In this document: piece by piece, positions 1 to 64,000 of the stretch
How positions within the stretch are numbered: the first letter of the stretch is position 1
Layout of the letters: each line of letters begins with the position of its first letter
Assembly (NCBI GenBank): GCA_002951815.1
Contig: CP019454.1
Span: forward strand, 1,178,001-1,242,000
DNA from: Sulfobacillus thermotolerans
GTDB lineage: Bacteria; Bacillota; Sulfobacillia; Sulfobacillales; Sulfobacillaceae
Reading direction: 5' to 3'
Length of the DNA stretch: 64,000 nt
Program-made: the position numbers and the translations under genes
Notes under the pieces: generated by a model
Told to the model about the DNA's origin: nothing
Databases searched by the model: none
The model's input: only the letters and a program-made list of their open reading frames with translations

Positions 1-186
1 CTTGGCATTGCAAAAATGAACATTAATACCGACAACCAAGAAGTTTTCACCAAAAAGGTGCGTCAAATTTTGGCAAGCAACGAAACCCTTTATGATCCCA
101 GAAAATATTTGGGCCCAGGCCGGGATGCTATCAAGGAAATGGTGAAGAGTAAATTGCGACTGACCGGCTCTGTCAATCGCGTCTGA
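1..186 (+). CDS. fba: Class II fructose-1,6-bisphosphate aldolase, C-terminal fragment (5' end outside window)
   Basis: Reading frame 1 is open from the first base to TGA at 184-186 and gives 61 residues. It contains AKMNINTD near the start and ends YDPRKYLGPGRDAIKEMV plus a short basic tail, the typical C-terminus of class II (zinc-dependent) fructose-bisphosphate aldolase. The enzyme condenses DHAP with glyceraldehyde-3-phosphate, or erythrose-4-phosphate in the Calvin cycle. It lies 59 bp upstream of the phosphoribulokinase start on the same strand, so the two are probably co-transcribed as part of a cbb-type cluster extending leftwards. The catalytic residues lie outside the window, so only family membership can be judged. 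Confidence 0.85.
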   Translation, partial: LGIAKMNINTDNQEVFTKKVRQILASNETLYDPRKYLGPGRDAIKEMVKSKLRLTGSVNRV

Positions 187-245
187 TAGCGACGAATTAG
201 GAGGAGAGCATAGACGGGGTGTCTGGACAGATAGGAGGGACTAAA

Positions 246-1193
246 ATGGTACCAAAACGTCACCGCATTACAATGATTGGCATCGCGGGAGACAGCGGTG
301 CAGGCAAGTCAACTTATGCCACGGCTCTACAAGAATTGCTAGGGCCAGACCGCGTAACGGTTTTGACACTAGATGACTATCATTCATTGGACCGTGATGA
401 GCGTAATGCCATCGGCATTACGGCGTTGAACCCATGGAAGGCGAATAACCTTGGCCTTCTAGTGGATCATGTTTGGGCCTTGAGGCATGGTCGTCCCATT
501 GTCAAACCGACATATGATCACGCGACCGGACGATTTGGCCCCATGGAAGAAATAGTTCCGAAGGATATTATCATTTTGGAAGGTTTGCATACCCTCTACC
601 TGGAGCGTCTCCGCGAAGCCTTGGACCTGCGCATGTATTTTGACACGGACAATGAGTTGCGTGTCCGTTGGAAAGTGCGCCGTGATTCTGGGGCCCGTGG
701 TTATACTCCCCAGGAAGTTTTGGCGGAAATTGAACGGCGACGTCCTGACGTCATGCGCTACATTGAACCGCAGAAAGCGTTTGCAGATCTGGTGATTCAC
801 TACATGCCTGACGATTCGCAAGAACCCAGTCCCGAATACCCAGAGCCGGTGCGTGTGGTATTTGCTGAGAGACTACGGCGTAACAAGCGCATTTTGGTTA
901 AATGGTTAGCCTTAGGAGCTCGCCTGGGGTTGGTGCATGCCGAACATGTACATGACATTGTGGAAGGCGAAGAAATGGAAGTGGCGGCACTTTGGGGAAC
1001 GACTCAGCAAACCGCGTTGCAGTCTCTAGTGGAAATGGTGTCTGACAGTCAGTTGTTTCATGAACACATAACCCGATTGGGGAAGACATTGGATTATGAT
1101 CCGATTGGTGTTTCGCGGATTTTAGTGGCTAGTATGATTTTGTTGTTGGACCGTAATTTTCGGCACGATGAACAAAGTCTGCGCCAAATGTAA
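246..1193 (+). CDS. prk: Phosphoribulokinase
   Basis: A 315-residue kinase that would phosphorylate ribulose-5-phosphate to ribulose-1,5-bisphosphate for RuBisCO. The N-terminus carries a P-loop (GDSGAGKST, about residues 15-23). It is followed by the LTLDDYH stretch and the IILEGLH segment typical of the PRK/uridine-kinase superfamily, with ERRRPD and RYIEPQ further on. The PRK rather than uridine-kinase call rests on the YHSLDR-DER-GIT-LNP pattern and on the aldolase gene just upstream. The ATG at 246 was chosen over an in-frame GTG at 219 because AGGAGG lies about 7 nt before it. No RuBisCO gene is in the window. Confidence 0.85.
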   Translation: MVPKRHRITMIGIAGDSGAGKSTYATALQELLGPDRVTVLTLDDYHSLDRDERNAIGITALNPWKANNLGLLVDHVWALRHGRPIVKPTYDHATGRFGPMEEIVPKDIIILEGLHTLYLERLREALDLRMYFDTDNELRVRWKVRRDSGARGYTPQEVLAEIERRRPDVMRYIEPQKAFADLVIHYMPDDSQEPSPEYPEPVRVVFAERLRRNKRILVKWLALGARLGLVHAEHVHDIVEGEEMEVAALWGTTQQTALQSLVEMVSDSQLFHEHITRLGKTLDYDPIGVSRILVASMILLLDRNFRHDEQSLRQM

Positions 1194-1218
1194 GGCGAAG
1201 ACCATAGGAACGGTACTA

Positions 1219-1255
1219 CAAAGAAACCCGAAGAGTTACTCTTCGGGTTTCTTTG
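1219..1255. terminator. Bidirectional intrinsic terminator between prk and the methyltransferase
   Basis: A perfect inverted repeat with 17-bp arms and a 3-nt loop (TTA). AAAG/CTTT at the arm ends supplies T-runs on both strands. It sits between two convergent genes, and the last codons of the minus-strand methyltransferase (KKPEE-stop) are encoded inside the right arm. Confidence 0.85.
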
Positions 1256-1820
1256 CGGACATTTGGTACCATGGGCTGGGAGCCGGGATAAACTGGACCT
1301 CGCGGAAGTGGTGGGACAGCAGCAAGTGCTCAAGTTCATTCGGTGCAAAACGAATATCAATAGGCGGCCCAAATGCGGTATCCACTTTGTCCCATTCCAC
1401 TAAAAAGTAGGTACCTCCGGGTTTAAGAATGCGAAGGACTTCATTGAGAATCGCAGGATAATCAGGGAGATCGTGAAGCACGTTGGCCATAAGGACCACA
1501 TCGACTGAAGCGTCGGCTATAGGAATATCGTGGGCCATGGCTTGAATCGGGGACAAATTTGTTAGCTTGGCTTCTGTCGCGCGCTTAGCAGTCCATTCCA
1601 ACATATCTTGCTGTCTGTCGATCGCTAATACACGGCCTTGAGGCAATCGCTTGGCCGCAGGGATTGCATAAAAACCCGGCCCACACCCAATATCTGCCAT
1701 AATTAGGTCGGGCCGGGTCAAAAAGTGATCTAAAGTTTCGTCAGGCGGAAAAACTTGCTGGCGGCTAGCCTCCATTTGCGCTAATCGTTCGGGATCGAAA
1801 TGATGACCATCGTGCGGCAA
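1236..1820 (-). CDS. SAM-dependent class I methyltransferase
   Basis: About 194 residues with the class I SAM-binding signature: motif I ADIGCGPGFYAIPAA, the acidic AIDRQQ end of strand 2, ANVLHDLPD (motif post-II), and RILKPGGTYFLVEW (motif III). This is the UbiE/Methyltransf_11 type; the substrate cannot be told. The gene starts with TTG: AGGGAGG (on the minus strand) lies 7 nt before the TTG at 1820, while an adjacent TTG at 1823 is only 4 nt away. The 3' end overlaps the bidirectional terminator shared with prk. Confidence 0.8.
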   Translation of the reverse strand: MPHDGHHFDPERLAQMEASRQQVFPPDETLDHFLTRPDLIMADIGCGPGFYAIPAAKRLPQGRVLAIDRQQDMLEWTAKRATEAKLTNLSPIQAMAHDIPIADASVDVVLMANVLHDLPDYPAILNEVLRILKPGGTYFLVEWDKVDTAFGPPIDIRFAPNELEHLLLSHHFREVQFIPAPSPWYQMSAKKPEE

Positions 1821-1866
1821 CAAAAAACCTCCCTCAGACTGAATTAGTGAACGTCTAGACCCGGTG

Positions 1867-2157
1867 TTACCATTTTTGCCAGGTCTGTCGCGATTGATTC
1901 AAGCGGCCAATAATCTGATCAAATTCTTCGTGCCCTAGTTCACCCCGGGCATAGCGTTCTTGAGCAATTTCTAGGGGAGTTTGGGTAGGAAGTGATGGTG
2001 TCTGGTCCTGAAATATGGACCTTGGGTGCGGATCCCAATAAGACGATTCATCTTGAGGAGCAGACATCCGTCGATAAAATGCTGCACTTGCAGCCAAAAC
2101 ACTCATAGCGATGATAAACGGTGGGAAAACAAAGAATAGCACTGGCATCTTCGTCAT
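1867..2157 (-). CDS. Small membrane protein with C-terminal SHOCT domain
   Basis: A 96-residue protein with one N-terminal transmembrane segment (PVLFFVFPPFIIAMSVLAAS, about residues 4-23), a polar linker, and a C-terminal short SHOCT-type motif (LEIAQERYARGELGHEEFDQ). SHOCT motifs are short C-terminal modules thought to mediate oligomerisation; the function here is unknown. The open frame extends upstream to 2370, but AAGGAG lies just before the ATG at 2157, which fixes the start. The gene lies between two methyltransferase genes on the same strand. Confidence 0.7.
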   Translation of the reverse strand: MTKMPVLFFVFPPFIIAMSVLAASAAFYRRMSAPQDESSYWDPHPRSIFQDQTPSLPTQTPLEIAQERYARGELGHEEFDQIIGRLNQSRQTWQKW

Positions 2158-2227
2158 CTCCTTGTTATCTCCTCTTATTGTAGCAAAGATCCGCGGAGAC
2201 AAGATAGAGAATTTTCGCAAGCACTCT

Positions 2228-2938
2228 TTATAAGAGAAAAGGATTGCTAGGACCGACGTTTTCCAACAGTAGGCCTTCGACGAATCCTCCAAGCCATTGC
2301 TGCGATGTGAGGAGGGCAAATTGCGGCGATAAAACTTGGACAATGTCGGCGATTGTTGGATGGGACACACAGCATGGTCGCGTGGGCAATCCCGTAAATC
2401 GCCGGTAGGTTTCGGACCAATACCAAATACGATGGGCGATACGTGCTAAGAAGGTGTCGCGAGGGCCGTGGGTGAGCAAAATAATACGGCCGCCTGGGCG
2501 CGTCAAGCGGGATAGTTCAGATAGCACCACGGGCCATTGCGTGGTTGTTGTTAAGACAAAATCGGTGATGATACGATCAAAACTTTGATCAGGATAGAAA
2601 ATATGATCCCAATTACCCATAAGCCATTGAATGCGACGTTCTGTGCGGTTGCGCGTTAAGGCTTCGGCTTGGTGTAGTAGTTCGAAGGAATTGTCAACAC
2701 CGACCAATTCGGTATGCACTGAAATGGTCGAGGCGATTTTCCGTGTTAACGCGCCTCGTCCACATCCTAAGTGCAAGATATTCTCCGCGCTATCCGCCTC
2801 GAGATGAGACAGAGCCCATTGCTGCCATGGGAAAACAGGCGGCGGCTCAGTTTTGCCTGTCTTATGGATGCTATGATAAGCTTGTTCCTTGGCAATGCCT
2901 GGCATCTTCATCACCTGCTCCATTCCCACTTCTCTCAT
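2228..2938 (-). CDS. SAM-dependent methyltransferase
   Basis: About 236 residues. Motif I is ILHLGCGRGALTRKI, the acidic loop is LVGVDNSFELL, and RLTRPGGRIILLTHGP is motif III. These place it in the Methyltransf_11/25 superfamily; the substrate is unknown. Several ATG codons lie in frame at the 5' end (MREVGMEQVMKM), and none has a clearly best ribosome site, so the start may be up to 11 codons further in. A perfect 8-bp palindrome lies immediately upstream and may control the gene. Confidence 0.7.
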   Translation of the reverse strand: MREVGMEQVMKMPGIAKEQAYHSIHKTGKTEPPPVFPWQQWALSHLEADSAENILHLGCGRGALTRKIASTISVHTELVGVDNSFELLHQAEALTRNRTERRIQWLMGNWDHIFYPDQSFDRIITDFVLTTTTQWPVVLSELSRLTRPGGRIILLTHGPRDTFLARIAHRIWYWSETYRRFTGLPTRPCCVSHPTIADIVQVLSPQFALLTSQQWLGGFVEGLLLENVGPSNPFLL

Positions 2939-2944
2939 TCCTAT

Positions 2945-2963
2945 TTACACAAAAATTGTGTAA
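2945..2963. promoter_or_regulatory. Palindromic operator candidate upstream of the 2228-2938 methyltransferase
   Basis: The sequence TTACACAA-AAA-TTGTGTAA is a perfect 8+3+8 inverted repeat placed 7 bp before the first ATG of the minus-strand methyltransferase. Its size and symmetry fit a dimeric helix-turn-helix repressor site. No regulator gene lies next to it. Confidence 0.45.
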
Positions 2964-2970
2964 CCAAACC

Positions 2971-3009
2971 ACGACCAGATGGGGTAAAAAGGATGGTCCA
3001 TCTGGTCGT
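2971..3009. repeat. 12-bp inverted repeat with 15-nt loop downstream of the L,D-transpeptidase gene
   Basis: Arms ACGACCAGATGG (2971-2982) and CCATCTGGTCGT (2998-3009) pair perfectly. The repeat lies between the transpeptidase stop (3041, minus strand) and the next minus-strand gene, so it could terminate or stabilise the upstream transcript. There is no clear T-run, so a simple intrinsic terminator is uncertain. Confidence 0.5.
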
Positions 3010-3040
3010 GAATGAACGGAATAGTCATGGGAATTAGCGA

Positions 3041-4603
3041 TTAGGATGCAGATTTCGTGGGGGGAGCAACCGTAACGAGGGTACCGTAGTGCATATAAGG
3101 CCACACACGTGCGGCGACCGGAATAGGCAGTTCCACGCAACCTAGACTTTGAGGAAATCCATAGGAGGCACGGGGAAATCCGTGAACAGCGTCGCCGCCT
3201 TTAAAATAATTGATGTAAGGCACCCCGGGGTCATAATATTTAACGCCAAACGGGTTAACGCCCTGCATGGTTTGGGAACGATACCGCAGATAGACGGGGT
3301 AGGTTCCAAGGTACGTGGGCGACTGTGGAATTCCGGTGTTAGCGAGGGTCTTGAGAATAATTTGTCCATTGTGCCATAGTGTGAGAGTTTCGGGAAGATT
3401 TTCGGACACGTAGGCATAGGTGTATCCATCAGGATTCGTTTGGTCCGCAAGATCGGCATTGATTAGAGCCTTCCATACGGCAGGTCCTGCTACACCATCT
3501 GTGGGCATGCCTTCTACTCGTTCAAAATTCATCACAGCTCCTTTAACCATGACGTTATATTGGCCGGGAACCCATAGGCTTTGGAGCGCGGCTGGAGTTT
3601 GGGCATACTCCCATTGAAATTGACCCGAAGGCGCCGTTTCCATCGCGGCAATTTGCGCGGGTAGGGTTGGAGCCACGGGGGTAGAAGGAATCCACTTCAA
3701 AGGAAGATATCCGAGTTTGGCTAGAAGTTCTTGAAGACGCAAAGTCGAGCCAGGGGCGGTAGCCCAGTTGACGGATAACGTCTTTGGGAAATACGCGCCG
3801 TCCGTGGCAATATAGCCGTTCTTGCCGCCGGGCAACGTCACATTAATGACGGCATTAGGACCGTATCCCCAAGTTGATGAATTCGGAATGAATTCTTCCG
3901 TTTGGTTGTTTTTCCAAATCCAATGGCCCGGAATGGACGGACTAAGCCGTGGCGTGATGCGTGGATTCGCAATGGGCTGAGAAAATGAGAGGAGCAACGG
4001 AGTGTACAAGCCAATCGGATGATACACCGACGGGGATGTTGTGACTTTGAGCCACCCCGGCGTACGCCAGCTAAGAGTTTTGGGCATGGAAACACTTTCC
4101 CAAGCGCGGGCTTGGGTTTCTACAGTCAGGGTGCCTTGTTGTCCTGGCACAGTGCCCAAACTATTAATGGAATAGACCTGTTGTGGAACCGGTGCGGTGA
4201 CCTCGCTTATCCGGCCGCTTGCCATAATGCGGATGGACGATGCCGGGGCCGAAAGAGATAACGACAAGGGTTTGCCCGGGGATACAATTAAGTGATTGGA
4301 TGCGAGAATGGGATCTGTTGGAGTCGTGATCGAATGAGTAACGGTTACGGGACCAAATGGCCACCAACTAGGACCTTGCACCGCAATTCGCACGTCATAG
4401 ACCGAGCCGGCGTGCAAGGAGCGTGAGGGCCACAATTGGCCATTTTTAATAAGCAGAGGAATGGCCTGCCCGTGAGCGTTGACAGCGTCGGCCATTAGGA
4501 CATGTCCTGTAACGGTAATGCGAGCTAAAGCGCGAGAACTCGCGCCAAAGGAGACTCGGGGCCAGATGGCATAGACTGCGAGTCCGGCCGCAAGAAATGG
4601 CAA
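3041..4603 (-). CDS. L,D-transpeptidase (YkuD) with extracytoplasmic N-terminal region
   Basis: A 520-residue exported protein that would make 3-3 cross-links in peptidoglycan or act on cell-wall peptides. The C-terminal catalytic domain has the YkuD signature: a conserved His in VHGFPRASYG and the nucleophile Cys in SLGCVELP. Before it is a peptidoglycan-binding-like stretch (GMPTDGVAGPAVWKALI). The long N-terminal part looks like beta-rich Ig-like domains. The N-terminus (PFLAAGLAVYAIW) is a membrane anchor or uncleaved signal. The start is probably the TTG at 4603, because a TAG lies eight codons further upstream in frame; its ribosome site is weak. Confidence 0.8.
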   Translation of the reverse strand: MPFLAAGLAVYAIWPRVSFGASSRALARITVTGHVLMADAVNAHGQAIPLLIKNGQLWPSRSLHAGSVYDVRIAVQGPSWWPFGPVTVTHSITTPTDPILASNHLIVSPGKPLSLSLSAPASSIRIMASGRISEVTAPVPQQVYSINSLGTVPGQQGTLTVETQARAWESVSMPKTLSWRTPGWLKVTTSPSVYHPIGLYTPLLLSFSQPIANPRITPRLSPSIPGHWIWKNNQTEEFIPNSSTWGYGPNAVINVTLPGGKNGYIATDGAYFPKTLSVNWATAPGSTLRLQELLAKLGYLPLKWIPSTPVAPTLPAQIAAMETAPSGQFQWEYAQTPAALQSLWVPGQYNVMVKGAVMNFERVEGMPTDGVAGPAVWKALINADLADQTNPDGYTYAYVSENLPETLTLWHNGQIILKTLANTGIPQSPTYLGTYPVYLRYRSQTMQGVNPFGVKYYDPGVPYINYFKGGDAVHGFPRASYGFPQSLGCVELPIPVAARVWPYMHYGTLVTVAPPTKSAS

Positions 4604-5370
4604 CGGCCAGAGATATGTTCTCTAGCGGTGCGGTCTATGTTTACCACTACGCGTTTCCAACAAAGGAAATCACCTACCATTCATATACAATCCCATCCAT
4701 ACAATCTTCTACTTAGAGTAACGCAAGGCATCCTTCAATGGTTACAATCCTGCTAGCAAATTTACCGTATTTTGGCCGACTGGAATACACAAAAGACGAT
4801 AAGGTTCGACAAGTGGCGGTCTAGAAGCAAAAGCGAGATGGGGCGGGGTGCTATTGGGTTTCTTTTCACATAAAGGTTCCTATTCTTTAGTCACTCTTCC
4901 TGTGAAAAGTGTAAACGTTGTAGTGCATTGCCGCAGGACTTCCCGGCCGATTGCCACGGTGCTTCGTAGTTCTTTTGGGATGGACCTCTAGTGGGAGTCT
5001 GTAAACCTGCGAGCCTGCAAGGTCCTTAACTATCCTAGGGACCTACAGATTAGGTGAAGAGCCACCGCCAGACGGAAAAAACCCCGGAACGTTCGCACGG
5101 CGCAGAGCGGGGAAGTGAAAAAATGCCGAGGGAAGATGCTAGATTCGGTAGTACGAAAGGTCCAAGGAATAGGGCCGAATGGCCCCGAAGACTGTGATCC
5201 GGTAGTCCCTGGAAATGGGACCCCCTGCCTCTCTTGCAAGAGGCCATAACCCGTTACACTAAAGATGCACAGCAAGGGGTTTTTAGAAGAACGGCCAGAA
5301 ATACCCGTTCTTGTGAATTCAAAGCAATAGAGCGGGGTACCCTACGCTGGAGATAAAGGAAGGTGAGAAC
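4604..5370. other. 767-bp gene-free region; candidate structured RNA at about 4915-5290
   Basis: No open frame here looks real on either strand. The part from about 4915 to 5290 is rich in potential stems. TCTGTA...TACAGA (about 4997-5050) encloses AGGTCC...GGGACCT. CCCCG...CGGGG lies near 5084-5115. GGGCC-GAAT-GGCCC is near 5172-5186, and CCTCT...AGAGG near 5225-5243. A weak hairpin followed by TTTTT lies at about 5275-5283. It precedes the cytochrome b6 operon, so it could be a long leader or a separate small RNA. I could not match it to RNase P RNA, tmRNA, SRP RNA, 6S RNA or a riboswitch class I know. Confidence 0.35.
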
Positions 5371-5460
5371 ATGACCACTCAGACAGGCAACTATATTGTG
5401 GAAATACTGTTTCTCGTGACGTTTGTCGTCGGGCTCTTATGGCCCAGTAAGCACCACTAA
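5371..5460 (+). CDS. 29-residue single-pass membrane peptide of the cytochrome b6 operon
   Basis: A short ORF (MTTQTGNYIVEILFLVTF... ending WPSKHH) with a good ribosome site (AAAGGAAGG, about 7 nt before ATG) and one hydrophobic helix. It ends 50 bp before the cytochrome b6-like gene on the same strand. Cytochrome b6f and bd complexes often contain tiny one-helix subunits (PetG/PetL or CydX), and this is a plausible analogue by position and topology. Homology to those families is not claimed. Confidence 0.6.
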   Translation: MTTQTGNYIVEILFLVTFVVGLLWPSKHH

Positions 5461-5510
5461 GCAACAACAAGCGGTGCGCACGTAGTAGCGACACAGGGAG
5501 GGAATGAATT

Positions 5511-6140
5511 ATGGCGAACTGGACAACGGCGTCTCGTAAAGCGCTGGCGGAAGTGATGTCCATCGATACATGGCTGCCAGAAACGATGCCCGAGTACGCG
5601 CAGGGTTTTATGTATATGTTAGGGTCTCTCACGGCCTCCAGTTTTGTGGCACTCATTATTTCGGGGGTGGTGCTGGCAGCCAATGGTCCGGCCAGCTGGT
5701 CTTATAACGGGGCCGACCGCTTTGCAGCAGCGGTGCATTTTTGGTCCGTGCAAGCATTTTTCTTCTTTATGATGTTGCATTTGTGGCGGGTGTTCTTTAC
5801 CGGAGCGTGGCGGGGCGGACGCAAGGAAACATGGTTGCTCGGGGCGTTAGCTCTTCTTATCGCTATTCCTACCGCATTTACCGGATTTTTGATTAACGGA
5901 GACTTTTATTCTCAGTGGAATGCCGTGCAAGCTAAAGATGGTTTGAACGCTTTAGGGTTAGCGTGGGTCAATTTGCCCAATGCTGGGCAAATGTTTGGTA
6001 TGCATGTGGTGGTTTTGCCATTAACCTTGAGCGTTATTATCTTTGGACACATCGTGAGAGTGCGGATCAAGGGTGTTGTACCGCCGTATCCCATCAAACA
6101 CGAGGCGTCTGTTTCAGCGGTCTCAAAGGAGGGGCAATAA
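5511..6140 (+). CDS. Cytochrome b6-like (cytochrome b N-terminal) subunit
   Basis: A 209-residue integral membrane protein matching the N-terminal half of cytochrome b, with four predicted helices. Two His pairs spaced 14 residues apart fit bis-histidine ligation of two b hemes: VHFWSVQAFFFFMMLHLWR in helix B and MHVVVLPLTLSVIIFGH in helix D. Such subunits oxidise (mena)quinol in b6f/bc complexes. It is preceded by a 29-residue membrane peptide and followed 3 bp later by a membrane-anchored partner. No Rieske protein or cytochrome c gene lies next to it, so the rest of the complex must be encoded elsewhere or the complex is unusual. Confidence 0.8.
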   Translation: MANWTTASRKALAEVMSIDTWLPETMPEYAQGFMYMLGSLTASSFVALIISGVVLAANGPASWSYNGADRFAAAVHFWSVQAFFFFMMLHLWRVFFTGAWRGGRKETWLLGALALLIAIPTAFTGFLINGDFYSQWNAVQAKDGLNALGLAWVNLPNAGQMFGMHVVVLPLTLSVIIFGHIVRVRIKGVVPPYPIKHEASVSAVSKEGQ

Positions 6141-6143
6141 GTC

Positions 6144-7118
6144 ATGGCGACACGAGCGCAAGATGATATGGTGACAAATTACCGCTACGTCCCAGAAGAC
6201 TTTATGAAGCATTTAATGGGGACCCTAGCCATTGTCTCAGTCCTTGTCTTGGTATTGGCGGGCTTGTTTGGGGTGCCGGAGAAACCGCCTCTGACCATTC
6301 AGAAGGATGCGATTCAAAATCCTGTGGCGTTTGAAGCGATGACCACGCGCGACCTTAATGGGCAGGGTCGTATGGCGAGTTATGGACCGCCTTACAACAA
6401 TGGCACCGGGAACTTGGAGTTTGTTTTTCAGAAGTGGGTAGGAATTCTTCACCCGCTTAATGCGGAAAACGACTTTATTCTAAAGCCGCTGCGCATGGCG
6501 GCCACCGTCAATCCCTCTATCACGCCTGCTTTGAATCAGTTTGAAAGCGCGTCACGGGCACAGCAGATTCTTTGGGCCAACAATTATGAAAATGCCTTGG
6601 CTAAAGGCACCGTTAAGAATGGTGTGGTTGTGGTTCCGCCGGGCAATTACGGACCAGTGCAAGCGTTGATGAATGACACCTTGAAGCTGGGTGAGAGTGG
6701 TCTAATGTCTGGGGCCTTAATCCGGAATCCCAACGTCGTCACACGTTTTGATAATCAAAATTACGAGTTGTTTCTTGAGGGGCAACCCCTTCACAGCGCG
6801 GCGGCTCCATTGAACCTCAAAGGCACGCAGTGGGGTATTGAACACTCCGCGGTGCCCGGATATCCAGCCGCTTGGTGGATGACCATTCCGACATGGATTT
6901 ACCAGTGGCCGTTCGTCGCCAATTCGCCTGCTAACGATGCAATTGCATTAAGCATTGGCTTCCTGTTCTGGTTGGCATTGGCTTTGACCCCTTGGATTCC
7001 AGGCTGGAACAAGGTTCCTCGTTATCTTGGGGTCTATAAGCTGGTTTGGAAAGACTTCTACTATCGTCAAACACACACGTCTCCCAGCAAAGGAGATGAG
7101 ACGCGTGGAGTCTCTTAA
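6144..7118 (+). CDS. Membrane-anchored partner of cytochrome b6; unusual subunit-IV-like protein
   Basis: A 324-residue protein with one helix near the N-terminus (LAIVSVLVLVLAGLFG, about 31-46) and one near the C-terminus (IALSIGFLFWLALALTPWIP). They flank roughly 215 residues that should lie outside the cytoplasmic membrane. The N-terminal segment (helix followed by VPEKPPL) loosely resembles the start of b6f subunit IV, but the PEWY quinol-site motif and a third helix are not visible. It starts 3 bp after the cytochrome b6 stop, so it is surely co-translated with it. The function is inferred from position only. Confidence 0.6.
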   Translation: MATRAQDDMVTNYRYVPEDFMKHLMGTLAIVSVLVLVLAGLFGVPEKPPLTIQKDAIQNPVAFEAMTTRDLNGQGRMASYGPPYNNGTGNLEFVFQKWVGILHPLNAENDFILKPLRMAATVNPSITPALNQFESASRAQQILWANNYENALAKGTVKNGVVVVPPGNYGPVQALMNDTLKLGESGLMSGALIRNPNVVTRFDNQNYELFLEGQPLHSAAAPLNLKGTQWGIEHSAVPGYPAAWWMTIPTWIYQWPFVANSPANDAIALSIGFLFWLALALTPWIPGWNKVPRYLGVYKLVWKDFYYRQTHTSPSKGDETRGVS

Positions 7119-7308
7119 AAAGAGCGTGAGTTTCCTTCGCATGGCTGGCGGGAGCGTGTTAGGAATCGCTGGATTCGGCACCATTAGTACGGGGATTTTA
7201 CCCTTCCGCGGCGAGCACGTGTTATTAGGCCTTGGCGAGGTGGCTGTTGGTACCGTCCTAGCGCTTGGGGTTCTTACCCCGCTGCGGACTGGACACCATC
7301 CTTCATAA
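7105..7308 (+). CDS. Small membrane protein at the end of the cytochrome b6 operon
   Basis: A 67-residue protein with two hydrophobic stretches (about 14-29 and 39-57) and a His-containing tail. The frame is open from 7027, but a strong AAAGGAG (7089-7095) lies 9 nt before a GTG at 7105, which I take as the start. It overlaps the end of the preceding gene by 14 bp, a sign of translational coupling. Function unknown; it is probably a minor subunit of the same complex. Confidence 0.55.
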   Translation: MESLKKSVSFLRMAGGSVLGIAGFGTISTGILPFRGEHVLLGLGEVAVGTVLALGVLTPLRTGHHPS

Positions 7309-7330
7309 AGGATTGGACATAGAATTCCCA

Positions 7331-7367
7331 AGAAGCCCCTGACTATTCTGTCAGGGGCTTCTCTTGT
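7331..7367. terminator. Bidirectional terminator between the cytochrome operon and dut
   Basis: Inverted repeat AGAAGCCCCTGAC...GTCAGGGGCTTCT with a 6-nt loop, between convergent genes. T-rich sequence follows on the plus strand, with A-rich sequence on the far side. Confidence 0.75.
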
Positions 7368-7374
7368 TTGAACG

Positions 7375-7818
7375 TTAGTGAGTGGTGCTGCCGAAGCCTC
7401 CTGTGCGGGTTGCTTGGGCCACGTCATCATCTGTTACACCAAACCTTACAAATATGCCTTGAGCAATGCGGTCACCGCGTTCAATTATGACCGGCTCTTG
7501 ACCGTTGTTGGTGAGAGGAATGAAAATATGGCCCTCGTTGTCGGGGTTGTCCACATAATCTCGGTCAATGACGCCCACTTGATTGGTGAGAACGCAATGT
7601 TTTTTGATAGCCCATGAACTTCGAATGACGATAAGAAGCACTTCGCCGGGAGGCATGTATGCCTTAAGCCCCGTGGGCACTAGAGCTGTTTGGCCGGGCG
7701 TTAACTCGATTCGCACGGCAGATGCCATGTCATAGCCAGCCGAATCTTGGGTATGACGGACAGGGAGGGAAAGCCCTTGGTCTTGGTAGTCGGATACAAA
7801 GGCAAAATAACGTGTCAC
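7375..7818 (-). CDS. dut: dUTP diphosphatase (dUTPase)
   Basis: A 147-residue trimeric-type dUTPase that hydrolyses dUTP to dUMP and pyrophosphate. The five conserved motifs are present in order: DSAGYDM (I), RSSWAIK (II), GVIDRDYVDN (III), GDRIAQGIFV (IV) and TRTGGFGSTTH (V). The sequence between motif III and the C-terminus is of the usual length. AAAGGAG lies 5-6 nt before the ATG at 7818. It is a single gene convergent with the cytochrome operon. Confidence 0.9.
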   Translation of the reverse strand: MTRYFAFVSDYQDQGLSLPVRHTQDSAGYDMASAVRIELTPGQTALVPTGLKAYMPPGEVLLIVIRSSWAIKKHCVLTNQVGVIDRDYVDNPDNEGHIFIPLTNNGQEPVIIERGDRIAQGIFVRFGVTDDDVAQATRTGGFGSTTH

Positions 7819-8058
7819 GGTTAAGCTCCTTTTACAAATGATGGAATGTGCTGGGTATGAACTAACACCGAAAATTAAGCCACATCACTCCGTATGATAG
7901 TCAATTGCAGCCTGTGATGAAAGTCATAGAAAATAATGCAAAAAAAATAGCGATGAAATGTGGAATAACTAGTATACTGACAAAGGAAGGAAGAATATTG
8001 GGATTATTACTGAATATTCTTAGAAAGTAAAGGTTCCGCTTTGAGAGGAGACTGTTCT

Positions 8059-10086
8059 ATGGCGGATGACAACACAAGAATTTCCGAGACAGAAATCGCT
8101 GTACACTGGCATGAGGAAGAGTATTATTCTCCGCCAGAAAGCTTTATTCAGCAAGCAAACTTTCGCGACGCCGATGCGTTAAGGAAGTTTGAATTAGACA
8201 ATTTTCCTGATTATTTCGCGGAATATGGCCATCTTTTGCAGTGGGACCGTCCGTGGGATCAGGTCTTTGATGGGAGCAACCCGCCCTTTTGGAAGTGGTT
8301 TGTGGGCGGTAAACTGAATGCGTCTGTAAATTGTATTGACAGACATTTGGCTAAAAATCGCAATAAGACGGCCTTTTACTTTATCCCGGAGCGCCCGGAA
8401 GAACCCAAACAAGTGGTAACGTATCAGGATCTATTTGTGCGGGTCAATGAGTTTGCGGCGTTGTTGCGTGATTTAGGTGTCAAGCAAGGAGACCGCGTGA
8501 CCATCCATTTGCCAATGGTTGTTGAACTTCCTGTGGCGATGTTGGCTTGCGCTCGGTTGGGAGCCATTCATTCGGTCGTGTTTGGCGGCTTTAGCGGGCA
8601 GGCATGTGCTGACCGCATTGTGGATTCCGAGAGCGATGTTTTAATCACGATGGATGGGTATTATCGGGGTGGCAAGTGGCTAAGTCACAAAGACAAAGCG
8701 GACATTGCTGTCGACAAGGCTAAAGAAGCGGGGCATATTGTTAAGCATGTATTAGTCTTCGAGCGGCATCCCGGAACTTACACGAGTAACGCCCCGCTTG
8801 TTGCCGGTCGAGATATCTTAGTTAATGATGTTATCCAGCAATACCGCGGACGTCGTGTAGAGCCTGTTTCGATGCGGGCTGAAGACCCCTTGTTTTTAAT
8901 GTACACGAGTGGGTCGACGGGTAAGCCCAAGGGTGTGCAACATTCGACAGGGGGCTACCTCTCCTATGCGACGGCCACGAGTAAGAACATTTTGGACATT
9001 CAGCCCGAAGATGTCTATTGGTGCATGGCTGACATTGGCTGGATTACGGGTCATTCGTATATTGTCTATGGTCCCTTATCACTAGGCGCGTCTTCCGTCA
9101 TATATGAAGGGGTGCCATCTTACCCTGATGCCAATCGTCCCTTTTCGATTGCGGAGGAATTAGGAGTGAACATTTTTCATACATCTCCTACCGCGATTCG
9201 AAGTCTACGGATGGCGCAGAATATCGCTCCCCAAAACTACCAGTACCACTTTAAGCTCATGGTGACCGTGGGAGAGCCCATTGAACCCGATGTGTGGCGT
9301 TGGTATTACCATGTCATAGGACGCGATGAAGCCGTGATTGTCGATACATGGTGGCAGACCGAAACGGGAGGATTTTTATGTAGCACGGTGCCGGCTCTCG
9401 ATAAAATGAAACCCGGAAGTGCGGGCCCAGGTATTCCCGGAATTCATCCTGTCATTTACGACGATGAAGGACATGAAATTGCTGCGGGCTCTGGACGAGG
9501 GGGGAATATTTGCATTCGAAACCCATGGCATGGGGCTTTGCAGACCATTTGGAAGGACCCTAACCGCTTTGTCTCGACCTATTACGGGAAGTATTGTAAG
9601 AATCCCGAGAGTAAAGATTGGCACGACTGGCCGTATATGGCCGGAGATGGCGCAATGTTGGCCTCTGATGGGTATTTTCGCATTCTGGGACGCATCGATG
9701 ATGTGATTAACGTGGCAGGACACCGCCTGGGCACGAAAGAAATTGAGTCGGCGGTCCTTAAGCTGGATGATGTCGCGGAGGCTGCAGTCATTGCGGCACA
9801 CGACGACATGAAAGGCACCGTTCCGGAATTGTATGTGTCTTTACAACCTGGGGTGGTTCCGTCAGACGAGCTGAGCGCGCGCATTGTCGCTGCGATTGTT
9901 ACGGAAATTGGGCCAATTGCCCGTCCGCGCAAGGTATGGATTGTTCCAGATTTGCCGAAGACCCGTTCAGGAAAGATCATGCGCAGAATTCTTGCGTCCA
10001 TCTCGAACAATAAAGAGATTGGGGATGTGACGACTCTGGCGAATCCAGAGGTTGTGGATACGATTCACCAGATGGTCCGTCCTTAA
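8059..10086 (+). CDS. acsA: Acetyl-CoA synthetase
   Basis: A 675-residue AMP-forming acetate-CoA ligase. The nucleotide-binding signature YTSGSTGKPKG is at about 282, VDTWWQTETGG in the middle, GRIDDVINVAGHRLGT further on, and the acetylatable catalytic Lys in TRSGKIMRR at about 639, so all hallmark motifs are intact. The ATG at 8059 was chosen over a TTG at 8041 because GAGAGGAG lies 10 nt before it. The adjacent SatP-type permease suggests an acetate uptake and activation unit. A likely -10 (TATACT, 7973-7978) sits in the AT-rich upstream gap, but no good -35 is seen. Confidence 0.92.
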   Translation: MADDNTRISETEIAVHWHEEEYYSPPESFIQQANFRDADALRKFELDNFPDYFAEYGHLLQWDRPWDQVFDGSNPPFWKWFVGGKLNASVNCIDRHLAKNRNKTAFYFIPERPEEPKQVVTYQDLFVRVNEFAALLRDLGVKQGDRVTIHLPMVVELPVAMLACARLGAIHSVVFGGFSGQACADRIVDSESDVLITMDGYYRGGKWLSHKDKADIAVDKAKEAGHIVKHVLVFERHPGTYTSNAPLVAGRDILVNDVIQQYRGRRVEPVSMRAEDPLFLMYTSGSTGKPKGVQHSTGGYLSYATATSKNILDIQPEDVYWCMADIGWITGHSYIVYGPLSLGASSVIYEGVPSYPDANRPFSIAEELGVNIFHTSPTAIRSLRMAQNIAPQNYQYHFKLMVTVGEPIEPDVWRWYYHVIGRDEAVIVDTWWQTETGGFLCSTVPALDKMKPGSAGPGIPGIHPVIYDDEGHEIAAGSGRGGNICIRNPWHGALQTIWKDPNRFVSTYYGKYCKNPESKDWHDWPYMAGDGAMLASDGYFRILGRIDDVINVAGHRLGTKEIESAVLKLDDVAEAAVIAAHDDMKGTVPELYVSLQPGVVPSDELSARIVAAIVTEIGPIARPRKVWIVPDLPKTRSGKIMRRILASISNNKEIGDVTTLANPEVVDTIHQMVRP

Positions 10087-10109
10087 TTGACGGGTCTATG
10101 ACCCGAAAA

Positions 10110-10132
10110 GGTGCAGGCCATTGGCCTGCACC
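10110..10132 (+). promoter_or_regulatory. Hairpin between acsA and the acetate permease gene
   Basis: A perfect 10-bp stem with a 3-nt loop: GGTGCAGGCC-ATT-GGCCTGCACC. It has no T-run, so it is more likely an mRNA-processing or stability element, or a partial attenuator, than a full terminator. Confidence 0.5.
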
Positions 10133-10187
10133 GCACGTCATCTTGACAGACACAAAAGCTCCTATACATGATTGGAGGTTGGATGAG

Positions 10188-10781
10188 ATGACTGGGAAAT
10201 TGGCTAATCCTGGCCCGCTGGGGCTGGCGGGATTCGCGTTTACTACGTGGATGTTAAGCATGATTAATGCGGGGTGGTTTAATGCCCACGCGATGGGAAT
10301 GATTATCGCGCTGGCAATGGCATTTGGGGGCACCGCGCAGATGGTGGCGGGGATTTTGGAATACCCGCGCGGTAATACGTTTGGCACCGTAGCGTTTTTC
10401 TCATACGGAGCGTTCTGGTGGTCTTTTGCCTTGTTTGCTCATTATTTTAGCGCTCAAGTGCCTGCGGCGTTTGTCGGATGGTACCTTTTTATGTGGGGTG
10501 TCTTTACCTTTTACATGTGGATTGCCACGTTTCGAGCCAATCGGGCTTTGCAATTGGTTTTTCTCTTCTTATGGATTACTTTTATCGTCTTAGCCATTGG
10601 AACGTGGACTACGGTCGGTATTACCGAGATCGGCGGCTACTTAGGCATGATAACCGCGATCTTAGCGTTTTATGCATCGGCAGCGGATGTCATTAATCCT
10701 GCATTTGGCCGTGATGTTCTTCCCTTGCACGCATATAATGCCTCACCAAACCCAACGAAACCCCGTCGCAACGCGGGCTGA
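10188..10781 (+). CDS. satP: Acetate/succinate permease, GPR1/FUN34/YaaH family
   Basis: A 197-residue protein with six predicted membrane helices. The family signature NPGPLGLAGFAFTTW is at the N-terminus, and GGTAQMVAGILEYPRGNTFG matches the second conserved block. The family moves acetate, and in some members succinate, across the cytoplasmic membrane. GGAGG (10174-10178) lies 9 nt before the ATG at 10188, favouring this over the upstream in-frame ATG at 10098, which would start before the intergenic hairpin. It lies directly downstream of acetyl-CoA synthetase, so the pair fits acetate scavenging. Confidence 0.88.
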   Translation: MTGKLANPGPLGLAGFAFTTWMLSMINAGWFNAHAMGMIIALAMAFGGTAQMVAGILEYPRGNTFGTVAFFSYGAFWWSFALFAHYFSAQVPAAFVGWYLFMWGVFTFYMWIATFRANRALQLVFLFLWITFIVLAIGTWTTVGITEIGGYLGMITAILAFYASAADVINPAFGRDVLPLHAYNASPNPTKPRRNAG

Positions 10782-10807
10782 TATTATCTTTCATTCTTTA
10801 AATAGGG

Positions 10808-10836
10808 CGGTCTGCTTTACAGCAGACCGTTTTTTT
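10808..10836 (+). terminator. Intrinsic terminator after the acetate permease gene
   Basis: Stem CGGTCTGCT/AGCAGACCG with a TTAC loop, followed by seven T residues. Confidence 0.88.
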
Positions 10837-11218
10837 CGTGGCGTGTGCTCGGTAACCATCATGAACAGAGAGCTCTATTTGAGCATCGAGAGCGGGAGAC
10901 GGCCTTGGAGCCAGTGGCTTTGGCTTCGTATCTGATAGCAGTGACTTTCGGGCCGCAAGACAACAGTCCACCCAGGATGCCGTACGCTACGGAAAAGACC
11001 GTCGTGGTGGCGGGGAAAACCATCAGCGCGAAGCTTCAGCCACCGTTTGAGATGTATAACCATGCATTAACGGCTTCCAAAGGCATCCGGTGTCATAAGG
11101 GGCGTATCCCGCGCTTTTTGCGACCTAAATCTCCTTGGATTTGGTTATTTTTGGCGTGCTGGACTGACACATCCTGTTTTAAGCGATACACGAACATACG
11201 AACTGGTGTGCTTGCCCA
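10837..11218. other. 382-bp region with no convincing gene
   Basis: An open frame covering 10845-11222 (125 codons) has no recognisable domain, no ribosome site and atypical composition. I see no RNA-like fold. It may be decayed sequence between the terminator and the next promoter. Confidence 0.4.
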
Positions 11219-11246
11219 TTGACGCATTTCGCTTATAGCGTATAAT
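11219..11246 (+). promoter_or_regulatory. Sigma-A type promoter for the solute-binding lipoprotein gene
   Basis: TTGACG (11219-11224), 16-bp spacer, TATAAT (11241-11246). The start codon of the following gene is 35 bp downstream, giving a short leader with GGAGG. Confidence 0.7.
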
Positions 11247-11280
11247 TATGCAACAGTGTCTATAGAAAGTGGAGGGTATG

Positions 11281-13023
11281 ATGACGCGTACACGATGGAA
11301 TCTGTTAGGGACAAGCACGTTGCTGAGTTTAAGTTTAGGCCTTAGTGGGTGTGGAGCGAACTCCACGGGAGCGACGACCGCCCATGCTCAACCAATGCAT
11401 GGAGGAACCGCTGTTATTGCATTGCCAGTGCAGACTTCGCCCAATTGGTTTTTTCCAGTGATGTCATTAACGGCGGATTCGGTGGTGAATTTTCAGGTCG
11501 ATGAAATGATGTATAAGCCGTTATTGCACATTTCGCGTCATGATACCGTAAATTATGCGCGGTCGCTTGCATCATCGGTCACGTGGAATGCTGCAGGAAC
11601 CCGCTATGTTGTTACATTGAACAAAAAATGGCATTGGTCTAACGGACAACCGGTGACGGCACAAGACGTGGTTTTTACGTATAACATCATGAAGGCAGCC
11701 AGTTCAGGGGCCTCTAGCCTGCCGTGGGCATTTGCTGGAGAGGGCTTTGGGGGCTTTCCCACGCTATGGAAGAGCGTCGTAGCGCAAGGACCGTATCAGG
11801 TCGTGATTACGTTAAATGCGCCCAAGAACCAGCAATGGTTCTTGCGCAACGGGATTAATCAACTTATTCCTGTGCCTGAACAGGTGTGGAACAAATATCC
11901 TGATAATATGACCCAAGAACTGAAGTTTATCAACAGCGTTGCGAATTCTCCGCTATCTTCCGTATATCGTGTGGTGGATGGGCCTTACAAATTTAACAGC
12001 TATTCGCCGAACAACTACTGGTCTTTTGTTCCCAATCCGGGGTATGATGGGCACCGTTCATTATTAGATAAGGTGACGTTTCAATATGAAACATCCTCTG
12101 CCAGTGAGTTTGATGCTCTCAAAACAGGGACGGTTAATGTGGGGTATCTTCCGCCGTCTTTGCTAAAAGTTCGTAGTGAGCTGACCCACGATGTTTTTTC
12201 CGTAGCCTATTCTTTTGGTTTTAATTATTTATTGGATAACTTTAGCTTGAAGGCGCCGAATGGCATTGGCAAGGCCTTTAACTCGTTAGTGGTACGGCAG
12301 GCCTTGCAAATGGGTGTGGACCAACCTGGCATTATTCAGCATCTCTATGAAGGATATGGCGTCGTGGATGATACGACGCTAGCGCCGGAACCCCCCACGG
12401 AGTTCTTTGACCCAGCTTTGGCTAAAAATCCCTATCCCTTCAATCCGCAAGCCGGAAGAGAGTTGCTTCTTAAGCACGGCTGGCATTTGGTGCATGGTGT
12501 GATGACAAAAAATGGGATTCCTTTGAGCTTTACATTGGATTATGCCTCGGGCAGCCAGACGGCAACGGATATGGTGCAGTTGCTGAAGAGTGACTGGGCG
12601 CTGGAAGGAATTCATGTGACATTAGTGTCACAACCTTTTGACACCGTAATCAGTGACAGTCCAAGTAATGCATCGCAGTGGGCGATGATTGATTGGAACG
12701 GGGGATGGACGTACGGAACGGATCCGTATCCAACCGGTGGAGGGCTATTTGCTACCAATGGTGCCGAAAACTCTGGCTCTTACAACAGTCAAACCATGAA
12801 TCAATTGATTGCAGCGTCCTATCAACCGGGCAGTACCAAACAGGTGCTCAAAGCTTTGTATGCCTATGAAGTGTATGCTGCAAAGCAACTACCTGCCGTG
12901 TTTGTCCCATGGATTCCGAACTTCAACGAACATTCCCTCTCCATTCATGGCACGGTGAAGACATTCGACCCCGTAGGTGACGTATTATCGCCGAACTATT
13001 GGTGGATATCAACATCTCAATGA
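11281..13023 (+). CDS. ABC-type peptide/oligopeptide solute-binding lipoprotein (SBP family 5), orphan
   Basis: About 580 residues. An N-terminal signal with lipobox LSGC (about residue 25) predicts a lipid-anchored extracytoplasmic protein. The body matches family 5 extracellular binding proteins (DppA/OppA/NikA type): MYKPLLHIS, WHWSNGQPVTAQDVVFTYNI, and VVDGPYKFNSY are characteristic. No permease or ATPase genes are adjacent. It is clearly paralogous to the protein at 34471-36204: both share SPNWFFPV, VDGPxKF, GTVxVGYLPPSL and YPTGG. Start: GGAGGG precedes two adjacent ATGs (11278, 11281); the second has better spacing. Confidence 0.85.
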   Translation: MTRTRWNLLGTSTLLSLSLGLSGCGANSTGATTAHAQPMHGGTAVIALPVQTSPNWFFPVMSLTADSVVNFQVDEMMYKPLLHISRHDTVNYARSLASSVTWNAAGTRYVVTLNKKWHWSNGQPVTAQDVVFTYNIMKAASSGASSLPWAFAGEGFGGFPTLWKSVVAQGPYQVVITLNAPKNQQWFLRNGINQLIPVPEQVWNKYPDNMTQELKFINSVANSPLSSVYRVVDGPYKFNSYSPNNYWSFVPNPGYDGHRSLLDKVTFQYETSSASEFDALKTGTVNVGYLPPSLLKVRSELTHDVFSVAYSFGFNYLLDNFSLKAPNGIGKAFNSLVVRQALQMGVDQPGIIQHLYEGYGVVDDTTLAPEPPTEFFDPALAKNPYPFNPQAGRELLLKHGWHLVHGVMTKNGIPLSFTLDYASGSQTATDMVQLLKSDWALEGIHVTLVSQPFDTVISDSPSNASQWAMIDWNGGWTYGTDPYPTGGGLFATNGAENSGSYNSQTMNQLIAASYQPGSTKQVLKALYAYEVYAAKQLPAVFVPWIPNFNEHSLSIHGTVKTFDPVGDVLSPNYWWISTSQ

Positions 13024-13111
13024 AAACCTCACGATCTTCTGCTATGCTGTTGATATGAATCCAGAACCGGCGGTGGTCGCCCGGCGCCGGAAATGGAGGG
13101 AGACAGCAGGC

Positions 13112-13669
13112 GTGAAGCAAGCGTTGGTTTTAGGGGGGACAGGCATGTTGGCCGGGTTAACCCCGGCCTTAATTGACCGAGGTTATTGGGTTACCGTAAT
13201 CGCGCGCGATGCAACCCGTTTGGCGGCCTTGGGCCATGGCATGGCCCCGAATCCACCCTCTATTACGCCCTTGGCCTTGGATTATCACGACGGGAATAAG
13301 TTGCATAAGTGGGTGGAGCATGTGCAACTGATGCAAGGACCATTGGATCTTGTGGTTGCATGGGTACACGAACCACGGGATGAGGTGTTGCGCATTGTCG
13401 GTGAGGAAGTTTTGGCCTATCGCCATGATGCGTGGCGCCTCATTGATGTGCGAGGTATTCAAAGCCGTCTTGAGAGTCCCAAAGACATTCTTCCGGAGAC
13501 CTGTCAATATCAACGGGTGCAATTGGGCTACGTCCAAATACCTGAGGGATATCGGTGGTTGACGCATACGGAAATCGTTGAGGGCGTATTACAAACCGTT
13601 GACGATCCCAAGACTCCCGTGACAACGGTAGGGTTAACGACCCTTCCTGTCCCTTCAGAATTATGTTGA
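13112..13669 (+). CDS. NAD(P)-binding Rossmann-fold protein, SDR-like
   Basis: A 185-residue protein with an N-terminal dinucleotide-binding loop (ALVLGGTGMLAGL) and the RD end of strand 2 (TVIARDATRL), as in atypical short-chain dehydrogenases. The YxxxK catalytic pair is not apparent, so it may be a binding or sensory protein rather than an enzyme. The frame is open from 12977, but GGAGGGA lies 9 nt before a GTG at 13112, which gives the Rossmann start at its usual place. It follows the solute-binding lipoprotein by 88 bp. Confidence 0.65.
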   Translation: MKQALVLGGTGMLAGLTPALIDRGYWVTVIARDATRLAALGHGMAPNPPSITPLALDYHDGNKLHKWVEHVQLMQGPLDLVVAWVHEPRDEVLRIVGEEVLAYRHDAWRLIDVRGIQSRLESPKDILPETCQYQRVQLGYVQIPEGYRWLTHTEIVEGVLQTVDDPKTPVTTVGLTTLPVPSELC

Positions 13670-13679
13670 TGGTTTTCTT

Positions 13680-13738
13680 GAGCAAGGGCTATCCGTCCTT
13701 GCTCCTTGTCATGCGCTCTGCCCGACGGGGCTGTCGGG
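13680..13738 (+). terminator. Tandem hairpins between the SDR-like and DUF4012 genes
   Basis: First stem GAGCAAGG/CCTTGCTC (13680-13687, 13697-13704), second stem CCCGAC/GTCGGG (13721-13726, 13733-13738). The second is followed only by TTAAAA. They probably terminate the upstream transcript. Confidence 0.5.
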
Positions 13739-13783
13739 TTAAAATGAATGGTCAGGCTGACGCGAGAGGAGGAGGCATCGGGG

Positions 13784-15583
13784 ATGGCTAATACATCAGA
13801 AACTCCTCGGCGCGGATGGCGCGTTAGATGGGTCCGGGTCATAGGGATTCTGGTGAGCCTGGGCATTGTTATTCCTGGGCTTGTAATGGTTTGGGGATAT
13901 TTTAGTTTGAAGTCTGAGGCTCACGTGCTCAAACGAGAGCTCCATGCTAAACAATATGTGGCATTGGGGTTGGAGACCAGCAAGCTGTCGGCAACGATTG
14001 GATTGATGCATGATGCACTCTATTTAACAGCGTGGGTTGATGCTATTCCCATAGCGCGAGGGTATTGGTTGAACGGTATGACCTTGTTGGGAGCGGGTCA
14101 TGATTACCTGTATGGGGTGCGGCAAGGTTTGGATCCAATTCTTACGGTATTAAACCAAAAACACCTCTCGGCAGGTCAACGCGCACCATTGTTGAATCAA
14201 GCGGTGACCCAAGCGGGTTTAAATATGCAGAAAGAAACGCCGACGTTCTTGCGCGCTAATGCGGCACTGCAACGCCTTAATGCCCAGGATATTCCCGCCG
14301 CATTGATGCGTAAGGGGCTCGACATTCCTGCCATTCAAGCCATAAGTCAGACGTTTGTCAGCATTTTGCCCATGATGACCGGTCCTCATCCTGTATTCGC
14401 CAAGTTAATAGGGTTCCCACACGCGGTACGGTACTTTTTAGTATTTCAAAACAGCGGGGAGCTTCGGGCTACGGGTGGTTTTATGACCGCCTACGCATAC
14501 GTACCGTTCCATGATGGGAAATTAGGGAAAATTACCTCACAAAACATTCAAGAACTAGATTCGCAAGTCACCTATCATCCCCCGGCTCCCACGGTGATTG
14601 GAGCATATTTGCCTGTCACGTATTGGCATCTGCGTGATGCCAATACATCCCCGGATGTCCCGCGCACGGTTGACAACATTGAACGGTTTTATCGTTCGAT
14701 TCCCGGCGCCCCAGCTATTAATGGCGGTGTGATTTTTATCGACACATGGTTTGTTGATGACCTTATTCGTGACGTCGGAGGGCTGAATGTGCCCACCGTA
14801 GCAGGCAAGACCATCCACTTGACGGCAAGCAATGCCAACTACGAAATGGAATACATGGCGGAAGGTATGGGGCTGCCGGCCAATCTACGAAAACTCTTTA
14901 TTGGCACCATGATGAAAGAACTGATGCATAAGGTGTTTCATGGTCACGTCTCCGAACTTCTGAAAGTCGGTGAAACGTTCTACCAAGCATTAAACGACAA
15001 ACAGGTTCTTTTATATTTCGATAACAAAGATGCCGAAGCCTTGGCGGCACGGTATCACTGGGCAGGTATTATTCCCCAAAAGGTCGACGGAAATTATTTA
15101 CAAGTCGTGGATGAAAACTTGTTAGGACACAAGGATAATTACTATGTGCGCGAGTCCTACGTTGCGGACATTAAGCGGCGTCATGGCCAGTACGTGGAAA
15201 CCGTTACGATTCATTGGATAGATCCGGCCATTGTGAACTGGTGGCTGACGGTTCCGTATCATTCCTGGGTACGGGTCTATGCTCCTTATGGCTCTCAGTT
15301 TGTGTCGATGACCGGCATCGATAGCTATGCGCAAGTGACCAATGAGAAAAGTCTCAACAAAACAGTTTTTGGGGGACATGTAGATTTGCCTGGCCGATTT
15401 CTTCAGTCACAGCCGCCGTCGAAGGGCACCGTTGTGGTCACATTCACGTTGCCAAAGGGCGTTAATGTCAAGCGTATGTTGGTGCAAAAGCAGCCAGGGA
15501 TGCTTGATGAACCGGTGCGTGTCACCGTCAACGGAGTGACGCGCCATTTCATGTTAGCCAACAATCAATGGCTCACCTTTTAA
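13784..15583 (+). CDS. DUF4012 domain membrane-anchored protein
   Basis: A 599-residue protein with one N-terminal transmembrane helix (VIGILVSLGIVIPGLVMVWG) and a large extracytoplasmic part. The block YFLVFQNSGELRATGGFM and the later VNGGVIFIDTWFVDDLI-like region match DUF4012 proteins, which are of unknown function and often sit in cell-envelope or polysaccharide loci. GAGGAGGAGG precedes the ATG at 13784; an in-frame ATG 36 bp upstream has no ribosome site. It is followed 24 bp later by anmK, so a cell-wall role is plausible but unproven. Confidence 0.7.
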   Translation: MANTSETPRRGWRVRWVRVIGILVSLGIVIPGLVMVWGYFSLKSEAHVLKRELHAKQYVALGLETSKLSATIGLMHDALYLTAWVDAIPIARGYWLNGMTLLGAGHDYLYGVRQGLDPILTVLNQKHLSAGQRAPLLNQAVTQAGLNMQKETPTFLRANAALQRLNAQDIPAALMRKGLDIPAIQAISQTFVSILPMMTGPHPVFAKLIGFPHAVRYFLVFQNSGELRATGGFMTAYAYVPFHDGKLGKITSQNIQELDSQVTYHPPAPTVIGAYLPVTYWHLRDANTSPDVPRTVDNIERFYRSIPGAPAINGGVIFIDTWFVDDLIRDVGGLNVPTVAGKTIHLTASNANYEMEYMAEGMGLPANLRKLFIGTMMKELMHKVFHGHVSELLKVGETFYQALNDKQVLLYFDNKDAEALAARYHWAGIIPQKVDGNYLQVVDENLLGHKDNYYVRESYVADIKRRHGQYVETVTIHWIDPAIVNWWLTVPYHSWVRVYAPYGSQFVSMTGIDSYAQVTNEKSLNKTVFGGHVDLPGRFLQSQPPSKGTVVVTFTLPKGVNVKRMLVQKQPGMLDEPVRVTVNGVTRHFMLANNQWLTF

Positions 15584-15607
15584 GGTAAAGGGAGATGGGG
15601 AGGGCTC

Positions 15608-16780
15608 GTGAAGAAAAAATCCGGTTTAGCTATTGGGTTGATGTCAGGTACATCAACCGATGGAATTGATGCGGCGTTGATTGCTGTGGATTTACAAAAT
15701 CCTCGCCCTACGACATTAATCTCCAGCCTATTTCGGCCTTATTTGGGAAGCGAACGGCAACTGTTATTGGATGCGACCCAGCCCGATTGCTCGGCGCTCC
15801 ACGTAAAGCGGGCAGATATGGCTTTAGGAGAATGGTTGGCCGACGCTGTCAACCAACTTTTGGCCGAGGCCCATGTGAATGCGCGGGACATTCGTGTGAT
15901 TGGAAGCCACGGGCACACGGTTGCGCATTATCCCGATCAGCATATCAGTTGGCAAATTGGCAATCCCCATGTCTTAGCGCAGCGGACAGGCATTGGCGTA
16001 ATCAGCGATTTTCGTCAACGGGACCTTCTCTTAGGAGGACAAGGGGCTCCTTTGGTGCCGCTCTACGATTATGTGATGTTTCATAGTTCTGGCGAGACGC
16101 GGGTGCTGCTGAATCTCGGAGGTATTGCTAATTTGACGGTCCTGACTGCAGGCAGTTCTTGTGATGCAGTGACGGCGTGGGATGCGGGGCCCGCCAATAT
16201 GATCTTGGATGGCCTCGTGATGATAGCGACCCAAGGGCAGAGTCTAATGGATGAGGGGGGCCGCCAGATGGCGCAAGGAACGGTTCACAAGGGATTGTTA
16301 GAACGGTGGCAGCAACATCCGTTTTTTTCCAAGCCGATTCCCAAGTCAACCGGGCGCGAAGAGTTTGGCATGGAATACGTTCAACGCCTGTGGCAAGATG
16401 GGAGAACGCTGGGGATGTCCCTTCCGGACCTACTCGCCACCGCCGGCGAGCTCATTGCGCAAGCCATTAGCCGATCACTAATGCAAGTGACGGCCGCTCC
16501 CGTGGCATTGATTGCCGGAGGGGGAGGAACGCATAATGCCGCCCTGATGGAGAAGATTTCCCGGGCTCTGCCCTTGTTACGTCCTTGGGAACCAACGGGG
16601 GCTTATGGCGTCCCCGAAGATGCTAAAGAGGCCATGGCGTTTGCATATTATGGGTGGTTGTCGTTAAATGGGGTGCCTATTCACCTTCCGCACGTCACCG
16701 GAGCCTCGCACAGTGCGATTATGGGAAGCTATACTCCGGGTATTGAAGCAGAGGTCGATGGGCGTTACGACGGTCTGTGA
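15608..16780 (+). CDS. anmK: Anhydro-N-acetylmuramic acid kinase
   Basis: A 390-residue sugar kinase that converts 1,6-anhydro-MurNAc (with hydrolysis) to MurNAc-6-phosphate in peptidoglycan recycling. It opens with GLMSGTSTDGIDAA, the AnmK N-terminal phosphate-binding loop. GSHGHTVAHYP, LLNLGGIANLT, WDAGPANMILD and LIAGGGGTHNAALM follow in the expected order. GTG start at 15608 after GGGGAGGG. Its product is the substrate of MurQ, whose gene lies at 33514-34443, so both recycling steps are in this window but in separate operons. Confidence 0.92.
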   Translation: MKKKSGLAIGLMSGTSTDGIDAALIAVDLQNPRPTTLISSLFRPYLGSERQLLLDATQPDCSALHVKRADMALGEWLADAVNQLLAEAHVNARDIRVIGSHGHTVAHYPDQHISWQIGNPHVLAQRTGIGVISDFRQRDLLLGGQGAPLVPLYDYVMFHSSGETRVLLNLGGIANLTVLTAGSSCDAVTAWDAGPANMILDGLVMIATQGQSLMDEGGRQMAQGTVHKGLLERWQQHPFFSKPIPKSTGREEFGMEYVQRLWQDGRTLGMSLPDLLATAGELIAQAISRSLMQVTAAPVALIAGGGGTHNAALMEKISRALPLLRPWEPTGAYGVPEDAKEAMAFAYYGWLSLNGVPIHLPHVTGASHSAIMGSYTPGIEAEVDGRYDGL

Positions 16781-16817
16781 CGTGCTGTAAAATAGTAGAA
16801 GGTCCCCCACAAAACAC

Positions 16818-16851
16818 TGTGGTCTCACACGTTTGGCGTTGTGAGACCACA
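16818..16851. terminator. Perfect 12-bp hairpin between anmK and the convergent SDR gene
   Basis: TGTGGTCTCACA/TGTGAGACCACA with a 10-nt loop, between convergent genes. Short A/T flanks make it a modest bidirectional terminator. Confidence 0.6.
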
Positions 16852-16895
16852 AAGTTCTGCGTTGTCATCTTATGGCACTAGCATGCGCGATGTGG

Positions 16896-17642
16896 TTAGT
16901 TCACCTGTTCCGTGGGCCGAATAATGATTTCGTTGACGGATACAGATTCGGGCTGCTCTATGGCGTAGGCAATGGCCTCAGCGATGGATTGGCTCCGTAG
17001 GGGCTGCCCAGGCACCCGAGCGCTTAGGGCTGTGAGGGCATCTTGGTCGGTAATTGTGGTGAGCAGCTCCGTTTCCACAAGGCCCGGCGAGATGATGGTA
17101 GCTCGAATGTGGTAGCGACCTGACACTTCTTGCCGTAAACCTTCGGTAATAGCACGTACGGCAAATTTGGTTCCGCTGTAAACCGCACCGCCCATCCCCA
17201 CTTTATGACCCGCAACGGATGAGATGTTAATGATATGACCTGATTGCTGCTCCATCATCACCGGCAAAGCAGCGGCCATGCCAAACAGCACTCCTTTAAT
17301 GTTTACATCGACCATACGCTCCCATTCCTCGACATGTAGCTTGTCTAAATAGGACAACGGCATCAGACCCGCGTTGTTAATCCAGACATCGATCCGTCCA
17401 AACTGCGTTAACGCAGCGTTTTTTCCCTGTTCTACTGATTCACGGTTCGTGACGTCCATTGCGGTGTACGCAGCGTGTTGGCCAGATTGCAGGATCTCTT
17501 CAACAATCGTTTTCAGGCGTTCAACCCGGCGGGCTGCTAAGACGACCTTTGCTCCTCGAGACGCCAAAAGACGCGCTGTAGCTTCTCCAATGCCACTGCT
17601 AGCGCCTGTAATGACAACGACTTTCCCAGATATCTTGTCCAT
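16896..17642 (-). CDS. Classical short-chain dehydrogenase/reductase
   Basis: A 248-residue NAD(P)-dependent oxidoreductase of the classical SDR type. The cofactor loop [12 protein letters not shown] is at about 13-24, NNAG appears in [12 protein letters not shown], the catalytic Ser in NISSVAG, and the YxxxK pair in YSGTKFAV. The RRVER segment after strand 2 suggests NADP preference. It is closest in style to YdfG/CsgA-like NADP-dependent dehydrogenases; the substrate cannot be assigned. It is monocistronic and convergent with anmK. Confidence 0.85.
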
Positions 17643-18333
17643 ATGTATACGTACCCTTCCTCTCTTGCCAGTCTCGTTCTATTGTAACAAATATAGACCA
17701 GACTTCTGGACGATTGGACGATGCCTATGCAGAGCACGGGCGAAAGGGAAGTCGGCGTATCTAAAATAAATCGCGACGGGAATTTTGCCAGAGGCAACCT
17801 ACAGGGTTGCTTTGAGCGGGTCATGTCCACGTTTTTAGTAGTTAATAAAGGGGAGCCGCAAACGCGTGCATGGACATGGATGGATCAGCGTGCGCAGACT
17901 CTAGTGGCGTATCTGTTTTCTCAAAAGGCTTTTCCACGCTGGGGTATGAACGTACCGGTTGTCCCGTTCATGCTATGTCCCCCTTCTGTGAAATGATTGG
18001 TGCAGCTCAAGCGTGAGGAAAGTTGTCATTCTGTGGCTTTGAAAGACTGGATTTGATATCGCCTGACGGCGGCCGGTGGGATGATGAAACGGCGAGTGGA
18101 CCTTGGCCAGATGCCGGCTTTTGTTTAGCCACGAGATGCGGCAGGGACTATACGTCGTGGCCGGAAATGATGGGGCAAGGGGTTTTTCATGAGGAACCTC
18201 ACCTCGTGAGCTCTACGTGTCATCCGAAGAGGATAGCGAGCCGGTGATTCATCGTCCCAGAGTCCATCACCCGTTAGTGGAGCGCTTTGAGAACACCGTA
18301 CAGAAGATACAGTAAGCGGTAAGATTGAAAAAA
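17643..18333. other. About 690-bp region without a credible intact gene; possible gene remains
   Basis: Short open frames (17721-17996, 18023-18247) have no ribosome site and no recognisable domain. From about 18080 to 18315, coding-like peptide pieces appear in different frames separated by stops. The last (frame ending at 18315) reads LYVSSEEDSEPVIHRPRV and continues to a stop. This could be a frameshifted, decayed gene, but I cannot name it. Confidence 0.3.
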
Positions 18334-18348
18334 ACACCTAGGAGGTGT
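18334..18348 (+). promoter_or_regulatory. Small hairpin that includes the Shine-Dalgarno sequence of the thioredoxin-like gene
   Basis: ACACCT-AGG-AGGTGT: the right arm and loop contain the GGAGGT ribosome site, 5-6 nt before the ATG at 18353. Folding would hide the site, so it may tune translation. Confidence 0.4.
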
Positions 18349-18352
18349 CTTT

Positions 18353-18898
18353 ATGTGGTTTGATACCCAAGGTTTATTGCCGCGCGTTGAAAAGGATCAT
18401 CTCATAGTCTTGATCGCATCAAAGACTCACTGTTCAGGGTGTGAGTTAATGGAACATCGGACGTTAGGCGATTCTAGGGTGCAAGAGGAATTCACGCGGT
18501 TTCAGTGGCATGTGGTGCGCCGTACAGATCCTTCTTGGTCAGAAATTATTTGGTATCCAACAGTCGTGGCGTTATCGGATAGCCATCAATGGTTGAGGCA
18601 CGAGGAAGGCTTCTTGCCGCCCTATGAATTTATTCCTTTTTTGCGGTTGGCTCTCACAGGAAAGTTGTTGCGAACAGGCCGTTATCAAGAAGCTATTAGT
18701 GTATTGGACGAGACACGACAAACTTTTGCCTTCAGCGGACGGATCCCTGAGTGTCTCTATTATCAAGGCGTAGCCAGTCATCTTGCCGGGCGTCTAAGAG
18801 ATGTCGCACGTCTTTGGCGTCTATTGCGTGAGAATTACCCGGAAAGTGTGTGGGCGCATAAAGCCAGTCTTGCTTGGGAACCTCCTGCGACGTCTTAA
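18353..18898 (+). CDS. Thioredoxin-like protein with TPR-like C-terminal half
   Basis: A 181-residue cytoplasmic protein. The N-terminal half (to about 105) has a thioredoxin-like order with a CSGC pair (about residues 27-30, in KTHCSGCELM) and WYPTVVAL with the cis-Pro position. The C-terminal half resembles one or two TPR helical pairs (GRYQEAISVLDE..., YYQGVASHLAGR). Such fusions act as thiol-disulfide or protein-protein adaptors; the partner is unknown. Start ATG follows GGAGGT. Confidence 0.65.
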   Translation: MWFDTQGLLPRVEKDHLIVLIASKTHCSGCELMEHRTLGDSRVQEEFTRFQWHVVRRTDPSWSEIIWYPTVVALSDSHQWLRHEEGFLPPYEFIPFLRLALTGKLLRTGRYQEAISVLDETRQTFAFSGRIPECLYYQGVASHLAGRLRDVARLWRLLRENYPESVWAHKASLAWEPPATS

Positions 18899-19228
18899 TG
18901 GTCATTATATTGTTAACGGTATTTACGCCAAATGTTACCCCACACCTTTGAGTTATCACAGGTCAATGACTCTAGTGCGTCACATTATCATTTGGTATTT
19001 TGCATCTACTTCCGAGTCGTATCGGGAATAGAGGAGCTATAGGCAAAGTGCTGTGGGGTGAGCCGAGATTATCGCAATACGGAACTACCTCGCCATCCGC
19101 AATACATAGAGGTACTCACGGCATGATGGGCCTCTTCGAATTAGTTTACGTGTTAAGATGCATTCTGAATTATTGTGAGAAATAATCCGTTTATGTATAA
19201 AAGCTTACACAAATAGCGGTAATTATGG
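18899..19228. other. 330-bp intergenic region, nothing recognised
   Basis: AT-richer than the surroundings, especially after 19140. I see no gene, RNA fold or repeat. It ends in the promoter ahead of the PucR-like gene. Confidence 0.4.
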
Positions 19229-19257
19229 TTGAAAGTTAACATACATTGATGTAGAAT
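19229..19257 (+). promoter_or_regulatory. Sigma-A type promoter upstream of the PucR-like gene
   Basis: TTGAAA (19229-19234), 17-bp spacer, TAGAAT (19252-19257). It leaves a leader of about 155 nt before the GTG at 19419. That leader contains a 36-codon ORF (19339-19449) preceded by GGAGG. Confidence 0.6.
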
Positions 19258-19418
19258 AAACACAGGTTGAATCAAGAACTCACAAAAATTTTTCGGCGTG
19301 GCATGGAGTTGAGAGGGAAATGGTAGATATCGGAGGATATGACGAAACAACGTGACATTGCTTGGATAACAAATGCTGCGGAATTCGAAAGATGTGTTAC
19401 CAAATGGAGGAATATCCT

Positions 19419-19820
19419 GTGCGCCACGATGCAAACAGACGTTCGATAGATGCCGAAGGAGGAGGGTGGCCGGTGACGCGGTTATTCGATTCAGTGCCTG
19501 CATCGGTGCGTGCAACTTTTGCTCAAGAAAAGTTGGGGAGTCTGCTGGAGGACAGTACTTATAGCCGCGAGTTGTTGTGGACGCTGCAGGTGTATTTAGA
19601 TAGCAACGGGCAAGCGCGAGAAGCGGCAAGGCGTTTATATGTGCATCGAAATACCTTGGCATACCGATTGGAGCGGCTACAAACGATGTTGGGGTGTGAT
19701 TTGAAAGACCTCGATGCCGTCATTGATTTACGATTGGCGTTGGAGTTTTATCATGACGGACTTTTAGAGAATGGAGGAAATGACCATGTCAAAGTCGCGA
19801 CGGGTGCCCGTATTCCCTAA
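19419..19820 (+). CDS. PucR-family C-terminal HTH protein (short form)
   Basis: About 133 residues that match only the C-terminal part of PucR/CdaR-type regulators. LGSLLEDSTYSRELLWTLQVY is followed by the HTH (NGQAREAARRLYVHRNTLAYRLERLQ), with LRLALEFYHDG at the end. Typical family members have 350-550 residues with an N-terminal sensory domain, which is missing here. GGAGG lies 8 nt before the GTG at 19419; a TTG at 19362 is an alternative. It may be a natural stand-alone DNA-binding module or a truncated relic. It overlaps the next gene by 35 bp. Confidence 0.65.
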   Translation: MRHDANRRSIDAEGGGWPVTRLFDSVPASVRATFAQEKLGSLLEDSTYSRELLWTLQVYLDSNGQAREAARRLYVHRNTLAYRLERLQTMLGCDLKDLDAVIDLRLALEFYHDGLLENGGNDHVKVATGARIP

Positions 19821-20004
19821 GTCGCCCAAGGGCGAATGGAAAGACTGTGATCAATGCTTCGGGCATGGAGAAGACATTTGCGGGGAGTGCGAAGGGGAAG
19901 GTTGTACGGTCTGCGACCAACGGGGCTATACGGTATGCCGCATGTGTCATGGCAGTGGTGAAGTGCGCGTCGATGAATATACTTGGGTAGCTGTGCAGTC
20001 ATAA
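19786..20004 (+). CDS. Small CxxCxGxG zinc-finger protein
   Basis: A 72-residue protein built on DnaJ-type cysteine repeats: CDQCFGHGEDICGECEGEG, then CTVCDQRG and CRMCHGSGE. This gives four CxxC pairs, able to bind two zinc ions as in the DnaJ central domain. There is no J-domain. GGAGG lies 8 nt before the ATG, inside the 3' end of the PucR-like gene, so translation is probably coupled. Function unknown; it could be a protein-folding or zinc-dependent accessory. Confidence 0.7.
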   Translation: MSKSRRVPVFPKSPKGEWKDCDQCFGHGEDICGECEGEGCTVCDQRGYTVCRMCHGSGEVRVDEYTWVAVQS

Positions 20005-20031
20005 CGTATATGACAATGTCAAAGGTCATGG

Positions 20032-20064
20032 AGCGCCCGGCGAACTCGTCGTCGGCGCTTTTTT
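20032..20064 (+). terminator. Intrinsic terminator after the zinc-finger gene
   Basis: AGCGCC...GGCGCT stem with an extended CGG/CG interior, followed by TTTTTT. Confidence 0.75.
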
Positions 20065-20176
20065 GTTGGGGTTTAGTACCGGGCAGGATTGTTCGACACG
20101 AGAAAGTGCCAGTCTATTGCTAAAAATGGATTCTATCCGACGAAAAACAATTATCCTCCAAATGACGCGTGAGGCC

Positions 20177-20205
20177 TTTTCATACTAGTCATATTGAGCT
20201 ATAAT
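20177..20205 (+). promoter_or_regulatory. Promoter for the 53-residue membrane protein gene
   Basis: TTTTCA, 17-bp spacer, perfect TATAAT (20200-20205); the ATG follows 42 bp later. Confidence 0.6.
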
Positions 20206-20247
20206 ACCCGTAGAAAGTAGATCGTGATAAAAATGGGGGTAGTGAAA

Positions 20248-20409
20248 ATGGCTCAGTACGGTAACGTACCAATGGGAGTGTCAGAAACCTTAGAGCGCAG
20301 AAGTTGGCATCAGAGCGAACTGATGGATGTCACCGTGTTTGGCCTGTTTTTCGTCCTCAGTGCCCTGTTTGTTATTATGGCCGGATATTTTGTCATGGCT
20401 TGGTTGTAA
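20248..20409 (+). CDS. 53-residue single-pass membrane protein
   Basis: The sequence begins MAQYGNVPMGVSETLERRSW. One C-terminal transmembrane helix (VFGLFFVLSALFVIMAGYFV) ends almost at the C-terminus. GGGGGT lies 7 nt before the ATG. It has its own promoter and terminator, so it is a monocistronic small gene. The hydrophilic N-terminus is likely cytoplasmic. Function unknown. Confidence 0.6.
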   Translation: MAQYGNVPMGVSETLERRSWHQSELMDVTVFGLFFVLSALFVIMAGYFVMAWL

Positions 20410-20441
20410 GCAGCAAACCCCTTCATGACGTGACCCTCACT

Positions 20442-20467
20442 GCCCCGCCTTTGAGTGGGGCTTTTTT
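20442..20467 (+). terminator. Intrinsic terminator
   Basis: GCCCCGC/GTGGGGC stem with a short loop (one G·T pair) followed by TTTTTT. Confidence 0.82.
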
Positions 20468-20568
20468 GTTATATCCTTAACAAACCTGAGGCCCAAAGAC
20501 CGCCTGAGATATCCTCGAGGCATATTGTGCTATGATGAAGAGACCCTAAAATGACAGGATGGAGATCA

Positions 20569-21003
20569 ATGGACAATCGCGAGGAATTGCCGGGCTTTAC
20601 TGTGCCGCCAAGTGAGGCCAATGGGTATCCATTTTTTTCGTGGGCAGGGCTTCGAATCGTTGAAGCCAAAGGCGGTAAGTCCACGGTAGAACTTGATGTA
20701 GCGCATCACCACCGGGGTGGCGGCGGTACTGATGCGGTGAATGGCGGCATTATGGCGTACATGTTTGATGAGTTGCTGGGGGTGGCGGTGCGGTCGGCGT
20801 GGACACCCGGGGTTATAGGGCAAGTGACCATAACGCTCAACATCCAATATTTAAAAATGGTAAAAGCCAACAAAATTGTCACGGGTCACGGCCGTGTAAC
20901 CCGCCAAGGAGCGACGACAGTCTTTGTCGAAGGCGAAATTCTTGATGAAGCAGGAACTATTTGCGCGACCTGTACGGGAATTTACAAGTTGTTTAGGAGA
21001 TAA
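20569..21003 (+). CDS. PaaI-type hotdog thioesterase
   Basis: A 144-residue single-domain hotdog protein. DAVNGGIMAYMFDELLGVAV matches the HGG-helix signature of PaaI thioesterases (NGG in place of HGG), and TLNIQYLKMVKA matches the following beta strand. Family members hydrolyse acyl-CoA or aryl-CoA thioesters. The start at 20569 is supported by GGAGA about 4-5 nt upstream; an upstream ATG at 20551 has none. The neighbour on the opposite strand is a DUF2250 gene. Confidence 0.75.
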   Translation: MDNREELPGFTVPPSEANGYPFFSWAGLRIVEAKGGKSTVELDVAHHHRGGGGTDAVNGGIMAYMFDELLGVAVRSAWTPGVIGQVTITLNIQYLKMVKANKIVTGHGRVTRQGATTVFVEGEILDEAGTICATCTGIYKLFRR

Positions 21004-21017
21004 ACGCAGCTCTTGTA

Positions 21018-21329
21018 TTAACGCTTTGGCTTTTTCCAAGGAACGTCGGGGTCTGCCTCCTGGGCACGCAAATAGTGGTCGCCCTCCCTCGCAATCATAA
21101 AATATGTATGGTTGCGATGCTTCACGGACTTCATTCGCCGATGGTAATACTTCACGATCCGGCCTTCCACGCGTTCGATAAAGTTGATGGATTCTAAGTA
21201 GGCTAACCGCGAGCGCATCGATTCCAAGTCGATGTGGAAGCGGGATGCTAGGAGCTTTGCGTAGTCCGGCCCCAAGGTTTTAAGATATTTCAGCAGCTTG
21301 AGGTCTGTTTCATCAAGGTTTGGTTCCAT
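21018..21329 (-). CDS. DUF2250-like winged-helix protein
   Basis: A 103-residue protein. LKLLKYLKTLGPDYAKLLAS plus RSRLAYLESINFIERVEGR form a winged-helix-like fold typical of DUF2250 proteins found in acidophiles. It is followed by a basic KYYHRRMKSVKHRNH stretch. It probably binds nucleic acid, but the target is unknown. GAGGTGA lies upstream of the ATG at 21329. Confidence 0.6.
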   Translation of the reverse strand: MEPNLDETDLKLLKYLKTLGPDYAKLLASRFHIDLESMRSRLAYLESINFIERVEGRIVKYYHRRMKSVKHRNHTYFMIAREGDHYLRAQEADPDVPWKKPKR

Positions 21330-21371
21330 CGATGCGTCACCTCGTGCTTAAGTGTATCACACGAACCCCTA

Positions 21372-21968
21372 TCAGCGTATTCCTACCCACATGACAAGAT
21401 AAGCGGGACGAGTCGACTGCGTGTCAACATTTTCAATCAGATTGGTTGCATTGGCGGCCAGTTGATTGGCTTGATGTGCTGAGATGCGTTGGATAACAAG
21501 GACGTACGTTTGAGGTGCTAGCAAAAGATAGTGCGATTGCATCAGGTGATTCAGCAACTGATGAACACGCTCAGCCGATATTGTAACCGGGGTATTTAAG
21601 GTAGAATTGGATGTCAGGCTACGGTACATCGGGATATTAAAGGTTGTCCGACCGTCTGTAAGCCACATAGCCGGAACGGTTAATCCATTCCACGCGCTAG
21701 AGATGCCGAGACTAGGATTTTCTAAACTATCTCTAAGAAGATTGGCCTCAGTGGAATGAGGCGCCGTTGTCAACGGATCAATCATCACTTGGGAGGGTGT
21801 CGTAAAATGGCCATTCAATAAAGGAAGACGCCATCGATGGACTTCTTGGGCTAAGGAGTGGGCCGACACTGGAGCGAACGTAATGGGAGCCGATGCCCCG
21901 CACGCTGTGGCAAAGATGGCAAGAAGCCCTAAGATGAGTAGTTTCCATAAGTGTTTTAACCGTGTCAT
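21372..21968 (-). CDS. Hypothetical lipoprotein
   Basis: A 198-residue protein with a type II signal peptide: basic start (MTRLKHLWK), hydrophobic core, lipobox ATAC (about residue 23). The remainder has no recognised domain. The frame is open from 22010, inside the intergenic hairpin; GAGGTTAAC before the ATG at 21968 sets the start. It lies downstream of the PrsA-like foldase on the same strand, separated by a 14-bp hairpin. Confidence 0.6.
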   Translation of the reverse strand: MTRLKHLWKLLILGLLAIFATACGASAPITFAPVSAHSLAQEVHRWRLPLLNGHFTTPSQVMIDPLTTAPHSTEANLLRDSLENPSLGISSAWNGLTVPAMWLTDGRTTFNIPMYRSLTSNSTLNTPVTISAERVHQLLNHLMQSHYLLLAPQTYVLVIQRISAHQANQLAANATNLIENVDTQSTRPAYLVMWVGIR

Positions 21969-21996
21969 GATGTTAACCTCGCGATTGATTTTGAAA

Positions 21997-22028
21997 GGCA
22001 CTCCACCCACCTAAGTGGGTGGAGTGCC
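21997..22028 (-). terminator. 14-bp perfect hairpin between the foldase gene and the lipoprotein gene
   Basis: GGCACTCCACCCAC/GTGGGTGGAGTGCC with a CTAA loop. In the minus direction it is followed by TTTCAAAAT. It probably terminates, at least partly, the transcript of the foldase gene. Confidence 0.65.
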
Positions 22029-22039
22029 GCACAAACTTG

Positions 22040-22996
22040 TTATTTGTAAAAAATTTTGACGCGCGCTTGTTTCTCAATTTTCGATGCAAAAGCTTGATAG
22101 GCATTGCCTTGCGCTGTTTGTAGAAGATTAGCCTTAATTTCGCTTTCCACTTGGCTGAACGGACTCACTTGAGCAGGCTTCGTGGCTTGTAAGCCAATAA
22201 GGTCGTACCCATGAGATCCCTTGGTAATGCCAAACTGGCCAGGCTTGAGGCTTTGGACTTCTTTATAAACAGCAGGCGATAACGATTGAAGCGACTCCGG
22301 TGTCCAGCCGACTTCGCCCCCCTTGCTCTTTAACGTCGTATTGGTGGTATCCTTTTTAGCCAAGGCCGCGAAACTCGCGCCGGATTCCACCTGCTTTTCA
22401 AGCGTTTGGGCTTCACTTTGCGATTTGACGGTGATTTCCTCCAGCTCCACCTGTGGGCTACCCGTGAAGTATTGCGGGTTTGCCTTATAAAAGGACTCCG
22501 CTGCTGCCGTCGTAATTGGTTTGACGTTCTTGGTCGCTTGGTTATATGCCTGTTGCAAAATCATCTGCTGAGTCAAATAATCGTTAAGCTGGCTCATGGT
22601 TACGCCTTTGCTCTTAAGCATCTTATCCAATCCCGATACGCCGCCCACTTCTGGCTCGATCGACTTATCCAATACTGTTTTGGCCGACGCTTCGGCTTTA
22701 GCCTTTGTCGTTAAGTGATGAGCAAGCGTCCAGTCTTCCACACTTTTCTCTTGGACGAGGTACTTCACTTCGCTAATTTTCTCTTGTTTCGTGTTGGGCA
22801 AGGTGGAACCGTTAAACAGTTCTGTCATCCGCACCATCGTGTTGAGCTGTGCAGTGGTGAGATCCTTTCCATTTACTACGGCCAACGGCTTTGGCGCCGC
22901 GGACGATTGTTGTCCGCAGCCTGCAAGAGCGGCGGCGCTTACGCTTAGCCCCACTACGGTGGCCATCAATTTAGGCCAATGCTGTGGATTTCTCAT
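22040..22996 (-). CDS. prsA: PrsA/SurA-like parvulin peptidyl-prolyl isomerase, lipoprotein
   Basis: A 318-residue extracytoplasmic foldase. The signal peptide ends in lipobox LAGC (about residue 26). A SurA-N/PrsA-N-like helical region follows (VVNGKDLTTAQLNTMVRM...). The parvulin domain at about 180-275 has VELEEITVKSQSEA, GASFAALAK, GGEVGWT and KPGQFGITKGSHGYDLI. It should help fold secreted proteins at the membrane surface. The next gene downstream is a small lipoprotein. The gene is monocistronic or in a two-gene unit. Confidence 0.85.
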   Translation of the reverse strand: MRNPQHWPKLMATVVGLSVSAAALAGCGQQSSAAPKPLAVVNGKDLTTAQLNTMVRMTELFNGSTLPNTKQEKISEVKYLVQEKSVEDWTLAHHLTTKAKAEASAKTVLDKSIEPEVGGVSGLDKMLKSKGVTMSQLNDYLTQQMILQQAYNQATKNVKPITTAAAESFYKANPQYFTGSPQVELEEITVKSQSEAQTLEKQVESGASFAALAKKDTTNTTLKSKGGEVGWTPESLQSLSPAVYKEVQSLKPGQFGITKGSHGYDLIGLQATKPAQVSPFSQVESEIKANLLQTAQGNAYQAFASKIEKQARVKIFYK

Positions 22997-23357
22997 GTCA
23001 CACCATCCTTTGTTTACCCTGCTCTATCCTGCCCCACAGGTGTTACCAAATTGTTTCCGCGATCACACGCTCTTAGTGTACAGGCTTTGTTCGTTCGACA
23101 CAATGCGCCTAAGGTCCGGTGAGGGCAAGGCACGCACCGGTTTGTGCGTTACAAGGCGAGTAGCTTTAGCAGACGGATAGGGTGCCAAATAATTTCAACA
23201 GATCCAGCGCAAGATAGGTGAGTGAAGATAGAACGGGGATCGAAATAGCGGTTCAGCAATTGTCAGGATGCTGTGTATATGATAAGGTCAAAAATACTCA
23301 CGATGACTGTAGCCTATTATTATAGGCGAGTGGAGCGCAAAAAACTTTCGAGTGCTA
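22997..23357. other. Intergenic region between divergent prsA-like and pntAA genes; nothing recognised
   Basis: About 360 bp that must hold the prsA promoter on the minus strand. A plus-strand frame reading back into prsA is a shadow. No RNA or repeat is visible. Confidence 0.4.
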
Positions 23358-23388
23358 TTGACACTAAGTTCAAAATCGGGGTTATATT
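23358..23388 (+). promoter_or_regulatory. Probable promoter of the pnt operon
   Basis: A perfect TTGACA (23358-23363) with TATATT 19 bp downstream (23383-23388). A TATAAT at 23390-23395 is too far from this -35. The first ATG is at 23462. Confidence 0.5.
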
Positions 23389-23461
23389 GTATAATATTGC
23401 GCTCATCTTAAATTAAAATACCCTAATTTTCCGCGGATGGCGGCATGGAGGCAAACAGAAC

Positions 23462-24616
23462 ATGATTATTGCAGTACCTCGTGAACGCGGCGCGAGAGAG
23501 CGCCGGGTTGCGCTAATACCGGAAACCGTGGCGAAATTAGTTAAAGCGGACCACGCCGTTTTAGTGGAAGAAGGGGCGGGTATTGCGTCCGGCTTTTCGG
23601 ATCAGCAATACCGTGATGCAGGAGCCACTGTAGTAGCTGGCTCCAAAAGTGACTGGATGCGGGATGCGGATATTGCCGTCAGTGTGCAGGTTATTGATCC
23701 GTCTGCTCAAGATTTGCCGTATGCGCATCTTCGTGCTGGAGCCGTGGCGATTGGCATGTTGGGGCCGTTGTCCACGGATGTTGAGGTGTTTAAAGCCCTC
23801 CGTGATCGAAATTTGACCGCATTTAGCATGGATGCGATTCCCCGGATTAGCCGGGCCCAAAGCATGGACGTATTGTCGTCGATGAGTACGGTGGCGGGGT
23901 ACCGAGCAGCCTTAATCGGTGCCGAGAGGTTGCCACGATTTTTTCCGCTGCTTATGACCGCCGCGGGTACAATTACGCCTGCTAAAGTGCTGATTTTAGG
24001 GGCTGGGGTGGCTGGACTTCAAGCTATTGCCACCACGCATCGCTTAGGAGCTGTGGTGCAAGCATTTGACACGCGGCCGGTCGTTCGTGAACAGGTGGAA
24101 AGTCTGGGCGCGTCGTTCTTGGCGTTAGAAGTGCAATCTCAACAAACCCAAGACGGGTACGCACAAGCCTTAGCTGAGGATGCTCATCAAGCGGAGGTCA
24201 ACCTTTTGTCCAAGCCAGTCGCCGAAGCGGATGTTGTGATTACCACGGCATTGATTCCCGGTAGACCCGCCCCAATTTTGGTGACAGAAGAAATGGTTAA
24301 GAGCATGCGACCCGGGGCGGTGATCGTAGATTTGGCGGCTGAAGCCGGAGGCAATTGCGCTCTAAGTCGTCCAGGCGAAACGGTTGTGACCGATAATGGG
24401 GTGACGATTGAGGCCCCGTTGAATATTGCCTCTCAGTTGGCGCCACACGCTAGTCAGCTATATTCGCGTAATGTCTATAATTTTTTGACGCATTTGTTTG
24501 CCATGGGGCTAGCCGACAAGGCATTGAATTTAGACGATGAAATTGTGGCTCGCACGATGATTGTGCACGACGGAACTATTACGCATGAGGCTTTGAAAAA
24601 TCGTATCAATGCTTAA
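23462..24616 (+). CDS. pntAA: NAD(P) transhydrogenase subunit alpha part 1 (NAD-binding domain I)
   Basis: A 384-residue cytoplasmic domain I of the proton-translocating transhydrogenase, related to alanine dehydrogenase. It begins IAVPRERGARERRVALIPE, with the nucleotide loop in LILGAGVAGLQAIATTHRLG and TRPVVREQVESLGA, as in PntA. The domain passes hydride from NADH to NADP in the domain III subunit. It forms an operon with the next two genes (gaps of 14 and 4 bp), the three-subunit arrangement seen in Rhodospirillum and many Firmicutes. Expected role: NADPH supply for CO2 fixation. Confidence 0.9.
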   Translation: MIIAVPRERGARERRVALIPETVAKLVKADHAVLVEEGAGIASGFSDQQYRDAGATVVAGSKSDWMRDADIAVSVQVIDPSAQDLPYAHLRAGAVAIGMLGPLSTDVEVFKALRDRNLTAFSMDAIPRISRAQSMDVLSSMSTVAGYRAALIGAERLPRFFPLLMTAAGTITPAKVLILGAGVAGLQAIATTHRLGAVVQAFDTRPVVREQVESLGASFLALEVQSQQTQDGYAQALAEDAHQAEVNLLSKPVAEADVVITTALIPGRPAPILVTEEMVKSMRPGAVIVDLAAEAGGNCALSRPGETVVTDNGVTIEAPLNIASQLAPHASQLYSRNVYNFLTHLFAMGLADKALNLDDEIVARTMIVHDGTITHEALKNRINA

Positions 24617-24630
24617 GGAGTGGGGATATC

Positions 24631-24933
24631 ATGCCGCATAGTTTGCTGACCGAAATTTATATCTTTGTGTTGGCGGTGTTTGTAGGCTTTCAGTTAATTT
24701 CCAAAGTACCGTCGGTGTTGCACACACCCCTGATGTCGGCCACCAATGCCATTCACGGCATTATCCTAGTGGGTGCCATTGCGCTCGCCGCGACGGTAAA
24801 AGGGCCTTTGGATGTCGGAATTAGTGTGGCAGCGGTCTTTTTGGCTACCCTCAACGTTGTGGGGGGATATGTTGTGACTGATAGGATTTTAGGGATGTTC
24901 AAGAAAAAATCAGCCGAACGGCCTACGGAGTGA
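24631..24933 (+). CDS. pntAB: NAD(P) transhydrogenase subunit alpha part 2 (membrane)
   Basis: A 100-residue membrane subunit with three predicted helices. FVGFQLISKVPSVLHTPLMS and ATNAIHGIILVGAI are the strongly conserved PntAB blocks. It forms part of the proton channel (domain II) with PntB. It sits between pntAA and pntB. Confidence 0.9.
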   Translation: MPHSLLTEIYIFVLAVFVGFQLISKVPSVLHTPLMSATNAIHGIILVGAIALAATVKGPLDVGISVAAVFLATLNVVGGYVVTDRILGMFKKKSAERPTE

Positions 24934-24937
24934 GTGA

Positions 24938-26329
24938 ATGGACATGCTATTACAAGTAGGATATTTAATCACGGCCATTCTCTTTATTATGGGAGTTATG
25001 CGCCTTCGTTCCCCCGCCACGGCCAAGTCAGGGAATTTGATCGCGGCAAGTGGTATGGTTGTTGCCTTTGTTGTCACTCTCGTGCAATATCATTCGTTCT
25101 CATGGCTTTGGATTGGGCTGGCGCTGATTTTAGGAGCCATTGTCGGGAGCTATGCGGCGCTCAAAGTCCGTATGACCGCTATGCCACAAATGGTCGCGCT
25201 CTTTAATGGAATGGGTGGAGGCGCTGCCGCTTTAGTGTCCATTGGGGAACTGCATTCTCAGTGGAGCGTTGGGGTGTCTTCGGCAGCCGCATCTATTGCC
25301 GCTCTGTTGACGGTCCTTATTGGCTCCATCAGCTTTACAGGAAGTTTGCTGGCATTTGCCAAACTGCAAGAGTGGGTGCGGGGTCGACCGATTACGTTTG
25401 GTGGCCAAAAGCTGCTTAATGGGCTATTGTTGGCGGTTGCTCTTGTTTTAGGGATTATGATGATTGTATCTGGTGGTCCTCATGCGTTGCCATGGCTGGG
25501 TGTCTACATTGTGTTAGCGGCTTTATTGGGACTTCTCCTTGTTCTGCCGATTGGTGGCGCGGATATGCCCGTCGTGATATCACTGCTCAACGCGTTTACC
25601 GGATTGGCTGCTGCGGCCACAGGATTTTTAATGTCCAACAATGTGTTAATTATCGCGGGGGCCTTGGTGGGCGCCTCGGGAACCATTTTAACGCAGCAAA
25701 TGAGCCGCGCCATGAACCGCCCTATCCACAACATTGTATTTGGCGCTTTTGGGCAAGTGGCTGCGGGGGCCGGAGCGGGCCCGGACGGAGGAGACGGCGT
25801 AGTTCAATCGGCGACCGTTGACGATGTGGCGACGATGTTAGCGTACGCACGGAATGTCGTAATTGTCCCCGGGTACGGCTTAGCGGTAGCCCGGGCACAA
25901 CAAGAAGTGCGGCAATTAACAGAGCGTCTTAACGAAAGAGGAGTTACCGTGCGGTTTGGAATCCATCCCGTAGCGGGCCGTATGCCAGGTCACATGAATG
26001 TGCTTCTAGCGGAAGCTGACGTGCCCTATGACCAATTATATGAGATGGATGCGATAAATCCGCAGTTTCCACAAACAGACGTGGTTTTAGTCATCGGAGC
26101 GAATGACGTAACAAACCCTGCTGCTCGTAACCAACCGGGGAGTCCCTTATACGGCATGCCTATTCTTAACGTCGACCAAGCAAAGCGTATTGTCGTGTTG
26201 AAACGGGGAATGAGTCCCGGGTTTGCAGGTATTGACAACCCGCTATATACCAATCCTAAAACCTCGATGTTGTTTGGTGATGCCAAAGCATCGCTGGACC
26301 ACTTGTTGCGTGCACTAGACGAGGTCTAA
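24938..26329 (+). CDS. pntB: NAD(P) transhydrogenase subunit beta
   Basis: A 463-residue protein with a polytopic N-terminal half (domain II) and a cytoplasmic C-terminal NADP-binding domain III. Conserved features are NGMGGGAAALVSIGE, ALLGLLLVLPIGGADMPVVI, the NADP loop VPGYGLAVARAQ, RFGIHPVAGRMPGHMNVLLAEADV, and GANDVTNPAA, all intact. The ATG follows the pntAB stop by 4 bp. Confidence 0.92.
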   Translation: MDMLLQVGYLITAILFIMGVMRLRSPATAKSGNLIAASGMVVAFVVTLVQYHSFSWLWIGLALILGAIVGSYAALKVRMTAMPQMVALFNGMGGGAAALVSIGELHSQWSVGVSSAAASIAALLTVLIGSISFTGSLLAFAKLQEWVRGRPITFGGQKLLNGLLLAVALVLGIMMIVSGGPHALPWLGVYIVLAALLGLLLVLPIGGADMPVVISLLNAFTGLAAAATGFLMSNNVLIIAGALVGASGTILTQQMSRAMNRPIHNIVFGAFGQVAAGAGAGPDGGDGVVQSATVDDVATMLAYARNVVIVPGYGLAVARAQQEVRQLTERLNERGVTVRFGIHPVAGRMPGHMNVLLAEADVPYDQLYEMDAINPQFPQTDVVLVIGANDVTNPAARNQPGSPLYGMPILNVDQAKRIVVLKRGMSPGFAGIDNPLYTNPKTSMLFGDAKASLDHLLRALDEV

Positions 26330-26348
26330 GTGTCTGTCAACTAAAAAC

Positions 26349-26383
26349 GGCCCTCGGCGGGTTAGGTGGCCGGGGGCCTTTCC
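26349..26383 (+). terminator. Terminator after pntB
   Basis: A 10-bp stem GGCCCTCGGC/GCCGGGGGCC with one G·T pair, then TTTCCTT. Confidence 0.75.
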
Positions 26384-26399
26384 TTGACTTAGGATCCGT

Positions 26400-27314
26400 T
26401 TAAGATTCGGTATTATCCGGCAATATCGTGCGCGCGATGTGGGCATCGAGTGATTCGTAGTCCCAGTACCGAATGAGGTCGTAAAGTTCCTTACGTGTCT
26501 GCATCTCGGGCAACAAAGACTGCTGAGTTCCTTCTTCCATCAGTACCCGGTACAAACGCTCATAAGCATGGGCTGCAATGCGTAGTGAAGACACCGGATA
26601 TAGAACCATTTTATATCCCCACGCTTCAAACTGTTGGGCCGTGAAATAGGGGGTGCGGCCAAATTCTGTCATATTGGCCAGCAATGGTGCATGCACTCGC
26701 CGGGCCATTTCCGCGAAGGCTTCTGCCGTGTCAAGGGACTCCGGGAATATGCCGTCAGCTCCCGCTTCGAGATATTGCTGAGCCCGTTCGACCGCGGCAT
26801 TTAGCCCTTCGACGCCGTAAGCATCGGTGCGGGCAATGATGGCCAGCGATGGGACGGTTTCGCGAATGGCGCGGATTTTAGCGACCATTTCATCGGCGGG
26901 GACTAAGGTTTTTCCATTGAGATGCCCGCATTTTTTCGGTAGATCTTGGTCTTCAATTTGCACCGCCGCCACTCGCATTTCGGCCATTTCTTTTGCCGTG
27001 CGTGCTGCATTCAAGACTCCGCCGTAGCCGGTGTCAATATCAACTAGCACGGGAAGGTTGGTAGCGCGTACGAGGTCTTGAGCGCGCCGAGCCACCTCGG
27101 GAGCGCTGATGAGGCCCACATCGGGAAGGCCCCGGGACGCTGTATAGGCGCCACCAGAGAGGTAGAGCACGTCAAAGCCGCAGGATTGAGCGACTAAAGC
27201 GGCCATTGCGTCATGCGCTCCGGGGATTTTCACAATCCCTGGGCTATTGATTCGGTGTAAAAACTGTGCGGATAGCTGAGACTGTGGAACGTCTTCTTGA
27301 AATAACCAAGCCAT
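26400..27314 (-). CDS. prpB: 2-methylisocitrate lyase
   Basis: A 304-residue member of the isocitrate lyase/PEP mutase family. It cleaves 2-methylisocitrate to succinate and pyruvate, the last step of the methylcitrate cycle. KKCGHLNGK carries the catalytic Cys motif; GAHDAMAALVAQ, DIDTGYGG and IEDQDLPKKCG are family hallmarks. AAAGGAGG lies about 7 nt before the ATG at 27314; the frame is open up to 27356 but without a site there. It is the last gene of the prpC-prpD-prpB operon. Confidence 0.9.
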   Translation of the reverse strand: MAWLFQEDVPQSQLSAQFLHRINSPGIVKIPGAHDAMAALVAQSCGFDVLYLSGGAYTASRGLPDVGLISAPEVARRAQDLVRATNLPVLVDIDTGYGGVLNAARTAKEMAEMRVAAVQIEDQDLPKKCGHLNGKTLVPADEMVAKIRAIRETVPSLAIIARTDAYGVEGLNAAVERAQQYLEAGADGIFPESLDTAEAFAEMARRVHAPLLANMTEFGRTPYFTAQQFEAWGYKMVLYPVSSLRIAAHAYERLYRVLMEEGTQQSLLPEMQTRKELYDLIRYWDYESLDAHIARTILPDNTES

Positions 27315-27343
27315 CTGGCGTCCTCCTTTGACCCACTTCTGTT

Positions 27344-28780
27344 TTACACTGTCCAAGCCGCCATAAAGTCAGGAACGGACATGGAGGCTAATTGCGTATT
27401 TTGTGCTAACGCCATTAACCGTTCGACTTTGGCGGGCACATACCATGAGGACACATTGTGATGAAATTTATCCCAAAGGGGGCCTTGGGCCTCTTGACGA
27501 CGTTTTTGATGCCCCAGCGGATACTCCACAACCACATTGGGCGTCATGGAACCGTCGCGAAAACGAATTTGAATAGCATTGGCAATGGAGCGCTTGTCCG
27601 GATCCAGATAGTCTTTGGAAAACTGCTTATTTTCGCGCACTATCATCTTGTCCCTTAAAGCATCAATTCGGGGATCTTGTGCGGCGTCGTCAAGATACTG
27701 ATCGGCAGTCAGGTGGCCATGAATGAGGCCGATTGCTGTCATATATTGCAGGCAGTGGTCGCGGTCGGCCGGATTGACCAATGGGCCGGTTTTATTAATA
27801 ATGCGCATGGCCGACTCTTGGGTGTCAATAATAATTTCGGCAATATCATCTAGTCGGTTGGCTACGCTGGGATGCAAAGCAATGGCCGCTTCCACGGCCG
27901 TTTGACCATGAAATTCCGCAGGATATGAAATTTTAAAGAGCACATGTTCAATGACATAAGACCCTAGAGGACGGCTCAAGCGAATCGGCGTGCCGTGCAT
28001 GACCACGTCGTGAAAACCCCATTGGGGCGCCGTCAGTGCTGTGGCATAACCCATTTCATCAGCCAGTGCCATGAGGCTCAGACGAACGGCCCGACTGGTA
28101 GCGTCTCCCGCAGCCCACGATTTGCGTGATCCCGTATTGGGGGCGTGGCGATAGGTCCGGAGACTACCATTATCAATCCACGCATTCGAGAGCGCATTGA
28201 TCGTTTGAGAGCGTGTGGCCCCTAGCAGGTGGGCGCTGACAGCCGTTGAGGCGACTTTGACGAACAAGACATGATCAAGGCCGACACGATTCAGGCTGTT
28301 TTCCAATGCTAGCACGCCTTGGATTTCATGCGCTTCAATAATGGCGGTTAAAACCTCATGCATGGTGAGGGGAGGATGTCCCTCACGCAGATTTTGTCGG
28401 CTCTTCCAGTCAGCGACGGCCAAGATGGCCCCGATATTGTCGGAGGGATGGCCCCATTCTTCGGCGAGCCACGTATCATTGTAGTCTAACCACCGATTCA
28501 TACAGCCAATGTTGAAAGCACCTTGAACCGGATCGAGCTCATAGGGAAGGCCGGGAACGCGCGCACCACCAGGAAGGTTGGCGCCAGGCACTATGGGGCC
28601 TAACAACTTGCGGCATTCGGGATAGTTGAGGGCTAAAATGCCTGAGCCAATAGCATCCATTAAAACCCAACGTGCCATGGTATAGGCTTCGTCCGAGAAT
28701 GAAGGAGGAGAGATAACATAATCCGCAATCGTTGATAGCACCGCATCAACCGGAGTATGGGTCGTGCTGGTTGTATTCAC
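27344..28780 (-). CDS. prpD: 2-methylcitrate dehydratase
   Basis: About 478 residues of the MmgE/PrpD family, which dehydrates 2-methylcitrate to 2-methylaconitate. Recognisable blocks are [21 protein letters not shown] and [19 protein letters not shown], with [18 protein letters not shown] at 28780 sits 10 nt after GAAAGGA; a TTG at 28789 is an alternative start with poor spacing. It lies between prpC and prpB on the same strand. Confidence 0.9.
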
Positions 28781-28834
28781 AAAAACCAAGTCCTTTCGGG
28801 GGTCCGGTTTTCGATAACCGGACCCGAAAAATCA

Positions 28835-29947
28835 TTAAGGGTGCAAACCGCGCGGCCCCGTATAACGGACGCGGGGTCGGAAGAGGCGGTTATGTTCGTA
28901 CTGTTCGCGCACGTGGGCTACGAGACCCGCTGTACGCGCCGCGAAAAAAATCGGGGTATAGAGCTCGATGGGTACACCCAACAAGTAATAGACGGGCGCC
29001 GCGTAGTAATCTAAATTGGGATACAAACCTTTTTCCCGCTGCATGACCTCTTCACCGATGACACACATGTCATAAAGATCTTGATGGCCCTTTATCGCTA
29101 CGAGGCGCTTTAACGATTCTTTCATCAGCATGGCCCGCGGGTCTGGTTTCTTCATATAGACTCTATGTCCAAATCCCATGATTCGCTCCTTGCGGGCAAG
29201 TTTAGCGAGAAGCTGGGGTGCAACTTGGTCGGGTGTTTTCATTTCGAGCAACATATGCATCACGGCCTCATTGGCGCCTCCATGTAATGTGCCCTTCAGA
29301 GAGGCGACCGCGCCAACTAAGGCACCATACATATCTGACAAGGTGGAGGCAATGACAATGGCCGTAAAGGTCGAATTAGGCATTTCGTGCTCACTATATA
29401 CCGTAAGGAGTTGGTCAAAAGCTTGTGCTTCATCCGGCGTCGGAACTGAGCCTGTAATCATCGCGAGGAAGTTGGCTGCATAGCCTAAGTCGGCGCGCGG
29501 TTGTACAATCGCTTCGTGATTTTTGATGTGGTAGCTATTGGCCACAATAACAGGCATGCGAGCCAGCAATGTTAAGGACTGTTCTGCAGTGCTCTGCGCA
29601 TCTAATCGTCCTAGAGATGAATCAAATGTGGCTAATGCGGATAATGCCGTCCGTAGGGAATCCATCAAGTGCTGCTGGGGTCCTAAGGACTTCATGATGG
29701 AGAAAATTTGGTCGGGAACGGTCTGGCGTTCATTGAGTGTGCGCACAAAGGCGTCGTATTCACTACTCGTGGGCAGATGACCTTCCATCAATAGGTGGGC
29801 GACTTTTATGTAATCGACCGTGTTGGCCAGTTCGATTAAGTCGTAGCCCCGGATGACAATTTGTTCGTGGTCGACATCCAAGTACGATAACGCTGTCTCG
29901 GTTGCGATAATGCCTTCTAGTCCTGGCTTATAGGTTTCGTCGGTCAT
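28835..29947 (-). CDS. prpC: 2-methylcitrate synthase / citrate synthase
   Basis: A 370-residue citrate synthase family protein, the short Gram-positive type. GLEGIIATETALSYLD at the N-terminus, the catalytic His in HEMPNSTFTA, LHGGANEAVMHML, and the second His and Asp region in MGFGHRVYMKKPDPRA are present. Its place at the head of a prpCDB operon favours propionyl-CoA plus oxaloacetate as substrates; a dual role as citrate synthase is possible. It is the first gene of the operon. Confidence 0.88.
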   Translation of the reverse strand: MTDETYKPGLEGIIATETALSYLDVDHEQIVIRGYDLIELANTVDYIKVAHLLMEGHLPTSSEYDAFVRTLNERQTVPDQIFSIMKSLGPQQHLMDSLRTALSALATFDSSLGRLDAQSTAEQSLTLLARMPVIVANSYHIKNHEAIVQPRADLGYAANFLAMITGSVPTPDEAQAFDQLLTVYSEHEMPNSTFTAIVIASTLSDMYGALVGAVASLKGTLHGGANEAVMHMLLEMKTPDQVAPQLLAKLARKERIMGFGHRVYMKKPDPRAMLMKESLKRLVAIKGHQDLYDMCVIGEEVMQREKGLYPNLDYYAAPVYYLLGVPIELYTPIFFAARTAGLVAHVREQYEHNRLFRPRVRYTGPRGLHP

Positions 29948-30062
29948 ATGGTCACATCCTCTCAGGTAAACGGTTCTTAGCCGTTTCTCCCCTTATCATA
30001 GCCAGATTGTGGGTCGATTGGCAAAGGCATAAAGTATTCTGACAAAACCGAACATCTTGTCG

Positions 30063-32480
30063 TCAGGCATCTTGCTTAATGGTGATGGTGCCGGAACCTT
30101 TCTTCCGCAATGACGCCATCACATAGATATAATGTGCGTTATCTGCGCCAGAAATCCGGGTGCCGTCTCCGGTTGCCGTCAGCGATTGGGTCTTTACCAG
30201 CGGACCAATCTTAAAGAGGACGGGCTCATCGGGGATCAGTGCGTCCTGACCGTAAAGGCGCGACCAATGAACCACAAGCGTGGTCTCTTGCACGCTGACG
30301 CTGATTTGTATTATGAAATAAGCGCCCGTTTGATATTGCAATGAGTGTCCATCGTCGCCATAGAAATCCAAAGAGCCATGGCCAGGGACAATCCAAATCA
30401 CGGATGGCCACGGACTATGATGAGGCCATTCCCTTGTTGACTGAACGACGTTTGCAAGGGGAAGAATGGCTCCTGCGCGGAGGAAGACAGGCAGCACAGC
30501 CAGCGGTGCATCGACGATGATGTGCCGGGGACCTGTGATCCATTGGTGGTGCCAAGGGTCATACCATTGTCCGGAAGGGATGTGTACGGATTTTTTGTTG
30601 GCTCCTTTTTCAATGACGGGGGCTACCAAAAGGTCGTTGCCAATCAAAAATTGGTCATCGACAGTGAGAAACGGGGGAGCCGCATCGACCCAAAAGGTCG
30701 GGCGCATCATAGGGCTTCCGTCTTGATGGGCTTGATAGAGTAGGCTGTACCAGTAGGGCAAAAGGCGGTACCGATATTGCAGGTAGCGCCGCGCAATGTC
30801 GAGCACCTCTTCACCGAAAGACCATGGTTCATGCCGGGCCGTGTCGATGGCGCTATGAGCTCTGGCGAAAGGGAAGAAGGACCCCGCTTGAATCCACCGT
30901 GCATAGAGCTCCGGACTGGCATTATCTAAAAAACCACCAATGTCAGCACCAACGAGAGGAATGCCCGATAAGCCAAGATTAAGACACATAGGGATCGCCA
31001 TAGCTAAATGTTCCCACTGGCTCGAGTTATCTCCCGTCCAGACGGCGGCATAGCGCTGAATGCCACTAAAACCGGAACGACTGAGAATAAATGGGCGCGA
31101 AGAAGACGATGATAAGGCGTCATACGTGGCATGAGCTTCGAGGAGAGCATACAAATTATGGACGAGATGATGAGGAATCATTTGACCATGGTCAGTATGG
31201 TGGACAATGCCACTTTCTTCGTCGGGATGTGATGCGGGGCCGGCCTGACCCAAGCCCCACCATGCAGGTTCGTTCATATCATTCCAAATCCCTTGAATTC
31301 CTGCCTCTTGGAGAGGACGATGTAACCCGGCCCACCAGTGCCGGGTACGACTTTGCGCAAAGTCCGGAAAAGCACAAACGCCCGGCCAGACCTCGGAGTG
31401 AAATTCTTCCCCGTTGAGGTATTCCATGAAGTATTGCTGGGTATGACCTTGACAATAGACAGAATAGTTGGCGTCGACTTTGACGCCGGGGTCGACGATG
31501 CACACCAAGCCAATGCCTTGGGCGGCCAATGTTTGCGCGAGATTTTTCGGGTCTGGAAATGTGTGGGGGTTAAAAGTGAAGACACGGTATCCGTCCATAT
31601 AGTCAATGTCTAAATAGATAAGGTCCAAGGGGAGGGAACGTTTTCGAAAGGTTTGGGCAATTTCCACCACCTCTTGTTCGTCCATGTAACTATAGCGACT
31701 TTGCTGAAACCCTAAGGCATATTGGGGAGGCATAGGGAATCGGCCCGTAAGTTCCGTGTAATGACGCAGGACGTCTTGGGGGTGTGGGCCCGGGAGGGCG
31801 TAAAGACTTAAAGGGCCATCATCGGCCCCTATCCACAACCATTCGTCCATGGTCGCATCGAAGTAGGTCCGTGCACTGTTGGCTAAGAAAATGCCGCGAA
31901 ATCCTTGGGGACCGGCTTGACCTAAAAGTGCAAAGGGGATGGCTTGATAGAGAGGATCAGTGTGATCCTCATGAGGAACGGCATCAGTGGTCCACTGCGT
32001 CCACAATCTACCTTTTTTGTCGAGCCTGCCGACCTTTTCGCCTAATGCATAAAGGTGCTCCTGCAACGTGGTTTTAAGAGCACAACGGACATGCTGATTG
32101 TGACGATAAAAGTGAGTGTAAAAGAATTGAGCTGGCCCCACTTGGACCTCGATTGTCCCTTGTGGGTCAATTACGACGGTCACTGTATTACCGGTTAATA
32201 GCCAGCGGTCTTTGTCGCGAATTAAGGTTAAAGGCACAAAGGAGTCGGTCGGCACGAATAGATCCGTGCTTAACAATGTGTAGGCATCAAGACCATTGTT
32301 CCACAAAAGATGCACCCGACCTGTTGCACTGATACGCACATCCCATTGTTCCACGGGAGAATCTAGATGCCCTTGACCGCTAATAATGGCACGTTGGTCA
32401 TCGTCAGTGAGAAGGACTTGACTAAAGCGGGCATAATGCGGAGAGTTCGGGAATTGCGTCAGGGATGTCAAAGCTCTCAA
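30063..32480 (-). CDS. Glycoside hydrolase family 31 (alpha-glucosidase)
   Basis: About 805 residues. The GH31 nucleophile region reads GIWNDMNEPAWWG, and the N-terminal beta domain ends with GFQQSRYSYMDEQEVVE. The acid/base region includes WTGDNSSQWEHL, with GADIGGFLD after it. The enzyme hydrolyses terminal alpha-glucosidic bonds and has no signal peptide, so it acts in the cytoplasm. The frame opens at an ATG (32498), but AAGGAGA lies just after that ATG and 8 nt before a TTG at 32480, which looks like the true start. Monocistronic. Confidence 0.85.
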   Translation of the reverse strand: MRALTSLTQFPNSPHYARFSQVLLTDDDQRAIISGQGHLDSPVEQWDVRISATGRVHLLWNNGLDAYTLLSTDLFVPTDSFVPLTLIRDKDRWLLTGNTVTVVIDPQGTIEVQVGPAQFFYTHFYRHNQHVRCALKTTLQEHLYALGEKVGRLDKKGRLWTQWTTDAVPHEDHTDPLYQAIPFALLGQAGPQGFRGIFLANSARTYFDATMDEWLWIGADDGPLSLYALPGPHPQDVLRHYTELTGRFPMPPQYALGFQQSRYSYMDEQEVVEIAQTFRKRSLPLDLIYLDIDYMDGYRVFTFNPHTFPDPKNLAQTLAAQGIGLVCIVDPGVKVDANYSVYCQGHTQQYFMEYLNGEEFHSEVWPGVCAFPDFAQSRTRHWWAGLHRPLQEAGIQGIWNDMNEPAWWGLGQAGPASHPDEESGIVHHTDHGQMIPHHLVHNLYALLEAHATYDALSSSSSRPFILSRSGFSGIQRYAAVWTGDNSSQWEHLAMAIPMCLNLGLSGIPLVGADIGGFLDNASPELYARWIQAGSFFPFARAHSAIDTARHEPWSFGEEVLDIARRYLQYRYRLLPYWYSLLYQAHQDGSPMMRPTFWVDAAPPFLTVDDQFLIGNDLLVAPVIEKGANKKSVHIPSGQWYDPWHHQWITGPRHIIVDAPLAVLPVFLRAGAILPLANVVQSTREWPHHSPWPSVIWIVPGHGSLDFYGDDGHSLQYQTGAYFIIQISVSVQETTLVVHWSRLYGQDALIPDEPVLFKIGPLVKTQSLTATGDGTRISGADNAHYIYVMASLRKKGSGTITIKQDA

Positions 32481-32686
32481 AAGGCGTCTCTCCTTCATGG
32501 AAACTCGTTGGTATCTGGAAAAGGCTATTGGCGCAGGTTACGTAGAACCACAGGAAATCGCCAAATGTTATTCCATGATTCGCCCTGCGTGCATTCTCCC
32601 TTTATAATAAGGGTGCGAGAGAATATATGGCGAATTGTCTTGCAAGAGACCGTGTGCAGACGAGCCCATTACGACGGGGTGACAGG

Positions 32687-33496
32687 ATGGAGATTTTTGA
32701 AAGCATGGCCGACAGAGCACTACATGCTGTCTGGGCGGCCCGTGAAAAGATTTTAGAGGTCATGACTCAACCTTTCGCTGTCAACTATAAATCTGACCAG
32801 TCGCCCGTCACTGCGGCCGATGTTGCGTCTCAAGAAGTGTTGGTGCATATGTTGCAACACGACTACCCGCATATTCCTATTATATCTGAAGAGACCACGG
32901 CCAAGCCCTATGAAGTGCGCAATCGTTGGAAAATGCTTTGGCTTATCGATCCGTTGGATGGGACAAAGGAATTTGTACGTGGTAACGGAGAATTTACCAT
33001 CAACGTTGCGCTCATCGCAGATAATCACCCGGTGGTAGCTATTATCGATTGGCCCGAAGCTCGTGTGACCTATAAGGCTGTGGCAGGAAAAGGGGCTTAC
33101 CGAATAGCGCAGAACCACGTCCAAGCCATTAACTCCCGGCCGTTGACACAGCCGTGCCGTGCGATTATTAGCCGTTCACACCGGCAGAGTGAGGTGGAGT
33201 GGTTGAATTCTGTGGGCTTGGCCGAGCATTCTTTATCTCTAATGGGCAGTGCTCTAAAATTCTGCCGCGTAGCGGAAGGAGAAGCGGACATATATCCGCG
33301 GCTGATGCCCAATATGGAATGGGATAGTGCGGCGGGACAGCTCTTGATTGAGGAAGCCGGTGGAAAGGTTGTAGACTTGCACGGAGAACCACTCACATAT
33401 AATAAGGTAGATTTACACAATGACGGATTTATTGCGGTGGGGGACTGGAAAACTTGGGGCCCATACCTCCACGCTCATGATGCGTTTTCTAAATAG
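32687..33496 (+). CDS. cysQ: 3'(2'),5'-bisphosphate nucleotidase (CysQ-like inositol monophosphatase family)
   Basis: A 269-residue lithium-sensitive phosphatase family protein. Metal-binding motifs are intact: EET at about 70, WLIDPLDGTKEFVRG, and EWDSAAGQLLIEEAGG. The DGTKEF variant is typical of CysQ, which removes the 3'-phosphate of PAP/PAPS from sulfate assimilation. The start MEIFES at 32687 is chosen by family length; its ribosome site is weak. It lies 17 bp before murQ. Confidence 0.82.
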   Translation: MEIFESMADRALHAVWAAREKILEVMTQPFAVNYKSDQSPVTAADVASQEVLVHMLQHDYPHIPIISEETTAKPYEVRNRWKMLWLIDPLDGTKEFVRGNGEFTINVALIADNHPVVAIIDWPEARVTYKAVAGKGAYRIAQNHVQAINSRPLTQPCRAIISRSHRQSEVEWLNSVGLAEHSLSLMGSALKFCRVAEGEADIYPRLMPNMEWDSAAGQLLIEEAGGKVVDLHGEPLTYNKVDLHNDGFIAVGDWKTWGPYLHAHDAFSK

Positions 33497-33513
33497 CTAG
33501 GTGGAGGTATTTT

Positions 33514-34443
33514 ATGGAGCCGGATAAGACAATCGAACGACTACAAACAGAAATGTGGGACCGGACAATTCCTCCGTTAGAAACCTTAACGACGTTGGAA
33601 ATGCTCAAAGTGATGAATGCTGGAGACCAAACGGTGCCGCTGTTGGTGAAAGAACATCTCAGTGAAATCGCTGCGGCGGTCGATGCCATTAGTGAGCGGT
33701 TGAGTCAAGGGGGCCGAATGTTTTATGTGGGGGCTGGCACCAGCGGTCGATTGGGAGTGTTGGATGCCGCCGAATGCCCCCCGACTTTTAATACGGATCC
33801 ATCGATGGTGCAGGCAATCATGGCGGGTGGCCCGGATGCTTTAGTGCACGCGGTGGAAGGCGCGGAAGACAGCATGGAGTCAGGGCAACAACAAATTCGG
33901 TTGGCTGGGGTACAAAGCCGTGATGTGGTGGTGGGCCTGTCGGCTTCTGGACGCACGCCGTTCGTGATTGGCGCGCTCAAAGAGGGGCGCTTGCGCGGGG
34001 CGTGCACGATTTCCGTCAGTGCCAACGATGAACCCGAAGTAAAGCATTTATCTGATATTGTCATTGCGGTTCCCACGGGCCCTGAGGTCATCATGGGCTC
34101 GACTCGGTTGAAAGCCGGCACGGCGACCAAACTAGTGCTGAACATGCTGACAACGGGTGCCATGGTGCGGTTGGGTAAGACTTTTCGCAATTTGATGGTG
34201 GACTTGAAGGCCACGAATTATAAATTGATTGACCGCTCGCGACGGATTGTCATGCTGGCTCTGACCGTGGATTATAATGAAGCTTCGCGTCTATTGGCGC
34301 TCTGTGATGAAGAAGTCAAAACGGCTATTGCTGTGGGGCTCTTAGGCATCGACCCATCGGCGGCGCGAGCACTTTTGGATCGTCATCACGGAGCGTTGGG
34401 CGATGTGGTGACGGGAACGGAAACGATTTCAGGCGGGCGTTAG
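33514..34443 (+). CDS. murQ: N-acetylmuramic acid 6-phosphate etherase
   Basis: A 309-residue SIS-domain etherase that splits D-lactate from MurNAc-6-phosphate to give GlcNAc-6-phosphate. GAGTSGRLGVLDAAECPPTF and GLSASGRTPFVIGAL are the two phosphate-binding blocks; NEPEV/ANDEPEV and STRLKAGTATKLVLNM follow as in MurQ. The ribosome site GGTGGAGG lies 7 nt upstream. Together with anmK it completes cytoplasmic recycling of anhydro-MurNAc. It is followed 27 bp later by a solute-binding lipoprotein. Confidence 0.92.
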   Translation: MEPDKTIERLQTEMWDRTIPPLETLTTLEMLKVMNAGDQTVPLLVKEHLSEIAAAVDAISERLSQGGRMFYVGAGTSGRLGVLDAAECPPTFNTDPSMVQAIMAGGPDALVHAVEGAEDSMESGQQQIRLAGVQSRDVVVGLSASGRTPFVIGALKEGRLRGACTISVSANDEPEVKHLSDIVIAVPTGPEVIMGSTRLKAGTATKLVLNMLTTGAMVRLGKTFRNLMVDLKATNYKLIDRSRRIVMLALTVDYNEASRLLALCDEEVKTAIAVGLLGIDPSAARALLDRHHGALGDVVTGTETISGGR

Positions 34444-34470
34444 TTGATGTCGTTGTTTAAGGAGGAATTT

Positions 34471-36204
34471 ATGAAACCTTGGGTTATCGGTGCTTCGGCA
34501 ATGGGACTTGTAGCCATTGGACTTTCAGGATGTGGAGCGGCGACATCCGCATCCGCGCACAAATCGGCGGCAACGGTGGTTGTCGCCATGACCCCACAAT
34601 CTTCGCCGAACTGGTTTTTTCCGGTCATCAGTTCCACTTCATATACGGAAATTAACGCGCAAGTTCAGTACTTGATGTATAAACCGCTGATTAATTTGAA
34701 TAAAACCAATGAAGTAGACTATGCGACTTCGTTGGCTCAAAGGATTCGTTATAATCCAGAAGGCACGCAATATACGATAACGTTAGGCACGCGATATAAA
34801 TGGTCTAATGGCCAGCCCGTAACAGCCCAGGATGTGGTTTTTACATGGGATCTCATTAAAGCAGCGGCGGCAAATGGAGCTCCATGGGTCTATGGCGCTT
34901 CAGGCAGTGGCGGTGTGCCTTCAGACTGGAAGACCGTAAAGGCCGTTGGAACTCACACGGTGGTAATCACGCTGAACAAACCTGCGAACCCCCAGTGGTT
35001 TATACATAACGGTTTGAGCCAAATTACTCCCGTGCCGAAATCCGTATGGGACAAGTATCCAGGCAGCATGACGCAAGAACTTAAGTATATTCTCAAGGTC
35101 AGCAATTCTCCTACTAATCCGGCATATGACGTCGTGGATGGCCCGTTTAAATTCCAAAGTTGGCAGCCCAATGATTATTGGGCCTTTGTCCCGAATCCAT
35201 CTTATGGAGGCCATAAGGCAACGATAGGCAAATTAGAATTTGCCTATGAATCATCGGCTAGCAGTGAATTTACGGGGCTCAAAACGGGAACGGTCGATGT
35301 CGGTTATCTGCCGCCGTCGTTATGGAATACCAAAAAGGAATTGGCTAGCATCGATGATTTTAGTACGAGTTATTTGTTTGGGATGAATTACTTGCTCCTA
35401 AATATGAATCCTAAAGCGCCAGGGGGAATCGGGCGTGTTTTTCAACACCGATATGTTCGTCAGGCCTTGGAAATGGGCATTGATCAAAAAGGCATTATTG
35501 ACTCTCTCTATCATGGTTTAGGGGTGGCGACCGATGGTCCCGTTCCTGCTGTACCGCATACGGCTTTTTATGATCCGGCACTGAATACACCGCTTTATCC
35601 CTATAATCCTGTGGCGGGTGAAAAGTTGCTGGAAGAGCATGGGTGGAGCTTGGTGAACGGCGTCATGACTAAAAATGGCCAGAAGTTAGCCTTTCCTTTT
35701 ATTTATGTATCAGGGAGCCAAACGGTTGCCAACATGGCTCAGTTGCTGAAAACAGACTGGGCTAAAGAGGGCATTCAGGTCAGCCTGCAAAGTTTGCCGC
35801 TCGATGAATTACTGGGAGAAGCCGTCCCGGCGTCTGCCGGCCGCTGGGCGATGGCCTATTGGGGAGCAGGATGGACGTATCAGTTAGATTATTATCCAAC
35901 GGGCGGCAATCTTTTTGCCTCCGGGGCAGGAGAAAATAGTGGCAGTTACGACAGTCGCACGATGAACGCGTTGATCCAAGCTACCTATGAACCAGGCACG
36001 CCGACACAAATTCAGTCGCGCATGGATGCTTACGAACAGTGGGCTGCCAAAGACCTACCGGTGCTATGGATGCCGTGGTTCCCACAGGGTTATGCGCGGG
36101 AAGTAGGATTAAATGTGCATGCCAAAAATGTCCATGGCACAGTAAGCACATTTAATCCGGTGACGGATTTTCTATATGCGCAATATTGGACGGTATCCCA
36201 ATAA
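34471..36204 (+). CDS. ABC-type peptide solute-binding lipoprotein (SBP family 5), next to murQ
   Basis: A 577-residue lipoprotein: signal peptide with lipobox LSGC (about residue 21), then a family 5 binding protein body (WSNGQPVTAQDVVFTWDLIK, VVDGPFKFQSWQPNDYW). It closely resembles the protein at 11281-13023, so the two arose by duplication. AAGGAGG lies 6 nt before the ATG at 34471; an ATG at 34444 has no site. No permease genes are nearby. Its position behind murQ suggests that it binds cell-wall peptides or muropeptides, an inference from context only. Confidence 0.85.
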   Translation: MKPWVIGASAMGLVAIGLSGCGAATSASAHKSAATVVVAMTPQSSPNWFFPVISSTSYTEINAQVQYLMYKPLINLNKTNEVDYATSLAQRIRYNPEGTQYTITLGTRYKWSNGQPVTAQDVVFTWDLIKAAAANGAPWVYGASGSGGVPSDWKTVKAVGTHTVVITLNKPANPQWFIHNGLSQITPVPKSVWDKYPGSMTQELKYILKVSNSPTNPAYDVVDGPFKFQSWQPNDYWAFVPNPSYGGHKATIGKLEFAYESSASSEFTGLKTGTVDVGYLPPSLWNTKKELASIDDFSTSYLFGMNYLLLNMNPKAPGGIGRVFQHRYVRQALEMGIDQKGIIDSLYHGLGVATDGPVPAVPHTAFYDPALNTPLYPYNPVAGEKLLEEHGWSLVNGVMTKNGQKLAFPFIYVSGSQTVANMAQLLKTDWAKEGIQVSLQSLPLDELLGEAVPASAGRWAMAYWGAGWTYQLDYYPTGGNLFASGAGENSGSYDSRTMNALIQATYEPGTPTQIQSRMDAYEQWAAKDLPVLWMPWFPQGYAREVGLNVHAKNVHGTVSTFNPVTDFLYAQYWTVSQ

Positions 36205-36270
36205 GAGGCGTCAAAATAGGTTTTGGCGGGAGTGAGGGATGGTAGAGACCATAGTGGAGGCTTTTATCCC

Positions 36271-37452
36271 GTGATAAGCCAATTGAAGAAATTTTGGCTT
36301 GACAACGCTATTTACGGTGTAGCCACCCTGGGATCGGGGATTTTTAATTGGCTCTATGCGGTGCTGCTGGGGCACCGCTTGGGGCCGAGCTTGTATGGGG
36401 TGGTCACGACCCTAAATAACGTTGTGGCCATCGTCACATTACCGGCTTCGGTAGTCACGCTGATGGCCATTCGCGCAGGGAAACCCTCAGGTCCGCAGTG
36501 GAGACGTTGGCGTCTTGTTTATGGAATTACGGGGCTCGCCTTGTGGGGGAGCCTTGTTGCTTTTTCCGGACCTTTAGGCCGGGCATTGAAGATGCCTTCC
36601 ATCTTTTTTATCGTCTTCGGGTTATCGGCATGGCCCATGGTGGATTATGCGGCCAATTTAGGATATGTCGCGCGAGCTCGCCGGTATCGTTGGCTTGGAG
36701 TATTAACAGTGATGGGTTCGGCTCTCAGTGTGATAGACGTCTGGTTAGCCAGTTATACGCGCCATCCAGTCCTCTTGTTAGGAGCATTTCAAGCGGTATC
36801 GGTGGGGATGCTCTGGGGTCTTAGCTCGTGGATTGTCCGTGCGATTTTGCCTAGCGGTCCATCGACCAAACGCTCCGTTGCTTTATCAGGAGCTGTGGGA
36901 GTCTTGCAAACTCTAACCGGGCTGACAGATGGGGTTGTGGCTAAGGCGCAATTAACACAAAAGATGGCGGGGTTTTATAACGGGTTGGCGACGATAGGGC
37001 AATCTATACCCTATGCCGCAGCAAGTTTGGCTTTGGTCATGATGACGGCGATGTTGGAACATCCGGAGGAAAGCCGTCGTTGGTTAAAATATACGCTAGG
37101 AGTGTATCTGGGCCTTGGTATGACCATTGAAGGTGTGTTTGGGTTGATTCCGCAGCAATTAGTGGGGTGGGCCTTGGGGAGTTCATTTCACCCCATCACA
37201 ACGTGGCTCGTTTTTTATGGGGTAGGCATGTTGGCGCTAGGGATGGTCTTGATTTTTTTGGCGGAAGCTGTCGCACGAAGTTGGTGGCTTCTATGGATGG
37301 CATCAAGTGTGGGATTTGTTGTGTGGGTCATCTGGCTCGTGCACAGCCACTCTTTACCGCATCTGGTTCATGCGACGGTTTGGTCCCTTGTGGGAATGGC
37401 TGTGTTGACTGTTGGAATGCGCATGGGGCTAGGATATGCTCATGACGCATAA
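36271..37452 (+). CDS. Polytopic membrane protein of the MOP/polysaccharide-flippase type
   Basis: About 393 residues with some 10-12 predicted membrane helices. The start FWLDNAIYGVATLGSGIFNW and the LLGHRLGPSLYGVVTTL block resemble the N-terminal repeat of oligosaccharide flippases (Wzx/MOP superfamily). It probably moves lipid-linked sugars or a similar envelope compound. GGAGG lies 10 nt before a GTG at 36271. The stop codon falls inside a bidirectional terminator. It may be co-transcribed with murQ and the binding protein. Confidence 0.65.
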   Translation: MISQLKKFWLDNAIYGVATLGSGIFNWLYAVLLGHRLGPSLYGVVTTLNNVVAIVTLPASVVTLMAIRAGKPSGPQWRRWRLVYGITGLALWGSLVAFSGPLGRALKMPSIFFIVFGLSAWPMVDYAANLGYVARARRYRWLGVLTVMGSALSVIDVWLASYTRHPVLLLGAFQAVSVGMLWGLSSWIVRAILPSGPSTKRSVALSGAVGVLQTLTGLTDGVVAKAQLTQKMAGFYNGLATIGQSIPYAAASLALVMMTAMLEHPEESRRWLKYTLGVYLGLGMTIEGVFGLIPQQLVGWALGSSFHPITTWLVFYGVGMLALGMVLIFLAEAVARSWWLLWMASSVGFVVWVIWLVHSHSLPHLVHATVWSLVGMAVLTVGMRMGLGYAHDA

Positions 37453-37480
37453 AAGCCGCCTAAAAGGGCGGCTTTTATGC
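37447..37480. terminator. Bidirectional terminator with 14-bp perfect stem
   Basis: GCATAAAAGCCGCC/GGCGGCTTTTATGC with a 6-nt loop. It serves the convergent flippase-like gene and the ABC ATPase gene. Confidence 0.85.
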
Positions 37481-37492
37481 CGAAATCCATTC

Positions 37493-38590
37493 TCATGAAT
37501 AAAGAAGGGACGCTTCAGTCTGTGGATCAAAGGCATGGAGTCGTTGGGGATTTAATTTCATGCGGACAACATCTCCGACACGGCCTTGCCATGCATTGTC
37601 TGTTCGGGCAACGATGGGTTGACCTTCTACCGCTAGATAGACGATATGCTCGTGGCCCATGGGTTCAATGACTTGCACCGTTGCATTGAGAGCAGGTTCA
37701 TCGGCGCGACCTTCGCCTAAGAAAATGTCCTCGGGACGCACCCCTAGCGTTAATGCATTGGAGTTAAGGCGTGACAGGGTTTGGCGAATGCGCCCAGGCA
37801 ACTCGATGGTCTGAGAACCGATTTGTAATGAGGCCGTATCGCCCTGGGATATGACGGCCCCCTTAACAAGGTTCATCGCTGGGGTTCCGACGAAGGTGGC
37901 GACAAATTGATTGGCAGGATTGTTGTATATCCCATCGGGTGTGTCTACTTGCTGAACGACTCCATCGCGCATAACAACAATGCGCGTGCCCATCGTCATG
38001 GCCTCCGTTTGATCGTGGGTCACGTAGATAATCGTGGCGCCCAGACGGCGGTGAAGATTTTTTAGTTCAACACGCGTTTGCGTACGTAATTTGGCATCTA
38101 GGTTTGAGAGCGGTTCATCCATCAAAAAGGCCTTGGGTTCTCGAACAATTGCTCGTCCAAGAGCAACGCGCTGGCGTTGGCCACCAGAAAGTTCCTTCGG
38201 TTTACGTGAGAGCAGTTGGCCCAAACCTAAAATTTCCGCCGCTTCCTTCACCCGCCGGTCGATTTCGCTCTTTGGCGTTTTACGCAACTTTAAGCCAAAA
38301 GCCATGTTTTCATACACGGTCATGTGGGGATAAAGTGCGTAGTTTTGAAAGACCATAGCAATATCGCGGTCTTTAGGCGGTTTTTGGCTGACATTTTCGT
38401 CGCCAATGAAAATGTCACCACCAGACAATTCTTCTAGCCCGGCGACCATGCGCAATGTTGTCGTTTTGCCACAGCCGGATGGACCTAAAAATACTAAAAA
38501 CTCTTGGTCACGAATATCGAGATTGACATCGTGGACCGCTTCCACGTTGCCATAGCGTTTCGTCACATGCTGTAGAACTACACTCGCCAT
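37493..38590 (-). CDS. Sugar ABC transporter ATP-binding protein, UgpC/MsmK/MalK type
   Basis: A 365-residue ATPase: Walker A GPSGCGKTTTLRMVAGLE, signature LSGGQRQRVALGRAIVREPK, Walker B AFLMDEPLSNLDAKLR, the switch His in VTHDQTEAMTM. A C-terminal TOBE-like regulatory domain is present (LGVRPEDIFLG). Such subunits (MsmK) often energise several carbohydrate transporters encoded elsewhere, which fits its orphan position. The GH31 glucosidase in the region would fit oligosaccharide use. Confidence 0.88.
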   Translation of the reverse strand: MASVVLQHVTKRYGNVEAVHDVNLDIRDQEFLVFLGPSGCGKTTTLRMVAGLEELSGGDIFIGDENVSQKPPKDRDIAMVFQNYALYPHMTVYENMAFGLKLRKTPKSEIDRRVKEAAEILGLGQLLSRKPKELSGGQRQRVALGRAIVREPKAFLMDEPLSNLDAKLRTQTRVELKNLHRRLGATIIYVTHDQTEAMTMGTRIVVMRDGVVQQVDTPDGIYNNPANQFVATFVGTPAMNLVKGAVISQGDTASLQIGSQTIELPGRIRQTLSRLNSNALTLGVRPEDIFLGEGRADEPALNATVQVIEPMGHEHIVYLAVEGQPIVARTDNAWQGRVGDVVRMKLNPQRLHAFDPQTEASLLYS

Positions 38591-38654
38591 ATAAATGCCC
38601 CTTTGTTGATGATGTCAGAACGGCTTCTAGTTAATGACCACATTGTCGACAACA

Positions 38655-39461
38655 TTATCCAACCCGCGTTTCTCCCACAACTCTTGCCCATGGCCGTCCA
38701 TGATCCCATTGTACTTCAATTGGCACCTGAAAGGCAGTAGAAAGCGCATCGTTTGTCACAACCGTCGATAGGGTGCCGGATTTTAAAATTCGCCCTTTGT
38801 CGAGAAGCAAGCCATGGGTGAAACCTGCGACGAGTTCTTCGACATGGTGCGTGACGTAGATGACAGAGGATTGCGCGCGTTGCGTCAATTGCGCAACCCC
38901 TTGGAGCAACACTTCGCGGGAAGGAATATCGAGTCCTGTACATGGTTCGTCAAGGATCAACAGTTGAAAATTTGCCATGTACGCACGAGCGACTAAGACG
39001 CGTTGGCGTTCGCCTTGGGACAGAACGCGAAAGGGACGGTCCGCTTTATCTACCATATGCACGGCTTTTAACGCTTCCAGCGCTTTGTCTCGTTGCTCGG
39101 GACGCATTCCTTTGAATGGGGCTCCAATAGAGGCATCTTCACCTGTTACGGTGACTTGGAGGACCGTGTTATCTCCATGATGGCTATAAAACCAATCGCC
39201 TAGGGATATGCTAACCCATCCAATGGACTTACGTAGTTCGCGCAAGTCCACCTGTCCAAATGCATGTCCCATGACGCGGACATCGCCTGATGACGGCCAT
39301 AAGTAGCCCGTAATGATATTGAGTAAGGTACTCTTTCCTGAGCCATTGGCTCCCATTAATGCCCAATTTTGTCCCGGCTCAATGCGCCAAGAAATATCGT
39401 GCAAGAGCGGTTCATTATTGCGAGACAAATGGACATGTTGCAATTCGACAATGGCTGGCAA
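38655..39461 (-). CDS. ABC transporter ATP-binding protein, cytoplasmic orphan
   Basis: 268 residues with Walker A MGANGSGKSTLLNIITGYL, signature VLSQGERQRVLVARAYMA, Walker B LLILDEPCTGLDIPSRE and switch VTHHVEEL. The insertion between Walker A and the signature and the absence of a partner permease recall ModF/YnbB-like stand-alone ATPases. The start is TTG at 39461 with AAAGGAGTG 7 nt upstream. It is followed by the malK-type gene on the same strand. Confidence 0.75.
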   Translation of the reverse strand: MPAIVELQHVHLSRNNEPLLHDISWRIEPGQNWALMGANGSGKSTLLNIITGYLWPSSGDVRVMGHAFGQVDLRELRKSIGWVSISLGDWFYSHHGDNTVLQVTVTGEDASIGAPFKGMRPEQRDKALEALKAVHMVDKADRPFRVLSQGERQRVLVARAYMANFQLLILDEPCTGLDIPSREVLLQGVAQLTQRAQSSVIYVTHHVEELVAGFTHGLLLDKGRILKSGTLSTVVTNDALSTAFQVPIEVQWDHGRPWARVVGETRVG

Positions 39462-39488
39462 AGGTTTACACTCCTTTATGACCTGATT

Positions 39489-41084
39489 CTACAAGGGCTG
39501 GCTTTGCTTACCTAGGTGAGCGGGAACGGTATGAGAAACCCAAAGGGCATAGTCTACCGAATCTAGCAAAGCTTGCCATGAGGCTTCGAGGATGTTGCGC
39601 GAAACCCCAACAGTTTGAATGGTTTCGTCGCGGAACTCTGAACGAATCCATACACGGACCAATGCACCCGTGCCATCGCGTCCATCCAATACACGCACTT
39701 TATAGTCTTTTAGCCGCAACCCTTCGATAATGGGATAGATCTGGCTAAGAGCCTTGCGTAAGGCCACGTCTAGAGAGTTCACGGGACCGTCGCCTTCTCC
39801 GACTTCGACGAAATGTTCGTTACCAATAATAATGCGCACGGTGGCTTCAGAAATCATACGCTGGTCCTTTGTGACGGACGCATGAAACCGATCCACTTCA
39901 AAATAGGAAGGGACGTTTCCTAGTGAACGTTCAACGAGTAATTTCATGGATGATGGCGCGTCTTCGTATTGATAACCTCGTGCTTCCAGCTTTTTCACCG
40001 TTTGTACCAATTCTGTAACGGTTTCCGAAGAAGCATCAAGGTTGTGAAAGTTATAAAGCAGATTCGATTTGCCGGCCAGTTCGGACACGAGGATGCGCCG
40101 GCTCTGTCCGACGGATTCTGGATGAACATGTTCGTAGGCTTCCGGAAATTTGCGGACGGCTCCCACGTGCACACCGGCTTTGTGCGTAAAAGCATTGTCG
40201 CCAACAAACGGTGCGGAGTCATCAGGCATTAGATTGGCAATTTCAGCCACGGTGCGGGAAAGACGTGTCAATTCCTTCAGCATTAGTTCGCGGCCTGCTT
40301 GTCTATTCATTTTATACACAAGATTGGGCCAAATAGTGCATAAGTTAGCATTGCCGCAACGCTCACCATAACCATTAATCGTTCCTTGGACCATAGTGGC
40401 CCCTCCGATCACGGCGGCCAGTGAGTTGGCCACGGCTAATCCGCTGTCATTATGCGCATGAATGCCAAGGGGCACGGAGACTGCACGGCGTGCAAGTTCC
40501 ACATATTCAGTGATTTCATGAGGAAGCGACCCGCCGTTGGTATCGCATAAGACAATCCACTGCGCGCCACCAGCTTCAGCTGCTCGCAACACCTGCAGCG
40601 CGTAATCGACATCGGATTTGCAGCCATCAAAAAAATGTTCGGCGTCAAAGATGACTTCTAAATCATGTTGGCGTAGGAATTGAATCGATTCCTCAACCAT
40701 TTCCAGATTATCTTGGAGAGACAGTCCGAGAATTTGTGTGGCTTGGAAAACCGATGATTTTCCGAATAATGTCGCGACAGGACACTGTGCATCAAGAATG
40801 GCACGGAGATTTGCGTCGTCTTCCACAAACACACCGCGCCTTCGGGTACTGCCAAAGGCCGTAAGCTTGGCATGGGTGAGTCGGGTTTTGGCCAATTGGA
40901 AAAACATTGTGTCTTTGGGATTGGAAGCGGGCCACCCGCCTTCGACATAGTCGAACCCAAATTCATCAAGCAGCTGGGCAATTTGCAATTTGTCCTCGAC
41001 CGAAAGGCTGATGCCGCGTCTTTGGGTCCCGTCGCGGAGGGTGGTGTCATATAGTTGGATACGGTTTGTCATCAGTACACTCAT
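39489..41084 (-). CDS. cimA: (R)-citramalate synthase
   Basis: About 531 residues. The HMGL-like TIM barrel starts IQLYDTTLRDGTQRRGISLS, with the metal-binding HAHNDSGLAVANSL and NGYGERCGNANL blocks. The C-terminal LeuA-type dimer/allosteric domain follows (GDGPVNSLDVALRKAL). The DGTQ (rather than DGEQ) variant and the overall length are typical of CimA, which makes citramalate from pyruvate and acetyl-CoA for isoleucine synthesis. The ATG at 41084 lies close behind GAGGAAG; an ATG at 41072 is an alternative. Confidence 0.88.
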   Translation of the reverse strand: MSVLMTNRIQLYDTTLRDGTQRRGISLSVEDKLQIAQLLDEFGFDYVEGGWPASNPKDTMFFQLAKTRLTHAKLTAFGSTRRRGVFVEDDANLRAILDAQCPVATLFGKSSVFQATQILGLSLQDNLEMVEESIQFLRQHDLEVIFDAEHFFDGCKSDVDYALQVLRAAEAGGAQWIVLCDTNGGSLPHEITEYVELARRAVSVPLGIHAHNDSGLAVANSLAAVIGGATMVQGTINGYGERCGNANLCTIWPNLVYKMNRQAGRELMLKELTRLSRTVAEIANLMPDDSAPFVGDNAFTHKAGVHVGAVRKFPEAYEHVHPESVGQSRRILVSELAGKSNLLYNFHNLDASSETVTELVQTVKKLEARGYQYEDAPSSMKLLVERSLGNVPSYFEVDRFHASVTKDQRMISEATVRIIIGNEHFVEVGEGDGPVNSLDVALRKALSQIYPIIEGLRLKDYKVRVLDGRDGTGALVRVWIRSEFRDETIQTVGVSRNILEASWQALLDSVDYALWVSHTVPAHLGKQSQPL

Positions 41085-41342
41085 CACTTCCTCAAGGTTG
41101 CTTGCGAATGGCCAGCTCAGGCCAAGCCATAACAATTTATGCTGGTTCCGTAAATTTTATCTCATTTATGCATGAGAATCAAAGCTTTCTGGATACTCTG
41201 CCGAGTGTTATTCGCGGTTATGGACGTCCTGTTGTTTTCTTTTGCGGTCGAAGTATTGAGCCTTTATGACAGGATGCCGTGTAGTATACTGATTCCATTT
41301 GATAGTATTTGTCTACGCTTGGCAAAGGTAGGGGGAATCATA

Positions 41343-42293
41343 ATGGACAATTCTGGCAAGAGACGGCGATTTTGGCGGGTGCTCGCAATTTTAGGGGTTG
41401 CAATGATGGTTCCTGTCTCATATTTAGCTGGATGGATGGCGGATGTGGGTCAGGTTCGTCCAGTGCTAAGCCAATTAGATGCGGCGCAAAAAGCTCTCGC
41501 CCATCAGCAAGCGTCCATACCCCAAGAACCTCCGGAGAAGGCCCCGTCTCGTCTCAGCTTGACGTGGGGAGCGCGACATGTGACCGTGAAGTGGCCGGCT
41601 GTAAAAGGCGCTGCGGCTTATGTTGTGTACCGGGCTCAAGGTTCACAAAGCTATCCGCAAGCGATAGAGGTGGGCCAAGTGAGCCATGTTGCCGTTTCCA
41701 TCAGTTTTGTTGATGCTTCCGTGAAACCCAATACGTCATATACCTATTGGGTTGTTCCCGTCAATGCTGCGGGGCAAGGACCTGTCAGCCCTGCGGCGAC
41801 GTGCCGCACTTATCTGCCGATTTCCGCTGCTGTTGCTCTAGCTCAACGATCGGCTGTTGTGACGCGGGCTACGAATTGGGAGCAGAGTGCATGGGGATTG
41901 CTAGCGTCTCGCCAACAGAGTACGCAACCCCTGGCGTGGCATGTGAATGCCCAGTGGTATAGTGACTACGTATTTCCCTCTAGCGCTACGTCCTCCACAT
42001 GGCTGACAAAGAGATGGACCACATGGACGGTGGATGGACAAGCGCTACACGTTTTGCCACAAAAGGGAATTTCCCAGTTGATAGGGAAATTCCCGGTGGC
42101 TAGTGCGCTGTCGGTCGGCGATTCTACGCCACAAGATATTGCGCTGTGGTTTCGGGGTGGTCGCTGGTTCGACCAATTGGTAGACGCTCAAGATCCCGAG
42201 ATACCACCATCGGCCTTGCTGATGAACCGCTATGCCCAAGCCGTAGCTTTCACGACGGCTTCGGGCCAAGAGGTATCCTTCGTAGCCCCGTAG
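41343..42293 (+). CDS. Membrane-anchored fibronectin type III-like protein
   Basis: A 316-residue protein. The basic N-terminus and hydrophobic stretch (VLAILGVAMMVPVSYLAGW, about 11-29) make a membrane anchor. A short coiled or linker part is followed by an Fn3-like domain (SLTWGARHVTVKWPAVKGAA... SYTYWVVPVNAAGQGP, about 62-150). The rest, rich in W, T and S, is unrecognised. AGGGGGA lies about 7 nt before the ATG at 41343. Function unknown; probably an envelope protein. Confidence 0.6.
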   Translation: MDNSGKRRRFWRVLAILGVAMMVPVSYLAGWMADVGQVRPVLSQLDAAQKALAHQQASIPQEPPEKAPSRLSLTWGARHVTVKWPAVKGAAAYVVYRAQGSQSYPQAIEVGQVSHVAVSISFVDASVKPNTSYTYWVVPVNAAGQGPVSPAATCRTYLPISAAVALAQRSAVVTRATNWEQSAWGLLASRQQSTQPLAWHVNAQWYSDYVFPSSATSSTWLTKRWTTWTVDGQALHVLPQKGISQLIGKFPVASALSVGDSTPQDIALWFRGGRWFDQLVDAQDPEIPPSALLMNRYAQAVAFTTASGQEVSFVAP

Positions 42294-42300
42294 GCCCTCA

Positions 42301-42678
42301 TTATAAGACGTTTTCCGCGCTCGCCTTCTGGTTGGAGGTGAGCGCGGCTTCGCGTTCTGGGGAAGGGGCGCGAAATATGATTAATCCCCGTTCATTTCCC
42401 TCTTGACTCTTACCTTGAAGGACGATATCGAATGTGTCATCAGTCGCCCGCAAACGCAGTTGCCAATGGCCAATGGCGGGGGGGTTGTTCTCGCCTTGTG
42501 GGGTGAGGACAGCTTCCATGTACCAGATAAAGTTTTCGGTGGGCTGAGTATAAGGAAGAAAGTCCATTTTTCCTCGATTGATGTTGCGCAAGGCTGCGTT
42601 GACCTCTATTAATGTCTTGCCCATCCCCGGATACCACTGATCTAAAAAGGATAGTGCGGTGGTGTACGTTGTTGTCAT
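42301..42678 (-). CDS. Hypothetical protein
   Basis: A 125-residue soluble protein with no recognised domain. The middle (HWQLRLRATDDTFDIVLQGK) looks beta-rich, and the C-terminus is polar. GGGGAGG lies about 10 nt before the ATG at 42678. It is convergent with the Fn3-type gene, with an 8-bp gap, and divergent from the sulfur gene cluster. Confidence 0.5.
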   Translation of the reverse strand: MTTTYTTALSFLDQWYPGMGKTLIEVNAALRNINRGKMDFLPYTQPTENFIWYMEAVLTPQGENNPPAIGHWQLRLRATDDTFDIVLQGKSQEGNERGLIIFRAPSPEREAALTSNQKASAENVL

Positions 42679-42821
42679 CGTGAGTTAAGCCTCCCCGTAA
42701 TATAGTGTGAGTCAAAAAGAACTACAGTGTACCTTCAATCGTCTGAAGTATATCAACAAAGTTATTGTATTCACAAAATATAAAGTTGGTTGTATTTTTC
42801 ACTTAAACAATATATCATGAA

Positions 42822-42840
42822 ACTAGACTAAAGTACTAGT
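42822..42840. promoter_or_regulatory. Candidate operator upstream of the sHdr cluster
   Basis: ACTAG-N9-CTAGT inverted repeat within a strongly AT-rich 100-bp stretch between the divergent hypothetical gene and the first dsrE gene. The AT-rich stretch must contain the cluster promoter, but I could not fix -35/-10 boxes. Confidence 0.3.
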
Positions 42841-42872
42841 CAAATAGGCGTGGTTAAAAGAGGGGGGAGATT

Positions 42873-43340
42873 ATGGCGCAAGATCGGTTGGCGATTATTG
42901 TGTCAAAAGGCAGCTTGGATATGGCTTATCCGCCGTTTATTTTGGCAACGGCAGCGGCGGCCTTGGATATGGAGTGCATGTTGTTTTTTACGTTTTGGGG
43001 TCTCGATGTTATCAATAAAGAGAAAATTGACAATTTGACGGTGTCTATTGCAGGAAATCCTGGCATGCCGGCAATGGCCCGTGTAGCTGGAGTTGTCCCC
43101 TTTGGTACTAAGGTGGTGTCGTCTATGATGCGAAGCCAATTTGCTAGCTCCAATGTCATGTCTATTCGGGAGTTTCTTACAGAATCGGCAGAATTGGGGG
43201 TCCATTTGGTGGCGTGTCAAATGTCTATGGATGTTTTAGGTGTGAAGCGCGAGGATTTAGTGCCTGAAGTAGAGGATGTGGTGGGAGCGGCAACCTTTCT
43301 AGATTTTGCTCGCGACGCCAAAATCAGTCTCTTCGTTTGA
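42873..43340 (+). CDS. dsrE: DsrE-family sulfur carrier protein (DsrE2-like), first gene of the sHdr cluster
   Basis: A 155-residue DsrE/F-like protein. The start LAIIVSKGSLDMAYPPFILA and the block ALDMECMLFFTFWGLDVI fit the DsrE2/peroxiredoxin-like branch. The conserved Cys near the C-terminus (VACQMSMDVLGV) is the likely persulfide carrier. Such proteins pass sulfane sulfur between TusA and the oxidation machinery. GGGGGGAG lies about 6 nt before the ATG. It heads the operon, and hdrC1 starts 22 bp after its stop. Confidence 0.8.
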   Translation: MAQDRLAIIVSKGSLDMAYPPFILATAAAALDMECMLFFTFWGLDVINKEKIDNLTVSIAGNPGMPAMARVAGVVPFGTKVVSSMMRSQFASSNVMSIREFLTESAELGVHLVACQMSMDVLGVKREDLVPEVEDVVGAATFLDFARDAKISLFV

Positions 43341-43362
43341 GTGCTGCGAAGGAGGTGGGTTA

Positions 43363-44049
43363 ATGCCGTCAAATCTATATAAAGAAGTCGCGCTAGAGGA
43401 AAAACAGAGACTATTCGACGAGGTTAAGGCGGATCCCCGGTTTGAGACTTACTTATACGGGTGCTACGAATGCGGAATTTGTGTTGCTGCTTGCCCTTCG
43501 GCGCGTTTTTATGACTTTTCCCCACGCAAGATTACTCAAACGTTGGCGCGCGAAGATGTGGAATTGTTTTACGAACAGCTTAATGACGATATTTGGAATT
43601 GTTCGCAATGCTTTTCTTGCAATCGATGTCCGCGCCAAAACAGCCCTGGTGGTCTGATCACGGTCATGCGCGAAGTTGCCGTAAATAATGGGCTGCGTTC
43701 CATGAAAGAAGCGCTCGCGGGATACACCCGAATTATCTACAAGATCATGACGACAGGTACTCAGGTGTCGCCAGACATGTTGCAAGAGGATGCGTTTCCT
43801 GATTGGGGACCCCAAGTGAAAAAAGTTTCGGAAAATTTGGACGTGTGGCGCCGGGCGTTGCCGCCGGAAACGCTGCATACGACTGGGCTCTCGTGGCAGG
43901 TGGAAGAACGAACCATGCACGAGTTATACGCGATTTGGAAAATGACGGGGACTTTGGACATGATTAGCCTAGTTGATGAAGGGCTGCACGACATTATGGA
44001 GGAAATTATGGATGATGCGCTGGAAGAGAGCGGATTGCAGGTTGACTAG
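43363..44049 (+). CDS. hdrC1: sHdrC1-like [4Fe-4S] subunit
   Basis: A 228-residue iron-sulfur protein with two cluster motifs: CYECGICVAACP (about 34-45) and CSQCFSCNRCP (about 84-94). It matches HdrC of sulfur-oxidiser sHdr complexes. It should relay electrons between sHdrA and sHdrB1. The frame opens at 43306, but AAGGAGGTG lies 5 nt before the ATG at 43363. Confidence 0.85.
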   Translation: MPSNLYKEVALEEKQRLFDEVKADPRFETYLYGCYECGICVAACPSARFYDFSPRKITQTLAREDVELFYEQLNDDIWNCSQCFSCNRCPRQNSPGGLITVMREVAVNNGLRSMKEALAGYTRIIYKIMTTGTQVSPDMLQEDAFPDWGPQVKKVSENLDVWRRALPPETLHTTGLSWQVEERTMHELYAIWKMTGTLDMISLVDEGLHDIMEEIMDDALEESGLQVD

Positions 44050-44083
44050 GGGGCCGTTGGAGGTCTAAAAGAGGAGGGAACAC

Positions 44084-45283
44084 ATGGAACCGTTGAATTT
44101 GCCGATCACTGGTACCAAGGTTGAGACGTCCAAAGTCTTTGAGAGAGACCCTGAGACCGTACGCGACGAGGACTTGCGTGAAGCCATATGGGAATTAGGT
44201 CGCGAAGGGGAGTGGATTGTTCAACCTGTCCCGGAGCCATATTACCTAGCACCGACGAAGTTTGGGAGAATGAAAAAGATTCCGTTAGAACACACGTGGC
44301 ACCATAAAAGCTGTGGTCAATGCGGACACATTCCCGGCTACTCCACATCGATTTTCTGGCTCAACCGCATATTGGGCTATGATTACTTTGACCCCAGGGA
44401 CCAAACATCTTGTACTGCATGGAACTATTATGCCTCCGCAACATCGAATCAGGCAGCTCAGGCCGCCGTTGCCATGCGGAACTTTTCTGCCGCTTATGAG
44501 ACTGGCTACTATCCTCTTATCCATTGTGGCACGAGTTTTGGCCATTACAAAGAAGTGCGTCATGAATTGGTGCACGACGCCAAGCTACGCCGTCAGGTCC
44601 GTGCCATCATTGAGAAATTAGGACGTCCATTTGTGATGCCCGAAGAAATTGTCCATTACAGTGAATGGATGTATGCAGTGCGTGATGAATTGGCCGCACG
44701 GGTTCAGTATGATTTATCCCCAATTACCGCAACGGTGCACCCCGCTTGCCATTATTACAAATTGCAAAGCGGCGATGCTATTTATGATCCCGAAATTTAT
44801 GGCGGGCAACGCACCGCCGCCGTCACGGGAGTGGTGCAGACTTTAGGGGCACAAGTTGCGGACTATTCGACTTGGTATGATTGCTGTGGCTTTGGATTTC
44901 GGCACATTCTTGTTCAACGAGATTTTACTCGAAGCTTTGCTACATTGCGAAAAATTGAGGTGATGAAGCAAGAGGCTAACCCTGATGTGGTCTTGACGCA
45001 CGACACAGGTTGCGTCACGTCGTTGGATAAAAGTCAATTTGCGGCGAAAGCCCATGACCGGCAGGTTGGCGTGCCGGTTATGTCAGAATCGCAATTTGCT
45101 GCGTTGGCGCTGGGGGCACATCCCTTTCGGGTTTGTCAACTCCACTGGCATTCAGTGGATTATCGACCCTTGCTGAGGAAAATGGGGATCGATGTGGACC
45201 GCGCATGGGCTGAGTTTGAAGACGATGTTAGCAAAATTAAGACCGGTGAACTGGATTATGTGACATGGGAACATGTGCTCTAA
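44084..45283 (+). CDS. hdrB1: sHdrB1-like subunit with CCG-type cluster motifs
   Basis: A 399-residue protein. Cysteine blocks seen are HKSCGQCGHIPG, HCGTSFGHYK, HPACHYYK, YDCCGFGFRH, and HDTGC, corresponding to the two CCG-type sites of HdrB, which bind non-cubane iron-sulfur clusters. In sHdr complexes this subunit is thought to handle the sulfur substrate carried on LbpA. GAGGAGGG lies 6 nt before the ATG. Confidence 0.82.
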   Translation: MEPLNLPITGTKVETSKVFERDPETVRDEDLREAIWELGREGEWIVQPVPEPYYLAPTKFGRMKKIPLEHTWHHKSCGQCGHIPGYSTSIFWLNRILGYDYFDPRDQTSCTAWNYYASATSNQAAQAAVAMRNFSAAYETGYYPLIHCGTSFGHYKEVRHELVHDAKLRRQVRAIIEKLGRPFVMPEEIVHYSEWMYAVRDELAARVQYDLSPITATVHPACHYYKLQSGDAIYDPEIYGGQRTAAVTGVVQTLGAQVADYSTWYDCCGFGFRHILVQRDFTRSFATLRKIEVMKQEANPDVVLTHDTGCVTSLDKSQFAAKAHDRQVGVPVMSESQFAALALGAHPFRVCQLHWHSVDYRPLLRKMGIDVDRAWAEFEDDVSKIKTGELDYVTWEHVL

Positions 45284-45317
45284 AAGCGGTTGAGACTACG
45301 AGCGGGAGGGCGACGGA

Positions 45318-46160
45318 ATGGGGAACACGGAAACAGTATTAATTGTCGGGGCGGGCCCTGGGGGTATGGAGGCGGCGCGGGCCGTGGCCGACCTGGGTAA
45401 AAGAGCCATTTTGGTGGAGGCCAAAGGGGAGATAGGCGGTACGCCGTATTCCTCCTACGCGACATTAACGCCGGACTTGCAAGAAACGGAAGAAGCCATG
45501 GGCCATATTGTACGGGGCATTCATCAAAATCCTGCAATTGATTTGCGCCTCAATACACGGGTTGTCAAAAGCGAAGGAGAAGTTGGAGCGTTTCATGTCA
45601 CTTTAGAAAGTGAGGATTCGACACAAACCGTGGTGGAAGTAGGGTCCATCATTGTTGCCACGGGCTTTCAGCACTTTGATCCCGGCCGTGAAACGCAGAT
45701 GTACGGTTATTACGAATATGACGATGTGATTACCTTGGTCGATGCGGAGCGGATGTTTAAGAGTGGTGCCATCGTTCGGCCATCAAATGGGGAGGCGCCT
45801 GAACGAGTCGCCTTCATTCAATGTGTTGGATCGCGCGATCGTCAAATTGGCAACCAGTATTGTTCTAAGGTCTGTTGTGGCATTGCCTCCAAACAGTCCA
45901 TCGAAATTAAGCGCATGTTGCCGAACGCTAAGGTTTTCATTTTCTACATCGATATGCGGATGTACGGATTTTGGGAGGACCAAATCTATTGGAAGGCGCA
46001 GGAAGAATACAAAGTGAATTATGTCCGTGGCATTGTGACCGAAGTCATTCGTAAGGGAGATAAGCTGCTCATTAAAGGCGAAGATACCACGATGGGGCGG
46101 CCTATGGAAGTGTTGATGGACATGGTCATCTTATCGGTTGGCATGGAGCCCTCCAAGGGT
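45318..46160 (+). pseudogene. hdrA: sHdrA, 5' part, interrupted by transposon insertion
   Basis: The first 281 codons of a flavin-binding HdrA. It has the FAD loop VGAGPGGMEAARAVA and a cysteine cluster (CVGSRDRQIGNQYCSKVCC) for a [4Fe-4S] site, and is intact until MEPSKG. From codon 282 the frame runs into the mobile element and ends 54 element-encoded codons later at 46325. The missing C-terminal part (TLEMAKIFN... to the VAGAAAGPKDIEDTVSMGG FAD motif) resumes at 49955. Joined at the duplicated CCAAGGG, the two parts give an uninterrupted 354-residue protein of normal sHdrA size. The truncated product lacks the distal FAD-binding motif and is probably inactive. Confidence 0.9.
46153..46159. 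repeat. Target-site duplication, left copy (CCAAGGG)
   Basis: Seven bases directly before the TGTCGA end of the element, identical to 49948-49954. Confidence 0.85.
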
Positions 46161-46214
46161 GTCGATTCCCACGTTATTGAGCCGTTAGAGGCCCTTCTTT
46201 TCTCATGTTGTCGT

Positions 46215-46241
46215 GCCGCCCCGGGGCGGCAAATTTTTTTT
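46215..46241 (+). terminator. Terminator just inside the left end of the element
   Basis: GCCGCCCCGGGGCGGC palindrome followed by AAA and a run of eight T. It faces transcripts entering from hdrA and should stop them within the element. Confidence 0.75.
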
Positions 46242-46327
46242 CGGGGAATTCGACCGCCTCGCTTGTCTTTCGCGCGCCGTTGTGCTGTGGTAGTAAGCAA
46301 AGACGGTGACCACGGAAGGAGATGATA

Positions 46328-46371
46328 AGAAAACAGGCGTAAACGTCTTGACCAGACCCCGCCTGTTTTCT
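46328..46371 (+). promoter_or_regulatory. Hairpin directly upstream of the first element gene
   Basis: AGAAAACAGGC (46328-46338) pairs with GCCTGTTTTCT (46361-46371), ending 7 nt before the ATG at 46379. It lies where a ribosome site would be, so it could limit expression or act as a second terminator. Confidence 0.5.
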
Positions 46372-46378
46372 GTAGCGT

Positions 46379-47083
46379 ATGGATACTCCACGCATGATGA
46401 TTATACCATCGGCCGAGCGTGTGTTGCCGCTCTATGCGCAGTATTTAGCCGACACATTGGAGACGGTCTGGCGGCCGTGTGATCGGTGCCAGCGGCGTCG
46501 CACGTTGAATCTCGGCCACGGCCGCTGGGTGGAATGTGCCCCCGGGCAAAGCATCGTCTTGATCTTGCGCCATGTGCGTTGCCGTCGCTGTCATACGGTG
46601 GAAACCGTTTTTCCGCCGTGGCTCCTACCCAATGAATCCTTGACGGTGGAAATGATGGAAAGTATGTTGACGGCCATTGAAATCCGCGGGGAATCTTTGG
46701 AGACCGTGGCCGCGGCGCATCAGGTCTCCGTGGAGCGGGTGCAAGCGCTGTGGCATCGATGGCGGGCGGTGCTGCCGGAGTGGCCCTATCAAGTGGAACA
46801 GGAGGCCGCGGTCTCGACCGCCGCCCCGTTGGTGGATACCCAAACCTGGCAGCCTCCGGCCACGGCGCGGAGCGCGAGCTGGGCGTGGCTCCAAGTCGCG
46901 TGGCAGGCCCTCGCCCTGCTCTGGGGTCTCGCGCCTCCTCCCAGTGGATGGGTATTTTGGCGCACCGTGGCGCCGGAGTGCATGCCGGCGGCCCCCATTT
47001 CCGCGCACTGTCACCTCGGGCAGCGATTACGCCAGCCAGGGGGGCGAGCGCCACCCACATTGCCCCTGATACAGTGCGGATAA
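46379..47083 (+). CDS. Element-encoded zinc-ribbon/HTH protein (DUF6431-like)
   Basis: A 234-residue protein. CDRC and CRRC pairs (about residues 34-37 and 63-66) form a zinc ribbon, followed by a helix-turn-helix-like stretch (ESLETVAAAHQVSVERVQALWHRW). The C-terminal half is A/P/W-rich and unrecognised. It resembles small zinc-ribbon proteins (DUF6431 type) encoded with DDE transposases in Firmicutes; I am not certain of the family. No clear ribosome site is seen. It probably binds DNA or regulates transposition. Confidence 0.55.
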   Translation: MDTPRMMIIPSAERVLPLYAQYLADTLETVWRPCDRCQRRRTLNLGHGRWVECAPGQSIVLILRHVRCRRCHTVETVFPPWLLPNESLTVEMMESMLTAIEIRGESLETVAAAHQVSVERVQALWHRWRAVLPEWPYQVEQEAAVSTAAPLVDTQTWQPPATARSASWAWLQVAWQALALLWGLAPPPSGWVFWRTVAPECMPAAPISAHCHLGQRLRQPGGRAPPTLPLIQCG

Positions 47084-47128
47084 ATCCGATACGCTCAAGA
47101 GAGCCCCAAGAAAGGAGTGTGAAGGCTC

Positions 47129-48517
47129 TTGACGGATGAGGAACGGGAGGCCTGGGCGTTGTTCCGCTATCGCCTGATTAGCCCCCTCTTAGATCCGGCG
47201 GCCTCGGCGGCGGATCGCCGGGATTTTTGGCAATATCTGCACGATCATCCCCCGACCAATCCCTTTGGGCACCCGTGGGTGCCCTCGACGCGGGTTATTC
47301 GTCATTATTGTCAGCGTTACCGGGAGGGCGGCTTCGACGCATTACGCCCGGCACGCCGGGCGGATTGGGGATCCCGGCGCGCTATTCCTCCCGATTTGTG
47401 GGCGCAAGCCGTCGCCTTCAAACAGGAAGTGCCGGAACGCAGTGCCACGCAGGTGCTGGCGTTATTGACGGCTTGGTGTGCCTCGGTTGCGGGGGACCCC
47501 GCGGCGGTCGCCCGCATCAGTCCGAGCACGCTCTACCGCCACTGGCACCGCGCGGGCATTACGCGGCGTCGGCTCCATGCCGCGGCTCCCAAGCGATACC
47601 GCCGGTGGGAGGCTCCGGCTCCCGGGGCGCTCTGGCAAACGGACGTGATGAACGGACCCTACCTGCCCGATCCGACGGCCGACGATCCCGACCGCACACG
47701 CGCGACCTATTGCCTCATGCTGCTGGACGATTATTCCCGGCGCATTGTGGCGGGGCGCTTTGTCTGGCATGCCGACAGCGAGACCTTAGAACAACTGTTG
47801 GCGGAAGCGTGGCAACGCTGGGGCGTCCCCGAAAAACTCTACACCGACAACGGCGGCATTTATGTCAGCCACCGATTAGAAATCGTGCTCGCCCGGCTCG
47901 CCGTCCGCTTAACCCATACGCCGCCGTACACGCCCTCCGGGAAAGGAAAACAAGAGCGGATTTGGGGACATATCCAATCCTCATTCTTACCCGAATTGCG
48001 GGTGCAACCCGCCGAGTCCCTCGGGCAATTGAACACGTGGTTTAGTGCCTGGTGTGACGAACACTATCACCGGCGCGTGCACGGGGAGACAGGGGAAACC
48101 CCGTTGCAGCGGTGGGGAACGGGCGGAGTCCATCGGGCCCTCTCCTGGGAAGCCCTGCGCGCGGCCTTGCGCCAGCAAGTCGAACGGGTCGTGGACAAAA
48201 CGGGGCAAGTGCACTGGCGGGGACAGCGGTGGATCGTCCCGGAAGGCCTGTGGCAAGTCAAAGTGCAGTTGCGCTTTACCCAGGACACGGCGGACACAGT
48301 GGAAGTGTGGTTTGAAGACACGTATTATGGCCCTGCCGTCCGCGCGGACCAGCACGATCCGGGCCACCCGGACCGACCTGTGCCCCCCGCGGCCTCCACG
48401 GCGGGACCCGGTATCAGTTATTTGGAAGTCTTAGCCGCCCAACAAGCGCAGCGCCGGGCACACGGGATTGCGTATCATCAGCTGTCTCCGGCAGGAAAGG
48501 AGCCGTCATCCTCATGA
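47129..48517 (+). CDS. DDE (rve integrase fold) transposase, Tn552 p480/TniA type
   Basis: 462 residues. The N-terminal region has HTH character (STRVIRHYCQRYREGGFDAL, TLYRHWHRAGITRRR). The catalytic core has the three acidic residues: Asp in LWQTDVMNGPYL, Asp in KLYTDNGGIYVS, and Glu in SGKGKQERIWGH. A mu-type beta-barrel-like C-terminus follows (VDKTGQVHWRGQRWIVPEG). The start is TTG at 47129 after AAAGGAG. It overlaps the ATPase gene by 4 bp, a sign of coupled translation. Size and partner match Tn552-family transposases, not IS21. Confidence 0.88.
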   Translation: MTDEEREAWALFRYRLISPLLDPAASAADRRDFWQYLHDHPPTNPFGHPWVPSTRVIRHYCQRYREGGFDALRPARRADWGSRRAIPPDLWAQAVAFKQEVPERSATQVLALLTAWCASVAGDPAAVARISPSTLYRHWHRAGITRRRLHAAAPKRYRRWEAPAPGALWQTDVMNGPYLPDPTADDPDRTRATYCLMLLDDYSRRIVAGRFVWHADSETLEQLLAEAWQRWGVPEKLYTDNGGIYVSHRLEIVLARLAVRLTHTPPYTPSGKGKQERIWGHIQSSFLPELRVQPAESLGQLNTWFSAWCDEHYHRRVHGETGETPLQRWGTGGVHRALSWEALRAALRQQVERVVDKTGQVHWRGQRWIVPEGLWQVKVQLRFTQDTADTVEVWFEDTYYGPAVRADQHDPGHPDRPVPPAASTAGPGISYLEVLAAQQAQRRAHGIAYHQLSPAGKEPSSS

Positions 48518-49332
48518 TGTGGTGGGAATATTTTGGCGCGCAGCAGGCCCCGTTTGGCCGCAATTTATCGGCGGAGACGCTCTATCTCTCGCCGCCCTTA
48601 GCGGAATGCCAGGCCCGGCTGCACGCCGTGATTCGGGATCGGGGCGTGCTTGCCGTGACCGGCGAGTCGGGCGCCGGGAAGACGACGGCATTGCGCGCGA
48701 CCGTCGCCGCGCTACCGCCCAGTCAGTTTCTCCCGCTCTATCTTCCGGTACAAGAAGACTGGACTCCCCGCGTGATGTACCGGGCGGTCGCGTATGAATT
48801 GGGTTTGCTGCCCAGTGGGCAGGCGCTCGAGACCGAACGGACGGTGCGGCAAACGCTCTGGGCCTTAGCGACCCAGCAAAATCGCTTGCCCCTCTTACTT
48901 TTGGATGAGGCGCATCTCTGTTCCCCGCATTTACTGCAGTCCTTGCGCCAGTTGCTGAATTTCTCCATGGACAGTACCGCGCCGCTCGTCCTGATCTTGG
49001 CCGGACATACCGAACTCCGGCGCAAGCTGTCTCTCCGCCCCTTGGAAGCGCTGCGCCAGCGGATTACGGTCGCCTATCATGTGCGCGCGTTAACCGCGGA
49101 GGAGACCATCGTGTATGTGACCCATCATCTACATCAGGTGGCGATTGACCGCCCCGTCTTTACCGACAGTGCCTTGCAAGCCGGGGTGGAATGGTCCCAG
49201 GGCCTCCCCCGCCGCATTAACACGTGGGCCACCGCCTGCTTGCTGGCGGCGTACAGTGGACAACACCCCGTGATTGATGACGAGGTCGTCGCTACAGCGC
49301 AGGCCGAATTGCAATGGGCGGGGGCGTTGTAA
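48514..49332 (+). CDS. AAA ATPase transposition protein, Tn552 p271/TniB type
   Basis: 272 residues with Walker A TGESGAGKTTALRATVAA (about 47-64), Walker B LPLLLLDEAHLC, and sensor/arginine region ILAGHTELRRKL. It belongs to the ExeA/TniB/IstB-like AAA group that activates DDE transposases and selects target DNA. AAAGGAG precedes two in-frame ATGs (48514, 48517). It overlaps the transposase stop. Confidence 0.88.
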   Translation: MMWWEYFGAQQAPFGRNLSAETLYLSPPLAECQARLHAVIRDRGVLAVTGESGAGKTTALRATVAALPPSQFLPLYLPVQEDWTPRVMYRAVAYELGLLPSGQALETERTVRQTLWALATQQNRLPLLLLDEAHLCSPHLLQSLRQLLNFSMDSTAPLVLILAGHTELRRKLSLRPLEALRQRITVAYHVRALTAEETIVYVTHHLHQVAIDRPVFTDSALQAGVEWSQGLPRRINTWATACLLAAYSGQHPVIDDEVVATAQAELQWAGAL

Positions 49333-49352
49333 TCACCCAGAAAAGGAGCGCA

Positions 49353-49841
49353 ATGAGAATGAGAACCGTCAAACAAATGACGTGCTACCGCGTCCAACCT
49401 CTCCGGCAATTCCCGGGGGTCATGGTGTGGACCCCCGAGCACCAGCGGGCTGACCGGGTGCAGGATTTCCTCGAATTTGCGGTGAGCCAAGGACGCCCCC
49501 TGCGGCGCGTGCGCCGCACGGGCCGCATTCTCGCGGAGGCGGCGACCTGGATCTACTACACCCACACCGATTGGAGCGCCATGACGTTGGCCCGCTGGGG
49601 GGACTATCTCACCACAATCGTCGCGGCGGGGCCGCCCATGGATGCGGCGCGATTATTTCCCGTAGTCGATGCGCTCTATGAATTTTATGCGTTTTGGTGG
49701 TGGATCGATCCGCCATTTCTCCCGTATCAGCCCTGGCCCCAGCAGGAACGCCGTCGTCATCAATGGGTGCAGCATTGGTGGAGTTACCGCGCACATATCC
49801 AAGACTTCCCCGGGGACTTTCTCGATCCACTGCCATTTTAA
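49353..49841 (+). CDS. Element-encoded protein of unknown function
   Basis: A 162-residue protein rich in Trp, Tyr and Arg, with no domain I recognise. AAAAGGAG lies 4 nt before the ATG at 49353 and 10 nt before the next ATG at 49359, so either may be used; the frame is open from 49314 without a site. It follows the ATPase gene by 20 bp and is the last gene before the element's right-end hairpin. It could be an accessory transposition or cargo protein. Confidence 0.55.
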   Translation: MRMRTVKQMTCYRVQPLRQFPGVMVWTPEHQRADRVQDFLEFAVSQGRPLRRVRRTGRILAEAATWIYYTHTDWSAMTLARWGDYLTTIVAAGPPMDAARLFPVVDALYEFYAFWWWIDPPFLPYQPWPQQERRRHQWVQHWWSYRAHIQDFPGDFLDPLPF

Positions 49842-49842
49842 C

Positions 49843-49892
49843 GGGCAGAGTAGAGGGGTCGATCACCCTTGATCGGCCCCTCTACTCTGCCC
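49843..49892. terminator. Long hairpin near the right end of the element
   Basis: A 23-bp stem with a 4-nt loop (CCCT). Arms begin GGGCAGAGTAGAGGGG and end CCCCTCTACTCTGCCC with a single G·T pair. It should end element transcripts. It also blocks read-through into the hdrA remnant. Confidence 0.8.
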
Positions 49893-49947
49893 AAAGGGCG
49901 GTCAGCTAACGTGAGAAAACTGTGGACGCCGATCCTGAGACTCGACA

Positions 49948-49954
49948 CCAAGGG
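49948..49954. repeat. Target-site duplication, right copy (CCAAGGG)
   Basis: Directly follows the TCGACA end of the element and is identical to 46153-46159. Confidence 0.85.
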
Positions 49955-50177
49955 TACGTTGGAAATGGCAAAGATTTTTAATCTTCCCCGCGAAAGTCAT
50001 GGGTTTCTGCAAACGGTAGGAGGCCCCTTAGATACCGTTACCACGCCTATCCCAGGAATCTTTGTGGCGGGCGCTGCGGCTGGGCCCAAGGATATTGAGG
50101 ATACCGTTTCAATGGGAGGCGCGGCAGCTGCCAAGGCTGTGGGGATGTTAAACCGCATGGCGTTAGAGGAGGTGTGA
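49955..50177 (+). pseudogene. hdrA: sHdrA, 3' part, displaced by the transposon
   Basis: The last 73 codons of hdrA, in frame with the 5' part once the element and one duplication copy are removed. They read TLEMAKIFNLP... and include the flavin-binding motif GIFVAGAAAGPKDIEDTVSM. A restart codon upstream (TTG at 49869) lies in element sequence and has no good ribosome site. Its stop overlaps the start of the next gene (TGATG), showing that the original operon was tightly packed. Confidence 0.88.
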
Positions 50178-50884
50178 TGAGCGCTCTAGTTATTGATGCG
50201 GAAGCGGTTGGAGATTTTTTAGATAAGGCAGAAGGTTTTGTGACGGCGGAAGATATCGAACGCTGGAATAGGGTCATGACGGTGCGTTTAGGCGATGCTG
50301 CTGATGTTCTTGCCGACGACATGCGCAATCTTTTGGTGGTCCCGGGCACGAGACGGTTGAATGAGGGGGGCTATCAGCTCTGGACGCAACACAAGGAGAC
50401 GTTAAAACACGGCGTTATTCACACGCCCGGGAATATGGCAGCCTACTTGACGTCGATATCAGCTCCCCCTTGGCTATGGGAATGGACGACATTTTGGCTG
50501 GCGGCCTTGTGGCCTGACGATTTCGTCTGGTGGTCACGGTGGATGTTTCTTCCCTCTAGTCGAACCGGGGCGGTGCCGCTTGTGCTCGTCGATCCGGAGT
50601 GTCTTGTGGCCGATCCCCAGACGCTCTATGGGCAAATTGTGCAGGCTGGACATTTTATGAATCATGTGATGGAGAGTTTGCGACGTCTGCCTGATATTGA
50701 TCCGCGTTATCGGCATTTAACAGCATTCGCCATGGTGTATGCGGTGTACCTCTTTACAATGACCTCGTGGCGGCTTACCGAAGAGTTTACCCGCGTGCTC
50801 CCTCCATTTCCCCGCGTGGTTGCGAGTCTCTTGGGTATTCAGAGATGGGAGGAATATAGCATTGCAAAAGGCAAAAGCAATTGA
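50177..50884 (+). CDS. Conserved-position hypothetical protein of the sHdr cluster
   Basis: A 235-residue protein without cysteine clusters, rich in Trp and aromatic residues (SAPPWLWEWTTFWLAALWP). The sHdr operons of other sulfur oxidisers carry a 'hypothetical' gene at this same place after hdrA, so it is probably the equivalent. It appears soluble, with at most weak hydrophobic segments. The ATG overlaps the hdrA stop, and AGAGGAGGTG lies 4 nt upstream. Role unknown. Confidence 0.65.
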   Translation: MSALVIDAEAVGDFLDKAEGFVTAEDIERWNRVMTVRLGDAADVLADDMRNLLVVPGTRRLNEGGYQLWTQHKETLKHGVIHTPGNMAAYLTSISAPPWLWEWTTFWLAALWPDDFVWWSRWMFLPSSRTGAVPLVLVDPECLVADPQTLYGQIVQAGHFMNHVMESLRRLPDIDPRYRHLTAFAMVYAVYLFTMTSWRLTEEFTRVLPPFPRVVASLLGIQRWEEYSIAKGKSN

Positions 50885-52142
50885 ATTAGACATTGCAGTA
50901 GTCGATGGTGTTGAGCTTAACGGTTCATGGAACCGCATGTTTGAGCCGCGCGTGATTTCTGAATATGACTTGTCGGTTTTAGATAGCATCACGCAAATTC
51001 CTGGCGCTGAGTCGTTAGGTTATTGCTATCAGTGTGGAAAGTGTACGGGTGTGTGTCCGGTGGACACGGTAGGAGATTATTCCCCGCGTAAAGTTTTTCG
51101 CCGCACGCAACTCGGTATTTCTCTCATCGATTCTCCCGATCTGTGGCTGTGCACAACATGCCGAAATTGTCTGCGTGTGTGTCCCAAAGAGGTCAACATG
51201 ATTAATATCATGCCTGCTGTCCGGGAACAAGCTGTCTTAGAAGGTAAGGCGCCGGATGAATTGCTAACGGCATTTGAAAACACGGCGCGTTATGGCAATC
51301 CCATTGGCGAGTCGCCTCGTAAACGCGCTGACTGGACAAAGAATGCTGGAGTAGCGGTTCCGATTATGTCCCAGCGCAAAGCGCCGGTTGATGTCTTGTG
51401 GTTTGTGGAATGTTACCCGTCCTATCATCCTCGAGGCAAAGAGGCTTCGTCGGCGTTGGCTCGCGTGTTTGACGCTTTGAGCGTCGACTATGGGATTTTG
51501 GGCACCGAAGAAAAATGCGCGGGAGATTCTCAGCGGATGGCGGGAGAGCGCGGATTGTTTGAAATGTTGGCCGAGCACAACATCAAGATGTTGTCAAAGT
51601 ACACGTTTAATCAGCTTGTGGTGACTGACCCGCATGCATACAATGCGTTTCTTCATGAGTATCCAAAAATGGGGGGCGAGTGGCCAGTCCAACACTACAC
51701 GCAATTTTTAGCGGAACGATTGAACCAGGTGCATTTTGTGAAGGCGCTTAACAAACGGGTCACCTTTCATGATCCATGTTATTTGGGACGTCATAACGGG
51801 GAATACGAGGCACCGCGAGCGTTGTTGGCAGCCTTGCCGGGCATTGACCTCGTCGAAATGGGGCATTGTCGAGAGACGTCCTATTGCTGTGGTGGCGGTG
51901 GGGGCGGCATGTGGATGGACAGCTTTACGCGAGACTACGCCAGCGAGCGACTGTCGGAACGGCGCGTGAAAGAGGCCATTGAATATGGTGCAGAAATTTT
52001 AGCCGTCAGCTGCCCCTATGAAGTACCGCGATTTGAGGATGCGGTGAAGTCAACCGGGCATGATGGAGAGTTGCAAGTTATGGATATTGCCGAACTTATG
52101 GCGTATTGCATGGGGCTGAACGAGGCTTTGGTCCTGCACTGA
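50862..52142 (+). CDS. hdrB3: sHdrB3-like fused HdrC-HdrB iron-sulfur protein
   Basis: A 426-residue protein. The N-terminal part has two [4Fe-4S] motifs (CYQCGKCTGVCPVDT and CTTCRNCLRVCPKE). The C-terminal part has two CCG-type domains (DPCYLGRHNGEYEAPR and the RETSYCCGGGGGGMWM block). This HdrC+HdrB fusion next to etfBA is the mark of the type II sHdr cluster. GGGAGG lies 9 nt before a TTG at 50862, which I prefer to a GTG at 50820. It overlaps the previous gene by 23 bp. Confidence 0.83.
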   Translation: MQKAKAIELDIAVVDGVELNGSWNRMFEPRVISEYDLSVLDSITQIPGAESLGYCYQCGKCTGVCPVDTVGDYSPRKVFRRTQLGISLIDSPDLWLCTTCRNCLRVCPKEVNMINIMPAVREQAVLEGKAPDELLTAFENTARYGNPIGESPRKRADWTKNAGVAVPIMSQRKAPVDVLWFVECYPSYHPRGKEASSALARVFDALSVDYGILGTEEKCAGDSQRMAGERGLFEMLAEHNIKMLSKYTFNQLVVTDPHAYNAFLHEYPKMGGEWPVQHYTQFLAERLNQVHFVKALNKRVTFHDPCYLGRHNGEYEAPRALLAALPGIDLVEMGHCRETSYCCGGGGGGMWMDSFTRDYASERLSERRVKEAIEYGAEILAVSCPYEVPRFEDAVKSTGHDGELQVMDIAELMAYCMGLNEALVLH

Positions 52143-52172
52143 CCCACGATATTAGTTAAAGGAGGCCATCAT

Positions 52173-52943
52173 ATGCGATTAGCAGTGCTTTTGAAGACGG
52201 TTCCAGATTTGGTAGAAGAGTTGGCCCTCGATGAAGACGCGCGGACCTTACTGTTTGACGAGATGAGTTATGTCCCAAGCGAATGGGATGACCAAGCTCT
52301 AGAAGAGGCTTTGATTATCAAAGAAGAGTCTGGCGCGGAGGTCACGGTGATTGCGGTCGACACGGGAGATGTGGACACGATGCTGTTCACCGCGTTGGCG
52401 AAAGGCGCTGATTATGCGGTAAAAATCGTAGGAGATTTTGATGCGGCCATGAGTAATTGGCAAAAGGCGCGCGTAGTAGCGGACTATCTTGGGCGAGGGG
52501 ATTTTGACGCAGTGCTCTCCGGAGTTCAGGCCATTGATGACGTCGATGGCCAGTTGCCAGGGCTTGTTGCGGGGTTTTTAGGTTGGCCGCACGCGTCCGT
52601 AATCACAGAGGTTCGCGTCGCGGGCGGGTCGCATCTTCAGCTGCGACAAGAATATGCGGGAGGGCTTGTTGCGGAATTAGAGACGGTGACGCCGATTGTG
52701 GTAGGGGTGCAGGCGGCGCGTAAACCTCCGCGATATGCGTCCGTGGCTAAGGTCAGGCAAGTGGCTAAGTCAGCCACGATTGACGAGGTCGAAGCGGATG
52801 TTGCTGAGGCGAGACTGGCCGGCGTGGAATATGTTCGCCCCGTCGCCGCTGGTCATGCAGAAATGATTGAAGGAGATATCGACGAAGTGGTCGATCGAAT
52901 TGTGGCCATTTTGGAAGAGCGCAACTTACTAAGGAGGGCGTAA
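52173..52943 (+). CDS. etfB: Electron transfer flavoprotein beta subunit
   Basis: 256 residues. The family start MRLAVLLKTVPD, ALEEALIIKEESGAEVTVIA, and GVQAIDDVDGQLPGLVAGFLGWP are typical EtfB blocks. The protein should form the FAD/AMP-containing heterodimer with EtfA and accept electrons from the sHdr complex. AAAGGAGG lies about 7 nt before the ATG. Confidence 0.9.
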   Translation: MRLAVLLKTVPDLVEELALDEDARTLLFDEMSYVPSEWDDQALEEALIIKEESGAEVTVIAVDTGDVDTMLFTALAKGADYAVKIVGDFDAAMSNWQKARVVADYLGRGDFDAVLSGVQAIDDVDGQLPGLVAGFLGWPHASVITEVRVAGGSHLQLRQEYAGGLVAELETVTPIVVGVQAARKPPRYASVAKVRQVAKSATIDEVEADVAEARLAGVEYVRPVAAGHAEMIEGDIDEVVDRIVAILEERNLLRRA

Positions 52944-52945
52944 GA

Positions 52946-53896
52946 ATGGGACCTATTCTCATTGTGTTAGAAAATGGTGCGGCGGGGGTCACTGAGGCGA
53001 CAAAGGAATGCGTCAACAAGGCCAAGTCGTTGGCGGCTCAGTTGGGAACGACAACCGTTGCGGTGGGATTTGGCAAACAGCATGTCAGTGACTTGCGGCG
53101 ACTGGCTGTGACGAAGGTTGTCATTGCCAGTGGGGGGACCATGGATCTGTATAATCCGGATGCTTACGAGAAGGTATTAGCGGAGATTTTTGGGAATGTC
53201 AAACCCTATTTAACGTTGATAGCCAACACAACGATGGGTTTAGATTTAGGTGCTGGGTTAGCAGGACGTACACAGACGCCCTTGATTGCGTATGGCATTG
53301 ACATCGAAGAGCAAGATGGGCGATTAACAGCCATCAGTCAAGTGTTTGCAGGCAAACTCTTGGCCCGGGTTCCCATCCCAGAGGATGGTGCAATCGTGAC
53401 TGTAATTCCTGGGTCGTGGCCCGCGGACAATGAAGCGGGAGATCCGGAGATTGAAGAATGGACGGCCCAAGACTCGGAAGCTATGCGGGTCCTTCGCGTG
53501 GTTGAACCCGAACAGAGTGATATTGACATTACGAAAGCGGATATTTTGGTGAGCGTGGGCCGTGGCATTGAGGGACCAGACAATTTGCCCTTGGCGGAAG
53601 ACTTGGCTGAGGCTCTAGGTGGTGTTGTCAGCTGTTCACGGCCTGTGGTCGATGCCGGTTGGCTGCCTAAAGCCCGCCAAGTGGGAAAGTCTGGGCAGAC
53701 GGTCAAACCCAAACTCTATTTGGCGTGTGGAATCAGCGGAGCTCCCGAACATCTCCAAGGCATGCGCGATGCCGACTTGATCATTGCCATTAACACGGAT
53801 GAGTCGGCTTCGATTATGGATATTGCGCATTTTGGAACGACTGCCGATATGTTGGAGTTGATGCCGGCGCTAGCCGAACGTCTTAAAGGGGGGTGA
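52946..53896 (+). CDS. etfA: Electron transfer flavoprotein alpha subunit
   Basis: 316 residues. The C-terminal FAD domain is complete: VSVGRGIEGPDNL, SRPVVDAGWLPKARQVGKSG, YLACGISGAPEHLQGM, and AINTDESASIMDIAHFG. It begins 2 bp after the etfB stop. It is the partner of EtfB; its likely oxidant is the membrane protein encoded next. Confidence 0.92.
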   Translation: MGPILIVLENGAAGVTEATKECVNKAKSLAAQLGTTTVAVGFGKQHVSDLRRLAVTKVVIASGGTMDLYNPDAYEKVLAEIFGNVKPYLTLIANTTMGLDLGAGLAGRTQTPLIAYGIDIEEQDGRLTAISQVFAGKLLARVPIPEDGAIVTVIPGSWPADNEAGDPEIEEWTAQDSEAMRVLRVVEPEQSDIDITKADILVSVGRGIEGPDNLPLAEDLAEALGGVVSCSRPVVDAGWLPKARQVGKSGQTVKPKLYLACGISGAPEHLQGMRDADLIIAINTDESASIMDIAHFGTTADMLELMPALAERLKGG

Positions 53897-53900
53897 GGGA

Positions 53901-55895
53901 ATGGGCCGTGATTTGCTCATGGCGCTGACCATTGTAATGTTCTTGGGAACTGGAGGTTTTTTTATCTCGCGTATGGCCCCGATTATCGGGGTCATGCGCC
54001 TTGCGCGACCCACTGATCGTCTTGACAACGTTGGTCAGCGGCTGGGATTTATGATGCGGCAAGTGTTTGCGCATCAACGGCTGATGCGCATGAAACTCTC
54101 CGGCGTGTTGCATTTCTTCATATTTAGTGGGTTTGTGATTTTGTTTATTGATATTGTCGATGCCATTGGCCAAGTATTTGTCCCGGGATTCAACATCGGA
54201 TCGGCGTTGGATTTTGTGGTCGATTTGTTTGTAACGCTGGTATTGATTGGCATTATATTAGCCGTCTATCAACGTGCGGTGTTGAAACCGGAACGTTATC
54301 ACGGGTCGGATGAGCGTGACGGCTATATCATTTTGGGCATGATTGCCCTCATTATGATTGGGATTGTGCTCCACGAATCCTTCTATCCGTTTGCCGCGCC
54401 TGTGTTGTTTCATGTCCATCCAAGACTTGACCCATGGGGCTTCTTAGGGTATTCGGTGGCGCAACTGTGGATTCGTACCGGGCTGGCGATGCATCCCGTG
54501 ATTGCAGAAGTGGGTTACATTCTGGGATATCTCCTTGATATTGGGATGGTCTTTGCCTTTTTGGCATATCTCCCCACCTCGAAACACTTGCATATCTTCT
54601 TGGCAGTTCCCAGTATCTTTTTGCACAAGACGCGTCCCCATGGGGAGTTAGTGCCGCCTGTGGATCCCGATGCGGGCATGGCCATTCGCACGGTCAAGGA
54701 TATGAACTGGAAGGATGTCTTGGACCTTTTTACCTGTACCGAATGCGGGCGATGTCAAGCTGTATGTCCTGCCCATGCCGCCGGACAGCCCCTCTCTCCA
54801 AAGATGGTCATCATTGAATTACGGGATGCGGTGCGCCGAGAGCTTGCAGGGGGCGAACCGCTGCCGCTCGCAGGCGGCGTTGTGAGTGCAGAAGAATTGT
54901 GGTCTTGCACGACGTGTGGCGCTTGTCAAGAAGCCTGTCCAGTATTTATCGAGCATGTGCCCAAGATTGCCGGGTTGCGGGCAGCGCTGCTTGAGGATGG
55001 CGAAGTGGATAAAAGTACGCAAAAGGTCTTGGTGGGATGGGACCGTCAAGGCAATTCCTTTAATCAACCGCAGCGCAAGCGTCCCGCTTGGGCTAAGGGG
55101 TTGGATTTTACGATTAAGGATGCGCGCAAAGAACCCGTCGATTGGCTATGGTTTGTGGGTGACTTTGCTTCTTATGACCCGAGGATGCAGCATCTCTCAC
55201 GGTTGGTCGCACGGCTTCTCCACCGCGCAGGCATTGATTTTGGCATTCTGTATGAGGGGGAAGTGAACTCGGGCAATGATGCGTTGCGGATGGGTGAATA
55301 TGGATTGTTTGAAACGCTAGCGCAAAAAAATTTGGCAGCCCTCGAGAAAGCGCAGTTTAATCAAGTCTTTACGACGGACCCGCATTCGTTTAATGCGCTG
55401 CGCAATGAGTACGGTAAATTAGGATTTGACCGTCCAGTACGTCACTATACTCAAGCCTTTCTGGATTTAATTGAACAAGGTCGGTTACGTCCAGAGCCTT
55501 TGAATCTGCGCGTCACGTATCATGACCCTTGTTATTTAGGTCGCTGGAATCGGGTGTTTGATGCACCACGCCAACTTCTTGAAAAGATGGGGGTGGAATT
55601 GGTGGAAATGCCTCATCACGGGGCCAATAGCTTCTGTTGTGGTGCTGGGGGAGGCCGGATTTGGATGGAAGAGGTTGGTATGACAGACAGACCCGCGAAT
55701 ATTCGTATGCGTGAAGCTTTGACATTGCAAGACGTCAATCATTTTGTGGTGGCTTGTCCGAAAGATATGTCAATGTTTACGGCAGCAGTGCAGAGTACAG
55801 GCAGTGAAGAGCGTATGAAGGTGATTGACGTCGCGGAGCTATTGGCGCAGGCGGTGGGATTAGATGAACCGCTAGACCGGGTTATGGCCGAATAA
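53901..55895 (+). CDS. Membrane HdrD/GlpC-like iron-sulfur protein with NarI-like cytochrome b domain
   Basis: A 664-residue protein. The first about 250 residues contain five to six helices with conserved His, like the NarI/DsrM cytochrome b module. Then come two [4Fe-4S] motifs, CTECGRCQAVCP and CTTCGACQEACP, and two CCG domains (DPCYLGRWNRVFDAPR and FCCGAGGGRIWMEE). This layout is that of ETF-linked quinone reductases such as EtfQO-like HdrD proteins. It would pass electrons from ETF to menaquinone. The ATG is 4 bp after the etfA stop. Confidence 0.85.
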   Translation: MGRDLLMALTIVMFLGTGGFFISRMAPIIGVMRLARPTDRLDNVGQRLGFMMRQVFAHQRLMRMKLSGVLHFFIFSGFVILFIDIVDAIGQVFVPGFNIGSALDFVVDLFVTLVLIGIILAVYQRAVLKPERYHGSDERDGYIILGMIALIMIGIVLHESFYPFAAPVLFHVHPRLDPWGFLGYSVAQLWIRTGLAMHPVIAEVGYILGYLLDIGMVFAFLAYLPTSKHLHIFLAVPSIFLHKTRPHGELVPPVDPDAGMAIRTVKDMNWKDVLDLFTCTECGRCQAVCPAHAAGQPLSPKMVIIELRDAVRRELAGGEPLPLAGGVVSAEELWSCTTCGACQEACPVFIEHVPKIAGLRAALLEDGEVDKSTQKVLVGWDRQGNSFNQPQRKRPAWAKGLDFTIKDARKEPVDWLWFVGDFASYDPRMQHLSRLVARLLHRAGIDFGILYEGEVNSGNDALRMGEYGLFETLAQKNLAALEKAQFNQVFTTDPHSFNALRNEYGKLGFDRPVRHYTQAFLDLIEQGRLRPEPLNLRVTYHDPCYLGRWNRVFDAPRQLLEKMGVELVEMPHHGANSFCCGAGGGRIWMEEVGMTDRPANIRMREALTLQDVNHFVVACPKDMSMFTAAVQSTGSEERMKVIDVAELLAQAVGLDEPLDRVMAE

Positions 55896-55945
55896 CGAGC
55901 TCATGATGGATGAAGGTATTGATAACGCATAAGGAGGAGTTAGGG

Positions 55946-56386
55946 GTGTCAGACGTACACGGCTGTAATCTTCCAGATGATTTATATTATTGGATCGAAA
56001 AGCACACATGGGCGAAACCGCAGGATGACGGAACCATATTGGTGGGGTTAACGGATGTGGCTCAAAACATGGCGGGGAAAATTATTGTCGTGAATCTGCG
56101 GTCGCGCGGTAAAACGCTTGCCCGTGGGAAAAGTGGTGGGACGCTGGAGAGTGGAAAATGGGTGGGAGCCATTCCGACGCCTGTGGCGGGGGAGGTTCTC
56201 GAGGTGAATGAGACGGTCCGGTCTCAGCCTCAGTTGGTTAATGACGATCCTTATGGCGCGGGATGGTTGCTAAAAATTAAGCCGTCAAATTGGGATGACG
56301 ATGCTAAGCTTCTGGCAGTTGGGTCAGACGGAATCGCCCAGTACCAGGCAAAACTCGAACAAGACGGAATCCAATGCGCCAAGTAG
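55946..56386 (+). CDS. lbpA1: Lipoate-binding protein of the sHdr system, copy 1
   Basis: A 146-residue GcvH-like protein. The lipoyl attachment region reads TLESGKWVGAIPTP, with Lys at about 71; in LbpA proteins the ESxKW motif replaces the ESVKA of GcvH. The C-terminus ends IQCAK with a Cys close to the end. LbpA carries lipoate as the sulfur-handling cofactor for sHdr. AAGGAGG lies 8 nt before a GTG at 55946, so the start is later than the first in-frame ATG (55910). Confidence 0.85.
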   Translation: MSDVHGCNLPDDLYYWIEKHTWAKPQDDGTILVGLTDVAQNMAGKIIVVNLRSRGKTLARGKSGGTLESGKWVGAIPTPVAGEVLEVNETVRSQPQLVNDDPYGAGWLLKIKPSNWDDDAKLLAVGSDGIAQYQAKLEQDGIQCAK

Positions 56387-56436
56387 CAGCGTGTAGATCC
56401 CGTCCGAAGCGTTGGGCACAGACAAAGGGGGGGAGT

Positions 56437-56913
56437 ATGGCTCAGGTTTTTGCCTGCGAGTTTCCAGACGTGTATTGGTTTGACGTGGAACGGGATGTTT
56501 GGGTAATGCCTCAGCCATCTGGACAGCTGCGCATGGGCATGACGGATCCCGCTCAAACTCGAGCAGGCAAGGTGTTGCATGTGCGTGCTAAAACGGGCAA
56601 AACCGTTGTGGAAGGGCAAAATCTAGCGACCATTGAGTCGGCGAAATGGGTGGGGCCGTTTCCGGCACCGTGTGAGGGTCTGGTTGTCGCGGTGAATCCA
56701 ATTGTGATGACTGACCCCAATGAGATCAATCGCGATCCTTATGGGCAAGGATGGATTGTCGAACTGCAACCGTCCTCAGATGTTTGGAGGAGTACTTTGA
56801 TGACGGGCCCAAAGGCCATCGATGCTTACCGTGAAAAACTTCGGGCGGAAGGTTTAACGTGCATGCGGTGTGTGCCGCCGTCCGATGATCTTAGTCCAGA
56901 GAGTGAGGAATAG
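56437..56913 (+). CDS. lbpA2: Lipoate-binding protein of the sHdr system, copy 2
   Basis: A 158-residue second GcvH-like protein with lipoyl motif TIESAKWVGPFPAP (Lys at about 70). It shares the overall plan of copy 1 but only part of its sequence. Near the C-terminus it has LTCMRC, again Cys-bearing. AGGGGGGGAG lies directly before the ATG at 56437; the frame opens at 56374. It is followed 2 bp later by the ligase gene. Confidence 0.85.
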   Translation: MAQVFACEFPDVYWFDVERDVWVMPQPSGQLRMGMTDPAQTRAGKVLHVRAKTGKTVVEGQNLATIESAKWVGPFPAPCEGLVVAVNPIVMTDPNEINRDPYGQGWIVELQPSSDVWRSTLMTGPKAIDAYREKLRAEGLTCMRCVPPSDDLSPESEE

Positions 56914-56915
56914 CG

Positions 56916-58025
56916 GTGCGCTACGTGAATTTAGGAGTTGTAGACGCACGGTGGTCACAGGCCGTATATCATGCTTTAGCGCACCGTATGAAGAGCAACG
57001 ACGAGCCGACTCTGGTGACTGTGAGTCCCAATCGCCCGTATGTGTGTGTGGGCTACCACCAATTGGCGAGTCGGGAAATTGATCGCGTTTACTGTGAACA
57101 GCATAACATTCCTGTCGGACGACGTTGGGTTGGGGGTGGAGCCGTATACTTAGATCAGGGCCAAGTATTTTGGCACTTAATTTTGCCAAAAGTATCCGGG
57201 ACTATTGACCAGCTATATCGGCGCGTTTTATCGGTACCGATTGCAACGTATCAGGCTATGGGCATTGAAGCGACATTTCGACCCGTCAACGATATCGTTG
57301 TGGGACCTCGAAAAATTGGAGGCACAGGGGCTTCGACGATAGGGATTGCGACTGTTGTCGTGGGAAGTCTGATGTGGGATTTCAACATGTCCCTGATGGC
57401 ACGGGTATTGCGGGTTCCTTCAGAAAAGTTTCGGGATAAAATGGTCAAGAGCCTTGAGGATTACATGACGACGATTTCACGAGAATTACGTAGCGTACCC
57501 GATAGATCTCGTGTTACCGACGACCTCGTCGAGCGTTTTGCGGCCCTCTTGGGAGAACCTGTTCATTCCAGCGTATTGACGGCAGGCGAGGTTCAAGAGA
57601 TGGAACGCTTAGCGGACGAATTGTTTAGCCCGACATTTGTTTATGGAGCAGAACATGGGTTGATAGAGGCGGGTGTGAAAATCCGTTCAGGCGTCTATGT
57701 GCATGAAGGGGTCATTAAAGCACCGGGCGGGTTGGTGCGATTCATTTATCGTGACAATGAAGGTGTATTTGAGCAAGTGAGTCTGTCTGGAGACTTTTTT
57801 TTGACACCTTGGAACAGTCCGGCACTTGCTGAGTGGGAAAAGAGTTTCGAGGGACAACCGATTAATCATGAGACAATTCAGCGCAAAGCCCAGGAATTAT
57901 TTGATGCTGTTAGCATTTCTGGGGTGCGACCAGAGCATATCGTGGCTTGTTTCCTTGAGGCTCAAAAACGCCGAGTGACGGATGATCCGTCCAATTCAGT
58001 GACATTAAAAGGGGGATTATTATGA
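56916..58025 (+). CDS. lplA: Lipoate-protein ligase dedicated to LbpA
   Basis: A 369-residue ligase of the LplA family with both large and small domains, the sLpl(AB)-type. The lipoate/ATP site GRRWVGGGAVYLD (usual RRxxGGGxV) and GPRKIGGTGAS with the catalytic Lys are intact. It should attach lipoate to the two LbpA proteins just upstream. The start is GTG at 56916, 2 bp after lbpA2, with a GAGTGAGGA site. It overlaps tusA by 4 bp. Confidence 0.87.
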   Translation: MRYVNLGVVDARWSQAVYHALAHRMKSNDEPTLVTVSPNRPYVCVGYHQLASREIDRVYCEQHNIPVGRRWVGGGAVYLDQGQVFWHLILPKVSGTIDQLYRRVLSVPIATYQAMGIEATFRPVNDIVVGPRKIGGTGASTIGIATVVVGSLMWDFNMSLMARVLRVPSEKFRDKMVKSLEDYMTTISRELRSVPDRSRVTDDLVERFAALLGEPVHSSVLTAGEVQEMERLADELFSPTFVYGAEHGLIEAGVKIRSGVYVHEGVIKAPGGLVRFIYRDNEGVFEQVSLSGDFFLTPWNSPALAEWEKSFEGQPINHETIQRKAQELFDAVSISGVRPEHIVACFLEAQKRRVTDDPSNSVTLKGGLL

Positions 58026-58276
58026 GTGAGATAACCAATGGTCCGATTGAAGCCGATTTGAAAGTTGATGCGTCAGGATTGAAGTGTCCAATGCCAGTCA
58101 TTCGCGCGAAAAAAGGCATTACGAGTGTAGAGGTCGGTCAAATTGTCGAAATTCTATCCACGGATCCCGGATCTATGGCCGATTTTAAGGCGTGGTCACG
58201 ATCGACCGGTCACGATTTGTTGTCGGCCGAACAAGACGGTGAAGTCTTCCGGTTTTTTATTCGCCGCACCAAATAA
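58022..58276 (+). CDS. tusA: TusA-family sulfur carrier
   Basis: An 84-residue protein with the TusA signature LKCPMPVIRAKKGI; the Cys (about residue 22) carries the persulfide. The C-terminal strands end FRFFIRRTK. It delivers sulfane sulfur to the sHdr/LbpA pathway. The ATG overlaps the ligase stop. Confidence 0.9.
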   Translation: MSEITNGPIEADLKVDASGLKCPMPVIRAKKGITSVEVGQIVEILSTDPGSMADFKAWSRSTGHDLLSAEQDGEVFRFFIRRTK

Positions 58277-58297
58277 TCCAAAAAAGGGGGCGTTTTC

Positions 58298-58675
58298 ATG
58301 TCTGATGTGAAAAAGTACTTATACATTCTCACGACAGGGCCAGAAGTTGCCTACCGGGCAGCCTCGCCATTTTTTCTGGCAACGACCGCAGCTTTGATGG
58401 ACCATGAGGTGTCAATGGTTTTCACGATACGGGGGACCGCTTTACTAAAGAAAGGAGTCGCTGAAGAGTTAACCGTCAAAGAAGGCGGAGATGGCGCCAA
58501 ACTGCAGTTTTTTGTAGACCAGGCACGTGATGCCGGCGTTAAATTTTATGTCTGCGCACCGAGTTTGGACTTAAATGACTGCACATTAGACGACCTTATC
58601 GAGAATGAAGGGGTTGTTGGGGGCAGTGCGGTCAACGAAATGGCCTTGGAATCGGATGTCGTGATTACCTTTTAA
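58298..58675 (+). CDS. DsrE-family sulfur relay protein, second copy in the cluster
   Basis: A 125-residue DsrE-like protein: YRAASPFFLATTAALMDHE and FYVCAPSLDLNDCTLDDL are recognisable, with two Cys near residue 90-100 as candidate sulfur carriers. AAAAGGGGG precedes the ATG. It closes the sHdr cluster and is distinct from the dsrE at 42873, which is longer. Confidence 0.8.
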   Translation: MSDVKKYLYILTTGPEVAYRAASPFFLATTAALMDHEVSMVFTIRGTALLKKGVAEELTVKEGGDGAKLQFFVDQARDAGVKFYVCAPSLDLNDCTLDDLIENEGVVGGSAVNEMALESDVVITF

Positions 58676-58691
58676 GCCAATACTCAGGAGG

Positions 58692-59147
58692 ATGAACGCT
58701 ACGGCAGCATATCAAGAAGCATTGGCCCAGCTTGACCAATGGCGTGAGGTCCCGGAGGCAGATGACGTGGCGGTCATGGCGAATTTGGTCGCCATACTGA
58801 AATCCTTGTGGCCGCATTGTACATGGATTGGATTTTATCGGGCGCCTTTTGCGGGACAGGATTTAGTGCTGGGCCCATTTTGGGGAGATCCCGCACCGTT
58901 GGTTGTTCCTTGGGGTTCGGGCGTTATAGGGTCGTGTGCCCAAGAACGGGCCGTTCAGATTGTCGGCGCGGTTAGCCGATTTGCGGGCTATATTCCGGCA
59001 GTCTCCCGGACTCAAAGTGAGGTGGCGTGGCCAATTATTCGGGGCACTCATCTCTATGCGGTGCTGGATTGTCAAGCAGCCGAAGAAAATGGATTCGATT
59101 TAGCGGACATTGAGTGGATGGGAAAATTTGCTGACCGTCTCAGCTAG
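58692..59147 (+). CDS. GAF-domain protein related to free-methionine-(R)-sulfoxide reductase, without its cysteines
   Basis: A 151-residue single GAF domain. The fold markers WIGFYRAP, LVLGPFWG, GVIGSCAQ, GYIPAVSRTQSEVAWPI and AVLDCQA match the fRMsr family closely. The three catalytic Cys positions are, however, replaced: Pro in the first block (PAPLVVP), Ile in GVIG (usual GVCG) and Ala in the third (YIPAV for usual HIACD). Enzyme activity is therefore doubtful; it may be a ligand sensor. AGGAGG abuts the ATG with no spacing, so an alternative start such as the TTG at 58722 is possible. Confidence 0.75.
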   Translation: MNATAAYQEALAQLDQWREVPEADDVAVMANLVAILKSLWPHCTWIGFYRAPFAGQDLVLGPFWGDPAPLVVPWGSGVIGSCAQERAVQIVGAVSRFAGYIPAVSRTQSEVAWPIIRGTHLYAVLDCQAAEENGFDLADIEWMGKFADRLS

Positions 59148-59155
59148 AAGAGATG

Positions 59156-59192
59156 ACGCGCATGGCCCACGAAAGGGTCGTGCGCGTTTTTT
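59156..59192 (+). terminator. Terminator after the GAF gene
   Basis: ACGCGCATGGCCC/GGGTCGTGCGCGT stem with two G·T pairs, followed by TTTTTT. Confidence 0.8.
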
Positions 59193-59213
59193 GATATGGT
59201 CGGCCATTTGGCA

Positions 59214-59240
59214 TTGCCTTTAGCCGATAATCGGTATAAT
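59214..59240 (+). promoter_or_regulatory. Weak promoter with perfect -10
   Basis: TATAAT at 59235-59240; the best -35 is TTGCCT with a short 15-bp spacer, or TTGGCA with 21 bp. The TTG start of the next gene lies 18 bp downstream. Confidence 0.4.
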
Positions 59241-59258
59241 GAAAGGGAGGTAAGACTT

Positions 59259-59591
59259 TTGGATGAGAATGAATTACGACTCGATTACTGGGTGGCTACG
59301 CGTACGAATCCGAAATTCCCCTTATGGGTAATCTTTAAGGAAATTGGCCACCGTGATGGGCAAGGGGAGGCCTACGGCCGACGGTCATTGCGACCAGTGC
59401 GCGAGATGTTGCGCGATCTCGAAGACAGCGAGTGGATTCCTAAAGCAGCTGAAGGTTTGGCGGTTCCAGAACAGGAACTACGGGCTGCTCTATGGTACGC
59501 GATTTGGCTTCTCGACCAAAAGGAACCGCCCTCCGAGTGGAAAGAATGGAATGATAAGGTTGACGAAGCATGGCGCAAAGGGTGGCGATAA
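59259..59591 (+). CDS. Hypothetical acidic protein
   Basis: A 110-residue soluble protein, rich in Trp and charged residues (SEWKEWNDKVDEAWRKGWR at the C-terminus), with no recognised domain. AGGGAGG lies 8 nt before a TTG at 59259; the upstream ATG at 59196 falls beside the terminator and before the -10 box, so it is unlikely. It is followed by the PrsW-like protease gene. Confidence 0.5.
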   Translation: MDENELRLDYWVATRTNPKFPLWVIFKEIGHRDGQGEAYGRRSLRPVREMLRDLEDSEWIPKAAEGLAVPEQELRAALWYAIWLLDQKEPPSEWKEWNDKVDEAWRKGWR

Positions 59592-59655
59592 ACGCTTACA
59601 AAGACCCATTGGACCATTTGCTTGAAACTGTGGAAGACACAAGGAGATGACCAGT

Positions 59656-60609
59656 GTGCATTTACTTCCGGGAACGAATCGATGTGTCCAATGCGGTGAT
59701 ACGGTTGATGAAGTATTGTGTGACACCTGCCGAAGTCAACGGAATGGCATTTTTTCAATTGCGTATCGTCGGTTACCGCAAAACTCGTTGTTATACCTCT
59801 TCAGTATCATAAAATCCCGGTTGTTTCTAGGTTTGCTCTTGTTTGCCATTGTTCCTATTTTATTAGGAGATTTGCACTTGAACGTGGTAGACGGAATGAT
59901 GGTATATTTTTCGCTCTTTTGGTTTTTTATCTTTCAGCCCATCATGACGGCCCAAATGGCAATGCCATTTCGGTCCATTGTGCTCGACATCGCGGCCTAT
60001 GTATTTACAGGGATCGTAGGCGTGTTGTTTGCCTTGGCGGTGGAATCTTTTTGGATTGGACATGGGGCTAATCTTTTATTAAATTCCTCGTACTTATTGA
60101 TTTCCGCTCCGGCGTACATTATTTTCATTGGATTAACTGAAGAGTTTGCGAAACAAATTTTTGTCCTCTTGCTATTCACCGTGAATCGTGTGCAGAAAAA
60201 AGTCTGGAACCCTTTGGTCTATATGATGATTGGTATCAGCTCAGGCCTCGGATTTTCGGCTGTGGAGAATATTTCCTACGTGGAGCATGGGATTACATTT
60301 GACGTGTTGCACAAGACGATTGGCTTGGGGACCATTACGGCTCTCACGCGCGCCTTGTATACTCCCTTTTTACATGCCATCTGGGCCGGAATTGTGGCTT
60401 ATGGGTTGGGTATAGTCGCTCACCGTGGTTACCGGGATTGGCATTTAGCTGTCGGCGCTTTTCTTTTAGCCGCCATGTTTCATGGATTTTATGATGCGTC
60501 CCTCAGAGCTCATGGGGGGTTATCAGTTCTTGACGTGGCTCTTTCCTACTTGGTGTTTCTGAGTTTGTTGTTGAACAATCGTCGGCAAAGAAGTTCCCTT
60601 GTGGATTAA
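59656..60609 (+). CDS. PrsW-family intramembrane metalloprotease with N-terminal zinc ribbon
   Basis: About 317 residues, polytopic (8-9 helices). The catalytic motifs of PrsW/CPBP-type proteases are visible: GLTEEFAKQ (EExxK), GLGFSAVENISY, HAIWAGIVAYG and HGFYDASL. The N-terminus has a small zinc ribbon (CVQCG, CDTC). In Bacillus PrsW starts the cleavage of an anti-sigma factor; the target here is unknown. AAGGAG lies 9 nt before the GTG at 59656, while it abuts the ATG at 59647. Confidence 0.82.
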   Translation: MHLLPGTNRCVQCGDTVDEVLCDTCRSQRNGIFSIAYRRLPQNSLLYLFSIIKSRLFLGLLLFAIVPILLGDLHLNVVDGMMVYFSLFWFFIFQPIMTAQMAMPFRSIVLDIAAYVFTGIVGVLFALAVESFWIGHGANLLLNSSYLLISAPAYIIFIGLTEEFAKQIFVLLLFTVNRVQKKVWNPLVYMMIGISSGLGFSAVENISYVEHGITFDVLHKTIGLGTITALTRALYTPFLHAIWAGIVAYGLGIVAHRGYRDWHLAVGAFLLAAMFHGFYDASLRAHGGLSVLDVALSYLVFLSLLLNNRRQRSSLVD

Positions 60610-61550
60610 ACGTCAAAGAGACTAGAGACCGAGAGATTTTCATGGATGCGCATGATGGCTTCCGCTAATAGGGGAGCCATGGAGATGATGTGCATATTAG
60701 GAGATAGATCAGCTATGGGAATGGTATCCGTAAGTAGAATGTCTTCGAGAGGCAACTGCGATAGCAATGCGGTGGCGGATCCTGAAAGAACGGGATGGGT
60801 CGCTGCCACATAAACCGCCGTAGCGCCAAGATGGCTGACGGACTGTACGGCCCGCGCGACCGTTTTACCGGTATCAATCAAGTCGTCAAGGATGACGACG
60901 CGGCGGTTTTTTACGTTGCCAATGACATGGACGACTTCGGGCATTCCTAGCTCCGTTATGCGCTTATCTATAAAGCCTAACGGGGCCGCTAGCATTTTGG
61001 CCATTTGACGCGCGCGGTGGACACCGCGGGCATCCGGAGACACAATCATCAGGTTGTCCAGCTCCTTCTTGCGCAGGGCTGTAGCAAACGTGGGCGCGCT
61101 CTGAAGGTTATCGACAGGAATATCAAAAAAACCCTGTAGTTGCGGCATATGCAGGTCGATCGTGAGCAGTCTATGCGCGCCGGCCGTGGCCATGAGGTTG
61201 GCCACGAGCTTTGCTGAGATCGGTTCTCGTCCACGCTCTTTTCGGTCTTGTCGGCTATATCCATAAAATGGCGTAACCGCTGTGACGCGCCGTGCCGATG
61301 CCCGCCGGGCAGCATCGATTAACAGTAAGAGTTCCATTAAATTGTCATTAACCGGGAAAGATGTGGGTTGAAGAATGAATACGTCACAGCCGCGTACGTT
61401 ATCCAGAATACGAATGCGGATTTCTCCATTAGCAAACCGTCCCACGTCGGCGGCGGTCAACGCAATGCCGAGGTGGCGGGCAATGTCTTCAGACAACGCA
61501 CGGTTTGCCGTTCCTGATAAGAGTTTTATAGGCCCTTCACGCTCAAACAT
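60606..61550 (-). CDS. prs: Ribose-phosphate pyrophosphokinase (PRPP synthetase)
   Basis: 314 residues. GPIKLLSGTANRALSEDIA at the N-terminus, YYGYSRQDRK-like FYGYSRQDRKERGRE (ATP loop), LMIVSPDARGVHRARQMAK and the PRPP signature VVILDDLIDTGKT are all present. The enzyme makes PRPP from ribose-5-phosphate and ATP for nucleotide, histidine and tryptophan synthesis. GAAGGAGA lies about 5-6 nt before the ATG at 61550. It overlaps the convergent PrsW gene stop by 4 bp. Confidence 0.93.
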   Translation of the reverse strand: MFEREGPIKLLSGTANRALSEDIARHLGIALTAADVGRFANGEIRIRILDNVRGCDVFILQPTSFPVNDNLMELLLLIDAARRASARRVTAVTPFYGYSRQDRKERGREPISAKLVANLMATAGAHRLLTIDLHMPQLQGFFDIPVDNLQSAPTFATALRKKELDNLMIVSPDARGVHRARQMAKMLAAPLGFIDKRITELGMPEVVHVIGNVKNRRVVILDDLIDTGKTVARAVQSVSHLGATAVYVAATHPVLSGSATALLSQLPLEDILLTDTIPIADLSPNMHIISMAPLLAEAIMRIHENLSVSSLFDV

Positions 61551-61744
61551 ACAGTCTCCTTCCAGCTTTAAAGCATTTGAGTTGACGGATCGTGGGGATC
61601 CTTGGTGCCCAAGGTTGATCGGCTTGCGAAAATCTTGACAGCGGCGCCATGAGATCATTATCATAAAGGCAATTTATTATATCAGGGAAGAGCGTTTTGT
61701 GTGGAAATTTTCCGCAGAATTCTTCCCTCGCAATGATGAAGCCA

Positions 61745-61940
61745 TCACTCTTTGTCTTAACAAAGCGAGCCAGGTTGTGTGAGAGCTGGTGTTAAGGGGG
61801 AGTGTGCCCCACTTCGGAGCCATTCTGCGATGAGTAGAACGGGCCGGCCGTTACCCGGACGACAAGGGGCCGCGCCAAGGCGGCAACCGAGGTGGTACCG
61901 CGGATTTTATCCGTCCTCACGATGAGGGCGGTTTTTTGTT
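61745..61940 (+). ncRNA. T-box leader upstream of proBA, probable proline specifier
   Basis: The T-box antiterminator core GAGGTGGTACCGCGG (about 61889-61903) is followed by a terminator stem CCGTCCTCA/TGAGGGCGG and TTTTTT (61911-61937). The upstream part has GAGAGCTGGTG, ACTTCGGAGCC and GATGAGTAGAACGG blocks of Stem I to III. The triplet CCC (61808-61810) occupies the position of the specifier relative to the GGAGCC block, which fits tRNA-Pro. Uncharged tRNA-Pro should allow read-through into proB. Stem I looks shorter than in classical leaders. Confidence 0.85.
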
Positions 61941-61960
61941 TTCTTTGAGGAGGGTTTTCG

Positions 61961-62746
61961 GTGCGCGTTGTCGTAAAAATTGGAACGTCAAGTATTTGTG
62001 GGGACGATGGGCTTCTTATGGAAGAACGTGTCCAAGACTTAGCCCAGCAAATGGCATGGGCATGTGAGCACCATCATGAGCTGATTGTGGTGTCCTCGGG
62101 AGCCGTAGGTGCAGGAATCGGCCAAACGGGCCGCCATCCCATGGATTTAGTCGAGAAACAAGCACTCGCAGCTATTGGACAGGCTCAATTGATTCAAGCA
62201 TATCAACGCCATTTGCCGGGCATTGCAGTCGCCCAAATCCTGTTGACCCGGGCAGATCTTGAACATGGTGAAGGACGGGATAATGCCTCTAACACACTAC
62301 AGCGTTTACTGGCATGGGGCGCATTGCCCATTGTCAACGAGAACGACACGGTGACCCATGAGGAAATTCGGATTGGGGATAATGACACCTTGGCAGCTCG
62401 GGTAGCGCAGCTCGTTCATGCGGAGTTATTAGTGTTGCTTTCCGATGTTGATGGACTCTATACGGCTGACCCTCGCACATCCCCCCACGCACAGCATATT
62501 AGCCGAGTGCAATGGGTGACGGATGAAATGTTGGCACAACATGCTGTCAGTCGAGGACCGTGGGGAACAGGGGGCATGCAGACCAAATTACAGGCCGCTG
62601 CTTTGGCACAGGAGAGTCGGATACGCACCGTGCTAGCCGATAGTCGAACCCCTGACGTTCTTATGCATTTGTTGCAAGGATTACCACTGCGCGCAACCTA
62701 TTTTCTAGGCCAGGAGAATCCCGATCATATTCCTTCCATGGAATAG
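61961..62746 (+). CDS. proB: Glutamate 5-kinase without PUA domain
   Basis: 261 residues of the amino-acid kinase fold: VVKIGTSSICGDDG, VSSGAVGAGIGQTG, NENDTVTHEEIRIGDNDTLA and VLLSDVDGLYTADP are diagnostic. The C-terminal PUA domain present in the about 367-residue E. coli enzyme is absent. It catalyses the first step of proline synthesis. GTG start with GAGGAGG upstream; it lies 20 bp after the T-box terminator. Confidence 0.9.
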   Translation: MRVVVKIGTSSICGDDGLLMEERVQDLAQQMAWACEHHHELIVVSSGAVGAGIGQTGRHPMDLVEKQALAAIGQAQLIQAYQRHLPGIAVAQILLTRADLEHGEGRDNASNTLQRLLAWGALPIVNENDTVTHEEIRIGDNDTLAARVAQLVHAELLVLLSDVDGLYTADPRTSPHAQHISRVQWVTDEMLAQHAVSRGPWGTGGMQTKLQAAALAQESRIRTVLADSRTPDVLMHLLQGLPLRATYFLGQENPDHIPSME

Positions 62747-62796
62747 AAAGAACCTTGTGCAGGAGACAGACAACCAAAGATAGAGAGGAAATGGCC

Positions 62797-64000
62797 ATGT
62801 TAGAAGCGATGTTGAAAAACGCGCAAGCGGCTCAAAAAGAGTGGGCATTATCACATACGCAAGTGAGAAACGACGCCCTCGAGCAAATGATCCACCTGGT
62901 GCGCCGTGATCAAGACAAGATTCTCTCAGCTAATCGACGCGATCTGGACGCCGCTAGCGAGTTGCCTAAGGCCTTGGCTAATCGATTGGCCTTAAGCCCC
63001 GAAGGATTGTCTAAGCTGTTGCAGGGCTTAAAGGTAGTGATAGATCAACCGGATCCCTTGGGAACCGGGATGGGGCAACGTACGTTGCCTAATGGGTTGA
63101 GCATCGAGGCGATCCGAGTGCCTCTTGGCACGATTGGATTAATCTTCGAAAGTCGTCCTGGTGTAGCGATTGAAGCCGTCGCGCTTGCCCTTAAGGCAGG
63201 AAACGCGATGATTCTGCGCTCTGGTCATGAGGCAAAAGGAACCGTGGCAGCAATCGTCGCGTGTTGGCAAGAGGCGTTGACCAAGACAGGATTCCGGGCA
63301 GATCTTGTTCAACAAATTCTGGACCCGGACCGGAAGTATGTGGATGCCTTACTCCACTTGCGCGGCCTCGATCTGTTGATTCCCCGCGGAGGCCCCGCTT
63401 TGATTCAAAAAGTGGTAGCCGAGGCCACCGTTCCCGTGATTGAAACAGGCGTCGGAAATTGTCACGTATATGTCGATCGCCAAGCCGATTTGGACATGGC
63501 GGTGAACATTGTGATTAATGCCAAAGTGTCAAATCCGGCCGTGTGTAATGCAGCCGAGACGGTTTTGGTGCATCAGGATATTGCCGAACAGCTGTTGCCA
63601 GAGCTGGCTAAGGCACTGTCAGCTCAAGGCGTCCAGTTGCATGCCGATTCGCGTGCACTATCGCTTGTACCTGGAGCCGTATTGGCGACCAATGAGGATT
63701 TTGCGAAGGAATACCTTAGCTTAGACCTCGCGGTTCGCGTAGTGGCCAATATCGATGAAGCCATTGCCCATATTGAGCAATACGGTACCAAGCATTCGGA
63801 GACGATTGTGACCAATGATTACTCACAAGGCGAACGGTTTCTCAAAATGGTGGATGCGGCAGCGGTTTATATTAATGCGTCCACTAGATTTACCGACGGC
63901 TACCAATTTGGATTCGGAGGAGAAGTCGGAATCTCAACCCAGAAACTTCATGCCCGAGGGCCTATGGGATTAGAAGCGTTAACCACGTGGAAATGGGTTG
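62797..64000 (+). CDS. proA: Gamma-glutamyl phosphate reductase, 3' end outside window
   Basis: 401 codons are visible and open to the window end. GLIFESRPGVAIEAVALALKAGN-like sequence, LIPRGGPALIQKVV, VIETGVGNCHVYVD, and the catalytic Cys in NPAVCNAAETVL are all present, and the frame is intact. It converts glutamyl-5-phosphate to glutamate semialdehyde, the second step of proline synthesis. The ATG at 62797 lies 8 nt behind AGAGAGGA; an ATG at 62791 is too close. It follows proB by 50 bp and shares the T-box. Confidence 0.92.
   Translation, partial: MLEAMLKNAQAAQKEWALSHTQVRNDALEQMIHLVRRDQDKILSANRRDLDAASELPKALANRLALSPEGLSKLLQGLKVVIDQPDPLGTGMGQRTLPNGLSIEAIRVPLGTIGLIFESRPGVAIEAVALALKAGNAMILRSGHEAKGTVAAIVACWQEALTKTGFRADLVQQILDPDRKYVDALLHLRGLDLLIPRGGPALIQKVVAEATVPVIETGVGNCHVYVDRQADLDMAVNIVINAKVSNPAVCNAAETVLVHQDIAEQLLPELAKALSAQGVQLHADSRALSLVPGAVLATNEDFAKEYLSLDLAVRVVANIDEAIAHIEQYGTKHSETIVTNDYSQGERFLKMVDAAAVYINASTRFTDGYQFGFGGEVGISTQKLHARGPMGLEALTTWKWV

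Follow-up and report, generated by a model that had tools for sequence, protein, structure and literature searches.

A probably recent transposon insertion in the type II shdrA gene of Sulfobacillus thermotolerans Kr1

Introduction

In the type strain Sulfobacillus thermotolerans Kr1T, a mining bacterium whose genome was assembled as one contig of 3,317,203 bp, the two parts of an hdrA gene are found 3.8 kb apart, on either side of a DNA segment with the ends of a transposon. This arrangement raises the questions of whether a genuine hdrA gene has been interrupted, whether this happened recently and whether the strain has lost a route of sulfur oxidation as a result. A sequence-only reading of the locus had proposed a recent insertion that should disable the sHdr system of the organism, unless a second hdrA copy exists. 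Here, these proposals are examined in a window of 64,000 nucleotides (G000:C1:1178001-1242000), to which all positions without a contig label refer, in the genome as a whole and in related genomes.

Type I sHdr systems are recognized by a syntenic shdrC1B1AHC2B2 arrangement with lbpA, and type II systems are defined by a fusion of HdrC2 and HdrB2, termed B3 (PMC11582611). In Sulfobacillus, Justice et al. named Hdr clusters I and II and described cluster II as a single-copy cluster shared by every Sulfobacillus genome available at the time (PMC4378227). Hdr is absent from the main text of the Kr1 genome paper (PMC6803676).

Results

All genes and hairpins of the window described below are read on the forward strand. 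The interrupted gene belongs to a cluster that begins with a DsrE-family sulfur carrier (42873..43340; Pfam DrsE_2, 1.5e-44), sHdrC1 (43306..44049; HdrC models, 2e-25) and sHdrB1 (44084..45283; Pfam CCG domain). The two parts of shdrA are followed by an sHdr-associated hypothetical protein in the sHdrH position with no Pfam or NCBIfam match (50174..50884), sHdrB3, which is a fused HdrC2-HdrB2 protein with Fer4 and CCG domains (50820..52142), etfB and etfA (52173..53896; profile matches), and a membrane Fe-S/CCG oxidoreductase, the counterpart of the long hdrC in Justice et al. (53901..55895; PMC4378227). Two LbpA (GcvH-like) genes with a lipoate-protein ligase (55910..58025) and a further DsrE-family protein (58298..58675; Pfam DsrE, 5.5e-15), read here as the cluster end, complete the arrangement. 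The cluster thus combines shdrC1B1A-H-B3 and etfAB in one syntenic unit of type II, with an interrupted A and an H that is recognized solely from its position. Its order, C1-B1-A-H-B3-etfB-etfA-membrane Fe-S protein with two LbpA, lipoate ligase and DsrE, is the same as in Sulfobacillus Hdr cluster II. It differs from the type II system (shdrC1B1AHB3 with etfAB) in its transposon-split shdrA, and all remaining genes are open.

The 5' part of type II shdrA (45318..46159) encodes residues 1-281, among which are the FAD GxGxxG motif and the Cys motif CVGSRD...YCSKVCC, and is 73-87% identical to intact orthologues. The 3' part (49955..50177) encodes the 73 C-terminal residues, including PGIFVAGAAAGPKDIED, in a separate frame. 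Between them lies a transposon of 3,788 bp (46160..49947) with TGTCGA/TCGACA ends, flanked by a left (46153..46159) and a right copy (49948..49954) of the target duplication CCAAGGG; these features are exact to the base as first described. When the transposon and one CCAAGGG are deleted in silico, MEPSKG is joined to TLEMAKIFN in frame, as predicted, and an open hdrA frame that has 354 codons and ends at 50177 is restored, the junction of which reads ...SVGMEPSKG-TLEMAKIFN.... A second genomic copy of the element stops at the same bases, with one shared base on each side. As the G before and the C after the element are common to both copies, the length of the target duplication depends on the reading (7, 6 or 5 bp); the predicted empty site in hdrA is identical in all three cases. 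A single site in the window combines TGT...ACA with inverted ends of 6 bp and flanking repeats of 7 bp, where shuffles give 0.17 on average, and the insertion stands far beyond chance because of the near-identical second copy and the 21 relatives with an uninterrupted gene.

These relatives were identified by searching the joined HdrA protein against 34 genomes of the family. All 21 full-length type II hdrA orthologues, which are 73-87% identical, are uninterrupted and stop-free. It had been suggested to compare hdrA of related strains at the predicted empty site, and the residues there are indeed the same or nearly so: most of the 21 orthologues carry SVGMEPSKGT at the junction and the rest a near variant. 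The gene is intact in seven of seven other genomes of the genus that were searched; the closest relative, G017, has an intact hdrA (87% identical), and the element is absent from the hdrA site in the relatives with an orthologue that were searched. Among the genomes searched, the split of hdrA is private to Kr1. An exact scan of genome_contigs, a collection that may omit the window's own and near genomes, found no empty-site sequence of S. thermotolerans. The intact orthologues and the exact boundaries uphold the initial view of a transposon insertion in a genuine hdrA.

As it stands, the N-terminal product consists of 281 native residues and a 54-residue tail encoded by the element. The joined HdrA matches the solved structure PDB 6tjr, sHdrA of Hyphomicrobium denitrificans, over its full length (E 8.8e-81, residues 6-345). 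Compared with this protein, Kr1 HdrA lacks the last 73 residues and with them the conserved PG(I/V)FVAG...GP stretch, presumably the second FAD-contact motif, given the flavoprotein fold. Because this C-terminal FAD-motif stretch is absent, the truncated HdrA would be non-functional. Just inside the left end of the transposon, at about 55 bases, a terminator-like hairpin (GCCGCCCC/GGGGCGGC) with a T-run (46214..46239) may stop incoming hdr transcription; the number of such sites in the region does not exceed that in shuffles. At least partial polarity on shdrB3-etfBA is plausible.

The transposon encodes a DUF6431-like CxxC zinc/HTH protein (46379..47083; Pfam DUF6431 3.5e-5, 24.0 bits against a cut-off of 26.6), which is also the first gene in related elements, a DDE transposase with an rve core (47129..48517; PF00665, 1.9e-13), an AAA ATPase (48514..49332; AAA_22, PF13401, 1.2e-22) and a fourth small ORF with no family in Pfam or NCBIfam (49356..49841). 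A 23-bp near-perfect hairpin with no T-run (49843..49892; -49 kcal/mol, z -9) lies downstream of the last ORF. The transposase is nearest to IS481, a family whose elements have TGT...ACA type ends, and shares its DDE core, but membership was rejected at 172.5 bits against the NCBIfam cut-off of 224; unlike IS481 elements, the Kr1 element carries two or three extra genes, including those for the AAA ATPase and the DUF6431-like protein. A DDE transposase with an AAA ATPase is also found in Tn7/Tn5053-like and IS21-like elements, whereas no TnsA, TniQ or resolvase was found in the Kr1 element, and its ATPase matches AAA_22 rather than IstB. Accordingly, IS21 membership (57.5 bits, with the cut-off at 160) and Tn7-like membership, for which neither TnsA nor TniQ had a match in Pfam or NCBIfam, were both rejected. 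Target duplications are 5 bp in Tn7/Tn5053 and 6 bp in the DUF6431-DDE-AAA group of Firmicutes. The Kr1 element shares the gene order and TGT...ACA ends of this group, with a duplication of 6 or 7 bp depending on the placement of its ends. No name for the group was found in the libraries and literature searched, and papers on DUF6431 or on IS481-plus-ATPase transposons yielded nothing relevant.

A search of 398 genomes of the phylum detected related transposases in 74, and the copies examined in detail repeat the gene order small zinc protein, transposase, ATPase. These related elements have TGT...ACA ends; of the 12 sites whose ends could be defined, 10 show exact 6-bp duplications (ATAAAT, CTGCAT, CTACCC, CTTTAT, TTCAGG, CTTTTC, AGAAGT, TGATAC, CCAAAG and ACATGG), compared with the 7 bp that can be read in Kr1. 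An 89% identical element is present in G017 at a site different from hdrA, and the element was not found in any of 72,556 plasmids. Elements of this kind form a widespread Firmicutes group (L074-L092, among them L078:5041-8368 and L082:4521-7618). A recurrent in-frame TGA in DUF6431 homologues proved to be an ordinary gene end. In six of six Sulfobacillus-type left ends (L005, L074, L075, L117, L118 and window 46159), TGT is preceded by G, which could belong to the element or reflect a target preference. The DUF6431-like genes of the transposon relatives at L094 and L095, from two genera of the family, align identically and are 63% identical to that of Kr1; the identity suggests a recent transfer.

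The second copy in Kr1 (G000:C1:132181-135966; L013:7182-10967) shows no substitutions over 3.8 kb and two 1-bp gaps, which may be 454 assembly errors. Its DUF6431-like gene is frameshifted, and it has no target duplication. On its left the copy cuts an SQR-like gene, of which the C-terminal half adjoins it; the other half is not located on the far side of the copy, and elsewhere in the genome the surviving half matched only diverged paralogues. A deletion or rearrangement beside the copy after its insertion would explain both the missing half and the missing duplication. A “Tn7” (BXT84_00850-00865) has been named at the end of an 83-kb plasmid-like region of this genome (PMC6803676). Judged by gene count and place, the second copy appears to be this “Tn7,” and the element may therefore have arrived with the region.

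Since the second copy carries no base substitutions, the transposition must be recent. The earlier observation that neither hdrA half has decayed agrees with this, as no stops are present and the C-terminal part exhibits no excess of amino-acid change relative to other genomes; dS against relatives is saturated and thus provides no date. For sequencing, the strain was cultivated with Fe2+, yeast extract and 400 mM Zn, and no reduced-sulfur substrate is listed (PMC6803676). Such growth would relax selection on hdrA.

A whole-genome search bore out the caveat of a second hdrA copy. An intact gene of 348 aa, 44-46% identical to the interrupted one, is located at 238.1-239.1 kb of the contig, within a cluster at 235-243 kb. 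The order of this cluster, C1-B1-A-H-C2-B2-LbpA, is that of a type I system, with H assigned by position only, and a thioredoxin-like gene, DsrE genes, a second LbpA and a lipoate ligase lie nearby. Six GcvH/LbpA-like genes were found in the genome (window 55910-56913; G000:C1:1126507, 1497620, 235182 and 241971), and each of the two sHdr clusters has an LbpA pair with a lipoate ligase close by. The genome also contains a sulfur oxygenase reductase (SOR) gene. All type strains, including that of S. thermotolerans, are listed as growing on elemental sulfur (Table 3, PMC8489842). As a complete type I cluster is present and Kr1T is tabulated as growing on sulfur, the pathway has not been lost: judging by the published record, sulfur oxidation survives the insertion, and the expectation of a disabled sHdr system in the organism has to be given up in view of the type I sHdr-LbpA cluster, SOR and the reported growth.

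Discussion

The locus is very probably the result of a recent insertion of a DDE/AAA transposon into the type II shdrA of Kr1, which duplicated CCAAGGG and inactivated this HdrA. In this scenario, the transposon would have entered shdrA of the type II cluster and the truncated protein, deprived of the C-terminal FAD-motif stretch, would have lost its function, with an at least partly polar effect on shdrB3-etfBA. Sulfur oxidation would continue via type I sHdr-LbpA and SOR, and the insertion may be tolerated owing to the cultivation of the strain on ferrous iron and yeast extract.

A different matter is whether every cell carries the insertion. It is possible, if rather unlikely, that it is polymorphic, gained or enriched in part of the culture on iron and zinc, and that the population retains a functional type II hdrA. 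The lack of decay in either hdrA half, the two substitution-free element copies, a sequencing culture with no listed reduced-sulfur substrate and a type strain listed as growing on sulfur are all in line with such a mixture; the consensus assembly, however, has the filled site only, and no empty-site sequence of the species occurs in the searched collections, of which genome_contigs may omit its own and near genomes. A wrong join via the two element copies, or an hdrA without a real interruption, is highly improbable. The assembly was built from 454 reads averaging 694 bases, at a reported 23x, with gaps closed by Sanger sequencing of amplicons, and the 3.8-kb two-copy repeat exceeds the read length; an artefact could also be suspected from the absence of a target duplication at the second copy. 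A random mis-join, however, would not be expected to leave two hdrA halves in frame with a matching duplication, and independent copies in relatives show the same kind of ends and duplications.

Least probable of all is a reversible switch, by which the element would control the sulfur-oxidation operon through phase variation. The insertion had been called reversible-looking on account of its precise duplication and intact frame, but these are the normal mark of any fresh insertion with a target duplication, and nothing points to excision. Moreover, no site-specific recombinase, invertible segment or dedicated target was found, the second Kr1 copy and the copy of the relative occupy unrelated sites, and the hdrA site is free of the element in relatives.

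The insertion of a transposon into a gene is an ordinary kind of event, and it is its place that is informative: the one Hdr cluster reported throughout the genus has been hit in a type strain. For the sulfur metabolism inferred from the Kr1 genome, this means that type II sHdr is broken and type I is intact. The chances are about even that the knock-out of the type II sHdr cluster in Kr1T is natural and fixed and that the strain nevertheless grows on elemental sulfur. If so, type II sHdr would be dispensable in the presence of type I sHdr-LbpA and SOR, and the two types would be separable in one organism. Kr1T also offers a ready-made natural mutant for asking what role each sHdr type plays.
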